From NCBI GenBank assembly GCA_024811115.1, contig JAKOGH010000097.1, positions 1 to 64,000 on the forward strand: a DNA stretch of 64,000 nucleotides, read 5' to 3'. A program made the position numbers and the translations under genes. Under the pieces are notes generated by a model. The model saw nothing but the letters and a program-made list of their open reading frames with translations, had not been told where the DNA came from and made no database searches. The first letter of the stretch is position 1. Each line of letters opens with the position of its first letter. This stretch comes from Terana coerulea (Eukaryota; Basidiomycota; Agaricomycetes; Polyporales; Phanerochaetaceae). Shown piece by piece: positions 1-64,000 of this stretch.

Positions 1-2330
1 TCCACGTAGAACTGCAGCGTTACAGATGGTGGCGGTGGCTCAGCGCCTTAATTGTGCTATAAATAGCGAGCGCTGATGTAAGATGTTCGTCAGAATGGGA
101 GAGAGCGCTGAGCCCTGACCCACTCCGACAGGAAGTCAACTGGATCAGTGACGATGCCATTGATCGGAACGATGTCTGCCGTCCAGCAGGTGCGACTCGA
201 AGAACTTGCATAGAAGTGATGAGAATCCTGCGCGCTTGAGGATGTACACAAGCGTCGCGTGGTCCACAGACGGGAAGAACTGTGAGATGTCCATGGGAGG
301 ACAGAGCTCTCCAGATCTTGATTCCAGCCTTCCTTGATGTTGTGCGTGAGACAAACACCGGCATCAGTTGTACTTCGCTGCATTGCTCACTGCGAACTGG
401 GAGGATGCAATACTCCATACTTTTGACATTTGAATTGCATGCGTTTAGCAATACATTTCTCAAGCAATTTTCCCAGACAGTTCAGGAGAACTATCGGGCG
501 ATATGCCTTGGCTACAGAGTAGTCTGGCTTATTAGGTTTAGGAATGACGACAGTGCGTGATTCGCTTGAGTTTAGTGGGCATGACTCCGGACGCGATGCA
601 CGCGCCGAAGAACCATGTTATCGTATACAGGACAGACTCGTCCGCGTCGCGCTCGGTGTACGTGGATTTGTCCTCCCTTGTTTTCTCATCCTCATTAGGT
701 TCGAGGGATGATTTTCTTTAGCCAGAACCATGACGCATGGTCTGGGCCTGGGGCAGAGAAGTTGCTCGTGTCGCTGAGCGCCTCTACTTCGGCCACGGAG
801 ATCGGCAAGTACTGCCGTTCTTGACCTCTCTGTAGGCATAATCGATGAACGTTATGCCTTCTGCCGATCGCGGGTTTCCGGCGCTCGCTTTGTGAATTGG
901 TCCTGAAGGACCTCTGCTAGTTTAGCAGGTTCGAGACAGGGTTGCCGTCCCTGTCTTTGATGCTCTGGTTGGTGCTTTGCTTCCGTGGCTTAGTCCACGC
1001 AGCAGCGTCCCACACTTTGCTCTGATGCATGGCGCCCATTTTGGTTTCAAAATGGCCGCGTTTGGCATTTCTGAGAGTCGCATGTTGCTGATTCTCAGAA
1101 TCGTGAACTTCCTCGCGCCAGAACTTGCATTGTTCCAGTGCGTTGGTAAGGTCCGTAAGGGTCTGGAGCGAGTTATCGCCCGGTCCACTTTCTTTTGTAA
1201 TGCTTTGGCCAGGTCGCTGCTTGCTGGGTGCCCCTGGCCACAGCTACTTTGTCTCGTGCGGCAGAGCACTCATGGTTCCACCACGACTTGCTTCTAGCGC
1301 TAGGATTTGGGCACTTGGCCACATCGTCCCACTGCTTACACATTGCCTCATAGAATTTGTCAAAGGGCCTTTATGTCCTGCTGTGTGAATTTGTCGGTGA
1401 TGTGAACACTCCGACCTTTCTTTTGATTGACTTCCTTTAGCCCCGCGTACAGAGTATATTGCACACGTGCTTTTGAGCGCCCTCGCCAGTATTTCCGGCT
1501 GTCCTTTGATCCGTGAAGGATCGTGGGTTTCGGTTCTCTGACGGCTTTGACCCGCACAGAGAATTCCAGTGGGCAGTGATCCGACATGTGCCGGTCCGCT
1601 CCTCTGACTCTGATGTACTCATCCGTAGCATTGGCCTCGCGGCACCATACCAGGTCGAGTACTCCGGGCCGCTTCTCGTAATCTTTGCCGGCAAAGATCC
1701 ACGTTAGTGGCCCTCCTGCTTCGCAATCATTCAGCAAAGACAGTCCAGTATTGACTTCTGCAGCTTCGATGAGGATATCACCGAACCGTTTAGTCTTATT
1801 GTCGAGCTTCGCGACGGATCATGTCCGGCCGTTCGCGTCCCATTTCATGTGACGGATGTTAAAATCTCCGCACATGATCACAACGTTCGACAGTTCCACG
1901 GCGTGGTTTCAAGCCACTTGACCGCTGCGTGGGACTTTGAGTCGTTGTAAACGTTGAGGAAGTTCATGACTTCCCCTTCCACCGTGAGAGTGGTGCACAT
2001 GACGTCCCCTTTAGGGGCTGTGCCTGGTAGTGGTGAGGTGCGGGGGCTGTAATGCGCCCACTTCTTGTTCACATATGTGACAGCTCTGCACCCTTTGGCA
2101 GCGCCAAGGCATACAAAGTTTCTGTGATGGACGGTGTCTTCGATGACTTCCCGTCCTTGGATTTCCGGAGGCTACTCTTTTGGAGATGCCCCAGAAGGGT
2201 TCCTGGATCATGATCAGATCGTGATCCAGGAAGTTTTCGAGCAAGTTGCCCTGATTAGGTCTGGACTTCTGCACGTTCGCAGAAATACAGAGCCAATCTT
2301 TAACGTCAGATTATGGGTTACAGGAACATC
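1..2330 (-). pseudogene. LINE ORF2: endonuclease and partial reverse transcriptase, broken
   Basis: The endonuclease/exonuclease/phosphatase domain starts near 2290 with ANVQKSRPNQGNLLENFL and DLIMIQEPFWG. It continues through FLNVYNDS (about 1960), the catalytic GDFNIRH motif (about 1860), then PLTWIFAGK, LDLVWC and the SDHCPLEF motif (about 1560). After a poorly readable stretch, reverse transcriptase blocks appear at about 260-160 (DISQFFPSVDHATLVYIL) and at about 115-60 (VGVGQGSALSPILTNIL). The blocks lie in several frames with intervening stops. In an active element this enzyme would nick target DNA and copy the RNA in place. Confidence 0.8.
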
Positions 2331-2639
2331 GTTCCCGTCCTCATCTGTGTCCATTCCTTCCCAGGCGTGCCATGGCTCTTCTGAGAATGCGGAGTCATCG
2401 ATGTCCTCGATGGTCACGGGTGCCCGAGATTCTGGGGCAGGGCGTGCGCTGTGCGCATCGCCGCTTGCCTCTCGCGTCGGACCGCTTCTATGTCTAGAGG
2501 CGGTGCAATGTCAAAGTGCTCCTCATCATCATCGATGGCGGAGGCAGTTCCTCAAAGTTAAGCATGTGCTCCTCAGGCACAGTCGCGTAACTTAGAGCAG
2601 GAGAGATGGGGGCGCCGTTGTGGTCAAACAGGTCCAGGG

Positions 2640-4132
2640 GTTAACTCACGGTCTCGTTGTTGAGAATACTCATGAGGGGTGGGTTCCGGTGGCTGGTCAG
2701 GCTCGGGTGAGGAGTCTGTAGCCCGGTTCACGCAGATCACACAGTCCAAGACATCCACTGCGTGCTCGCAGAAGAAAGAGTCCAGATGCGTGATTCCGTC
2801 AATTGTATACAAGTTATTGGTATTATACATGCGGCCTACAGCGGCCATGTGGATATTCCCTCGTCGTCAGTGGACTCGGAAGCCGGGCTCGCGCCCCGCT
2901 CCTCCTCCTTCCCAGAAGAACTAGGGCCCGCGCCCGGCCGCTTGGCAGACTTGCCCTTGTTCTTCTTCGCCTGCTCGCGGAGATGCGAGTCGAGGCCCGA
3001 TTGGCCCCAGCCCGCATTCTTGAGCTTCTCTCCAGGGCAGCGTCGTCGAAGCGCTACCTGGGGCGTAGTTCCGGGGTTCTCGAACCACCTCTTGTCATCC
3101 GCGTGCTTCTTCATCGGGCACGAGGGCGATGTCGGGCCATGACCTGTGCAGTTACAGTTCCTGCAGAAGAGATGGCTCTGGTCGTGCTTTAACGGGCACG
3201 GGTGAGACGCGAGGCCCTCGCCGAGGCGGTAGGGCTTGCAGCGCGTGCAGTGACGGTTGTGCATGTCCGGCGCTCTGAGGGAGCGAGCAGACGTTGCACC
3301 ACTTGTTGAAGTTGGACTGGCATCGGGATGCCGAGTGCCTTGGCCGAAGCAGTGCGTGCAGAAGTCTACACGCTCCTTCTGACGGTACATGCCGAGTAGC
3401 AGCGCTTGTTGCCGAGGAACTCCCGCTTGGGAGTTTCTCGACAATATGTAGGGCCATGCCCTGATCCGTGTCGCGGATGGTGAAGACGAGCATCGCCGAC
3501 CCGTCCACCTTCCCGTTCATCAGATGAGCCTTCGGAGCGTACTCCGGGTGCTCAGCTATGGGCGCCAACTCCAACCACGTGTTCGGCATCTCACCTGATG
3601 AACACGGGCCGGAGGCCGTCTAATGCCGGACTTCCGTCCATGCATCACATTGTACGAGGCAGACTTGGGTGCGATGGGCCTCGAGCATGCAGCCCGAGTG
3701 CTTCTCGTCCTCATCCCCAGAACTCAGTGTCCTCGGTCATGGACCGGTTGAAGCGCCCGCTGACAAGGATCACGGACGGATGGGACCTGAAGCGGACGTA
3801 CCACTGCAGCTGGTTCAGGTGCCCTCGACCTTCTCGATCTCGAGGACCTGGTACCCGTTGTCGTTGACCTTGGCGAGGTCGGTCTGGACCCGCTCCACCC
3901 GCATGCGGATGTCGGCGGCGGGGTCCGAGGTGGTGAAAGCGCCTCCAGGGAGGTCGATCCGGATTTCTCTGGACCGGCCTTCCCGGGGGGATGACATGCT
4001 GAACGCCGCGCCCTTACCCTTTTGCCCTTGCGGGCCAGGGTTCGGGGCGCAAGGCCTTGACCTCATCCTTGCCGGATTCCCCCACGACGACCCTGGCCCG
4101 GTCCTGCACATCTCCATCATCGAGCCCGCCAT
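2640..4132 (-). pseudogene. LINE ORF1 (gag-like, zinc knuckle), broken
   Basis: This is nucleic-acid-binding ORF1 of the LINE. The upstream part (about 4132-3815) has a Gly/Pro/Lys-rich start followed by EIRIDLPGGAF. The middle part (3589-3430) reads MPNTWLELAP and continues through a conserved-looking stretch to IVEKLPSG. The distal part (3444-2836) holds cysteine/histidine clusters including CTRC...HPC and CRNCNCTGH...C, followed by a Lys/Ser-rich acidic tail. The three parts are in different frames, so at least two frame changes separate them. The putative start ATG at 4132 overlaps the NADH dehydrogenase start codon on the other strand (shared CATG). No product is expected from this copy. 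Confidence 0.7.
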
Positions 4133-6811
4133 GCTGGCGTTCGCTGTGAGACGCGCCGCGGCGGCGACGTCCACGACGTCGAGCGCACTCGTTCGCCCTC
4201 TCCAACATATCACGCGTCACCGACATCTCTATTCCCTGCCATGCCCGGTACGAACCGCGCATAAGCCGCTTCCACGGATTACTTTTAACAGGGCGATACT
4301 ACACAAGGCGTTTTCCACTTCTACACGAAGAGATGACGCTGCCAGCGGTACCGCAAGCACGTCTGAATCGCCCAAGCCAAAGCGGAGGATACCGAGTTTC
4401 CTGACAATCCTGAAATACGGCGCATACATTGCAGGCTCGACGGTGGTTGGAGTGTTTGTGTTAACTGGCGCGATTTTCCTTCACGATGCATTCACGTATA
4501 CGGACAAGGTGCGCCCAAGTGTCAGCATCCAGCTTTCTGCCTGCAGGTTTTGACGCGATAGCAGCATATAGAAGGTGTCCCGGTTGAACCCCTCGCCTTG
4601 CAGCCCACTAGAGGTGGACCCAAGAACCTTCCCGTGGTCAAATATTTCTTGTCGGACAAGGAAGATGCAGAACAAGCCGAGCTGTCACTGAAACCTCACC
4701 TTGTGATTGTCGGAGGAGGATGGGGTGTGAGTGCTATTGACTTTGCGGCGATCTGTACTGGAAACTCATGACCTACTAGGCCGTCGGAATACTGAAAACT
4801 CTCAATCCTGGGGACTATCACATAACGGTCGTCTCGCCGGAAACTTACACTACCTTCACGCCTCTACTACCCTGTAAGTCGCAACGCTGCGGGGGCAATA
4901 AGGACATACTAATAGGAGTTATGTAGCTGCCGCCGCTGGTACCGTCTCAGTTCGTTCACTCGTCGAACCCCTCCGGAAGGTTGTAGCTCGGCTCCGTGGT
5001 CATGTTCTAAACGCCAAGGCACGTCTCATTCCGAGCATGATCATTTCCATGCTAAATAAGCAACTTAACAACCTTAGGCTGTCGACCTGGTTATGTCGGA
5101 ACGCCTCCTCGAAGTGGAAGTTGTTAGCCCCTCCGATACCAGCCAGCACATATATATCCCGTACGTCACACCACATGTTTGATAGGGCCGGACCTGACTT
5201 GTTGTAGGTACGACAAGCTGATCATTGCAGTTGGTTCGACGTCTGCTACACATGGAGTTCCAGGCTTGGAGTACTGCTATCAACTGAAGACCGTTGGCGA
5301 CGCGATAAAGATCAGGCAGCGAGTTATTGGTAAGTATATGTGCGAACTCATATTACCTCTTATAAGCTCTGACCACAAATGGCTCAAATAGACAACTTTG
5401 AGGTGGCTGCTCTCCCAACAACGTCACCGGAAGAGCGTAAACGGCTGCTCAGCTTTGTTGTATGCGGTGGCGGCCCGACCGGTGTCGAGACTGCCGCTGA
5501 GATTTACGACCTGTGCCAAGAAGACGTTATGAACTACGTATGCGCAACCCTTCTTGATAGAAATTTCTTCAAGCTAATCCTTCGTTCTGGCAGTACCCCA
5601 AAGTCTGCCGACAGGACGTCTCCATCCACGTCATTCAAAGCCGCTCACACATTCTGAATACCTACTCTGAGGCTATCTCCAAGTATGCCGAAGACAAATT
5701 TGACCGCGACGGCGTGGAACTGATCACCAACGCCCGCGTCGCTGGTGTCAAACCTGATCGCGTGACATATACCACGAAGGACAAAGATGGCAAGACCGTA
5801 GAGCACGAGATCCCGACGAATTTCGTACTCTGGAGTACCGGTATAGCCATGAATCCGTTTGTGGCGAGGGTGTCAAGTCTACTGTGAGCGTTGGACCTGC
5901 AAGGACGCGTGAGTTATGTATTGATCCACTTCTCAGCCCGAATCAGGTGCACAAGAAGGCCATCGAGGTTGATGCTCATCTGCGTGTGAAGGGTGCTCCC
6001 CTCGGAGAGGTATACGCTATCGGTGACGCCAGCACTGTGAGCATCATATCTACTTCGCTGGATCCGTACTAATATAGTGGTCTTTAGATCGAAACCTCCA
6101 TTGTCAGCCACTTGTTGGAACTGGTAGATGAGTGCGACAAGAACAAGGACGGCAAGATTGATTACAGCGAATGGGAATTCATGGGTGAGCCTCAGACTCC
6201 AGTCGTGCCAAACGCGTCGTGACTAAATGTGCGGTGCTTGCAGTCGGCGAGATCAAGAAGCGCATCCCGCTGTCGGAAGAACACCTCTCCAAGGTTCGCG
6301 AGCTGTTCGACCTCTACGACTCGGACGCGGACAACTCGCTCAACCTGAACGAGCTCGCGGTCCTGCTGCAGGAGGTGGGCAACAAGATCACCGCGCTGCC
6401 CGCGACGGCGCAGGTCGCGTCGCAGCAGGGCAAGTACCTCGGCAAGAAGCTCGCCAAGGTCGCGCGCCAGCGCGAGACGCTGCTGCGAACGGCGTCGCCG
6501 TCGACAGCGGCGACGAGCTCGTCGCGCCGCCGTTCCGCTACCAGCACCTCGGCTCGCTCGCGTACATCGGCAACGCCGCCGTCTTCGACCTTGGCAAGTA
6601 CAGCTTCATGGGCGGCCTCGCGGCGATGTATGCGTGGCGCAGCGTGTACTGGAGCGAGCAGGTCAGCTCTCGCACGCGTGCGCTGCTGATGATCGATTGG
6701 ATTATTCGGTACGCCCTTTCCTGTCCTTGAAAAGATAGGGAGTGACTGACATTGAAACTTAGTGGTGTTTGGGGACGAGATCTGTCGAGGCTGCAGACTC
6801 CCAAAAACTGA
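4131..6811 (+). CDS. NDE1: External-type NADH dehydrogenase with EF-hand insert (alternative complex I)
   Basis: This is a non-proton-pumping type II NADH:ubiquinone oxidoreductase of the inner mitochondrial membrane. Exon 1 (4131-4508) gives an Arg/Ser-rich mitochondrial presequence with an AFSTSTRR cleavage-like site and a membrane segment (YGAYIAGSTVVGVFVLTGAI). Then follow the FAD dinucleotide fold (HLVIVGGGWG), the NADH fold (FVVCGGGPTGVE), FVLWSTGIAMNPF and the second FAD motif EVYAIGDAST. A Ca-binding EF-hand pair follows: DECDKNKDGKIDYSEWEF and LYDSDADNSLNLNEL. The C-terminus matches the family (PPFRYQHLGSLAYIG...SEQVS), but one base is missing near 6483-6486, which shifts the frame. 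At least eight short introns are visible. The start ATG directly abuts the LINE, so the promoter may be transposon-derived. NDE1 and NDE2 cannot be told apart here. Confidence 0.93.
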
Positions 6812-7060
6812 ACGCTTTTTGCAACTTGAATGCTTGTAATTTAAATCTAGTAGTCTAAGTTCGGACTGCCTCTAGAATATTGTATGTATGACCTTATATC
6901 CAGCATACCCCTTTGCGAGGATGTCCTCGTCAAAAATGTGACACGTTTGGGGGTCACACAAAGATTACGGAAAGGACAGACTGGATTGATTTTGCGGCAT
7001 CCACAGTTTGAATCAAATCCTACACTACTACATGCTACATTGTTTCAGATTGTGTGTCCA

Positions 7061-9607
7061 CTAATGGCCATTCGCTACCTTCTGCACGAGTACGAACGCG
7101 CTGGCAGCCCGCATAACTGCCTTCAACCCCGATGCAGCGATATCTGTGTCGCTCGATACCCCCACGCCGTCTGTCGCTTACCCGCACCGTCGTACGCCAG
7201 CTCGACGTACGAGACAGCCTGTACGTCCGTACCCTCGCCGATGGAATGCTCCGCATATTCTTTAATCGAGAGCGTGCCCTCGATCTGCGAATTCAGCACC
7301 GCCAGGATTGAGGATAAGACACCGCTGCCCTCCGCCCGCAGCTTGCGCGTCTCGCCGTCATAGAGGAGCTCGACCTCGAGCGCCTTGCGCCCGCCCTCAC
7401 CGACGTTGTCGAGGTTGAAGCGCACGAGCGATATGCGCGATGGGACGGGCGTGCCGTAGTGGTACGTCGTGCGGAAGAGCGCGATGAGGTCCGAGTACGA
7501 GATCGCGCCGCCCGGCTCGCGCGCTGCGCGCTGCACGACTTCGAAGAACGCGGTCTGGAAGCGGCGCGGCAGCTCGAGCTGCAGCGAGTTGAGGATCGCG
7601 GACGCGACGTCCGCCTGGCCCGACTTTGCGCTGAACCCGACGCTCAGCTTGAGCTCCGGCAGGGCGCGGTCGCCGATCGCGAGGTTGACGGCGCTGAGCA
7701 CCGCGCGTAAGCCGGACCCCGCGATGTCGGAGTCGATACCCACGCCCCACCAGGATTCTGTGGACTTGCGGGCGTCCTTGACGTCTTGGCCACCGCGGAC
7801 GACCTCGACATACGACGCAGCCTTGACATTCGAGCCCTCGCCGATGGCATGCTCCGTATATTCTCGGACGCCGAGATCGATCTCGAGATGGGTTCGGAGA
7901 GCGTCCAACAGAGCGGATAAGGGACCGTTGCCGTCGCCACGGATGACCCGTACCGTACCGTCGACAGAGATGGTGCCATCGAACAAACGCCGCTCGTCCG
8001 CCGGCTCCTCGCCTTCGGTTGTGTTGGAGTCGGCGACAGGCTCAGATGATATTTTGAAGGACTTGAGCACCAGACGACCCTCGTATTTGGAGCCGCCGAA
8101 GCGGTAAGTCGAGCGGAAAGCAGTCGTAATGTCCTCGACAGACATCTCGCGCGCTTCCCTATCCGCAATGTCCTGGATGACCTTGTAGAACGCGATCTGC
8201 ATCTTGCGGGGAATGTCGAGACCAAGATGCTGCTGGATGAGATATGCGATGCCGCCTTTGCCGGACTGCGAGTTGACGCGGATAACGGCCTCGTAACTGC
8301 AGCCAAGGTCTGCTGGGTCTACCGGCAGGTACGGTATATCCCACCATTGGGGCTCTCCGGTCTTTGCAGCTTCTGCATGCCGTTGCCGTTGTGCCTCGAA
8401 GCCCTTCTTGATGGCGTCCTGGTGTGAGCCAGAGAAGGCCGTGAAAACGAGCTCCCCGGCGTACGGGTGACGGGGGTGAACAGGGAGGTCAGTGCAAGCG
8501 GTGACGGTGTCGATCACCGACTGAATGTCACTGAAGTCGAGGTTGGGATGGACACCTTGAGAATACAGATTGAGCGCGAGAGTCACGATATCGACATTCC
8601 CCGTCCGTTCACCATTGCCCAGAAGGCAGCCTTCGACACGGTCTGCACCTGCAAGCATGGCTAGTTCGGCGGCAGCGACGGCCTGCCCTCGGTCATTGTG
8701 GGGATGCAAGCTGACGATGATCTTCTCCCGTTCCGTGATTTCGCGGCAGAAGTGCTCTATCTAGAGCGTGTGATGAGAGCAGCGCTAGATGGAGGCGCAT
8801 ATATGCAGCTCACTTGGTCCGCGTAGTGGTTTGGAGGTGCAATCTCGACTGTTCCAGGCAAGTTGAAGGTAATGCGCTCATCGCCCGGTCCAGCCTTTCC
8901 CCATGCTGCCTTCACGGCCTCACAGACCTCGATGGCAAACTCCGGTTCAGTCTGGCTGAAGGCCTCCGGGCTGTATTCGTATCGGAATATCGTGCCTGTG
9001 CGAGCAGTGCATTCCTCCGTCAACTGACGAACGATTTTGGTGTGCTTTACAGCAAGAGCAATCGTCTCCTCCTTCGAGTTGCGGAAGACGACGTTTCGGA
9101 AACAGGGTGAGGTTGCGTTATACATATGGATAATCGCTTTCTTCGCACCAGCTACGCTGTCCACAGTGCGTTTGATCAGATCTTCTCGGGCAGGTGTCAA
9201 TACCTGCAATAGAGTTAGCAGAACGAACCGTGAAGCGTCTTCGGCACTTACCTGCACCCACACATCGTCCGGTATTTGGTTGCCTTCGATCAGCCCTCTC
9301 ACGAAGTTGAAGTCGGTTTCACTGGCAGCAGGGTATGCGAGCTCAATCTCCTGAGCCCACACTGGACTATAGTGTGGAAGAAGCGCGTCTTTGCTCAACC
9401 GTCATCGGGTTTGCCAACGCCTGGTTTCCATCGCGCAGATCGGTCGAGAGCCATGCCGGTGGTGTGCGCTGCACTTTCGAGGGCCATTGGCGATTAGGCA
9501 GGTCAAGAGGTGTGTACGGCTTGTACTTTTGGGACGGATCTGAGCTATATCACAGTGTCAGTCTCCGTAATGCGGCGAAAGGGATACAGAGCATACAGCA
9601 TGGGCAT
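7061..9607 (-). CDS. LEU4: 2-isopropylmalate synthase with duplicated C-terminal module
   Basis: The enzyme condenses acetyl-CoA and 2-oxoisovalerate, the first step of leucine biosynthesis. The catalytic HMGL-like barrel shows [47 protein letters not shown] and the metal-binding HPHNDRG, then [21 protein letters not shown] spliced intron lies near 8763-8816. The C-terminal part is unusual. A subdomain plus LeuA allosteric unit (about 8290-7690; [10 protein letters not shown] ... [20 protein letters not shown]) is followed by a second divergent copy (about 7650-7061; [14 protein letters not shown] ... [20 protein letters not shown]). Total length is near 790 residues against about 620 in yeast Leu4. 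Three single-base losses break the frame: 9390-9392, 9350-9351 and 7159-7163. With the last repaired, the stop is at 7061. The first exon is short and its boundary is uncertain (ATG at 9607 or 9601). Confidence 0.92.
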
Positions 9608-10460
9608 GGCTGAGATCGTCAAGATCAGCCAGGTATTAGTGGGTGGTTTGAGCAGAGGGGGAGAATGGCTGTACGCCGAGTCATTTCGCCAGAATTTTGT
9701 GAGGTAAGAGTCAAGTCGAGAAAGGAAATCGTGCCGATTCAGCGCTTCGGCATTAGCCGCCCCTTTCCCTGTGTAACGCCCACAGGACCATGGAAGTCGA
9801 CTATTCCCGATACCTTTAGGTTGAGGGTCTTACCGTACGATAGTTGATTAGGGCCCCTGCGATCTTTGCAAGATCTGGCAAACAACGTGGCATTTCGCGT
9901 GGCCCGCACGTGGCTCCTTCGTTATTGTTCAATTCCTTGCGACAAAGTTATGCGCCATCTTCATCGCATCTCATTCCTCTTCTTACTACGCCTGCTACGC
10001 CTCCAAGTTATGCTATGCATCTGCGAGGCCACTGCCTATGGGCCATGATTAATCTGTTCTCTCTGAGGATTTCAATCAGGAGGTTTAGTCCGTAAGGCAG
10101 GGCTACTGGTGCTCTAGAGCTGTGCATTGTTATCCCGGATGGCGTGGACTTATTGGCGGTATCGGGCCCTGCTGCATGAAATGCGGCCTTATAATATATG
10201 TGTCAGATGTCTATCGTCTGCAGGGCGTGACATAACACTGCAATTGCAAGCTAAGATACATTGAGTTGAGTAGTATGACAGATGCGGCGTGCTTTAGTAT
10301 GCTACTTGATGAAGAAAGACATGGTACACAGCAGAAGGGATTATGATATCCTTCCGCTCAGAATAGTTCGAATGTAAGAAACAAACCGGTGTAGTATAAA
10401 TGTCACAAAGCGAGCCTAATGCAAGACAACACGGACTGAGATAGCTGGGATGGAGGTCGT
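9608..10460. other. Intergenic region between LEU4 promoter side and kinase 3' end
   Basis: No reading frame here resembles a known protein. The stretch should hold the LEU4 promoter (right of 9607) and the kinase 3' UTR and terminator (left of 10461). I looked for a Leu3-type CCGG...CCGG site and did not find a convincing one. Confidence 0.5.
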
Positions 10461-13400
10461 TCAGCGCGCTTCTCGCGCTTGCTGCTGCAGACGTTGCACT
10501 TCCTCGACGACCTCGGACATCGTCGGCCGGTCTTGGGGGTCTTGTGCCCACATCCGATCCATGAGCTTCACAATCTCCGGGCACCACCGCTTTTCTAACC
10601 CACGGACAGAAGGCCTGCATGCAGACATGAGGGACGGCTTTCGTAGAGGGCCAGGGGATTACGTACCGTTGGTGCTTGGCCCCAACCTGGTCGTAGATTG
10701 CGTGCTCATTCATGCCTTCCCAAGGAAACTTCTTCTCGGGTACATGCCATTGCAAAGTCTCCCAGTAGACCATCGCCAGCGAAAATACATCCACCTTATG
10801 ATTGTACTTCGGATGGGCCGTCCAAAGCTCAGGCGCTTGCCAGTTGACGGTACCAACCAGGCTCCGCACCATCGAGCGTGTCGACTGCTTGACCTTCGCA
10901 AGCCCAAAGTCGGTGATCTTCGCCACACCCTTGGAGGTGATGAGAATGTTGGAGGACTTGCAATCACGGTGGATAACAGACGGCTTCCTCATATGCAGAT
11001 ACTCTAGTCCACGAGCGATATCGAGCATGATGGAGAGCTATCCGCTATGAGATGTGAATACATTGGACAGTATGGTTCGACTTACCACGCGGTACAGTGT
11101 CGGCGCCGGCACGTTGCGGATGTAGTCGAAGAGATCACCATTGGAACAGAGCTCGCTAACAATCATGACTGGCGTGTCGCGCGGGTTGGTGGGGATGCTA
11201 ACACCAAGCTGACAGAGACAAAGCTTTAGTGATTACAACAACGAAGCGACGGAAGCACTTACGAAGCGAACAATGTTGGGATGGTCAAAGTCTCCTAACA
11301 GCTTGAGCTCCTTGACATCCACTACAGCGGGTTTAGCGCTATATTGCTGATAGTAAGAAGACGGGACTTACTGGCACTGAGCTGCCCGCGGAACTCTGCG
11401 ATTGCGACCTTCCTACCTTTCAGTTTGCCGATGAACACGTCCTTGAACCCACCACTACCAATCTTCTCAAGTTTGGTGAGCTTCTCCGGGGGGATCTCCC
11501 GGTCGTCCAAGCCCAAACTTTCCAGATCTAACTCTAGCTCGGGTTCCGCCTCCTTGTTATGCGGCGTTAATGGCGGGGTGCGGGGCTCGTCGAGGTGCAC
11601 TCGCTCTGAGCGCTCCAGAACTGGCCTATCATCTGCGCTCCGAGTGTTTCGGCGACGTGGACGTGACGTTGAGGGCGGGCGGGCTGTACCAGTCGATGAC
11701 GGTGACGACGCCATGTCGCTGGAATGCTTGTTCCGCCACTGCAGCAGCGCTTCCGCAAGCTGAGGTTTCGTGCCCGACACCTGGAGATCGCGGTGTTCAC
11801 ACATCCGAACGAGGTCATCTCGACGTAGCCGCACGAGTGACTTTGCAGTGGCGACTGCGAGGTCAACTGTCGTGAAAGTGTGGTTAATTCAATGTCGGGT
11901 ACAATATGGGAGATAATTACCATCGTCCTCCATGACTTCTTCGGCATCCTCAGCGTCGTCCACCTGGATATCTTCGTCGTCATCCTCATGGTCCTCAGCT
12001 TCAAGATCGATACTCGCAGCATCTTGATCCACAGATTCGGTGTCATCGATTTCACCCTCAGCATCCTCTTCGGTGAGTTCCTCGTCCGCGTCTGCGTCCA
12101 CATCGTCTTCCCCAACCACCTTTCCGTTCCGCAGAACGCGAGGTTCTACTTGGTCGTCTTCGTCCTCTTCCTCCTCCACACCTTCCTCCTCACTATCGTC
12201 CCTGATCGTCTCGCAATCATCGTCCATCTCCTGTTCCTCTTCTTCCTCTTCCTCATCCCCATTCAAGCTCTCCTGAATGTCCACGCTCTCGTCATCGCTA
12301 CCTTCATCGTCGCCATCATCCGGGGCCTCGTCTGCGATAGTCTGCCTCGGGCGCAGCCGCCGTTGCAGAGGCGTCCGTCTCCTGTTTGCCTTTGGTGTCG
12401 GCGACCCCGCCAGCTGGTCCAGTTCCTCGTCAGCTGCCCCCGCGTCGTCGGCATCACTGTCCACAAGCTCGTCCTCTTCTTCCTCTGTGTCGTCCTCCCT
12501 CAACGACCCGACTCGACCCTTTGCTTTACGCATTGGCGTCACTCTCCGTGAGAGATCGACCTCGCCGTCGACTTTCCCTCCACCGTCATAGCTTGACTGA
12601 CTCAAGACCCGGGTTTTCTCTCCTTTGCTGCGCAATCGTCTTGGACTTGGAGTTGCTAAACCGATGGTTTCCTCAAGCTCCGTTAGATCAGTTAGATCGC
12701 TTTCTTCATCAGGCTCTGGCAAAGCGGCCACTTGAACATGGTCATCAAATTCAACTTGCTTTGCTTTCCCCTTTCCTTTGTATGATGAAGTCGACGCTAT
12801 GGGTACGACGATGTTCTCGTTAGAGCATTTCCGTGAGCGTGTGCGAGTAGCGGGTGGCGAGAAAGCAGTTGAAGAGGTGGAAGTCGTAGGGGAAGTACGG
12901 CTTGAGCTAGCATGACTTTGTGTACGGCTGTACATCGCTGGTCGATTAGCCTGTAACCCACAAAATCAACACATGCACGTACCGTCTCGGCGCAGTAGCT
13001 GGCACTAGCCGTGGCTGCGAAGCGACTCTTGAGGTTGAGAGCCTCCCAGGATGCTGAAATGACGGAAGAGAGTAGCACCTATCCGCCGCTGCAGGCCTAC
13101 GCTTCCCAGTCCCGAGGTCATGCACAGTGTTCCGTCTTGACAGACCGTTCCTAAACCGATTGCCGAAGTCCGTCTCTTCACCGCCCGCGACATTTCCACC
13201 ATCCGACGAGTAGTCGCTGGATCCACTCGAGCGAGCATCAGGAGGAGAGGACGGTGGAAGAGAAGCGACATCGTCTCGCGAGTCAATGATACAATCGACG
13301 ATCTCAGGTTTCGTGAGAAGCTCTGCGTCTTCGGTCAGCCCGGCAGCGGTATAAATGCGGACGAGCTCCTCCTTGCGCAAACGCAGCAGTTGACGACGTG

Positions 13401-13707
13401 GTGCTTCATTGATCAAGAAGTTGTCCGCTACGGTATACAACTGATAAACCCCAGCTAGAAGACGACGATGACAGGAAGACTCACAGGAATCTGCGTTGTC
13501 CCCGTCGTCGCTCGCCTCCGAATCCGATATCTCCCAACGCGAATGCCCGTCGACGTCCATAGAGCTCGTGAGCTCATCCTCACTTGAGTCCAATCCCCTG
13601 CGCCTCTTCACCCGCTTTCCAGAACGCGACCGGCCATTTGCTAGCGCGTTCTCACTACCGCTCACAGCACGCTTCCGTTTCGACCCTGTCGGGACGGCAT
13701 CGTGCAT
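10461..13707 (-). CDS. SAP-domain protein kinase, TKL-like, with WNK-like lysine placement
   Basis: This is a multi-exon gene; 5' to 3' the product has four parts. First comes a Lys/Arg-rich nuclear-type N-terminus ([17 protein letters not shown]). Second is a helix-loop-helix SAP-like unit ([20 protein letters not shown], about 13390). Third is a long acidic region (about 12500-11900) ending in a clearer SAP domain ([18 protein letters not shown]...[11 protein letters not shown], 11834-11745). Fourth is a kinase domain with glycine loop [16 protein letters not shown], catalytic loop [26 protein letters not shown] and a last exon ending at 10461. The usual VAIK lysine is alanine (VAIAEF), while a lysine sits in the glycine loop as in WNK kinases. 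HRD and DFG are intact. The start is uncertain: ATG 13707 is used, but open frame continues upstream to about 14.0 kb, possibly through another frame break. SAP domains bind DNA, so a nuclear or chromatin role is inferred. Confidence 0.85.
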
Positions 13708-14194
13708 AATTTCCTGCTCTCCGAGAATAGACGCGATGGCAAGCGACGCAGATTGAACTGGAGGGGAACGAGGACAGCTCGCGATGAGTTCGGTGGTGAG
13801 CTTGACGCGACCGAGGCGTGGGAACTTGCTTGTGATTGCGGAAATTGAGTCGGAAGGGTAAATACGCGTCTGCGCGACGAGGGACCGCGACGAGACGACA
13901 GCTTTCGACGAGGGTACAATTTGGCGTCGATGCTTGATGATGCTACTCGCTGTGCTGGCCGTCGTTGTTGTTGTGCCATCAAGCCGAGCTTCGTAGCGCC
14001 GGAGTCGACGGTGGCAAACAAAACCGAGTTACAGGCAGCAGAGTCAAGCAAGCTCCAAAAGGGTCTCCAGCGTTGTGGCAAACAGCGTGTTCGTCGAGAT
14101 CGTCAGGTTCGTCACCGCCGTTGTCAGTGGTGGTTGTAGTTTTGAGGTGGGATAGAACAGCGGCCAAACAAAGCCAAACACACGTCCCAGCGAG

Positions 14195-14251
14195 TCACGT
14201 CACATGCGGCTAACGTGACGTCACGGACAATGAGTCACTCATAACACGTCA
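14195..14251. promoter_or_regulatory. Cluster of CRE/ATF- and AP-1/Gcn4-type bZIP sites
   Basis: A full palindromic CRE (TGACGTCA) lies at 14216-14223. An AP-1/Gcn4-type site (TGAGTCA) lies at 14231-14237. Further ACGTCA half sites in the same orientation lie at 14197-14202 and 14246-14251. The cluster is in the short space between the acyl-CoA ligase 3' end and the kinase gene, so it most likely regulates the kinase. Binding by a bZIP factor is inferred from the motifs only. Confidence 0.55.
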
Positions 14252-14459
14252 CGTCGGGGATAACGCTTCCGCCCGGGCCGGCACACCGTGAGTAGTGATA
14301 TAAGTATTAAATGCGTTGCTTACTTGCCAACGAATATGTTCGAGTCCAAATGTCAACGTGAGTATGCTATTACACACTGTTATACACGACCTTACGATAC
14401 ATTCTTCAGCGATCAGATCTCCGTCTTGGTCAAATATTGAGGGAAGTAAATGGGCGACC

Positions 14460-16987
14460 CTACAGCTTGGCGACAAGTTTGCGCAGAACAACTTTCTGTA
14501 TCTTCCCAGTCGATGTTTTCTGTCACCAGCCTCTCAATATAACTCACAACAGGCTGGATGTTACGACTTACAGGCAGCTCCTCGACAATCTGTACCCACT
14601 CAGGGCACGCGAAGCCAGGCAGGCGCCCTTTCGCATGGCTTTTGAGCTCGCCTTCGAACTCCCCATGACGGCCTTGCCACTTGGAAGCTGCATCATTCTT
14701 CAAGATGACGAAGGCCATAGCACGCTCGCCCCATTTTGGATGTGGGCGGGCTATGACAGTTACTTCTAGCACATCCGCATGTGCAGCAAGCTCTGACGGA
14801 GGATCAGTTTGCGCTGCCGTTGTTTACGCAGGGTAACGGGCCATTCACCTTGCTCAATCGCCAAGCTCGACGCATTCTGAATGTGAATGTGAGTGAGTCT
14901 CTAATTAAGAGGTCACCATACTAGCTCACCTCTCCACCAGAAATGATGATATCTTTGCTGCGGTCTTGGATTGCAACGTACCCATCCGGGTGTACCACGG
15001 CTAGATCCCCGCTGTGGAAGTATCCACCCTCGAATGCTTTCTTCGTCGCCTCCGGATCCCTGAAGTACTACGTCGCCGCTCATCAGGATTATCATCAGAA
15101 TCGACCACTGCAACTAACCTCCTTCATGGCAATATTCCCCCTCATAACGATCTCGCCAACCGTCTTTCCGTCCTGTGGGACGTCCACTAGCTCGGCGCCT
15201 TCCTTTCCTTCCTCAGCCTGGACTACTACGCGTGCAGCGTCCGACGTCAGGAAGCTGAATCCTTGTCGTGCGCTATATCGAGCTCGCTCCTCAAGGCTCA
15301 AGTCCTTCCAAGATGGTTGGGCGTAGGATTTCGTGAAGGGTCCGTACGTCTGAAATCGATCAGTAAAGGTGGATAATGCCGAAATAAGAATGAGTACCTC
15401 GGTGAGTCCGTATACATGCACAGGCTGGATACCAATGCTCTCGAGGTCTCCGATGAGCTGCGCCGTAGGAGCCGAGCCAGCGATAATGGCACTGATGGTT
15501 CGCGGTACAGGCTTTGCTTCTGGCGCGCTGACAATACCAATCTGAAATAGGATGGGTCACGACTAAGCCCAGTGCCCAGGAGCGATTCACTAACTTGGAC
15601 GGTTGGGGCCGCGCAATAATGGCTCACGCCTGAGTTGAGGAAGTGATACCAGATCATGGAATGATTTACGGTGCGTAGGGTAATCTATCACTTTGTTTGT
15701 ATGCATACCGTTACCAATAATTGACTGACAGGGCTTTACCTGGGTGGCGAATGCGACTGTAATAGCCCAAGGATAAGTCCAGCCGCATGCATGGAACATA
15801 GGCAAAATCCTACAAGACTATCAGTATGTGCGCCCACGTGAAAGCTCACGAAGCGTGTCACCAAAGATATACGGATTCTGGAGCCAACCTTGTCTCATAT
15901 GCATTAGCGACCGCTGCAAGGTACGAGCCTATACCAGGGCGGACAGTTAGCATAGATCACAAGGCACGACGCTTACGCTTTAGCTACTCACCACGCAGTG
16001 TGGTAATCACTCCTTTTGGCTGCTCGAAGTAAGTTTGTTATCGTTGAATATTAAAAGAGCAGACTAACCCGACCTGTAGTTCCAGAGCTACACAAATGGC
16101 AAATTAACACCAGCTCAGGACAGCATGAGCTAGAACATACGTATAACAGAGCGCTGCGGCAGCGTTCTCATCTGCTTCCCACTCTAGTCCTGCCCAACCC
16201 CTCTCGTGACTAAACCGCCGCCCACCGCCGAGAAACTCTTCGTACGGATCTCCCGGTCTTCCAGTGTCATTCGAAACTATGATACGGGTCTCTACACCTT
16301 CCACGAGGTGTGCGTACTCATAGTCAACAATGATGAGCTTTGCACCACTATGCTCGAGGATGTAAGCAACTTCGGGGGCTGTGAGTCGCGTGTTGATTGG
16401 ACAGATGACTGCCCGTGCCGCGATTACGCCTTGGTGTGCATCTTGCCACGACACATCGTTTATGATTTTGCGACACCGGCATTAAGCTGAGCACCCACCT
16501 GCTATGACCGGACTAAGGGAATTTGAGCGGGGTCTGGTGGAAGCAGTCTGCTCTACTAGTACTCACGAGTTAGGAGCGACAACAGCAACTCTGTCTCCTG
16601 GTTGAATTCCAGCCTCGATGAGAGCATACGCGAGATTCTGTATTCGCTGAGCCCTTAATGCACGTTGTGAGCTTTAAAGTAGAAGGTTTGAACAGGTGAA
16701 CAATATACCACACGGCGTAGGTGTAAAATACCGGATGCTTCACGTCAGAATGAGCAACAGCGAGCTTGTCAGGGTATATTTGCGCCGCGCGCAGCAGAAA
16801 GTGTAGTGGATTCTAGAGCAGACCTGTGTTGAGTTGCAGTATGAGAGAACACATTCGGCACTGCACTGACCAAAGGCTGGATGTTCACGGCAAGACCTTT
16901 GGGCTGTCGTAGCTGTAGATTCGCGGATCCTGTACCGGCAGGGGGTATGCTAGCTGGAGTTGGCTGAAATTTCGAGAGAGCAGACAT
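14460..16987 (-). CDS. AMP-dependent acyl-CoA synthetase/ligase, peroxisomal
   Basis: This enzyme activates a carboxylic acid to its acyl-CoA through an acyl-AMP intermediate. The chain runs from [16 protein letters not shown] at 16987 through [30 protein letters not shown] and the P-loop-like core SGTTGRPKGV split by an intron. It continues through [63 protein letters not shown] and the catalytic-lysine C-terminal motif KTSTGKIQK. About ten short introns interrupt it. The last residues are VAKL, and AKL fits the type 1 peroxisomal targeting consensus. This places the enzyme in the peroxisome, probably feeding beta-oxidation. The substrate is unknown; it resembles the short/medium-chain AAE type more than the very-long-chain type. 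Confidence 0.92.
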
Positions 16988-18180
16988 TTCCGAAAACCTG
17001 TTACGACCAATTCTTGAAATCGTTCCAGAGGTATCCTTGACAGTGTCTAGCTACAGCTATTTCTGCAGTGATGCACTTCAGAATGCGGGGTAGTATGGGG
17101 AAGCGTTGCGGGGCATCAACTCGTTCCCCGGGAACTCCGGAATCCTTTCCCGAACTTCGTCAAATTCGACTTTGATTTTGCTTTTCGCCACTATTGTCTT
17201 CCACTTCCACTTCATGTCGCTGGTGTCTTTCTTTCTCTTACCACCACCTTCAGATACCCTCTGTGCAATAATCCACAACATTCTGAGGCAACACAAAGGA
17301 TTCAGGTCGAAATTGGCATATTTTGTGCCCGCTACGAGCACGCTGGCCGTTGTTCGCTACTTCGCTTCAAAAAAGCACGTCAATAAGGACTGGTTGCAAC
17401 CCCTACAGCCTTCCCTTCACTTCATCAGGCTGCTTTGGCTTTCTGGCTTGTCGTGCGCAGGCTCGACAGAGTCAGCAAACCGGTCGCATCCTCGGTGACG
17501 TGTCTCTCAACGTGCCTCGACTCCGCAGGGTCAACGACCTCGTGCATCACAGACAAACCATTTACCTCTATTTACACGTCTTCTAGCTCATCATCGCCCA
17601 TGAGGAACACGTTTCAGGACTGGTCTTGGGTGCGCTTTCCCGTAGCATTTCTCATGAGGGCGAAGTACTAACGAGTGTCCGGAAAAGGCAGGAACTCTTT
17701 CAAGCTGCCCGTTTGGGCGGTGTTGTCCACGCTCGCCGCCCGCTGTGTTCCTCCAAGAGATGGTCAACATCGTCGCTGGAGACCCTTTGTGAGTAGCTGA
17801 AGGTCTCCAGGATATGTGCAGCGTACCGATAACTACAGCACAGGTCTTCTACAGGCCTTGTTGTGTCTGGACAACGGGAAGGTAGCCTCGGGAAACTCTG
17901 TGAATTTTGATTGGCGATACCCTGCGATACCTCGGACTAAACCGTCAAGTCATGGATCCCCGCGCAATCATCGTGCGCAAATGAACCATCCCAAGAAAGT
18001 CAATGCTTTATATCCCTAAACCGGCCTTTGGCTTGACCACAAGCGCGTACGCCTACAAGCATGGCCTCGCTATAAAGCCCAAGCTCATGGCTCGGCACTA
18101 CGTCGACGGCCGCTCCATCCTCTGTCTGTCCTATCAGCCGCAAATCCCTCGATCGACAGGCACCTGCCTCGCAGCCAGCC
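16988..18180. other. Intergenic region without a supportable gene
   Basis: Only short frames with biased composition are present. None shows a recognisable domain or a plausible exon chain. The right part holds the promoter of the DUF6593-like gene. Confidence 0.5.
18071..18076 (+). promoter_or_regulatory. TATA box of the DUF6593-like gene
   Basis: TATAAA occurs 105 bp upstream of the ATG at 18181, in the right orientation and at a usual distance for a fungal TATA promoter. This suggests a regulated gene, unlike the TATA-poor housekeeping genes nearby. Confidence 0.5.
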
Positions 18181-19059
18181 ATGCTCCTCAAGTTCACGAC
18201 CTCTGATTGGCAAAACACGCCCGCGGTCGATTGTGCGACTGGGGCTGTCGTGTTCCACACCACGACGCCAACTGCAGCCAGTCGCTCGAGGTCCCTGTCG
18301 TCCGCGTCGCTCTACTCCTTCGCCAGCTCGAGCTCTTCGTCAAGGGAGCTATGCTCATCTGCCCAGAAAGTGACGAGTGTTGTGGATGCGGAGGGGACTT
18401 CCTTGGCGGACATCACTTGGGAAGAGGCTACAGCGTCTCGCATCAGGATAGGGGATGAGGAATTGGCAGGAACTAGCGAGATATTCGACGCACACTACAT
18501 CAAAGTCCTGTAAGTGTAGCGCATTTTCTCCAGCCATTCCGCTCCTAACGCGCCTCTCAGACCCGAAGAAACTCTGATCCCCACTCGCATGGAATACACC
18601 TGGCGCACCACACCCGAGAGCCTAACAGTAAGCTCCATTGTATCTCCAAGACCGTTGCCAAATCTTATCTTTCCCGTAGCTTCTGGACGATGACGGCGAT
18701 GTCATCGGTCGGCTCTACCAAGACTGCTTACTACTCGAGGGCGAGCTGTTCCCTGCTGCTAAGCCCGGTGCAGGACACGACTTCCTCGAACTGAGCGACA
18801 TCCCAGTATACGAGGTGCTCGAAGTCTACGGTACGCCTTTCTGGCTAGTTAACTCGTCCTCCTCGCGCTCATGCCGCATACAGTGAGCTTCCTTCTCATT
18901 TGCAAGCTGCGGGAACGGATATACTGGATAACCCAGTATATCTATGCCCAGCAATCGCTGCTTCCCTCGCCGAAAAATCCGCTCAAGAAGCTGCGCAAGC
19001 AGGCGAGCCGAAGCTTCGCGAACTGGAAGGGGACATTGTTCCGGCACAGGAAGCACTAA
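18181..19059 (+). CDS. DUF6593-like basidiomycete protein
   Basis: The spliced model is join(18181..18509, 18561..18627, 18680..18830, 18884..19059), which keeps phase throughout and gives 240 residues. The order of elements matches what I know of the mushroom-specific DUF6593 family: MLLKFTTSDWQNT, then DCATGAVVFHTTTP, a Ser-rich stretch, LADITWEEATASRIRIGDEEL, TRMEYTWRTTPESLTLLDDD and the end of the domain. The tail after the last intron is a basic, lysine/arginine-rich extension (LKKLRKQASRSFANWKG). The biochemical role of this family is not known. A TATA box lies upstream. Confidence 0.75.
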
Positions 19060-19617
19060 CGCTTCTTTTCACCTTCTCCCCTTGACTTGTCATACTGGGC
19101 TCCGGCCTGTGGCGCAGAAGCCCCCACGCTCCTTACCCCCTCACTGAAATCTACCCTCGTAAAGCTTGGGTACTTTCGTCTGTATCTCTAGTCTTGTTTT
19201 CGCGTTGACGCTCTCCAGCTATCCCGCGACAGCATTCGCTTTCTCGGCTACATCTTACTCATACCATCCAACTATACACAAACACCATACCCTTCTAACC
19301 TTCATACCCACCACCTTTTGTAGCCTTACAAGATTATTCGTGTCGTAGTCACCAATATATGCACATATGCTTTACTCAGTTTCCGGAATGATTGATGAAG
19401 GCGAGGATCAATCGACTAACAGCCTGTCTGGCTAGAAGACATGTACCATCTATCCGTTCTCAGATCATGTGAGCTTGTAAATGTCATGTTTGCTGCTGCA
19501 TAGTAGCTCTCGTAGAACGTTCTATTTCTTTCTTTCTGGTTCTACAGTGCCCACTTTCAAACTGTGGTCTTTAGGGTCATAATATACATGTACATTTTAG
19601 GTAGGGGCAGCAGCAGC
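19060..19617. other. Convergent 3' intergenic region
   Basis: This region holds the 3' UTRs of the DUF6593-like gene and the glutamyl-tRNA synthetase gene. T-rich and AT-rich stretches near 19320-19580 are compatible with termination of both transcripts. I see no gene. Confidence 0.5.
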
Positions 19618-22333
19618 TCAGTACACGTTCGCAAGCTTGTACATCTTGGTATCAGCCTGCGGAACAACATCATCCTCTCCGTAGATCTTCTTCATCTTAT
19701 ACATCTTCGTGTCAGCGACAGCGTCGTCTTTAGGCGCAGGCGACTCCTGCTTCGACTTGGCCGCCTCTCCGGGGACGACGCCCGCCTTGCTCGCAAGACT
19801 CGCGGCGCGACCGTCCGGGATGTGGATGAACGCGTGGCGGCCGTCGCGGACGCCGTCGAAGATGTAGTACCCCTTGCGCTCGAACTGGATGATGTCCCCT
19901 TCGCGAGGTCGGCAACGTTCGCATCCGCGACCGCGTCCTCGCGGAACTCAGACACGGGCGTGACAACGTCCTTGATGTCGTCGTCCTCCTCAAGCTTCTT
20001 CTTCGTAATGAGGTAATCGTAGTCGAGTAGCGTCGTCTCGACGAGCGCGTGCGCGTCCGTCGCCGCAGAGAGCCAGGTGATCTTCTTCTTGGTCTTGCGG
20101 AAGTCGCCCTCGAGGTGGAGCTCCAAGGTGAGGCCGGTGATCTTGCCAGACGCATCAGCAGTTTTGGAGCGGACGATAGCGTTGCCCCAGTCCATGAGCG
20201 TGACCTGTGAGTAAGTTTAGCCATCGGTCACAAATTTTCCCTCAGTGGATTGACTGACCTCCTCATTGTCCTCGAACGAGACGGCGTCCTCCTGCTCAAC
20301 GATGATGTTGGAGGAGAAGACGGTCTTCTTGTCACCAACCTCGGGATTCTTCTTGTGCTTAGGAAGCGTCTTGACCTCGGGCTCAGCGGGACCTCCAGTG
20401 ATGGTGACTGGTACAAAATCTTGCTTGGCGATGGCCCAAAAGCGTGGAGCAACGGGGTCGATGACCTTCTTGTTCAGAGTCCAAAGAGTGTCCCATTCGA
20501 GAGACACAATGGCCTGAGACGGACCTTGAGCCAACATGTATTGGCGAAGGGCCTCGACGGTAAGGCCACGGCGACGAATACCTGAAGCGCAACTCTTCCA
20601 GAATAATTCACGCATATAAGCCAAAAATGCGTACCTCGGACAGTAGGGAAACGAGGATCGTCCCAACCGCTGACGAGACCCTGGTCAACGAACCAGTGAA
20701 GCTTTCGCTTGGAGAGAAGTGTATAGATGAAGTTCAGACGACTGAAATCCCAGATGTGGACATTGCGGAGACCTAGTGCCTCGATCATCCAATAGTATTG
20801 TGGGTTGCGATCACGGTATTCGTTGGTTCTCAGAGCATGGGTAACACCCTCAATCGAGTCGACGATGGGGCATGCGAAGTCGTATGTCGGGTAGATCTTC
20901 CATTTGTCACTGTGCATAAAATCTAAGTGACTATATGCGCTTAAAGACTGAAGACAGAGCATACCCAGTGCGGTGGTGAGGTAACACGTTGCACCGATAG
21001 ATCACGGGATCGCGCAGGGCTTTGTTGGGGTTGTCAACGCTCATCTTGGCGCGAATGCACCATCTCAGGCCCTCTTCGGTACCCTTCTTCATCTCCTCGA
21101 AGTGGGCTAGGTTGTCCTCCACGCTATCATCACGATGGCGGGAAGCGATGCCGTCAAATCGTTGCTGACGCATCTAGAAGACACTATGTTTGAGTGTTGT
21201 AGGATGCAGCAGAAACAAAAGCCGTCTCACCTCCTCTTGCTTAGTGTTGTCGGCGTACGCCTTGCCATCCTTGATGATCTTGACGCCGTACTCGTAGAGT
21301 TCATCGAAGTAATCCGAAGTGTGGGAGATGGCATCACCATGAACTTCAAGTAGCGCCAGGTCCTCGAGAATAGTCTCCTCGAACTCGGTCTATAATCGTG
21401 TTGGAATAATAATTATAACAGGCTTGCTTGCTTGGCTTACCCTCTCTTTGGTTGGGTTGGTGTCGTCGAAGCGGATGAGAAGCTTTCCCTTGTACATTTT
21501 AGCAAAGTATTGGTTCAACATGGCAGCCTTCGCGTGACCGATGTGCAGGTAGCCAGAGGGTTCAGGAGGGAATCGGGTAACAACTTGGCCTTCAACGGCA
21601 TTAGCTAGGCCAAGGGTGAACGAGGCAGCTGTCTTATTGGAGCGAGCCTTGTGAGACTTGGCCTCTACCATAGAGCTACGATTACAGTCACGTTTCGGGA
21701 GCGTGAAGCATGAGACATACCGAGAAGGCCGGCAAGAGCAAGCTGGGTTGACTCGAGGCTCTCGATGTGAGAGTACCATCGAACAAGATGGACGTGCTTG
21801 TTATTCTTCAAAAGTCCAACAATCTTGACACTTCCTACACAGCTACAAGTATCAATTTGAGCGCCACACTCCCAAAGAGAATGTCACAAACCTTTCAAGG
21901 CGCCCCAGATCATCAGGTCAGCGGCAGTCAGATCGTGTCCCACAAGAAAGGTCCTGAAGGCAAGATGGTCGTCCAAGGAATCAAGGGCAGCCACGAGCTC
22001 CGGGAAAGCGGTGGTTGCAGGGAGTTTCTTGGCGAGCTCAAAGAATGCCTGGGTCTACGAGGAGTACGCACATTAATTGGATGACCAGACCAAAGTGATG
22101 CCCATTCCAATAATTATACAGACCTTCGCACTGTCATCTGCGAGCCCAGCCACCTTTGCAAGTGTCCGCACAATTTCATCTTCACCGTCAAGCTCAGATC
22201 CGTTGATTTTCAGAGAGATCTTGGACGCGGTCTCGTCGAAGTTAATCTCAGCCTTTTGAGTATAAGTTGCAGTCGCGATCGCAGCGTATGGGAACGGCGA
22301 GGCCGTAGTAGAAACAGTGAGCACCGAAGCCAT
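19618..22333 (-). CDS. GUS1: Cytosolic glutamyl-tRNA synthetase
   Basis: The enzyme charges tRNA-Glu and is a class I synthetase of the eukaryotic/archaeal GluRS type. The start ATG at 22333 ([17 protein letters not shown]) opens a GST-like N-terminal domain that in yeast docks to Arc1. The catalytic core shows [20 protein letters not shown] with the HIGH motif, [34 protein letters not shown]-like [13 protein letters not shown] and the KMSKS-equivalent [11 protein letters not shown]. The anticodon-binding beta-barrels follow ([24 protein letters not shown]). The C-terminal tail repeats DTKMYK twice and ends in LANVY at 19618. One G is missing in the run 19896-19899 (after VADLAKG), and repair restores the ending. 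At least six short introns are visible. It is divergent from the phosphoesterase gene. Confidence 0.95.
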
Positions 22334-22647
22334 GTCTGTAAAGTACGCAGGGGTTTGTCAGTCTTGGTTGTTGTGGAAGGGCTGGTTTATGACTCACCGT
22401 CCTGCGCACCTCAAGGAGAGTTGTGCATCCAGATTTCGACAAATCCTTGAGGGGTTCACGGGGTCCTCATAATATTGCGCGCGTTTATCTAGTGCTGTCC
22501 TTCAGGCGCTTCCGACTGACCCGCCCGCTTCGTTGTTGTCACCGCAAATATCATCATGGACATTCTGTACACCGCCTTTACGCAGCCTACTAGTCTCTGT
22601 GACTATATAACACACGGAAAGCCTGAACAGCACTTGCTGAACCCCCA
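22334..22647. promoter_or_regulatory. Shared divergent promoter, GUS1 / metallophosphoesterase
   Basis: The two start codons lie 314 bp apart head to head, so this stretch must carry both promoters and 5' UTRs. A TATATAA-like sequence lies at about 22604-22610 towards the phosphoesterase gene. It is only about 40 bp from that ATG, so its use is uncertain. Confidence 0.5.
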
Positions 22648-23682
22648 ATGTCTGCAGATTTCACTTCTCAGACGGCTCACGTCTACGCAACGTACAACAT
22701 CGACTCACCTCCACCACATCCAGGACCTGCTTGGACTCGCTTCGTTTGCATATCTGACACACATTCACGCCAGTTCGAGGTCCCCCTGGGGACGTCCTGC
22801 TACACTCCGGTGACTTGTCGAGCTGGGGCTACCGGGATCAGCTGGAGAAGACAATGAAATGGCTAGAGAGCCTGCCGCATCCTACTAAGATGTACGTTTG
22901 GGTGTAGAAATTTGTATATAAACCGCTCTAATACTAGTAGTATTATAGCAGGAAATCATGATGTGAGGACATCACCCACTGTCCCATAAGCTGGCTTACG
23001 GAAGACTGGTCACTTATTCGTAGATGTGCCTCGACGAAGAATGGACCGAAGGCGGGCATTGGGGAAAGCAAATGAGCCCCATAACGTTGAAGGTAAGCCG
23101 TAGTTTATGTCTACTCGTGTGACAACCAGTCTGAAATTACATTGCTCAGGATCATAAGGCGGCTGTAGCTAGGATGACCAGCAAATCCGCGCGAAAGGCT
23201 GGGTTGCACTATCTGCAGTATCAAAGCATGGAGTTTAAGACCAAAGCTGGGCGCACCTGGGAAGTGTACGGCTCTCCGGTCAGCGCAAGCAGCCAGATCA
23301 TGGGTCAATATTGCTAACTATGACTTCAACGACTCAGGCTGCTCCAAGATACGCACTTGGCTCGTTCCAATACGAGGGCACTGAGCAGGCAGCTGCGGTT
23401 GCAGGCCGCATACCTTCAAGCACTGAAATCCTCCTAACGCATACGCCACCACAGGGAACCTGTGACTTGACAAGACGCAATAAGCACGCAGGGTGTCCTG
23501 CCCTTGCCACCAGGGTAGCGAGCTCAGAACTGGGTCAATGTCGACTACATGTCTTTGGGCACATACATGAAGGCTTCGGTTTCGCGGTGAAGCCTAGTGA
23601 TGACGCAGGTTGCGAGAGAGTTAGTGTTAACGCGGCTATGCCGGACAGCGATGCAGCTGTCGTAGTGGACTTACTGAATTAG
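22648..23682 (+). CDS. Calcineurin-like metallophosphoesterase (MPPED-type)
   Basis: This is a dinuclear-metal phosphoesterase. Visible blocks are FVCISDTHSRQF (DxH metal motif), then in another frame DVLLHSGDLSSWG (GDxx), IIIAGNHD (GNHD) after an intron, CLDEEWTEGG, LLTHTPPQGTCD (H) and LHVFGHIHEGFG (GHxH). This is the full metallophosphatase motif set in order, and the arrangement is that of the MPPED1/2 and fungal Ser/Thr-phosphatase-like families. A single C appears to be missing in the run 22782-22786, between the first and second blocks; restoring it joins the frames. Four or five short introns follow. The natural substrate is unknown. The start ATG at 22648 follows a short divergent promoter. 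Confidence 0.85.
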
Positions 23683-23870
23683 ACGGACTTGTGTGCTTCG
23701 CAAGTGTATATTAACTCTCTATGTTCAACCTCGGGAAGTGTTTATCATATTATTTCATATTGTATTGGTTTATGGCTGGCTCTCTTCTACTGCGACAGAG
23801 GTTGGATCCTCACCCCGAGCTCAAGTCTTCTAGCTGGGACATGAGGGCATCAACCCCTAAACAGGCGTCA

Positions 23871-24404
23871 CTAATTCAGGTGCACCAAGCACTGAGGGTC
23901 GATACCTAGCCCAACCACCGCACGTCCATTTGGAGCTGGGCGCACGACAACAGAGGGGGAGCATTGGCTGGGAATCGACCGGGCGGGAGAGAGTGGGGTG
24001 CGGCGCTCAGCACTGTTGGTGCCCTCTGTCTGGAAGGCGGAGTGCACATGGGTGCGAACTTGCTCCCAAGCTGCATAGGGGTGGGTAGCGTGTCGAGCGG
24101 CGGATGGCAAGCAGCGGGGTGACACCACAGACACCGCATCTACGTTGGTGTGGGACGAGTAGTCAACATTGAGGATGCCAAGCCCGACCATTGGGCACAA
24201 CCGCGGTGATAGTGGTATGAAGGACGTCGGACGGGAATCCGAGTCCAAGACCGACAGTAACATTGTTGACAATGCCTTGAGGATTGGCATCTGGAAGACG
24301 TTATCAGAATCTGTTGAGATGGAGTGAATTTATTAAAGCGACTCACTGCTGCCACTGATGGCCGGGGAGGTCTCGAAGAAATCAGAGGAGTGGTAGACAG
24401 TCAT
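23871..24404 (-). CDS. Small protein of unknown function
   Basis: I do not recognise this protein. From ATG 24404 an exon reads MTVYHSSDFFETSPAISGS. A GTGAGT...CAG intron of about 55 bp leads to NPQGIVNNVTVGLGLGFPSD and VLHTTITAVVP. There the frame either stops after about 60 residues or, if one C of the run at 24193-24195 (minus-strand CCC) is extra, continues with VGLGILNVDYSSHTNVDAVS to 23871. A TATA-like ATAAATAG lies on the same strand at about 24512-24520, near 110 bp upstream. No signal peptide or known motif is visible. Splicing and composition make a real gene plausible but unproven. Confidence 0.35.
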
Positions 24405-24520
24405 GCCGTTAACGTTGTTGATTGGTGGAAAACCTTGACCAGCAAAGACGAGAGTGTGTGTGGAGAGGATAGCTGAAGAAAGAAAGTTATGGTACTTCGT
24501 TTCAGAGCACTCTGCTATTT

Positions 24521-25251
24521 ATGCAAACTCCTGCGAGTAGCCACCAACTCGCGGATGCCCCCGTCAAGAAGCATCCGCCCATTGTTCAGCACTGGCGGTC
24601 GTCAGCACGCCGGCGTGGACTAAGGGGAATACGGCGGATGCAAAGTTCTAAACAACGACGCTCTGGGCCGTATTCACTGTCCTCGTGGCGTTTCCTGACC
24701 TTGCTCGACGTCCAGTGGATGGCGGAACGGTTGAAAGGGGTGCGGCAAGTTGGGATGATCAACGGAATACCGTAAATGGAAGGGAACCACGCTTGGGTTA
24801 TTGACGCCCATGAGCGCAAACAGGCGACAACAAAAACGACGTCGGGTTCCCACGCGACGTGGCAGCAGCGACCCACGACGACCGACGCTTTGCAGCAGCC
24901 CGCTCAATTGGGGCGACGAGATATTATTCGTGTATTATGCTAGTGTGCTCCAAGAATACAAGAAGAAGCAACCAAGACTATGCACAAGACTATGCAACTA
25001 TGATACAGCAAGAACAGTGAAGACGACTGCTTGAAGAATGAATGCGACACGATGCGGGACGACGATGAGAGCGATGCAAAGAGAGTGGTGCGACGAGAGC
25101 AAGACTGGTGATGTAGTGTAGCAAGTTGAGCACGGCAAGTTTCAAGCAAGTAGGTCCAAGCCAGCCTTCGACCCATCGTTCACGACAACGCGCGGGCCGC
25201 GCTGGTACTTCGCGCGCAACGCCAGAAGAAGAGTCTGCAGCAAGGATGAGC
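24521..25251. other. Region without a supportable gene
   Basis: Several overlapping short frames exist on both strands with low-complexity or arginine-rich translations. None has a recognisable motif. An A-rich repeat-like stretch (AAGAAG/CAAGAC) is present at about 24955-25060. Confidence 0.4.
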
Positions 25252-27030
25252 TCAAGCTTGCCCGAAGAAGGTCAATCTCACCAAGATGCTGGAGGATACG
25301 CAGGCGTGCTTCAACTTGTTTCGAAGTGAGGATGTTGATGCAGTAGATGGCGACGACGACGCTGCTGATTCCGAGGACGAAGACGGAAGAACGTCGATTA
25401 TTGCGATGTCAAGGTCGTCTTCTTCGGAGATATCTGACTGCAAGAACGATCATGTCAGAACCAAACACACGAGAACGAGCAATATGTCACGGACCAAAGC
25501 GCAGCTCGATCTATACCTCGGTGGACGACTAACATGACGGTAATCTGGCACAGTTTTCTGCCAGTGGTTAGTATCTACACCGCATAAGCCAGAACTCAGC
25601 GACATACCATGAAATCCTCGTAAGGTGGAGGTGGTCCTTGATGGGGAGTATGACGCGTAACGGAGGCAGGTCGACGGCCGTACAATGGGATGAATGCATT
25701 TGGAGGATCATAAGGAGAGTATGGGATGCGGAAGGAGGTGTTTTGCTGAGTAGACGGTGCTTCTGGTGTGCAAGGTGGCTCTATATGGCCTGCGAACGAC
25801 ATCTAGTCAGTTTAAAGAAGGTGAGAGAGCCAAAGGAACGAAAAGGCGGCGACAGCGCAAGGTCAGGGGCGAGAAGAGGAGCAAGGGGTCCTGACGAGGT
25901 CGAAGAGGGCCTTTTAACAGCAGCTTGAGAAATCAAGGTTGAGAGAACGCCGTGATCGCCCATGAGGGCCCGAAGATACGCGAAACGAGGCCGGGGGGCT
26001 GCTGAATTAGGGTAGGGCGCAAGTGACTCAAGAGATTGGCCGCGCCTGAGCGCGCAAACATCGGTATGCTTCCGAGACTCCAGAATGCTTCCGTGAACCG
26101 CTGCGCTGACGACCTCGAGCCTCATTGCCTCGGCCGACCTTTTTGGAGTCTATGCACACAATCGAGCAGAGTCAGCGATACTCCACTGGAAGCAACATAC
26201 ACCACACATAAATGCAGAAGTTTCTGAAGCCGACAAGCACAGATTGTCCCAGCTCGCCCAAGAATGCTGGACCTGCACCAAGTCCGCACAGAGCTGTAAC
26301 GGCCTCCATTCGGCCCAATGTTGCTGAACAGTACGCGCAGCACCGAGCAAGAGCACCACTGCCCAATAGCCTACTTTCGGCTGGTCAGGAATAGCAACAA
26401 GTGGGACTGCGATGGACGGGGTCCACCCAACAGACGAACAACCTTCGAATCAAGTACGCCGTCTCAATTCCATATGAGCTAAAACCTCTGGATTGCCTTT
26501 TCAGGATAGACCTCCGTCACCAGGAAGCATCCTGGTTTCAAAGGTCCTACCTTGGGCGCAATAACCGTGACCGTGACCGTGACCGTGACCATCACCCCGC
26601 CCTCCCGCCACCGTATTGATGGCGGGCTGGGCGCTGAAGCAGGCAAGTGGCAAAGTCCACGGTATCCGGACATCGACCGAAACTATTTTTGATTCTCGTG
26701 TAGAACAGCCGCAGAGAATATCTCTGGCATAACAAATGTTTGAGACAGACATGCAAATGAAGAGAGTGGCGTTTCCGCCGTTTAACTTCATATGTATGCC
26801 GGTCAGGATGACATTCAATGGCTACCCAACGATAAGACAAGTGTGACAAGAATAATCAAGACTCACAAGAAAAAGAGGCATAGAAGTCCACTGTTTCTGC
26901 CCTGCACAAGCTCTCGCCGCCGCAAAATGGGAGACCAGGAAGGACATGCCAATCCATACGTCGCTCGCTAGTGTGCAGAGCTCGATAAAAGCTCTTGTCC
27001 TGTCGTTCGCAGCGACGCGAGACGGTTCGG
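25252..27030 (-). CDS. Possible multi-exon gene, partly hydrophobic, with PPPY-containing tail (unassigned)
   Basis: The family is not recognised. Minus-strand pieces separated by splice-like GT...AG sequences suggest one gene. One exon holds LCTLASDVWIGMSFLVSHFA and ends in TSMPLFL followed by GTGAGT. After about 46 bp and a TAG comes LNVILTGIHMKLNGG with ATLFICMSVSNICYA. Further down come a Gly/Ala-rich hydrophobic piece (VTALCGLGAGPAFLG, about 26300-26230), then MSFAGHIEPPCTPEAP with a proline-rich PPPPYEDF end (25802-25610), and a last acidic/Ser-rich exon (SDISEEDDLDIAIIDVLPSS) stopping at 25252. A PPPY motif is a known WW-domain ligand used by Rsp5-type ligases on membrane proteins. Exon joins, start and frame continuity are not established. 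Confidence 0.3.
26564..26590. repeat. Hexanucleotide tandem repeat (ACCGTG)4.5
   Basis: Four complete ACCGTG units and a half unit stand in a row. On the minus strand this reads as a Val-Thr repeat within one open frame, but it may equally lie in an intron of the unassigned gene. Confidence 0.9.
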
Positions 27031-28469
27031 AACGTCGCACACAAGAGTGACTCCAAGACAGAGATACAGGCATTTCGAGCCGCTACTTCTTCCTTTGCTC
27101 TAGGAATCCATCGGCGTAGCCCTTGCGATATTGCCCTCCCGGTGGCGAGCGGTCTTCATCGACAGAGCCAGCACCTCCTACACATCCAGCAGGATCCAGC
27201 AAGTCTACGTGTAAGCTGTGGTCAGAGCCGCGGTGTTAACCGCTGCGGTACAAGATCCAAAGGAACGGCCGGAGGGTGAAAGCAAAGGCGTCGAGGTCGG
27301 AACCCGTTGGGAACAGTGCCGGACTCAGAGCATAATTTCAAGGCAACGACTCGGCGTAAGTGAAGGTCAAGACAGTGGCAGCGTAGTGGCGATTCAATGC
27401 AGAGAGGAGGCAGCGCGTTGCATAGCAGGATCCAACATGAAGACGACGGGCCAGCGGTTGAGAGCAAGTTGAGAACAGAAGCAAGATGCCGCCATGGCCG
27501 GCGCGGCGGAGTCAAATCCTGCGATCGACCTCCCTTTCCGCCCTCTGGCTCTCTTGGCTCCACCTTGACTCTACCGCCACAACTGTCCACACTCTCACTC
27601 CTCGTACACCGCAAGACTTTACTCTGGCTCATATCTTCCGAGGAAGTTTTCGTGTCACACTGCCGCGGTTCAAAAACACTCCTACTGCTGGCGGTTACTT
27701 GGCTATAATCGACATGCGCGAAGTCTCCCGGATGGCTTCCTATCCACCTGATTTTCTCGCTGGTCGTTCATTCAATCGACGGGAAACTTGGCATACAACA
27801 CACTCATATGTAGTCCACATACAACCTGACACTGGGCGGTTTCGACAGCTGCGCTCGGTATCGAACAGGCCTTGAGCTTCCAAACGACCAACCCTCAGGT
27901 GGGCACGAGTATTGAACCTCGCCGAGATGAATCGGAGAGGGGACCCGCAACGCTGGCATGGTCCAGGCCAGTACGACATCAGTTGGCTGTCTAGGTCAGC
28001 TAGAATTAACTTACTTACCGCACCTTGACTTCGCTCGCTCCTCATTTCATAGCCTGCCGCAAAACGTTCCAGACGGGCGATATTTTCACTGTTCGGAAGG
28101 CACCGGTACTTGTACCGTAGGCGATCCGTTGCCAACGTCAATTCGAACTGGTCTCCTGGCGCATGCAGCGACGGCCGCTCGCTTGAAGACAAAACTGTTC
28201 CAAGGGATACGCGCGGGTCCAGCCTCGACCTCAGACGTTGCAGTGTACGGATTAAAAGTACGTATGAGCAACAAAGTCGTATATATAAAAGCGTCCCTGT
28301 CTTTGAATTAGCAGTGTACTCTGACCTGTCGGTCCTTCACGAATATTAGAGCTCATCGTTGCAATACATATGTCCAAACGACCATGAATAGGTGAAGCCT
28401 CTACAATACACTGCGTACATAACATGAAAGAGGGAAAACGACAACGGTAACAAAAAGTATGGCAACAAC
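27031..28469. other. Region without a supportable gene
   Basis: Overlapping open frames of 100-150 codons lie on both strands (27222-27632 and 27740-28192 minus; 27486-27875 and 27958-28311 plus). None shows a conserved motif or a clear exon structure. A TATATAAAA sequence at about 28280-28289 points rightwards but has no gene behind it. The right end is the 3' side of the SF3b gene. Confidence 0.4.
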
Positions 28470-30618
28470 CTAGAATTTGAAATCCTTCTCTTTCCTCCTC
28501 TCCCGGTCCCTGTCCGCCTTCTGTTTCTTGCTTGCCATCTCCTTGGCTATCATGTCCGAGAAATCTTCCCGTCCATTCGCACCTGGGACACCAGCAGAGC
28601 CACGTGAATGCTGGTCGTACCGGCGACGCAGCTCGTCTTCGGACAAGCCCTCCAACTCCGACGCATCGATGGAGATATCCACACCATTGGCCTTGCGCTG
28701 TAGGAGAAAACATTAACGTTTGCGCATGAGGCACGACAGAGCATTACACACGGACCTTGGTTCCCCGCTCTTCACCAAGCACAGGTATCGCGGCATTCGC
28801 GTTTGCGACGGCACTAACGTCGTAACCGCGCTCGCTGCCCATAAGGCCACGGACAGCCGTCTGCTTTTCCGGCACAACCTGGTACAGTGACCTCGGACCA
28901 GTGTCTTCGCTGACGGCGCGCGTCGCAGTTTTCCGGAGTTCAAGGAAGTCGGGTGTCTCGAGGCCTCCAGCGACCGTTGAGACGACGCTGGTCATGCCTG
29001 ACGGCGTTTCCAGACCAGATGGCGTCTGAAGGCCGTCTGTTGGCGCTGGCTCGGCCATTTCTTCGTCGTCCGACTCCTCCTCTTCGGATTCCGATTCTTC
29101 CTCTAGAAACGAAGATGTGAGAAGAATGACAGGCACATCAATCGTCCAAACTGTCACGTACCTTCTTCTGGCTCGAGCTCTCCCCATGGCGTGCGATCAA
29201 CAGGCTCACCACCCAACTGACCGGAGCAGTCAGTAAGATGCCGGAGGGGGTAATGAGGGTATACTCACATCAGCATCATTGGTCTTTGGCAGTACACCGA
29301 AGACATCACCGTACAACGGCCGATTATACTCATCAAGAGGGGGCTTACCCCAGCCACCCGGATGGAAACCCCATTGGGCACTGCACTCAACCGTCAGATT
29401 AACTGGATCTCATCGGACCGACGACCAACTCACCCTTCGGGAATCGGAGCATTCAGGCCAGGGATCCGGAGCGTGGGATAGCTGGGAGGCGGTCCGAACC
29501 GCTGCATACTGATCAGCCATGGTGGAGGTGCAAGGGGCGGGATTGACAATGCTTCAACGAGCTCGGGCGACAAATCACCGGGACGTTTGTGCTTGAGTTG
29601 TGTCTCAAACTCCTTGCCTTCATAATACCTGTCAGAGATACAATCAAGTGACCGTGCGTACAGTAGGAAAAATTGTGAACATACATTTCACCAAATCCGG
29701 TGACATTGGGCTTCGTCATATGCTTGAAGAAAGCGTCGTGGAGCTTTTGATAGTCAATGTCAACCTTACCCATCTTCGGTTGAACACGTTCACGGGTCTT
29801 GGCTTTCAGCGACATGCCGGCCTCCTTCTCTTTCGCCGCATCGCGCATGGTGGCAATCCCAGTGTCGGCAATGTACGACGGAAGCTGGAAAGGGGGCTTC
29901 TCGATACCACGCTTGCCTTGAAGGTAGTCACGCTTCGCACTCCAGTGTGCAGGTATAGGAACAGTGTTGCGGTAGCTCTTCATGTGAAGGAGGAGACGAG
30001 GGTCAGCGGCGGTGACATCTGTCCACTCGACGACTTCAGGCTTCTTGACCAACTGCTTGAGTTCAGCAACCGTAAGTCTGTTCATTTTGCGAGCCTTCTT
30101 CTTGGACAAAGGCTTCTTCTCTCCTTCGGCTTCGGAGTCGCCCTCGGACTCCATGTCGTCGTCCGAGTAGATAACTTCGCCTTTCGAACGGTCAGTGCCG
30201 AGTGTCTGTTGTAAGGCAGGCTAGGTCAATTTCGATATTGACGAAGAGACGTGAATGACGCACCGTTTCGGATTCCGGGGGAGCCTGGAAGCGTGCAAAG
30301 ACGTCGGAGAATGCTTCGAGAGCAGCTCCTTTGACTTCCAACTGCTCAGACACGTACTCGACATTCATAGCCACATCCTCATCCTCTTCTTTGACATTCC
30401 GCGACTCGGCTTCGTCGATGTCCTAGTAGTATGGTCAGTGAATGTATATATGCGCGAAGATTGAGACGCACTGCCGTTGCAGTCTGCTCTACTTTCTTCT
30501 GCTTAGCCTTGAGCCGTCGTAGCTGGTTTTTGGACTTGATCTTGGCATTTCCCTTGACACCATTCAGTCCGTTCACGCCATTTGTCAACGTAGTCGCGGT
30601 CTCCACGGTTGTGGCCAT
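28470..30618 (-). CDS. CUS1: Splicing factor SF3b subunit 2 (SAP145/Cus1)
   Basis: This is a core subunit of the SF3b complex of U2 snRNP, which holds the branch-site duplex. From ATG 30618 the protein has a lysine-rich start (KIKSKNQLRRLKAKQKKVE) and an acidic linker. The DUF382 core follows: KPEVVEWTDVTAADPRLLLH, SYRNTVPIPAHWSAKRDYLQ, GKRGIEKPPFQLPSYIADTG and IATMRDA. The PSP proline-rich domain follows (AQWGFHPGGWGKPPLDEYNR and PLYGDVFGV), then PWGELEPEE, a Glu/Ser acidic tract, SLYQVVPEKQTAV and a basic end (KKQKADRDRERRKEKDFKF). Seven or eight short introns split it. It is divergent from eIF4A, so two RNA-processing/translation genes share a promoter region. Confidence 0.95.
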
Positions 30619-30961
30619 TGTTTGCGGCGCGGGTGTTGTGCAGTGTCGAGTAGTGAACCGTGGTCAGTCACAGGGAGGTAGCTGACGTAAGCAGACTTCC
30701 GCCCATTGATACATTCGTCTTCCGCCTGGTCTGAGCTTCAATGAGCCCCAGACTCTGGGCCTGGATAAGGTCAGTCATCACGCTGAGTCTGAATGTATCG
30801 GCATTCTCCGCCATGATGCATTCCGAATGAGCGAGAAATTTGCTCTCGAGACTTTTAACCACCACCAGATCTATCGATTACAACCAACTCACTCAACGCT
30901 TTATACGCTCTAGTCGGCCAGTAGTCGACTACAAAAGAAAAAAGAAAACAGAAGGAACATT
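30619..30961. promoter_or_regulatory. Shared divergent promoter, SF3b2 / eIF4A
   Basis: The start codons at 30618 (minus) and 30962 (plus) are 343 bp apart. No clear TATA box is seen on either side. A purine-rich AAAAGAAAAAAG stretch just upstream of the eIF4A ATG (about 30930-30957) is probably leader. Confidence 0.5.
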
Positions 30962-32492
30962 ATGTCAACGTGAGGACGCCATCTGATCAAAATGGGGAGG
31001 AGATTCTGACTGTAGGCTCGTCTATGCAGAGAACAACTCCAAGATGTTCAGGAGAACGAGATTGAGTCCAACTGGAACGAGATTGTCGACAAGTGCGTTA
31101 TACGGCTAGTACGCAGCGGAATTGGTCACTGAGATACTGTTCTGCAGCTTCGACAACATGGACCTGAAGGCCGAGCTCCTTCGCGGTATCTACGCCTACG
31201 GGTGAGTGCGTTGTCCTGCAGCCCATATTGCTGTGTATTTATCATCATCTAGTTTTGAGCGCCCCTCCACTATCCAGCAGCGCGCTATCGTCCCCGTCAT
31301 CAAGGGACACGATGTCATCGCGCAGGCGCAGTCCGGCACTGGCAAGACCGCCACCTTCTCCATCTCCATCCTGCAACAGATTGACCCATCCATTAAGGGG
31401 ACCCAGGCCCTCATTCTTGCGCCCACCCGTGAGCTTGCCCAGCAGATCCAGAAGGTTGTTGTTGCCCTCGGCGACTACATGAACATCGAGTGCCACGCTT
31501 GTGTCGGCGGCACCAACGTCCGAGAGGATATGGCCAAGCTTCAGGAGGGTGTCCACGTCATCGTCGGCACTCCCGGTCGCGTCTACGACATGATCAACCG
31601 CCGCGCCCTCCGCACAGACACCGTCAAGCTCTTCTGTCTCGATGAGGCCGATGAGATGCTGTCCCGCGGCTTCAAGGACCAGATCTACGAGGTCTTTCAG
31701 CTTCTCCCTCAAGACACCCAGGTTGTTCTTCTCTCCGCCACCATGCCCGCGGATGTGTTGGAGGTGACGAAGAAGTTCATGCGTGACCCCGTGCGTATTC
31801 TCGTCAAGCGTGACGAGTTGACGCTCGAAGGTATCAAGCAGTTCTACATTGCTGTCGAGAAGGAGGAGTGGAAGCTCGACACTCTCTGCGATCTGTACGA
31901 GACCGTCACCATCACCCAGGCTGTCATCTTCTGCAACACCCGCCGGAAAGTCGACTGGTTGACCGAGAAGATGCACGCTCGCGAGTTCACCGTCTCCGCC
32001 ATGGTAAGCTTCCCTGAATTTATCAAGCGGAAGACAGATGAGGTACTGACGCACTACCTAATCAGCACGGTGATATGGAGCAGAAGCAGCGCGAGGTTCT
32101 GATGAAGGAGTTCCGTTCAGGATCTTCCCGTGTCCTCATCACCACGGATCTGCTCGCCCGTGGTATTGACGTGCAGCAGGTGTCGCTCGTCATCAACTAC
32201 GACTTGCCCACAAACCGGGAGAACTACATCCACCGTATTGGTCGTGGCGGTCGTTTCGGCCGCAAGGGTGTCGCCATCAACTTCGTCACCACCGAGGACG
32301 TCCGCATGCTCCGGGATATTGAGCGTGAGTACTAACATCGCGTTTGTGCTGTGCTGTGCTCTAACCGGTCCCCGAATCGCAGAATTCTACAACACCCAGA
32401 TTGACGAGATGCCCCTCAACGTCGCGTATGTGCCCCTTTACATGAGTGTATCAAGGCCCGTGCTGATTGTTTCATACAGCGATTTGATTTAG
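30962..32492 (+). CDS. TIF1: Translation initiation factor eIF4A, DEAD-box RNA helicase
   Basis: The helicase unwinds 5' leaders of mRNA as part of eIF4F. The model is join(30962..30969, 31030..31092, 31148..31201, 31253..32003, 32066..32324, 32383..32425, 32480..32492) and keeps phase throughout. The protein starts [20 protein letters not shown] and has the full motif set: Q motif ([12 protein letters not shown]), motif I AQSGTGKT, Ia [10 protein letters not shown], Ib [59 protein letters not shown], ending MPLNVADLI. The 8-nt first exon, followed by a 60-nt intron, is a common fungal arrangement. Length and sequence are normal for the family, with no breaks. Confidence 0.97.
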
Positions 32493-33896
32493 ACGATTTA
32501 TCACGCTATCCTACGCCCTCGTATTTACGCCAGCATCACCGCACGACAAATCGATACGGATCGAACCCTTCGGCCTCATCACCATCTCGCTCGCACCTGC
32601 CATACAATCTGCATCTCGTTTTCACATCCACGCTGTACATCTGCCACGACGGGATCCAACCATCACGCGTCTCTCTGTGTCTTCCTACTCTGACCTCGGT
32701 TTTCTGTTTGCTATTCTTTATTTCGCGCTTCGATTGTCCCAAAAGTGTGGTGCAGTATGTACTATGAGAACATGCCGGTGTTGCTAGTCACTGTGAATCA
32801 TTCATCTCTCTGGATCCTCAGTTTGAATCCGTTGGCGTAGACTGTCTTGTAACCTCTGTGAAGTGAATGACTCGAACGAATGGCAGCCTGCTCGAGCCGG
32901 CGTGTTGACGGAAGGATGTAGACGGATCCGACAGGGATATTGTTCCGGTGCCTGGGGTCCCTGCTGACAGTACGACAGGTGCTTCTGTCCATCGCCCAAA
33001 CGTGGAAGGTGCTGTGAGGGCGGGAGGCTGTGCAAGTCAAGTAGCCGGTGACTGATGGCGGATGTGCTCACACAAAGTTAAACCAGACGCTTTTCGAGGG
33101 TGGAAAAAATGGCTGTCGTGTGCAAGTTTAGGCGACAGGACGCATCATCTCTACGTTACAAACTGTACACGGCCGTTTACCGACGCCAGCCAAGCCCCGA
33201 CAGCTGTGCACTGCGGCGGACGATGCTGACGCCGAGCGTGCGGCCGCAACACCGCCAGGGTCAGGAGAAAGTGCTGCACGCCACAAGTTGTGTACCTCCA
33301 TCTCTGCAATCTTCTTGCGTCCGAGTCCGACCGCAGCTGCCCAGCAGGGTCCATGCTGCCTGACGGCTAAAATTGACCATCTAGCACAGAAAGGGCGAGA
33401 GGGGTGTGTCAGTGCCTTTCGGCCACACTGAATTTGCTCGCAGGCAAATATAATCAAGGAGAGTCGCATCACGATTTGTGAAACTCCTGCGGACGCCTCC
33501 CGACCCGGCATTCCCGCAGGTGGAATACAGGAGACGTGAGTGTTGCTGATTGCTGGCCACTTTCCACGGCCTTCTCCGCTTACTTTGTGGCTCACGATAC
33601 TTCACTTGTCCAAATTGCTTTGTCAGACTCGAACAACGCCTGTCTACATTGTACATAACGGCCCCGCGACGCTGCCGATCTCCGGAAACATCATTTCGTT
33701 CATTCCTTTCGCGACAGGGCCACTGAGGCCTCAAGCTCACGGCGGGCCACAGCATCACTTCAACCCCTTGTGCCACAACGCTCCGACCCGCCTTCATATA
33801 GCCTAGTTAAACATGGTGAGTGTCTACCATCTTCACACATCCACCACGAGTCGCCCCTGATAATCAACGCCTCCATCGCACCGCGTACTGATTTAT
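32493..33896. other. Intergenic region without a supportable gene
   Basis: The region follows the eIF4A stop (3' UTR) and precedes the phosphatase gene. Frames up to about 150 codons occur on the minus strand (33128-33595, 33381-33797) but lack recognisable domains. At 33811 an ATG is directly followed by GTGAGT, which might be a tiny upstream exon of the phosphatase, but I cannot show it. Confidence 0.45.
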
Positions 33897-34518
33897 ATGA
33901 AACCCACTGCTATTAAACCAAAGTACCCTCGCGCGATGCGACCACAGGCACTTGCAGTCATCACCCCACTCAACACCGTGTCGCGTGCCCCCGTCGCGGC
34001 CTCGATGACGCCCTCAGGATACCAGCGGCACACGCCCTCCATGCAGGCCAGCGCGCCGCCGACGGAGGTCATTCCCCGTGTTTACATCGCCGACCTCGCG
34101 GCCGCGGAGGACGGCTCGGTCCTCGCACAGCTCGGGATTACACACGTCCTGTCTGCCATGCGCGGCTCCATATCCCTTGCCCGCGACAGCCCTGCCCGTC
34201 AGGTCCCTCCAGCTCCCCCTGACCGACAGCCCGTTCGCGGAACTCGCGGAGCACCTGCCGCGGTCGACGGCGTTCATAGCGGACGCACTGCAGGACCCCC
34301 GCGCCCGGGTGCTCGTGCATTGCGTGCAGGGCATCAGCCGGAGCTCAAGTGTCGTGTGCGCGTACCTAATAAGGGCCTACGGTTGGACACCCGCGCAGGC
34401 GGTGCAGTACGTGAAGAGCAAGCGGTCGATGGCGGAGCCCAACCCAGGGTTCGTCTCACAGTTAGGGGAGTACGCCGACTCGTTGCGGGCGAGTGCTGCG
34501 GGGCAGCAGAGGCGGTGA
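33897..34518 (+). CDS. Dual-specificity protein phosphatase
   Basis: This cysteine-dependent phosphatase hydrolyses phosphotyrosine and phosphoserine/threonine. The N-terminal half reads TEVIPRVYIADLAAA and LAQLGITHVLSAMRGSI, the usual beta strand before the general-acid loop. The second half reads LQLPLTDSPFAELAEHLP, with the general-acid Asp in LTD, then the P-loop LVHCVQGISRSSSVVCAYLI with the CX5R catalytic signature and YGWTPAQAVQYVKSKR. The halves are in different frames. One extra base, most simply a C in the run 34174-34176, would explain it. With that repair the protein is about 206 residues, a normal small DSP. The substrate is unknown. No intron is needed in the body. Confidence 0.85.
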
Positions 34519-35114
34519 AGGGGGAAAAGAGGACGACCCAGTCGTGCGTTTCTCGGTCTCGGCAAATGTGAGATATCAAACTCTGATTCTCGCCCCTCCT
34601 CCTCAGGGCGTATTTTACCTGTTTGCTGACAGTAATCTCACAGAGCTCGAGCAGTGCATCAACAAATGATCTGCTTCACCACGATAGCTCTTTGCCGCCT
34701 CGGATGACATTCAGACTCTAGTCTCGCAACTGAGGCAGCCGGCTTCACGCAGATCCCGCTTTACATCCCATTGCATTGGTCTAATTTACTAAGTGTATTA
34801 GTATGTTGTACGTTACGTCTTACTTATTCAGCCGGTGTCGCCCGTCATGGCATTCAAAACCTGTGCGCTTTCATGCCACTGTATCCACCTTCTTGTATAC
34901 CCTTGATTCATATCTCTTTCATCTCACCGTGTTGTTATGTTCTATGTTGAGATAGATGTACTGAGAAGATGGTATAATAGATTAGATAATACATTCACTG
35001 TACACTCGGTAAACCTCGACAGCAATTATACATCCTACAAACATAAATGCTCATCATGTCCGTGGTATAAGAGCATCGCGATGTCCCTGAACATCACCAT
35101 CATTAACAGGCATA
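34519..35114. other. Convergent 3' intergenic region
   Basis: The region holds the 3' ends of the phosphatase (plus) and Rab (minus) genes. It is AT-rich around 34790-35030. I see no gene. Confidence 0.5.
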
Positions 35115-36137
<1,023 letters not shown>

Positions 36138-36471
36138 CACAGGGTATTGATAGATATTGGCGTGACCACCGGTGGTGTGCAGGGTAAGAAATAGCGGGTC
36201 AAAAGGTAGAGCGTGGGCTGTGAACTATGTAGAACGGTTAGAAAACCTGGTATCGGGGAACAGAAGGTGTTGAAGCCAGTTGAGGTCGCAGGTAAAGCAG
36301 TAATGAGGTCACGGTAACAGCCAAAGTAACCAAGAAGCGCGCCTGCGGTAGCCGGAGCGGTGTTAGCGCCGCATGCGCCACGTGGATTGACCGGAGGGCC
36401 CCGGCGCTGCCAACTTTCCTCGTCGTGCACGGCGGTCTTCACCTCCACATTCATTATCCAAGTCATCCACC
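36138..36471. promoter_or_regulatory. Shared divergent promoter, Rab / ATP synthase epsilon
   Basis: The start codons at 36137 (minus) and 36472 (plus) are 334 bp apart head to head, so both promoters must lie here. No clear TATA box is seen for either. Confidence 0.5.
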
Positions 36472-37111
36472 ATGGCCACCTGGCGCGGCACCTTCACGTA
36501 TGTCGCATACATGCTCACATACAATTGCGTGCTGAATATGGCTGGTCCTATCTTTTCGCAAACGCCGCATAAACAGATTCAACAAGTACAGCCAGATCGC
36601 TGCACGCGCCCTCCGCCAGTCGTTGAAGGAGACCGAGCGTGTCGCCGCTGAGAAGCGCGGTGCCACCATCATGCGGTACCAGGAGTGGAAGGACGGTCAG
36701 AGTGGTCAAGCCGTGAGTACATATTCCATTATCCGTTGATTTCGCTTTCCCTGTGAAGCTATGCGTCGGCACTTCGTCCAAAGCGTTCATGGTCATCTGC
36801 GACCGTCAGGCGTGCCGCATTTCAATGAAATATCTCAGCACATCCTGCAGCTCTGTTTGCAGTACAGAACCTCCGCGTGGTTAGCGATGGTCGGGATGTG
36901 TATTAATGCCCGCTTTGATGCCATAACGTGGACATCTTCGTCGGTGTTTCCTTGTGGTTTCATTGTCTGCTTTTTCGCTGCCTCATCTACAAGCATGCTC
37001 TGCTCTAACTGTTGTGTTATACACGTAGCTGACATGTTGCTTTGCACATAGGTTTACCTGAACCCCCCTGTCGAGAAGAAGGAGGGTGAGCCCAAGAGCG
37101 CGGCTGTGTAA
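36472..37111 (+). CDS. ATP15: ATP synthase F1 subunit epsilon, mitochondrial
   Basis: This is the small central-stalk subunit of the mitochondrial F1 sector (bovine epsilon, yeast Atp15). The model join(36472..36497, 36577..36712, 37052..37111) gives 73 residues: MATWRGTFTFNKYSQIAARA and LRQSLKETERVAAEKRGATI, then RYQEWKDGQSGQAVYLNPP and a short tail. The N-terminal W-R, then YSQIAARALR followed by LK-E-R, are diagnostic for the family, and the length is normal. Intron 1 is 79 bp, but intron 2 is 339 bp, far longer than other introns in the window. The protein has no presequence, as usual for this subunit. Confidence 0.93.
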
Positions 37112-38281
37112 AGACCCCCTCCTGTACACGCACGGTCGCTTGTGGGAAATATATGCCGTTACTCTGAACATGAGTTTGCATGAACATCGTCCGTGCCCTT
37201 CACCGATGCGGCTCTTCGTGTGTAATAAGCTTTAGGATAGCTCAATATTCAACTAAGTTTTAGATCTGTAACATGGGACGTGAAAGCCCGATTGTGGAGT
37301 ACTTACACTCGCGCATAGGTCATCTCCCATAGCCTACAAACGCTATCCAACCTTCAGACCTCCTGCGCAAGCATTTCAACGGCGTTGATCAAGTGCGTCA
37401 CCTCGTTATCCTTCCGTCGCCTGCCAGAAATCCCCTGAACTTGAACTTCAGACCCGAGTGCCCGAGAACGTCTATCAAGTATTACATTCGCCTAATGTTG
37501 CAGGATGCGATCACACCCTTTTCCGCCATGCGTGCCATGAGCTGGTCATGGGTCTGCTGCTCCGTGAATCTCTATTCTAACATGGATGTACTCGAGCTGC
37601 GGTCCTTGACCGACCTCGTCGATCATCTCAACTGTAGGGAGCTGAAACAGCGTATTGATGTTGTTTTCGTTTCACGGAGGCCGCCAATTTACGCAACAAT
37701 TATGTCTAGTGCACGCTCAGGGTCTCCAACAATTAAACGGACTTGCTCTAGAAGCTGACGGGGACTCGTCGTCGCTCTCTCGGCGGCCACTTTTCTTGAT
37801 TACTTTCCTATTGCAGTCACGGACGGAGTTCTCACCCTGAGTCACCTTGGCGGGTTCGGGACGGGTCTCTCCCACGAATTGGGCCACACCCGCTCCTCAT
37901 TGCATCTTCGTAGTAGACACATTACCTCGATGTAAAACACCGTCCGTATGCCATTGGTTAGTCCCATAGTCGAGACGGAGTTGCTGCTCGCAACGAGGCG
38001 AGCTTCAGTCTTCCAGGACGCGACTTTGGTACGGGAGATTACTAAAACGGGAACTCGGCACGTGGTCCCCGTGGTGGTTTTCAAGTACTTTTGCCCCGTC
38101 CGCGGTTCTGTCTGTCAGGCTTCCCCCTTCGTCCTTCTGTCCCTCTGCGCTGCTCAGACAGCCTCTTGGACTCGTTTCTTCGTACTCAAGTCCCCCTTCA
38201 GTGAGTGGACGATGTTTTTGCATTGCACGGAGTTGTGCGGACTCAAGCTGACTTGCTTCATAGTCACGTTCTCTTCACAAA
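37112..38281. other. Intergenic region without a supportable gene
   Basis: Open frames of 80-120 codons occur on both strands (37393-37758 plus, 37842-38084 minus, 37948-38304 plus), but none has a recognisable domain. The right part should contain the promoter and leader of the zinc-knuckle gene. Confidence 0.45.
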
Positions 38282-39391
38282 ATGGCCGGGCGAGGTTGTT
38301 ATAACTGTGGCGGTTGTAAGTCTCCCTCTCTTTTGCTGAGTACCTCTCCAGTCCTCCGACCTCCTCATATACTTCGTACCGTTCTCAATTACGGCCTGAG
38401 CTCGCGCAGCGATTGCCTTGGTCTATCGCCGGCCGGCGGCGCGTCAATTCATTCTCGGGTAGCAACCTCTCGATCAATAGCCATCTTCTCTTCTTCGTAT
38501 GCCGTCCCGGTCTAGGCTGTGTACTGACAAGTTCTTTTTCTTCTTGTATAGTCGGTCACCAAGCGGCATCCTGCCCAAAGAGCCAGCCGACATGGTACGG
38601 ATAACTCTGTACTCCCTCACCCGCTCAGGTTGTTTATGACGTTGGAAAATTGTGATATAGCTACAATTGTGAGCATCGTTTTTCTCGCATAATACGTTGG
38701 GAGCTCATCTTGGATTTTAGGCGGTGCAGAAGGACATTTGTCGAAGGATTGCGACCAGGAGGCGAAGCCCAAGTCGTGCTACAAGTGTGGTGTTGCTGGC
38801 CATTTGGTGCGCTTTGCAAATGCTGAGGCTTATGGTAGTGCTGATATTTTCCTTAGAGCCGTGATTGCACAGCGGCGGCCGAAGAAACCAGCGGCGCCGC
38901 ATCCGGCCAGGAGTGTTACCGCTGTGGCCAGGTCGGTCACATCGCGCGTGCCTGCCCCAACGCGACCTCCAACGCTGGTGGGAAGTTCAACTCCTTCAAC
39001 GGCGGCGGCTCTCAGAAGACTTGGTTAGTGTAATTGTAACTACTGTTCGATATGACTGGCTCATGTGCTCACTTTTCCAGCTTCTCGTGCGGAGGTGTAG
39101 GACACCTCCAGCGCGACTGCGTCCAAGGCCCAAAGTGCTACAACTGCTCGGGCATCGTAAGCATGAAACACTTTTCTCTATTTCGTTACTGACATCATTC
39201 GCTACTAGGGCCACATGTCCAAGGACTGCACGCAACCTCAGCGCCGGGCTTGCTATAATTGCGGTTCTGAAGGGTATGTTTCCGTACTCCATGGGAAGCC
39301 GTCTTGCCGTACTGACGCTTTGTGCTTCTAAAGCCACATCTCTCGCGATTGCGACAAGGCCGCCACTGGTGCCTCCACCGAGGGCGCTTGA
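38282..39391 (+). CDS. GIS2: CNBP/Gis2-type protein with seven CCHC zinc knuckles
   Basis: This is a single-stranded nucleic-acid-binding protein of the CNBP/Gis2/Byr3 family, linked to mRNA translation control. Splicing seven or eight small exons yields seven C-X2-C-X4-H-X4-C knuckles: CYNCGGFGHQAASC, CYNCGAEGHLSKDC, CYKCGVAGHLSRDC, CYRCGQVGHIARAC, CFSCGGVGHLQRDC, CYNCSGIGHMSKDC and CYNCGSEGHISRDC. A Gly/Asn/Ser-rich linker (GGKFNSFNGGGSQKT) separates knuckles four and five. The first exon is 38282-38315, and the stop is at 39389-39391. Seven knuckles is the family's usual number. No break is seen. Confidence 0.93.
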
Positions 39392-39790
39392 ACAACGAAC
39401 GCCAGCTCCGAGTTTTTATGCAGCACAACCGTGTACGACGATCTCCCGACGAGTGTAGCCCTCCTGTCTCCGCCGTTAGTGTATCCTCTCAAGTAGTTTC
39501 CTTGCCGTGGCATGCTCGCCGGTGTCATTCGCTAAGCTTTGTATCACAATATATCACCGCCTGCATTCTCTACGACCCTGAGCCCTCTCCAAGTATGACC
39601 TAGTTTTCGCCCACGGAGCGAGGCGTCTCCAGACTGACGTTCGAGGCGAAATTGGCGCGGGTTGCGGTATGTCCCGGGCAGCGCCGGCGCTGGCGCTGCC
39701 GAGCGAGTGAGATTGCGGGCATTCCCTACGCGACATACACCCACTCTTCCTCCTTCTCCTCCCTCGTCGTCGTCGCCCACCACATCCACC

Positions 39791-40613
39791 ATGCAAGCCC
39801 TGCGCAGTGCGCGTCCAACTCTGCGCAACGTCGCTCACGTCCGTGCCTTGACCGCGGCTGCCCACCCGTCCGCCTCTGCGTCCTCCACCACCTCCACCGC
39901 TGCCTCCGTCATCCCGCTCTCCAACGTCGAGGCGCAATGGGAGCGTTTGTCCTCTGAGGAGCAGCTCGCCGTTCACCAGCAGCTCGAGGAGATTCAGAAG
40001 CGTGACTGGAAGACCCTGTCCATTGACGAGAAGAAGGCCGGTATGTTGCATTTTTCACTCAACCCGTTCTCCCTGCCTCGACGTTTGCTTTTGCTATCAA
40101 AACCTTCCTGCCGGCCTGCCTTGACTCGAGACGACGACGCTCACGCCATTCCGCCCTTCAACAGCTTACTACGTCGCTTTCGGTCCTCATGGTCCCCGCA
40201 AGCCCATCAACCCGCCGGGCACCAACCTAAAAGTCGCTCTGGGCGCCGCCGCCACCATCGCCGTCGCCGGTGGGATCTACTCTGCCATCCGTAGCCGGGG
40301 TACGTCTTGTCTTGCGAATGTGCTGGTCTCCGCGCGCTGCGCAAGCCGCAGAAGCCGCCACGCTTTGCCGCACCTGGCCGTCTGCTGACCTGCACCTCGC
40401 GTTTGCAGCACCACCACCGCCCAGAACGATCAACAAGGAGTGGGAGGAGGCCTCCAACGAGCGTGCGCTCGAGATGAAGCTCGACCCCATCTCCGGTGTG
40501 TACTTGACATTTGTCTCCGTTCAAAGTGCACGCGACTGACGCCCGAAATCTGAACCAACGTAGGCATCGCGTCCGAGGGCTACTCTGGAACCGGCTTCGT
40601 TACACACAAATAG
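39791..40613 (+). CDS. COX5: Cytochrome c oxidase subunit IV (yeast Cox5), mitochondrial
   Basis: This is a nuclear-encoded structural subunit of complex IV in the inner membrane. The model join(39791..40040, 40165..40299, 40409..40495, 40564..40613) gives 173 residues and keeps phase. The presequence starts MQALRSARPTLRNVAHVRAL. The mature part has PLSNVEAQWERLSSEEQLAV, IQKRDWKTLSIDEKKA, YYVAFGPHGPRKP, one membrane span (VALGAAATIAVAGGIYSAI), then RTINKEWEEASNERALEMKL and a C-terminal ASEGYSGTGFVT. All are family hallmarks. Introns 1 and 2 are 124 and 109 bp, longer than most here. Confidence 0.93.
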
Positions 40614-41387
40614 ATCCCTCAGCTATGGTTGCCCCATACAGGAACGATAGGACGGGCGAAGCGGACGCGGAGCTGTATGCTGGTACTGGCCCAAAGCTGG
40701 CGGGACACCGCTGTGTTTGTTTACGTGGACCCTGTATCGAACACTTGCTCGCGGCGACGCTCCTTGTCTTCTCAAATAAACTACTTTGGTTGTCTGCTAA
40801 TGCATTCTTCAGCTAGTGCGACTGCGGCGTTTTGGCGTGAACCAGGTTACCATCCGGCAATCATACGTGTGAAGACTTCATAGAGGTCAGCGGTCGACGC
40901 TTCGGTGACATCATCCGGCGTGTGGAACCAGCATACCTTGCCTTAATGTCCAATGACCGCTGGAGTGCGAAGGCGAGGTTTGTTGGTGAGCTGTTGTGCA
41001 ACGTACGCCATACATGTATATTTTCAGCGCATGTGCCTGAGGTATAGCCAGAGGGCTGAGGGAGTAATTCGTCACACACCAGCACACCTGTTTTTTGAGC
41101 AGGTGCTTATGACTGAAGGCATAGATCTACAAGTCAAACATGAGGTCTACATGGTTTTCTACTATTCATGTATTACTAGCTCTATCATGTCAATGTCCTA
41201 TACTGCGACCTCGTTACGTCGAGAAATTGGCTTTAAAGCACTTTCTGCTCACTTGTAATGTGCATGGACTGTTTATTGCTGGCGCACTTTCCTTGAGCTC
41301 TTCAGCATATGCTGTGATTATACCCATCATCAGCAGTGTAGAGGAAAGGTCCATATATTATTATACAGGATAGCACAGGCGAACGAA
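40614..41387. other. Convergent 3' intergenic region
   Basis: Holds the 3' ends of COX5 (plus) and RPN8 (minus). No frame with recognisable content was found. Confidence 0.5.
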
Positions 41388-42610
41388 TTATATGGGCTTG
41401 TCGGGGTCCGCCGACTTCGGCTTGGCCGTCTCTTGCTTCTTGTCGTCCTCTTTCTTCTTGTCGTCCTTCTTCGCCTTCTCCTTGTCCGCCGGCGACTCCT
41501 TGCCCTTGCCCTCCTCAAGCTCCGCACGACCAAGCGTCGCCTTATTATCGACAAGCGCGTGCAGCGCGATGACGGCGCGCATGAGGCTGCTGAGGTACAC
41601 GACGAGCAGCTCGTCGTTTGTCGTCGCCGCGAAGCTCTGCGTCGTCTCCGCGTCGGTCAGGTTCGGGAGCAGGTTCAGTGCGTCCTGCAGGTGGTACACG
41701 ATCTGGTGGTTGACGGGCATCCGGCCCGCCGCGACGTCGGCGAGGTACTTCTGGATGTCGGACAACCGCGACTGCAAGCCGCGCAGCGAGGCAAGCTGTT
41801 CGGACACACGGGTGGAGAGCGTCGTCGTCGTGGAGTCTTTGATGTCTCGCAGTAGATGTTCAACACCGATTTCCTCCGCCTCTTCTGCTTCGATCGCGGA
41901 TGGCACGTGCAGGAACGTCTTTCTTGTTTCTGTGCCGTCCTAAGAGAGGGATGAGATACGTGCTGGGTCTAGAGATATATGCACGCACATCCTTGATCTC
42001 TTCCACTGCAAAGTAGGCGTCTGTTGGAATACCGACGGTTTGCGGTCGTACGTCGACGATAACCATGACGGGTCGCGCAATATACCGCTTGAGCAGGTCG
42101 TTAATTTCTTGGTCGGATGCCCTCAGCTTGGGACCAGTGTGGTACCACCCAATCATCTTCTCCCGTGCTGGTCGCGAACGTGTAAGTACGGCTTGAGGCA
42201 CGCGGAGGGCCGACTCACCTACCATTCACCTTTTTGAACATCTCCCACATGCCCTCAATGTAGTTGTGGTCTAGAAACCATGTCTTGGGGTCCTTCTCGT
42301 CCTCTTCGAAGGGTATGCCGAACGAGTTGGCGACGTTGATCGTCTTGCCGTTGTCCTGGCCGAGGAGCACACCGATCACTCGCTTTGTTGAACCTTTTGG
42401 TACGGAGCGAGCGTGGTGGTCCGTTACCGAGAGAAGTACAAGCGGATGTACCACTATGTGACTGGTCGTCAAGTTGCATTCTGAAGTGTGACGCGTAGGG
42501 CATACCAACTGTAGTACCCGCAAGTGCGGTTAACTGCATTACCACTGAATGAGTACCGGAGTAAGATTGGAAAGGGCTAGACTCACTTGTTCTGTTGTTG
42601 TAGCAACCAT
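41388..42610 (-). CDS. RPN8: 26S proteasome regulatory subunit Rpn8
   Basis: This is a lid subunit of the 19S regulatory particle that pairs with the deubiquitinase Rpn11. After a short first exon ([11 protein letters not shown] 42610) comes the MPN domain: [56 protein letters not shown] and [15 protein letters not shown]. The HTG in place of HxH shows the inactive MPN form, as expected for Rpn8. Then come [17 protein letters not shown], the helical C-terminus ([20 protein letters not shown]) and a Lys/Asp/Glu-rich tail ending SADPDKPI at 41388. Four introns are evident. Length and motifs are normal. Confidence 0.95.
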
Positions 42611-43059
42611 GTATCGTATAGGCAAAGATAAAATGAAGGATGGACGATAGGGACGGTGAGGAGGAGAGGTGGTATTCAGGCGTAAGTAATTGAAGGCGCA
42701 CGCCGCGTACGCGTCCTTTGAGCACGTTGTTTGGCCTTGTTGTCCAAAGGCTTTCCAGGCATTTGCCTTTTCTAGCCAGAACGCCGGGCGCTAAAATCAG
42801 TCCTCATAGCGGCCATGTCACTGTGAGCACTCTGAAGGACGTATTATAGTGGTCAACTGGCACCTGAGAGACTCTGAGAAGCTTAGCAGAAAAAAATTGA
42901 TTGAAGCACAATGACCAGGCTCACACATGGCCAAACCTAGACAGTACTGACCCAAAGATGTACACATCAGTATTAATATTGTCCTGTAATCAACGCCGCG
43001 GCGCACTAAATGAGGGCAACTAGTACATTGCAGTAGAGCAAATGGACCCTAGACACAGC
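42611..43059. other. Short intergenic region
   Basis: Promoter side of RPN8 and 3' side of CTF18, both on the minus strand. Nothing else is recognised. Confidence 0.5.
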
Positions 43060-46000
43060 TCATAGAAACGATGACATCTTCACTGGCTTCCTCACCGCCG
43101 CCGAGTTTCCCTCATGGAACCGGTATGACACACCCGGCGGCTTGGAAGCAGCTTTACCGCCAGAAACGACGCGGCTCTTGGGCTTCCCACTTGCTCTATC
43201 TTTCTTGGGCAGTATAGGTCGTCCGAAGAAGTCTGTTGGAATCTGGATGGCGACGGCAAGGGACAGAGGGAGTAAGCATAGCTGACGAGATACGAGAAGG
43301 GCTAAGGATGGACGGACCTTCTCTTCGACGACGACATCATCCCGGCGAGCACGCTTGCTTGCGCGTGATCCTGGCTCGGCGGACTGAGGCTGCCGTCTGC
43401 CTGGACGTCACCATCGTGGCCATCTTGCGCGCTTCTGATCGACGTCGTGTGAGTGCTCGAGGGTGCTCTAGATAAACTGCCAAGTTGTGCAAGGCTCACC
43501 GTTTGCCAAAGAAACTGTATGTGCTCCCCTTAGATCGCTCGACCGCCTCTGCTTGCCGGTTGATCAGCTGTGCGTCAATCTGCAGTCGGTGTATGAGCAT
43601 GTGTGCATGTTATGCCGGCTCAGTATGGTGAGGGACTGACCTCGGAAGCGACAAGGTGCCTGACAGCGTATCTCGAGACAGCGATGTCCGCAGCACGCTT
43701 TCCCTCGTATGTCACGAAGGTGTCTATTGGTCTGCGTATAAGTCAGCAGCAGTACAATGCGACACGCCAGCACAACGACAGGCAACTCACGGGTCCAATC
43801 GATACATCAGCTGACCATCTTCCGCCTTCTCCTGGATGAATCGCAGTTCGAGGGCAACCATGATATCGACGAGTCTTGTCAATAGTGCACGTTCGTCGGG
43901 CTTGATGATCTGTTTATTCACCTATATGTATCATCAGTGTCTGAGCCAGGCATATGTACGTGCTCGAGCCTTGAAAGGGAATGGAACGTACAGGTCGTAG
44001 AGGTGGTGAGATAATTCTGTTGATCATCGGTGCGAGCTCCATCTGGAGGACCTCCTCGCCCGCCAGATGTCGGAATGCACCGCCGTGCCGCGTGCCTGCT
44101 GTCCGAAGACACTTTGCCAGAGACTTGTACACCTCCTCGTTCACCCTCGTCTTCGTGAAGCTCTACATCCCATGTCCGGCACCGTTCAACCAGATACCAC
44201 GCAAGAAAGGTGGGTATATGCGCACCTCCCAATCAGCTTTCGGTCTCTCGACCTTCGCCATCCCTCGCTCTTGGAAATAGCGGGGGTAGAAAGGGACGAG
44301 CATGTACGGCATGTACTGCAGCAGCGCGTACTCACGCTCGGTTCGCATCTCGCCCGCGAGTAGGTCGTACTGCGACAGCCATTCGTTCGCTTTCAGATAT
44401 CGGCTGAAATTGGAGTCATGCGTCCGCAGGGTAGCGTAGTGCTCGAAACACCCTAAGAATGCTCGTCAACGATGCCTAAGACTAGAATAGGGTAGCAAAC
44501 GTACCGACTGCGATTCTGTCCGGCACACCGCTCGCCTCGACCTCCCTGCTCAGCCGGCCAACGTAGCGCGCTTCGTCTTCCTCGGTAAGACCGAGCTCCC
44601 TCGCTCGTTTGCGAGACATGGGCGCAAAGAGGTCGTTGAGAACTGTCGTCTGCGAGACGTCTGCCTCCTTCATGCCCGCTGTCGCGCGGCGCACAACTGG
44701 TTCGGTCACCTCTTCGTTCCGCGCTTTGATAAGCTGCACGAACTCAATTCAACGCCGGCCGTGCATTTCAGTCGTATATATGCCACGTACTTGCAGAGTG
44801 TTCAAACACCCTCTCAGGTCGCCCTGCGCAAGCCCAACGAGCGTCGTGAGTGCCCTTGACTCGGCTCGCAGACCCTCAGTATCGCATATCTCACGCAAAC
44901 GCTTGCCGAGTCTGTAGTCATTTGGCTTGTTGAACCGGATGATGCGCGTATGTGGGCGGAGCTTCGCCAACGCACTGGCATAGAGGTCGTTGCATATACA
45001 GATGATCGGCCGACGTAGAGGACGGTTGGTTTCGGGCTGATCTCGCTTTGCTATGGGCCAATTTGACCAGTCAGCTTGCCTCCACATGATATCCGGACTG
45101 ACTATATGCATACCGCGCTTCTTCGGTTTATCATACGTCAACTGGATGAGTTTATGGACGAACCCTGCCGACTACACGCGCATGTTTCGTCAAATGGGAA
45201 TATACAACAACATGGACGAGACGTACGGTGTCTGTCCCGCCAGTGGCTCCATCAATTTCGTCAATCACGACGAGAGTCGGTTTGCTGCTGCCCACAGTAG
45301 CACCAGACTCCAGTGCTGGTCGGATCCGATCATCAACTATCTGTGCTGACCTGGCGTCGCTGTGGGAGGACTTTCAGTGAGCATGGTTGCCAAAAAGGAC
45401 ATATGCAACTAACCTAGCGTTGACTTCGAACACGTTATACCCAGCTTGCTTTGCAATGATGTGTGCCAAGGTTGTCTTGCCCAGTCCTGGCGGTCCAGAT
45501 ATCAGAAGTATCTGAGGCCAATAAGGTTGGTAACCGCCGAGTCCTAGTCGCAAGTTGAAGCTCACCTTCTCTTTGGGCCGCCGGTACTCATCTAGATTAT
45601 CTTCGTCTCGGGCGCGTTTCTTTGCCTTCTTCGTACCGAAGACGCAGTAGTCCCACTCCTTGACCCATGACATCGCCTCGCGGTGAATACGGTCGTCGCC
45701 CAAGAGATCCATGAAACGTTTCGGACGATACCTGTCAACCCAAAGGGACGCGTCGGGGTCGCGGGTGTGCTCGGCTGCTGCTTGGGCTTGATTATCTCTA
45801 GTAAGGCAAACATAAGCCTTCCAGACCGGTCACAGCAGAGGCTCAGACGCACTCTCTCGACAACTTCGTTGCCTCGCTAATGGACAGGTCTTCCAAAAGA
45901 CGATGGATAGGTACATCAAGCAGGCCTCCGATATTCGTGTTCCGGTTACGCGATGTCTGAAGGAGTTAAGCTTGAGTTATGCACCTCAAATCGTCAAAGA

Positions 46001-46731
46001 GGGTGCACAGAACATACCGTGCTTGGTATGCCAAATTTCTTTGGCTTCTTCCGTACGAACACGGTGTTCCCATCGAAGGTTGTGGCACGTATGGAGAGCG
46101 CTGAACGGTGCGCGGGCAAAGGTGTAAACGGAAGTGAGGAAGAAGCTTCGGGGGCGGGAAGAGGTGCGGTCGCTTTGTAAGGTTGGAGTAGGTCATGTAT
46201 GTCTGGGAACTCTGAGTTTCCTACAGCTGCTTGTGAGCCATGCGGACGTAGGGTTATACTACTACAAGGCGTACCCTGGGACTGAGATTGTGATTGTAGC
46301 AGAGCGGAGCTGCTGGAAGAGGACGGCACGAGTGTTGGTTCTACGGTACCAACAGTAAGCTGCGCTTCGCAAACTGTACTGGATGGATTGGACAGACTAG
46401 TCGGTTGCGTTTGGGTAGAGCTACTTTCGGCCGTTTCGTTTAATAGAACGGCCTCTTGGGTCCAAACGGCGTCAAATGAAGTAAGAATTAGCGAGCAAAA
46501 CGCGTGCATACCTCCGAAACTCTCTCCGTCTTCGTTGCCAGCCGGTCCGAGTAGATTCCCCAGCGTGAACGCTTCCTCTTCCCCAACGATGCTGTTCAAG
46601 ACATTGTGTCGTGGCTCTGTACGATCTGTTTCACCTATGGTCATCTCCTCGTCTTGAAGTAGCGTTGGCGGACCGCTCAGCAGGCTGCTCATTTCTCCGA
46701 ATATTATCTCGGTGTTGGCGACCTCCGTCAT
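43060..46731 (-). CDS. CTF18: Ctf18, large subunit of the alternative replication factor C clamp loader
   Basis: This AAA+ clamp loader acts with Dcc1 and Ctf8 in PCNA loading and sister-chromatid cohesion. The N-terminus from ATG 46731 (MTEVANTEIIFGEMSSLL) is long and Ser/Thr/Gln-rich, ending in TVFVRKKPKKFG. Then come YRPKRFMDLLGDDRIHREAM and SWVKEWDYCVFG, Walker A GPPGLGKTTLAHIIAKQAGY, NVFEVNASDARS, Walker B TLVVIDEIDGA, LRRPIICICNDLYASALAKL, IIRFNKPN and LAQGDLRGCLNTLQ. Next are the Ctf18-specific C-terminal region (DLFAPMSRKRARELG and YMPYMLVPFYPRYF), a basic SKRARRDD stretch and the end KMSSFL at 43060. Over ten short introns split the gene. The C-terminal tail should bind Dcc1-Ctf8. 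Confidence 0.92.
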
Positions 46732-47325
46732 GTTTCGGTCGAAGGTATTGTGAGCGAGCCGCAAGCACCGGCGAGCGTGATATAAGGAGACAAGGGTAAA
46801 TGTGCGGGAATTATTAGGCAAGAAGGGCCTAAAACGCGCGAGGTGGAAGTTATTGAAAGGTTTGGGCAAGACGCGACGCCCGACGCTGCGTAGGAGCGTG
46901 ACATGCTCAACCACGTGATAAGTGACATGAGTGACCTCCACTAGGTTTCAGTCACGCATGCATAGCTTTCCCATCTGCTAACTTAGTTGCAACTCGCAAA
47001 GCCCAGCCAAAGTGCGCAATCAAGTGGGACAAAGCTGAGAATTGCGTGCATTATTTTTCCCCATTCATGAGGAGGCTTTCCAATATACTTCTCGTCAGTA
47101 CCAGCATATGTCATACCTGCCATGCCTGCGCTGGATAACCATTTCGATGTATGTATACACCTGCCTCAGAGATTGAACCGTAGTTATTATATCAAAAGGT
47201 TAGATGAGCTCAACCATGATTATACTTGGGGCTTGAAGTATTGACTAGTCAGAGACACAATTGCAAGGAGATCGACGCCACAAGGATACTGATCGGAAGC
47301 GCTCAAGTATGTAGCACTATCAATT
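46732..47325. other. Intergenic region without a supportable gene
   Basis: Promoter side of CTF18 (CACGTG at about 46912-46917) and 3' side of the next minus-strand gene. No coding signal was recognised. Confidence 0.45.
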
Positions 47326-49028
47326 TCACCAGCGAACTCCAGCGAAGACCAGGAAGTACCTCATCACGAATGCATACGGAGGCTTGAACACAATGCCTAC
47401 TCTTCCGTCGATGTGCTGGCAGACTAGACCACGAAGGAACAATGACATCTATTATCGATTGCCATACTACCGCCCAAGAGAGTGACACATGTTCGCCACG
47501 CCCCCTGCCAGACACGTCTTCGCACGAATGCAAGAAGCATATAAGCTGGGAGGGCTATGCAGCCAGTCTGCGACCCACGACCCGGTTACACGCACCTGAG
47601 AGCACAGGTATCCCAAGAAAGCTGTTCCCACTGCCCAGAACCACTGTTCATCGTGAGTCTTCGTCAACTTCACAGAAGATTTCGCGAGCCGGACTAACGC
47701 CGAGGCAGAGCAGAACCCTGGAAAGACTACAACGCCCCCACGCAGTTAAAAGCTACCGACGCACGTAAGAGCGTGTAGAGCAATTGAACCAATGGCTGTA
47801 CCATCTTCTTCGCGCATTGGTCCGCTCGAACTCCTGCGAGTAGCGCTGATGCACGGCGATCTCGACGACGTCCGCAACGACATGGCACGGGCACTTGCGT
47901 GGAACAGTGCACCGCCCGGGGTGCTCGAATGCCTTGTGTACGGCCTCGAGGGGATCGGAATCGACCTCTCCAGAGCACGGGTGGCGCTCGGCACTGTTCC
48001 GACATTAAAACAAACCGCCCCGCCACCAGCTGCCGCAAACCTTCTCGCGAGGTCGCAAGGCGGCGGCAATCGCGTCATGGGTACCGGTCGAGCGATGACG
48101 GAGGGGACAGCGAAGGCTGGGAAGCCATTGGGCCCAGGTGAAGTTGTCAGAGCCACAGACCAGGGCGTGGACGTGATGGGGCGCGTAGACACCGAATTGT
48201 ACCACCGGGATTCGAGCCGGTTGCCCGTGGCGAGGGGCGGAAAGGGGCGGAACATCTCGAAGAAGAAAAAACCAGGCTGTCGCGACCGCCAACACAGCGA
48301 GCCAGGGAAGGCGTGGGAGGCGCAGAAGGACAAGAAACGCGGGGAAGCCGTAGCTGCCGAGGATACCGAAGGTAGCTGCAAGTGTAGTGGGATCGAGCAG
48401 GAATACACGAGGTAGCGATGTATCATTCCGCAGATCTCGTAAAATGTTTTCCTACCAGCGAAGTTGCACCGCCACCAAGATCATGGTTAACTTGAGTTGG
48501 ATGAGTTTGATCATGGTCGGCACTACGATTCAGTTCGGCCAAACGGGCTGAGAGCGCTGGGAACGGCGACACACATGCTGTTAGTTGGAAGTTGGATATG
48601 GAATAGGCATAGAGGTTTGTCCTGATTGTTATGTTCCATCGTAGACGGACCTGAATGGACGCCCAATATCCATAGGTGATTAATGACACCTTACCCTTCA
48701 AACTCCAAAGGCACGACTCTGAGCAGCATCATGAACATGCTTCACAACAACAAGAGCTCACCGCATGCAAAACTTCTCGAAGCTGGCTCGCTATGATTCT
48801 TTAGCGGAGTATCATCAAAGATGTCGGTTTACCCAAAAGTTTCTCGGGTGCGATTCGTGCTGTAAGCCTGAAGCAGTGATACTGGTCACAGCAAGCCCAC
48901 AGACGTGTGTAGATAGATAGCGACGACGGGAGGCCTCGTATATTCTGCGTTATCGTGTCAGCTAGGGGCGAGGAGGTTGTAGGCAGTTTCCGAACCTCCG
49001 ATGAGGCCGGGGCAGACGGGGTGGCCAT
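47326..49028 (-). CDS. Predicted multispan membrane protein, unassigned family
   Basis: The family is not recognised. Splice-consistent pieces on the minus strand start at ATG 49028 with MATPSAPASSEVRKLPTTSS and NIRGLPSSLSIYTRLW. Later comes PALSARLAELNRSADHDQTH, then DLGGGATSLA joined across a GTAGGA...GCAG intron to TFGILGSYGFPAFLVLLRLP and LAWLAVLAVATAWFFLL. Further pieces are TKTHDEQWFWAVGTAFLGYL, IALPAYMLLAFVRRRVWQGA and, after an intron, IVFKPPYAFVMRYFLVFAGV ending at 47326. At least four hydrophobic segments suggest an integral membrane protein. The middle (about 48020-47700) is unclear, and an overlapping plus-strand frame (47792-48415) is taken as a shadow. Individual exon ends are tentative. 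Confidence 0.4.
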
Positions 49029-49330
49029 GCTTTCGGCTTGCCTTCTCGAATGAGCATGGGTAGAAGCGGAGAAAGGGGTGATGTCTTGATGTGCAGTTGC
49101 GCACTTGATAGGGTCTGGAAGGTAAGTAAATTTAGAAGCCGGAACTCTATCCGAATACAAGCGCAGTAAGAGCGCTACTTACTCAACGTTAGCGTGGGAA
49201 TGCTTGCAATGAACGATCGCCCTGTCCCGTTCAGGGTCCAACGATAGCGCTCTCCGCCGTCTGATTCCCCCGACCATGCCGCTCACCAGAAGATCTCTGT
49301 TCCTGGGCCCTCATCCAGCGTTTTCCTTGA

Positions 49331-49338
49331 TATATAAG
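49331..49338 (+). promoter_or_regulatory. TATA box of the MFS transporter gene
   Basis: TATATAAG lies about 110 bp upstream of ATG 49449 in the right orientation. This is the usual distance for a fungal TATA promoter and fits an inducible transporter. Confidence 0.6.
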
Positions 49339-49448
49339 GGCCTGCCCGTAAAGCGCTCCGGGCTCAGCTTTCGCTCTCCCCGCTACCTTGACAGCCATAA
49401 GTCTCCCTTCCTCCTGCTAGATCCGCCAGCCCGAGGACCGTCGCGGCC

Positions 49449-51827
49449 ATGAATTCGAGTTCGACAACGTCGGTGGACAAGAAGGTCGAGGCGGAGGGCT
49501 ACAAGCCCACCGTCGGCAAGAACGAGGTTGATGTGGCGGCGCAGCTTACGGCGGGCAAGGAGGTCAGTTTCACGCCAGAGGAAGCTGCCCGTGTAAGGTA
49601 CGCCACATGCGTCTTTGTGGCGCAGTCGGGGTCGCTAAACCAGTTTACCCCTCAGGCGCAAGATCGACATGTGCCTCATGCCTCTGATGTGCAGTAAGTA
49701 CACCTATGTTGCAATGCGTCCAGAGATTATGAACCCGACCAATTCTGCAGTTCTTTACATGATGCAATTTGCCGACAAGACTACCCTCGGTCAATCAGCT
49801 GTCCTTGGTCTCTTGTACGCCAGCTTCCCTACTAACGTTGCATGCAACTGATATATATCTTAGGAACGGTAAACGAGCGTTTCTCTCTCAGGCCCAATTC
49901 AACTGGCTAGGGACGATATTCTATCTCTTCTTCCTCGGCTTCGAATGGCCGCAAAACCTTGCCCTTCAGTACTTCCCCGTCGGCAAGTGGATGAGGTATT
50001 TCGACGCTTTTTCTCATCGTCATTCGCAAAGTCAGTTTAATAAATGTATTAATTTAGCATCAATATCTTCGTGTGGTCTGTCGCATTGCTATGCCACGCA
50101 GCATCCGACAGCTTCGGGAAGCTCTTTGCGTGCAGAGTTTTCCTTGGCATCTGTGAAGGCGCGATAACGCCAGGCTTCTTGCTGGTCACATCCATGTTCT
50201 ACACCCGTCAAGAGCAATCCCAGCGTGTCGGCTATTGGTGTAAGTCTCTAAGCTGGTTATCGTTTTCGCTTGATTCTAAGTTTTGTCCATACAGTCCTCA
50301 TGAACGGCGCCGCTATCATTCTCCTTGGTCTCGTCGCTTTTGGTGTACTCCACATTGACCATGGTAGACTTCTGCCCTGGCAATGGTAAATGTGGTTGTC
50401 GGATAATAGCTCGACCTCACTGATGACTCGATATTAGGCTCATGATTATCACTGGCTTAATCACGCTGGTTGTCTCCGTTTTGTTCTGGTGGGGTAATCA
50501 TTACCGTGCTATATCATAGCGATCGCTTACCACTATTGTTGTCGAAAGGTTCTACTTCCCGGACTCGCCTGCCACTGCCCGCTTCCTCACTCCCGAGGAG
50601 CGCATTATTGCCGTTGAACGAATCAAAGTCAACCAGGCCGGTATCGAGAACAAACATTTCAAGCTGGATCAGTACGTCGCCATTTCACGGACGGAGCGTC
50701 GGAGTGTCTGATGGCAAATTTTAGGCTCATTGAGTGCCTAAAGGATCCGAAGACGTGGCTATTCTTCTTCATCTCCGCCATTTCGTGAGTTGTCTGTCGT
50801 TGTATAGCCGACTCACGGCACTAATTACCCTCCTTAATTTAAAAATAAATAAATAGAAATGTCACCAACTCGGTACGCTGTTCCTTATGGGATACCCACT
50901 GCGTGAGGACTGACTCGATTCAATTTGTAGCTCAGCAACCAGCGTCAGATCATTGTCTCAGGGTTTGGCTTCACACCGGGGCAGACGACCCTTCTTGGAA
51001 CTGTCGATGGCGCCGTGGAGAGTACGTCCCTGACTTCCGATCCTTGTCGGCGAGTGACTGACCTTTCTTTCTTCCCTTTAGTCATTGTCATCTTCTGTAC
51101 AGTCACGTCGGCAACGTACTGGAAAAACGGCCGTGCCTACTCTGCAGCGCTCGCATATGCCGTAGCCATCCTCGGATCCATTCTCGTCAACGCGCTGCCG
51201 AACCACCGGGTGGGCCTCTTGTTCTGCTACTGGATCTCCGGTGAGCTTGTTTCGTGTGTCAGTGTGCGGATGTGGAGCTTACGCACGCGCGTCCTGGGTG
51301 CCAGTCACGTCGATAGCGCCGTTCGTCGTTATGCTCGCCTGGTCCGCCGCCACGACCGCCGGGCACACGAAACGCACGACGACGAACGCGATCGTCATGA
51401 TCGGGTACGCCGTCGGCAACGCCGCGGGTCCGCAATACTGGAAGAAGGTGTACCAGCCCCGGTACGTCGGACGCCGGACGTGTCTCTGATTTGTACCTGA
51501 TACTGATAGCGGGGTTGTCCTGTTAGGAACCACGTCCCGTGGGCGATCCTGTCGGCGTGCTGGTTCGTCTCGGCGGTGCTCCTGCTTGTGACGCGCGTAT
51601 ATCTCGCACATCAAAACACCAAGCGGGACCGCGAGGGGCACGATACGAAGTACGATGATGTTTACATCACCCGCGTCAAAGAGGACGGCACCAAGGAGGA
51701 GGTTAAAGTTGACAAGGTGTGTAAAAATCATCGGCTGCTGTTCTTGCATAGATTGCTAACGAGGTTTTCACAGGAATTCCTTGACCTGACGGACGGGCAG
51801 AACCGCGACTTCCGCTACGTTCTGTGA
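49449..51827 (+). CDS. MFS transporter, allantoate permease (Dal5/anion:cation symporter) type
   Basis: This is a plasma-membrane secondary transporter, probably for an organic anion such as allantoate, nicotinate or a similar compound; the exact substrate cannot be read. The N-terminal cytosolic tail (KKVEAEGYKPTVGKNEVD) leads into RKIDMCLMPLM, FADKTTLGQSAVLGL, QAQFNWLGTIFYLFFLGFEW, QNLALQYFPVGKWM, NIFVWSVALLCHAASDSFGK, FLGICEGAITPGFLLVTSMF, FLMNGAAIILLGLVAFG, FYFPDSPATARFLTPEERI, DPKTWLFFFISAI, GFTPGQTTLLGT and the late spans ending DLTDGQNRDFRYVL. This order is the Dal5 family signature. About ten short introns interrupt it, one with an AAATAAATAAATAG tract (about 50840-50856). A TATA box lies upstream. 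Confidence 0.92.
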
Positions 51828-52665
51828 AGGCTTCCGTGGCGCGGTCTTCGAACGATATCTTATGACTTTTGTATGTGCTAGACGACCTGGATTTTGTGTA
51901 CGATACTTGCTTTCTTAGTCATTAGCTTCGATATGTACTGCTTTCGTTCATGACATCGCGTATAATCGGATTTTCTTTTCCTACACTGGTATGGCAGAGC
52001 ATAGCGTGAGTGTTCTGAGCGGCTTTGATGGGCGCTTCGTTTACAGCTGAGCAGTCCGCCGAGCACAACTTGGTCGAATTCTGTTACCTGAACCACCACC
52101 TGCCAATATTAACAAAGGTCATGCCGACTCTTTGCACCTCGCGATGCACACTGCAGCGCAATGTCTACAAGCCCATAGACCTGTTGTACGGTTCTATGAA
52201 CTAAATTGAAGAGGCGCACGGTTAGGCGAGAGAGGCTATACTCATTTGTCACGGAGCCAGTCTCGTGAGTGTGCTGCAGTCCTCCTCTCTTCCTAACGCA
52301 CATCCTTCGTATATATCAATTCACAGCAGGGAGTTTACTCTTTCGCAAAGCAATTCGGAAGCTTATCGAAGTATCTGCAGACAGCCAAGCGCAACCACTC
52401 GACATGGAGATGAAAACATATCATCATTTGAACCCTTCAGTGGCGCGGAACGATATGCCAGGAGACACGGGAAACATCGTCGAGGAAGACGACGACTGGG
52501 TGCCGCATGCTTGCCAGATGGACGATACCGGAGCCTGCAGACCGTTCTGCCAAAATTTCGAGCTGGTTCCGTTGACTTCATTCGGCACAAGCACAAAACC
52601 ATCCAACGAACCACGGTACCCTGGGAGACCCTTTTCCTACTGGTATCCGTCACGCGTTCACCAAC
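51828..52665. other. Intergenic region; F-box gene leader may begin here
   Basis: Two overlapping plus-strand frames begin near 52265 and run into the F-box region. One of them contains an acidic stretch (VEEDDDWVPHAC). They may be leader exons of the F-box gene, but no clear splice join is seen. The left part is the transporter 3' UTR. Confidence 0.4.
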
Positions 52666-54210
52666 ATGTCAGCACGGGCGAGCTCGAGCTCCTACGACAC
52701 CTGCCGCTGGCTTTCTTCCTCCCGCCAGCCCGACGAAGGTAGCACCTCATTGCAGACGCAAGTGCACGAGTCACATTACCGAGTCGACCCACGCCAATCT
52801 TGCCCCCGACATTGTCGCATAAGTTTCAGGACGTCAGATTACCATCTGAGCTGATCGCCAGGGTACTCGACTTCATATGCGAGGGCACGGAAGTTCCCAA
52901 CTACCCGAACCAGCTCGGCACCTCGACCAAGCGCGAGCTTAGCAGCTGCTCCCTGGTATGTCGCCACTGGGCGTCGATATGCCGGCCATACCTCTTCGGA
53001 AGACTGGAAATACGCTCGCCCGAAGATGGCTCACGATTCCTTGCGCTCGTGAAAGAGAGCCACGACAAACGAGACAGCATTATCTATTACGTGGAGCATC
53101 TTGTCCTTGAGGAAAGCTTGGGAGAAGGGCCGGGTTACCCTTGGATACACGGTCTTTTCATGTCACGTCTACCTACTACGATAACTCTGCGGTTCACGTC
53201 CGTTCATGAAGGCGCGCACACGACGTTCTTCAGCGCGCTTCCGAGGCCTTTACCCAGCTCGTTACTCCGTTGTCGATATGTAGAGGTGGTCAACTGCCAA
53301 TGTCGGACCTTCGCAGACCTGGCGGCATTCATCGGTGGTGTCAATGCCGGAATTTTAGCGTCCGCCAAGTGCCACAATGTATCATGGGTCGATTCCGCAA
53401 ACCTGCAGCCGCCGGTTATCCCCAGCCTCGTCCAGAAAGCGGCCCGAGGGACACCGCTACTTGGAAAGTTTACACTCAGTCGCTGTACCGATGCTTGGCC
53501 TTTCGTGTGGCTTTTCTTTGCGACAACGCGTAGACCTGCGAGTCTCTGGCGACAAGACCGCGTGCAATTCGTGGAGGCAGAGGACCTAGCCAGCCTGTGC
53601 AGCCTTGTGCGCTTTGTCACTGGAGTCTGCATCGGCGACAGGGGCCCTCTGCAAGATGAGGGTGGGACTCATGTCAACTGCGGGGAATTTGTGCTTGAGC
53701 TGCATGGTGGGTGGCCGTATAGCGCCAGCTCCATCAGATACATGCTAACGTCAAACTATGTAGATGCGAAGTCAGAATCGGGTTCCACGCTCAGCATTCA
53801 CTGTGGGCGAGACGAAATCCTCAACCCGCTACATTGTTCGCCGAGTGTTCATTTCAACGTCTCTTCTACTGGAAGAGTTACAACCATCCGCGTCGACTAT
53901 CGTCCGAGGCACATGTCTACCAGCATGCTCACCAGCACCGAGCCACTTGATTACCCTTGGGAGGGCTTGGATGAACACGCATCCAGGTTCGGTGCAAGCT
54001 TGGAGTATTTCGATGTGCGAGCTCGTACGGTGAACACTTCGATGCAGATGGTGGTCGACTTCATCAGTCCTCGAATGCTCCCGCATGCAAGGCGCCGGCA
54101 AGTTACACTTCTACTACGAGTGTCCCGAGACCAAATGGGAATGGACAGAGTACCAAGTCGCGAGAGCACCAATCCCGGCTTCCGAAGACGTGACCGTCAA
54201 TGCGTCTTAA
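52666..54210 (+). CDS. F-box protein
   Basis: F-box proteins bring substrates to SCF ubiquitin ligases. The motif is clear: VRLPSELIARVLDFI, then CSLVCRHWASICRPYLFGRL, followed by leucine-rich-like repeats (TITLRFTSVHEGAHTTFFSA, LRCRYVEVVNCQCRTFADL, FVLELHGGWPYSASSI). The C-terminus, read in the next frame, is GKLHFYYECPETKWEWTEYQ and stops at 54210. The switch implies one extra base, most simply an A at 54089-54090. The long open frame has no ATG near its start. An upstream frame opening MSARASSSSYDTCRWLSS at 52666 would join it if one base is missing near 52740. Such single-exon F-box genes are greatly expanded in agaricomycetes. Confidence 0.75.
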
Positions 54211-54378
54211 ATGCACGCTTCGTCTGTGCCGCTGTGCGTAGTACCCTCAAACCATAACAATATGCGGTTCTATCGGAATTAAAATCCACAGACAAATATG
54301 CTCAGACTTTCATGCGACCTCGACGTTTGGATAAAAGAGAGATGATCCGTGCGCCAGTAGCCGAGGTCCTTTCACAAC

Positions 54379-54996
54379 TTGGCTACTGACCAAACACGCC
54401 AGCGCTCTTTCGTCCGCCGCGCTGCACGTTCGGGCCCGTGGTCACATTTTTGGGCTCGGCTTCGTCGACTTGTCATCGACGTTCCACTGATCACCACGCG
54501 GAAGACACTGGAGCTTCACGAGAACGTCTCGCGGTGTGCGGATCAAGCCTTCAGCATTATGCGAAGTCACTGCCCGAACCTGGAGTACGTTGCCCTCATG
54601 ACAATGCCCAACGTCGCCATAGCCGAGCAGGACTGGTTCATGTTCCCGTCTCTGAAAGGCGTCCACCTTCCATTTTCTTTGAGCCCGTCTCCGACTGCAC
54701 CTGGAGTGGTCGCTTTGTTCCTCAGAAAGCTCTTCTCACCCAGCTGCAGACCGAACCTCACAGGGTACGCAGACGGACACACAGAAGACTATCATAGCGA
54801 GGAAGTGGCGGACGAGTCGGAAGATACTGCTTGGCGCATTTGGAACGTTTGGAGGGACCTGCCAGAGCACCAGGACCAGAATATACCACCGTTCGAGGAG
54901 ACCAGAAGAGCAGACGCGCTCACACCCGTAGAGATCTTACAGCGAGGCCACTACCCACCCGGGAAACCCGAGTATGGACCGACGTGCAACTGGTAA
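54379..54996 (+). pseudogene. F-box-like C-terminal fragment
   Basis: An open frame of about 205 codons has no ATG start. It contains RRLVIDVPLITTRKTLELHE, SIMRSHCPNLEYVALMTMPN, WFMFPSLKGVHLPFSL and an acidic-aromatic end (AWRIWNVWRDLPEHQ). These resemble the leucine-rich C-terminal parts of mushroom F-box proteins. The F-box itself is missing. It may be a truncated paralogue of the neighbour or the last exon of a gene whose start I cannot see. Confidence 0.45.
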
Positions 54997-55085
54997 ACGT
55001 ACTTGTATCGTCTCGCTTGCAGAATTGCGTGTAATCTAGAAAAGGGATCGGATATGCGCTACTATACAACATGGATGTGAAGCAT

Positions 55086-58000
55086 CTATCGAGTTAGTGC
55101 GACTTTTACATCGAAGAATAGGTACGGCAACGGCAACGGCAGGCAGCCCGTATCGGTTTCAGAGAATGCCAACCCCAATGGGTCGGAAGTGACCGGCCCT
55201 ATAGGAGCATCTGCAGGGGGGGACTCAATCCGCTTCTCCTGTTCCACAGACGGAGCGTGGCCGTCAGATCCCACGAACGTCGACAAGCCGGGGGTACCTG
55301 GGCTGAGGTCTGACATGCCCAAATCCCAATTCCGACGGCGAGGTGGAGGTGGTCAGCGGGTGATGCGATGGCCGCAAACCAGGCGTTGGTATAGGCGTGG
55401 GCAATGCAACTGTCGGGGTCTACGGGGAGGCGGCTTGTCTCTTCGAAGCGGCTGTCGCCGACCTCACTGGGGATGGTGGCAGATGGCGGTTGTGACCGAC
55501 CACCAGAAGGAAGAACCGATGCTGATGTGGAGGTAGCCGAAGTAGGCGATTGGAAGTTTGAACTCCAAGGATTGTCCAACAGCACCGAAGGAACGGTTGA
55601 CTTCGGGGCTCTCGTACTGGCCCAAGGATTCAGCACGCTGGCAGACGAGGACGGGAAAGCGGAGTGTTGTGCGGGGGTGCTCGGGCTATCCACGATCTGA
55701 GATCGCGTCGGAGACATCGGCCTGTCAGCGGACGGCCATGCGTTGATTTCGTCCCTGCTCTTCAGTTCACCTCCACCGTCGCTGCCGCCAGCTCCGGTGG
55801 CTAGCGAGAGTTTGCTCAAGTCCTTGGCAACGCCTCCGTACGCATCCTGTACCACGGAAAATGCAGCGGTAGCGTTAGAAGAGAAACGGCCCCACATCGA
55901 GCGGACACTACCGGATCCAGACCCTAAGAGATCAGAGTTGGTCGGGCGTGGGGATGGCGGAGGGCGTGGGCTAAGACGGCTTGAACGTGGGGATGGTGAT
56001 CTTGGGGTAGAGCTTGATGAGACCAGACGGCTGGGTAAAGTTGAGGACGAGGATGTATGCGTGTTGTCAGAGACGCGCGAGCTCTCCTGCCCTGCCCTTG
56101 TATTTGTGAGGGGTAGAGAATGCGAAGCTGACAACGGTGGGGAAGAAGTGGATGGGGTTGGGGATGCCGTCCGTTGGATAACGCTTCTGGCAAGAGTCGG
56201 CGAGCTGGTGATCAGGGCAGGTGCGGGTGACCCTGAAGGAGACGGTGGAGTCGCGGTTGCATCCACACCACCTAAAGGGCAGAATGGCAGGATCATCTTC
56301 TGCATTTTCTATAGGCCCAACAAACTCCGGGTCTTGAGCGACCTGCTTCACAACATATTTGCCGTTCATTTCTTCGTCGGTCCTACCGTACAGCTCGTGC
56401 CAGAACTTGACGTCCTTCGAGTTGATCAGGAGTACACCCATGTCAGCACCTGGTGCTCGACGCGAAGGATCATCGAGGGAAGAGTCGTAGTCCGGATTCA
56501 CGTTGAGCTCGAGTTCCGGAGGAGAGTTGAAGAAATCCCAGACGCTGAACGTCTTCTCTGTCGGTGGTGGACCTCCTTCACCGACACGACGCTCGCGCTC
56601 ACTGTTAAAGAGGAAGGTGCCGAACTGACAAGCGTACAGATGATAGTGCATCTGGCGGAGGAACCGCTCGTTGAATTCGAAGCGCTCTGGGAACTGACGT
56701 TGTACTTGGCGGACAGATTCAAGAAATTGGTGGAACACAGGACTGATCTCTTGTAAGTGCCTCTGGGATACGAACTTGTTCTGCATTGATGCGAAGAAAG
56801 CTTGGGCAGCCTCTGCTCCACTGGCGTTGCTCGTATCGCCTGCAGGGGCTACGAAGAACTTCTCGGACGACAGATGTCCGCAGCGGTCCATGAACTTGTG
56901 CCCGAAAGATACCCAGTCTTTCTCCACCAGAATCTGGAAGCCGCGTGTCGTGCGGTAGAACGGGTCCAGACAGATCTGCGAGAGCGCCGAGAGTTGTGCT
57001 GTGCGGTCCCAGCCGTCGGAGCAATGAATCAGAACATGCGAGGAGTTCACATGCACGTTCTTCACGATGAGCAGCGTCCCTTCCATGATCGCCGACATGT
57101 GTCGCAGCCAGCCAGACTTTCGAAGTGCCTGTCGATCCAGGATTGGTACAGCCGGCGTTTCGCCCGGAAGAGCCCCCGTGATGCTTGAGGCAGCGGTTTC
57201 TGTCTCTCTTAGAGCTTCAATGACTCTTGAAAGAGAGTCACGCATAGTGTGGATGTTGTCGATACCCAGGTAGGCCTTCCTAGCATCCCTGTAATGGTCC
57301 ATATTTTCTGTACCCGCTCCTTTGGCAGTGTTAGCTACTGCGTTCGTGGTTGGCCGAGCATCGATGATGATATTGGTTGCTGTCGCGCCATATACGGGGA
57401 TATTGGCAGCACGAGATTCGGGCGAGTGATGTGAATGGAAGATTGCTTCTATAAGCTTCTCATCTTGAACGGACCGGTTTTGGGTCAGTCCAACCATAGG
57501 TTGACTCGAGCGAGTGAGGGTACCCTATGACACTTGTCAGATAGACGTAACCGAGAAAGCTTTGAGATCAATCACATAATTAGCCCAATGCAGGTATGTG
57601 AGGGCAGGTATCCGACACTTGCTGCGGTACTTCGAGGCGTATTGTAGTGTTGTGTCGCTAATCCGGGTGGGTACCACCAGCCGTGCAGGGTATGTGGGGC
57701 AGAACTAGAAGAGCTTGAGGTCACCGGTCAATAGATACAACGAAAGTCACTTCCGCTACGCACTGAATAATCCTTGTTTATATCTGTAAATCTCCAAGCT
57801 TTCGTCCGTGACCCCACACCCATACGACCGAATTCTTCTCTTGGGGAATATAATGACCACCCACTGTTGACCGTAAACGGCGGGTTGGGGGTGTACTGGA
57901 AGGCGTATAGTTGCGTCACAGAGGCTGATGTACCCTCGGTCACATAGGCTGCGCATAGCGAATCACTTCACATACCGGCGACGGTCAGATCCTTCACACT

Positions 58001-58388
58001 ATCGAAAACATCCATTGCCTCTCTGTCTTGTTTGAATGAGAGCGATAATGTTTCGAATGTGCGTGTGCGGATGGTGATTGGGGACCGTCCCGACAGCGTT
58101 TGGGGCATGCGGTTCACCAACGCAATCAGTGGATATGGTATCTATTGCTCAAGATTTATACCAAAGCTTATAAAGGAATGCAGGATATACTCACCCACAG
58201 CTCCTCCTTCTCCCCCTCATCGTACACGAGTATCAGATGGTGAGCAGTCAAATGGATGGTGGCAGACTGTGTTGTGCCTGCCTTGCTGCAGAGCACCTCG
58301 TCCACCTGAAGCAATATGAACATGATCAGCTACGTATAGGAATAGGTCGCAGAATGTATATCACCCTCGCAATTCTGATAGCATCCAT
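55086..58388 (-). CDS. YMR1: Myotubularin-family phosphoinositide 3-phosphatase
   Basis: The enzyme removes the 3-phosphate of PI3P and PI(3,5)P2 on endosomes. Exon 1 (58388-58365) encodes MDAIRIAR. The PH-GRAM domain follows: VDEVLCSKAGTTQSATIHLT, HHLILVYDEGEKEELWIPYP, LIALVNRMPQTLSGRSPITI and MDVFDSVKDL. Then YPARLVVPTRISDTTLQYAS, KYRSKCRIPALTYLHW and GTLTRSSQPMVGLTQNRSVQ lead to the catalytic loop LIHCSDGWDRTAQL with the CX5R signature, then FHQFLESVRQVQRQFPERFE and QFGTFLFNSERER. A Ser/Pro-rich tail follows. One extra T (56274-56276) breaks the frame before ILPLGGVDATATPP. The last exon is ambiguous: the end may be 55199 or, in another frame ending in PYLFFDVKVALTR, 55086. Five or more introns are present. 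Confidence 0.9.
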
Positions 58389-58661
58389 GTGATAAACGGG
58401 TAGGAATAGTAGAGGCAAGGCAAACTGAGAGAGTGGTGGTGAAAGTGAGAGAGCGTGTATGGGCGCTACTACAACGAGAAGCTCTTACGCCCAAGTCGCG
58501 CGTGAGCCTGAGCTCAACCTGAGCTTGTAGTAAGTACGCCTTCGCTCAGGCTACTGAATTCCCGTTCAATGCTTCTCTTCGGCGAGGGAGAATCCTCCAT
58601 GTGATAAGTACACTATTACATCGTTTTCTACAAATATATGACGGTATTTATGGGGTGACCA

Positions 58662-59992
58662 TTAGTAGGGCACCTCGTTGAAGAGTTTCGATATACTCTC
58701 TCCATTGTGACTCCTACGAATAACCTCTGCAAGTACGTTCCCAATGTCTATTACCTCGATCTTGGGACAGTTCGCGGCGTTCTCGTCTTGAGGAAGGGTA
58801 TTCGTGACGACCAGCTTCTCGAGGGTGCTTTCTGAAATCGTCTTCAGCGCATTTCCACTCAGGATACCATGTGTGACCAAGCCGAAGACCCTGCATGCGC
58901 CTGCCTCGGAGAGATGGGACGCAGCAAGACATAGCGTCCCACAAGTGTCGGCCATGTCGTCCACGAGGATAGCGACTTTGTCTCGTACATGTCCGACAAG
59001 GATCATACGTGAAACCTCATTCGCTTTCTTGCGCTCCTTGTGGAAGAGAGCGAAATCGACGCCTAACCGGTCAGCAATCGATGTAGCCCTGAGACAGCAT
59101 ATGTTAGAGGCAGTACGGGCTAGGCGAGACCATGGGCCTGATATTCACCTCTTCGCGCCTCCTGCATCGGGTGAAACAATGACCACGTTCGAGAGGTCGA
59201 AATTATTACGGATCCACAGAATGGCTGATGGTTCCGCGTACAGCTAAGGGTGAGGGAACAGTGAGTCAAGTGATCGAACGACAGAAAAGGACAGCCGTCA
59301 CGACTCACACTGCATAGACGACAAGCATAAGTGTCTGCCTTGAAGCAATGTTATGGAGACACGCACTTGTCTACTGGAACGTCGAAGAAGCCTTGTATTT
59401 GAGATGCATGCAAGTCCAGAGTCTAGCCATGCCAAGAGGGTGAGACGAGAAAAGTCGGAAGGTAGTCAAAGAAGTCAAGACTCACAATGACATGATCACA
59501 CCCTGACTTTTGCAGCATGTTTGCCACTAGCTTGGCGGTAATCGGGGCACGGCTCTTGTCCTTCTTGTCTTGCCGTGCGTAGGGGAAGAGGGGAACAACA
59601 GCCGTTATCCTCTTCGCGCTTGCAATCTTGCATGCGTGGATCATAATGCAGAGCTCCATGAGCGAGGTGTTGACCTGCCCGCAGCCGGTGTTGATGATGT
59701 AGACGTCGTCTTCTCGCACCGACTCCACGATGCGTACGTTGCTCTCGCCAATCCCGCTTTTCGCCACGTCCGCGCGGCCGAGTGGTATACCAAGCCTGGA
59801 GCAAGAAGGGTTGATATATCTGAGGAATAGGAGAGGACGGCCGGCTTGCTGCGCCCGTACCTTCGAGCAACCCCCTCTGCAAGCTCAGGATGGCTAGTGC
59901 CTGTAATGTCCCATCTATCCGTTAGGTGTTGTCTGCGGCGAAAGAGGATGACACTCGCCAGAGAATATCTTGATTCCGTTTCCAGTAAACAT
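58662..59992 (-). CDS. PRS: Ribose-phosphate pyrophosphokinase (PRPP synthetase)
   Basis: The enzyme makes phosphoribosyl pyrophosphate for nucleotide, histidine and tryptophan synthesis. ATG 59992 starts [12 protein letters not shown], spliced to [13 protein letters not shown] and [20 protein letters not shown]. Then follow [40 protein letters not shown] and [19 protein letters not shown], with the [17 protein letters not shown] motif, [20 protein letters not shown] and the PRPP-binding loop [15 protein letters not shown]. The end is FNEVPY at 58662. All catalytic motifs are intact. Intron 1 has a GC donor (G|GCGAGT...ACAG), because the only GT nearby gives a stop. Five introns are present. 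Fungi have several PRS paralogues, and I cannot say which this is. Confidence 0.95.
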
Positions 59993-60885
59993 GTTGGGAG
60001 AATGGTTCCAACCAGTCGCCTTGTCAAGTTTCGTTGGAGACACGGCAGGTGGATGCAGAATAGAGGTTTTACACGCCCGCGGGACGCTGGCGGCAAACGA
60101 GCTTTTGGCCACGTGGCCCGTCAAATACATTTAGGCGCCTTCGTCATGATCTGCCTCCTCCCTTTCAAGTCACCCCGGTCCTCGGACTTTTCTCTCTAAT
60201 CTGCTTCTTTCTCTAACCTGCATTTGCGACGCATAATGTACCGATATAGAATAGAAAGGCAGGATTCATCTGCTGCACACAATACGAACCGATAACACCG
60301 CATTCGGAGCGCTTTCCACGTCGAGTGATCATCAAGCGCAAGAGTAGCGAGCGAGAACGCTAAGATGGCTACTGGACCCACCAACTTCGCAGCTGCTTTC
60401 CTTCTGCGGAGATCAGTTTCGTTGGTTTTCTTCAGCATTGACAGCGGCGACCGGCCTGCCACAGAATAATGTATGCTTAAGATCGCAAAGAGAAGGTAAG
60501 ACCGCAGGACACACTATAGAGTACTGTTATATACATGTTAATAACCGCCGAGGCTCCCCTAACAGATCCCCCTGTGCACGTCTAATCGGTTTCGGACGTG
60601 ATTTCATTCCGAAATATGAGGACGCAATTTTCTACCACCAGAAACTTCGTGGAATATTGCATAAACCGACGAGACTGGTGAACTGTTGACAAATGACATT
60701 TAGCGAAATATTCGATAGTAAGAAATATGACGTACAAATGAGAGCCGTGCGAACTTCGAAGTACGCAGCTCAAGCTCACTCAAAGTTTGACCACTCGCGC
60801 AAACAGCAGCAGCATTTTTGTTGGATTCCACGCCAGCACGAGGCTCAGCACAGCTATCCTGAGAGGATCGTGCTAGAGCATAGCA
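59993..60885. other. Intergenic region upstream of PRS
   Basis: The region includes the PRS promoter. A minus-strand frame (60196-60462) contains a hydrophobic stretch (LVGPVAILAFSLATLAL) preceded by basic residues and could be a tiny membrane protein. Nothing else supports it. Confidence 0.35.
60878..60885. repeat. Left target-site duplication of the hAT-like MITE
   Basis: GCATAGCA, identical to 61438-61445, directly abuts the left inverted repeat. Confidence 0.85.
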
Positions 60886-61437
60886 CAGGGGGCAGTATCG
60901 CTAGCGCTGAAATCACCTTGTCGAAGCGCCAGCAGATCAGACGCTCAATATTAGACAAGACCCCAGTTGCAAGGTAACAACGAGATGACTACTTACAGTG
61001 ACTTACCTGTGCAGGTTGGTGCGACGCTGTGAGTTACATATTTGCGAAAACCCCTGAAATCTCTTAGAGCTATGTCAATGTTGATAATCCTAGTTTCGTC
61101 CTCGGAAGGCTTAGTGTATGTACTTCAACGGGGGCTCAGCCAAACGACCACCTGTGCTGGACTTCCAACTGGTTGATGTAAGGGCCTGCGAGCACAAGAA
61201 AATTGCTCTTTATCGAGCCTTATGCAGCAATGGCCATATCTTGCGATCGGCGGGTGTGTAATGGGGTGGCATTGAGAGCAATGGACAAGCAGGCTGTAAT
61301 CTCGTCTGCCAGTGCAAGTGACATTGACGGCAATCAGCATCTTGCCAAATGTGGTGAGCGTCTCTGCGGCGGGACCCCGAGGAGGGGTCACCACCACTAG
61401 ACAAGGTGATTTCAGCGCTAGCGATACTGCCCCCCGG
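60886..61437. mobile_element. Non-autonomous hAT-like MITE with 37-bp terminal inverted repeats
   Basis: The element is 552 bp long. Its ends are 37-bp inverted repeats (60886-60922 and 61401-61437) that differ at one position. They begin CAGGGGGCAGTATCGC and CGGGGGGCAGTATCGC read inwards. The flanks carry a perfect 8-bp direct repeat, GCATAGCA, at 60878-60885 and 61438-61445. An 8-bp target duplication and CAGGG-type ends are hallmarks of the hAT superfamily. The interior has no transposase-like frame, so it would depend on a transposase elsewhere. The perfect duplication suggests a fairly recent insertion. Confidence 0.85.
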
Positions 61438-61445
61438 CATAGCAG
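61438..61445. repeat. Right target-site duplication of the hAT-like MITE
   Basis: GCATAGCA, identical to 60878-60885, directly abuts the right inverted repeat. Confidence 0.85.
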
Positions 61446-62731
61446 CTGGAAGCGAAGTTGACATTGTGGTTGGTTGTCAATACCATCTGAGACAGTCAAT
61501 GAACAATCGGGAGAAGCTCCAAACTCGGAGCTGGAGAGAGTAGGGGCATCCAATTGGCTGACTACGCCGGCTGAGTGCAGCACATAATATAATTTAATGA
61601 ACTGTCTAAGCTTGAAAGGAAGAACATTTGAGTGAATGCGCATAGTGGTGGCGAGACCAGTGGAAGCGAGAAACAAGGACACCTCACTTTCCCACGCCAC
61701 AAAGCTCTCCGGTTCTCCCAAGCGCTCACCGACCCCGCGGCCTACGCCAAGCACCGCTCAGTGGTTGGAGTGGACGAATATTCCAACCTAGTAAGCGAGG
61801 ACATGTCAGCGTTTTTATGACATGCACAGAAAATTAATGCGTTCAAGAATTGATTTACCGTGCGCACAAGCTGAAATCAAGAGGCATGCTGGAAGTGCTT
61901 GATAATCATTCTGGAGTGTGTGATGTTCTCGATACCCATGCATTCTGTAGCTTGGTCCACAATATTTTGTTGATGATTCGGTTCAATCTAAATGTCGAAT
62001 AAAGAGTTATTAGCCAGGATATCAAGGTCAACAAACATGGCAGTCAAGCAAATGGTGTCAGGAATCTCGAGTAGACATGAAGATAATCATATATATTCAT
62101 GTGTCAGGTGATAATGATCATCATTGAAAGAGGGGCACTAATTGGAGTGTAAAAGCGTACTTCACCATTTAATGGACCCACTTCGCTTATAATACTACCA
62201 CCGAGTGTTAGCTTGTGCATAAGCGTACCACTTGAATGAGCGCAGTTTTGCTTCCCATAAATCGAGGTAATGAGCTGTGAGCATCCATCGAGGCTGTAAT
62301 AGCACGCTCACTGTGTTGTCCTTTGTGTATCTATCGCACGACCTCGCTTGGGAGCGTAATGAAGGTAAGGGGGCATTGACCGTGCCATCAGGACATATCC
62401 CGGCATGTGGGGAGGGTGCGTCAAGTTAAAATCAATACGTATTTCGACCAGAGTCGAACTCAGAGGCATGAATGTTGAGGTGGTCGTCGAGGTTCAAGAG
62501 TGTGTGAGAATGCGGGGAAACTGGGGGACTCAGCCAAGGTTCAAGTCACAAGAGCATGGGTCTCCCAGGGATTTTGATCCGTCGCCACATGGGCACTGAT
62601 CCGACTGTAACTGCCAAACCTCTCCAGGCGCTCCGTGAGTCCGTGTCCGCGTCTCGTCCCTCCCTCTGCTTTCCATCTTTCACTGATCCTTCACAGTGAC
62701 TTTCACAGAGCTTCGACCAACGGGTTGAAGT
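61446..62731. other. Gene-poor intergenic region
   Basis: No supportable gene is seen. It is AT-rich around 61830-62290 with short palindromes such as AATGATCATCATT. The right end holds the metaxin promoter. Confidence 0.5.
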
Positions 62732-64000
62732 ATGGCCATCCTACCGCAACCGATTCGCACGCTATTTTCTCATTTTCCTTTGTACACTTACCCCCAACCG
62801 ACTCCCCGTATCATGCCAAACCTGTCGGTACGCCAACACTATGGGTTCACCCGCCTCGGTCTGCTGCCTCCTCAGCGTCACCAGCAAGCACCACATCCGA
62901 CAAGGCGGCCAGTAGCGTTTTGAGCAGTGACGTTGAATGCTTAAAGTGGCAGGCTTACCTCGCGCTGCGTTTCGCCTCTTCGCCTCAAGCAGGTGGCTCG
63001 AGCGTGATGGCAGTGCGGTGGGACGTCTCACCTTCCGGAGCTATCGACGGTCGTCTCCCAAATTTCCACGTTCCTTTCGATGCTGCCAACCCCCTTCTAC
63101 CTGATAAGTCACATAAAGTAGAGGGTGCAGACGAAGGCACACTTCTGCCTGCGCACCAGATCCCGGAGTGGGTGAATAGACATCTGGGAGGAGATGAAGG
63201 AGAGCTGGAGGGTTACAAAGATGTAGAGGCTCGCGATGAGAGCAGAGCATGGGTTGCATTGCTGGAAGGAACTGTACACTCAGCGTTGGTGAGTGGTGGA
63301 TCTATACCTTGCTGTCTTTGTCGTGGCTGAATGTTGTTCGTGTTATTACTATAGGTCGCGTTCAGGACGACTTCATTTTCTCTCCTTGACTCCCTTTCTC
63401 CGGACCCTTCAAAGTCCTCTCTATCTTCCCTTGACCCTCTCGATAACTCTCTCACCGCCGCCAGCCCCGCTATCGGGACTTCTTTCTCTTATTCCTGTGT
63501 ACGGCACGCGTGTAGATCTGGCTGCGCTGGAAGACAAATACAGGGATGCAATAAAAGCGTTGAGCGACAGATTAGGCGATGATCCATGGCTGCTGGGATC
63601 AAGGTACATGCTTTAACACAATGCCTGAGAAATTGAGCCGTGCATTAACATCCAAGCCCCTTCAGGAACCCTACGCCCCTTGACGCACTGCTTTTTGCGT
63701 ACCTTCACGCTGTCCTAAACACGAACTCGCCAGGGCAATGTTCTTAGACACGAAGTATCGCGCCGTGCGAACCTCGTGGCGTACGAAGAGCGCGTCAGGT
63801 CTACCGTTGCGAGTGCGTTTGTGATATACATGAAGCGGGGATGAGGATAGTAGGGTGCGGCAATGGAGCCAAGAACTGGCGAATTGAAAGTGACATGTCC
63901 ATGTGAGCGCTGCGAGCTCCTTACCCCTGCGAAACTAATCGTTGAACCTTGCAATGAACCATGCAGGCCGTCCTCTATAATTCTGAGCCATACCTTGTCG
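62732..64000 (+). CDS. Metaxin/Sam37-like protein, running to the right edge
   Basis: This protein is probably part of the mitochondrial outer-membrane SAM/TOB complex, which inserts beta-barrel proteins. From ATG 62732 it reads MAILPQPIRTLFSHFPLYTY. After one missing C (run 62791-62795) it continues PPTDSPYHAKPVGTPTLWVH, SSDVECLKWQAYLALRFASS and GAIDGRLPNFHVPFDAANPL, then LPAHQIPEWVNRHL. After an intron comes DKYRDAIKALSDRLGDDPWL and, after another, NPTPLDALLFAYLHAVL. This is the thioredoxin/GST-like fold order of metaxins. A further apparent extra base near 63730 precedes RRANLVAYEERVRSTV. The gene may stop at 63844 or, through a GTGATA...GCAG intron, continue past the edge. Confidence 0.7.

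What the first reader, a model, noticed from the sequence alone, without database searches (positions are those of the whole stretch)
11397..11460. SAP-domain kinase with the catalytic lysine moved to the glycine loop, as in WNK kinases
The glycine loop reads GSGGFKDV: its third glycine is lysine (codon 11442-11444). The usual VAIK lysine is alanine in VAIAEF (codon 11397-11399). HRD, DFG and APE are intact, so the protein should be active. This is the arrangement of WNK1 (GxGxFK with VAWCEL), whose lysine lies in the second strand. The rest of the domain is TKL-like and is joined to SAP units, so this is not an ordinary WNK. It could be a separate origin of the same trick, possibly with similar ion sensitivity.
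Basis: partly seen in the sequence, partly recalled or inferred. Interest (0 to 1): 0.82.

Follow-up and report, generated by a model that had tools for sequence, protein, structure and literature searches.

The report
Fungal kinase with a relocated lysine
An old, widely conserved family of fungal protein kinases has moved its key ATP-gripping lysine to a new place in the active site, the same unusual solution known from the salt-sensing WNK kinases of animals and plants, probably by a separate evolutionary route and perhaps without the chloride sensing.

Summary
The gene (minus strand, 13707-10461, 8 exons, 958 aa) encodes a SAP/TKL-like kinase with GSGGFK (K700, codon 11442-11444) and VAIA (A715, codon 11397-11399); HRD, DFG and APE are intact.

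It is not a local oddity. Of 203 listed family members with a complete N-lobe, 199 have Lys at the third glycine; all 203 have Ala/Ser/Cys/Gly, never Lys, at the beta3 site. They span Basidiomycota, Mucoromycota and Glomus. In a hand-picked set of 24, K700 and alphaC Glu728 are the only invariant Lys/Arg/Asp/Glu of the N-lobe.

Most likely it is an active kinase using a glycine-loop/beta2 lysine as WNK does; activity is inferred, I found no assay. Three trees place it with TKL/TK kinases, not WNK; a joint WNK clade is rejected with two reference sets (p about 0.007) but not with the third (p 0.097). WNK-type chloride sensing is unlikely: the WNK1 Leu369 site is Phe in 240 of 240; L369F activates WNK1 and L369F/L371F is its chloride-insensitive form.

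The parts
10461..13707 (-). SAP/TKL-like kinase gene, 8 exons: 13707-13485, 13427-12983, 12927-11921, 11866-11372, 11321-11263, 11208-11086, 11037-10667, 10614-10461; 958 aa
   Evidence: Hand-made gene model from GT..AG introns and open frame; orthologue P0002 of Phanerochaete sordida (951 aa), 86% identical over aa 580-958
13597..13680 (-). basic, bipartite nuclear-localisation-like stretch KRKR...KRVKRRR (aa 10-37)
   Evidence: read by eye; not tested by a predictor
13270..13389 (-). N-terminal SAP-resembling segment (aa 88-127)
   Evidence: by eye; Pfam SAP model does not recognise it, FANC_SAP E 0.034
11727..11837 (-). SAP-like unit (aa 569-605) upstream of the kinase
   Evidence: Pfam SAP at aa 571-602, E 0.003 on the whole protein, 9e-5 on the cut-out; below curated cut-off
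10500..11477 (-). protein kinase domain aa 689-946 (span includes 4 introns)
   Evidence: PF07714 156.5 bits, PF00069 150.6 bits
11442..11459 (-). glycine loop GSGGFK (aa 695-700); K700 codon 11442-11444 in place of the third glycine
   Evidence: Lys in 199 of 203 family members with complete N-lobe
11397..11408 (-). beta3 VAIA (aa 712-715); the usual lysine is A715, codon 11397-11399
   Evidence: Ala/Ser/Cys/Gly and never Lys in 203 of 203
11308..11310 (-). alphaC glutamate E728, presumed partner of K700
   Evidence: Glu in 183 of 183 and in the hand-picked set of 24; the pairing is inferred
10948..10971 (-). catalytic loop HRDCKSSN (aa 807-814)
   Evidence: HRD in 240 of 240 and 33 of 34 (the other row is cut there)
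10900..10914 (-). TDFGL (aa 826-830); F828 aligns with WNK1 Leu369 of the chloride site
   Evidence: DFGL in 240 of 240 and 32 of 34 (the other two have gaps there); position map
10825..10836 (-). APEL (aa 852-855)

Best explanation
The gene encodes a catalytically active Ser/Thr kinase of a conserved fungal family ('SAP-TKL'). The ATP-phosphate-gripping lysine comes from the end of the glycine loop/start of beta2 (K700) instead of beta3, pairs with alphaC Glu728, and leaves a small residue where the beta3 lysine normally sits: the WNK solution, reached in a TKL-like kinase. The SAP-like unit and basic stretches suggest a nuclear, DNA- or chromatin-associated kinase. Shown: sequence, conservation, presence in Basidiomycota, Mucoromycota and Glomus, intact HRD/DFG, grouping with TKL/TK in trees. 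Inferred: catalytic activity, the K700-E728-ATP contact, nuclear role, separate origin from WNK, lack of chloride inhibition.
Against: No assay; activity is inferred from residues only. Four N-lobe-complete members lack the lysine: P0170, P0185, P0222 have garbled glycine loops, P0215 reads a clean GGFQDV, perhaps a splice-junction artefact (P0272 shows an intron-like insert right after the Lys, ending in Gln) but unproven. The third AU test does not reject a WNK union (p 0.097). With the family profile WNK1 scores almost as high as BRAF (147.5 vs 148.6 bits), probably in part from the shared lysine. Parsimony gives two changes, which one gain plus reversion in TKL/TK also satisfies.
Confidence: 0.72

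Rival explanations
1. Pseudokinase: the beta3 lysine was lost, the domain no longer catalyses, and the glycine-loop lysine serves binding or stability only; the protein acts as a scaffold, perhaps at chromatin through SAP.
For: Loss of a canonical catalytic residue; no enzymology in the passages read; Pfam gives only generic kinase matches and NCBIfam only matches far under its cut-offs for orthologues P0002 and P0060.
Against: HRD, catalytic-loop Lys and Asn, DFG and alphaC Glu are kept over fungal phyla; a pseudokinase would be expected to lose some. Lysine at exactly the WNK position is the expected compensation.
Confidence: 0.13
2. Common descent with WNK: the swap arose once in an ancestor of WNK and this family (with reversion in TKL/TK), or the family is a derived fungal WNK.
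For: Two changes on the tree are compatible with gain plus reversion; WNK is the group just outside TKL/TK plus family in two trees; AU p 0.097 in the widest set; microsporidia are reported to have WNKs (PMC4280135, passages).
Against: Starred TKL/TK + family branch in all three trees; AU p 0.0074 and 0.0067; DFG not DLG; reversion would have to restore both VAIK and GxGxxG in the TKL/TK ancestor.
Confidence: 0.13
3. Sequencing, assembly or gene-model artefact.
For: Only that the gene is spliced and the model was made here by hand.
Against: Two contigs with equal scores; 199 of 203 family members agree.
Confidence: 0.01

Closest known systems
WNK kinases (WNK1-4; plant WNKs)
   Same: Lys at the third glycine of GxGxxG (WNK1 K233) and no beta3 lysine (WNK1 C250); alphaC Glu and HRD kept
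   Different: DFGL instead of DLGL, so the chloride-pocket Leu369 is Phe; SAP-like unit; groups with TKL/TK in trees
TKL kinases: plant CTR1, MAP3K12/DLK, ZAK, TNNI3K, BRAF
   Same: Best solved relatives with the family profile after an EGFR entry that scores with two domains (CTR1 174.8, DLK 165.5, ZAK 159.5, TNNI3K 151.3, BRAF 148.6 bits)
   Different: All have a beta3 lysine and a third glycine in the alignment
'TKL/TKL-ccin protein kinase' of Coprinopsis cinerea (P0060)
   Same: Orthologue by similarity, 76% identical over aa 580-958; same swap
   Different: Only an annotation label; in the four papers holding the term, the passages read do not mention the lysine; whether they mean this gene is not established
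FslK, fungi-specific kinases near TKs (PMC3937382, parts 1 and 2 of 3 read)
   Same: Agaricomycete-rich, TK/TKL-like
   Different: Described as mostly without extra domains, with catalytic residues conserved, and absent from Ustilaginomycotina, Pucciniomycotina and the two Tremellomycetes examined; the present family occurs in all three groups; lysine relocation is not mentioned in the parts read

Membership tests
WNK | Lysine at the third glycine position of the glycine loop | tested here: met
   199 of 203
WNK | No lysine in subdomain II (beta3) | tested here: met
   0 Lys in 203
WNK | DLG(L) chloride-pocket motif (Leu369/Leu371 of WNK1) | tested here: not met
   DFGL in 240 of 240: Leu369 is replaced, Leu371 kept; role of these residues from PMC7606576, passages
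WNK | Groups with WNK in a kinase-domain tree | tested here: not met
   Apart from WNK in 3 of 3 trees; AU test of a joint clade p 0.0074 and 0.0067, but 0.097 (not rejected) in the widest set
WNK | Chloride-inhibited autophosphorylation; activates SPAK/OSR1-type kinases | not testable with these tools
   needs assays
TKL group | Kinase-domain phylogeny with TKL/TK | tested here: met
   95/98, 97/99, 96/98; exact place inside TKL/TK unresolved; most reference sequences were recalled, not fetched
TKL group | Canonical VAIK lysine and GxGxxG (usual, not strictly defining) | tested here: not met
SAP domain proteins | Match to Pfam SAP | tested here: inconclusive
   SAP at E <= 0.1 in 15 of 16 long members scanned (window; nine; P0250, P0253, P0255, P0257, P0270 of the six), all under the curated cut-off; none in P0176. 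PF02037 is precomputed for P0146, P0155 and P0254 but not for most listed rows
FslK | Membership of the FslK clade | not tested
   no FslK sequences were at hand

The most novel reading that the evidence does not exclude
An anciently convergent, widespread fungal WNK-type active site in a DNA/chromatin-associated kinase, where the cavity freed by the missing beta3 lysine binds some other regulator (an anion, osmolyte or metabolite) and makes the kinase a nuclear sensor.
Probability: 0.12. Interest if true: 0.88.

Novelty: new variant of a known kind. Interest (0 to 1): 0.68.

Why it matters
WNK is the textbook case of a relocated catalytic lysine, and it has been suggested that the relocation permits chloride binding (PMC7606576, passage). 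A second, old and widespread family with the same relocation, but with the activating Phe at the chloride site, would be a natural control: it asks whether the swap is about ion sensing at all, and what else it buys. It also warns that fungal kinases scored as lacking the lysine need not be pseudokinases. The family is present in experimentally tractable mushrooms such as Coprinopsis cinerea (P0060).

Tried and rejected
Artefact: rejected. Pattern search for GxGxFKxV in the genome: 16 hits against 21 in the reversed control, useless alone. A close VAIK paralogue in the same genome: none found; the next kinase by score is 33% identical (C530) and one of its frames reads LGIDVAIKEV. Direct measurement of K700-ATP geometry: model coordinates are not given to the Python box, so only secondary structure was used. 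WNK1 was not among the 50 listed matches of either fold search, which excludes nothing.

Literature: of ten searches, searches returned no paper. From the others I opened twelve papers: parts 1 and 2 of 3 of PMC3937382, and found passages only of PMC4718504, PMC7586955, PMC5353636, PMC3682881, PMC4082614, PMC5604158, PMC5346417, PMC7606576, PMC7751435, PMC10890143 and PMC4280135; the remaining listed papers (PMC3591445, for example) were seen only as listings. None of what I read reports a relocated lysine in a fungal TKL kinase. Subscription papers and preprints are not held, so this is no proof of novelty. PMC4123527 (the chloride structure) is not held.

The first splice choice for exon 3 broke the frame; another acceptor that keeps the frame was taken. 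This touches only the region between the two SAP-like segments, not the kinase domain.

Rows dropped before counts: of P0001-P0240, 57 with incomplete N-lobe were not counted at the two lysine sites; of P0241-P0274, 13, and the plant protein P0274 is left out of the 203. Each homology search lists only the best 120 of 4356, 3791 and 6863 hits, so all counts describe listed rows. Alignment A1 (61 rows) and the set of 24 were picked by hand for complete N-lobes; the odd rows P0215, P0170, P0185 and P0222 are in neither, so invariance there is partly by selection. Tree 2 left out P0174; tree 3 also left out IRAK4. The AU groups were named after the first tree had been seen.

Full report
What is there. 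The finding lies in a minus-strand gene. Using GT..AG introns and the open frame I obtained eight exons (13707-13485, 13427-12983, 12927-11921, 11866-11372, 11321-11263, 11208-11086, 11037-10667, 10614-10461) and a 958-residue protein with one terminal stop. Pfam finds a kinase domain at 689-946 (PF07714 156.5 bits, PF00069 150.6) and a sub-threshold SAP at 571-602. The glycine loop is GSGGFK with K700 at 11444-11442, and beta3 is VAIA with A715 at 11399-11397, exactly as reported. [13 protein letters not shown] and APEL are intact. The genome holds the gene on two contigs, C82 and C811, with equal match scores; the next kinase by score is only 33% identical.

Family-wide conservation. A search with aa 580-958 listed 120 relatives, 73-87% identical; the named ones are Agaricomycetes (taxonomy by recall). 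All 120 have [16 protein letters not shown] and APE. A kinase-only search added Dacrymycetes, Tremellomycetes, Pucciniomycotina and Ustilaginomycotina. In an alignment of 61 of those 120 rows, picked by hand for complete N-lobes and without the odd rows named below, the lysine is invariant. Over all 240 proteins of both searches, 183 have a complete N-lobe; the pair (glycine-loop residue, beta3 residue) is K/A 122, K/S 49, K/C 5, K/G 3, and there are four exceptions: P0170, P0185 and P0222 with garbled glycine loops, and P0215 with a clean GGFQDV. AlphaC Glu is 183 of 183; HRD and DFGL are 240 of 240.

A third search from a divergent Favolaschia copy reached Mucoromycota (Gongronella, Backusella, Zychaea, Dichotomocladium, Mucor) and Glomus cerebriforme. 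Of its 34 new proteins 21 have a complete N-lobe; 20 have the relocated lysine (beta3 residue G 11, A 5, C 2, S 2), and the one exception is a plant ACT-domain kinase with the ordinary arrangement. HRD reads in 33 of the 34 and DFGL in 32, the others having gaps there. Altogether 199 of 203 N-lobe-complete family members carry both changes, and none has a beta3 lysine. A SAP match at E <= 0.1, under Pfam's cut-off, was found in 15 of 16 long members scanned, including four Mucoromycota/Glomus proteins; the exception is P0176 (Meira). In the trees the Mucoromycota/Glomus members form the sister clade of the basidiomycete ones, so, assuming vertical descent, the swap and probably the SAP linkage predate that split. 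Ascomycota did not appear among the listed names; with 120-row lists this is no proof of absence.

Why it should be active. Among 24 hand-picked diverse members the invariant residues of aa 687-746 are G695, G697, K700, G705, A713, E728, L732, H737, N739 and G745: the only Lys/Arg/Asp/Glu are the relocated lysine and the alphaC glutamate, which is what one expects if they form the usual salt bridge. The model of orthologue P0122 (pLDDT 92-96 in this region) begins strand beta2 at the homologous lysine, as in WNK1, where the lysine comes from beta2 (PMC4718504, passage). Activity itself, the lysine-ATP contact and the substrate remain inferred.

Relation to WNK. With the glycine-loop and VAIK columns masked, three maximum-likelihood trees put the family with TKL/TK kinases and WNK outside (95/98, 97/99, 96/98). 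Forcing family plus WNK into one clade is rejected with the first two reference sets (p 0.0074; p 0.0067) but not with the third, broader one (p 0.097). Several reference kinases sit on long branches, and most references were recalled. The trait needs two changes. Two gains is the simpler biology, but one gain with reversion in the TKL/TK ancestor has the same count. By family-profile score the best solved relatives are an EGFR entry (two domains added together), then CTR1, DLK, ZAK, TNNI3K, BRAF and WNK1; WNK1's high place is probably in part due to the shared lysine, and with the single sequence no WNK is among the 60 rows shown.

Chloride. In WNK1 chloride sits on the amides of Gly370/Leu371 with Phe283, Leu299, Leu369 and Leu371 around it; L369F raises autophosphorylation and L369F/L371F is described as chloride-insensitive (PMC7606576, passages; also PMC5346417, passages). 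In the five family members mapped, position 283 is Phe, 371 is Leu, 299 is Ile (a gap in Tremella) and 369 is Phe; DFGL holds in 240 of 240. The family thus naturally carries one of the two substitutions that blind WNK1 to chloride. That other anions or ligands use the freed space is not excluded.

Biology. SAP-like unit, basic stretches (KRKR...KRVKRRR) and a long acidic region (84 Asp/Glu in residues 381-560) suggest a nuclear role; this is inference. A 'TKL/TKL-ccin' kinase of Laccaria bicolor was isolated in a yeast transcription-activation screen and listed as an unconventional activator with nuclear localisation (PMC5604158, passages); that paper itself warns of false positives from a vector-borne nuclear signal. 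One of Lentinula edodes has a phosphoserine that drops in a blue-light comparison (PMC7751435, passage), and one of C. cinerea is down-regulated by lithium chloride (PMC10890143, passage). Whether any of these is the orthologue of this gene was not established.

Verdict.

Noticed in passing
window 7126-8760, minus strand: Downstream neighbour: 2-isopropylmalate synthase-like open frame (HMGL-like, IPMS_D2, LeuA_dimer; the LeuA dimer domain matches twice)
   Followed up: no
window 14416-14823, minus strand: Upstream neighbour ends with an AMP-binding enzyme C-terminal domain
   Followed up: no
window 29516-30220 (-) and 31206-32099 (+): DUF382 (an SF3b-type splicing protein domain, by recall) and a DEAD-box helicase next to each other
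   Followed up: no
window 52743-54254, plus strand: 504-codon open frame with a weak F-box-like match under the cut-off
   Followed up: no
P0272, and fragments P0188, P0202, P0214, P0228: P0272 has an intron-like insert exactly after the relocated Lys, ending in Gln before DVY; the fragments begin with ...QDVY at the same place, which suggests an intron there and false Gln readings; P0215 may be another such case
   Followed up: partly
kinase domain aa 716-732: Basidiomycete members have a beta3-alphaC stretch about 5 residues shorter than Mucoromycota members, which could restrict alphaC movement
   Followed up: no
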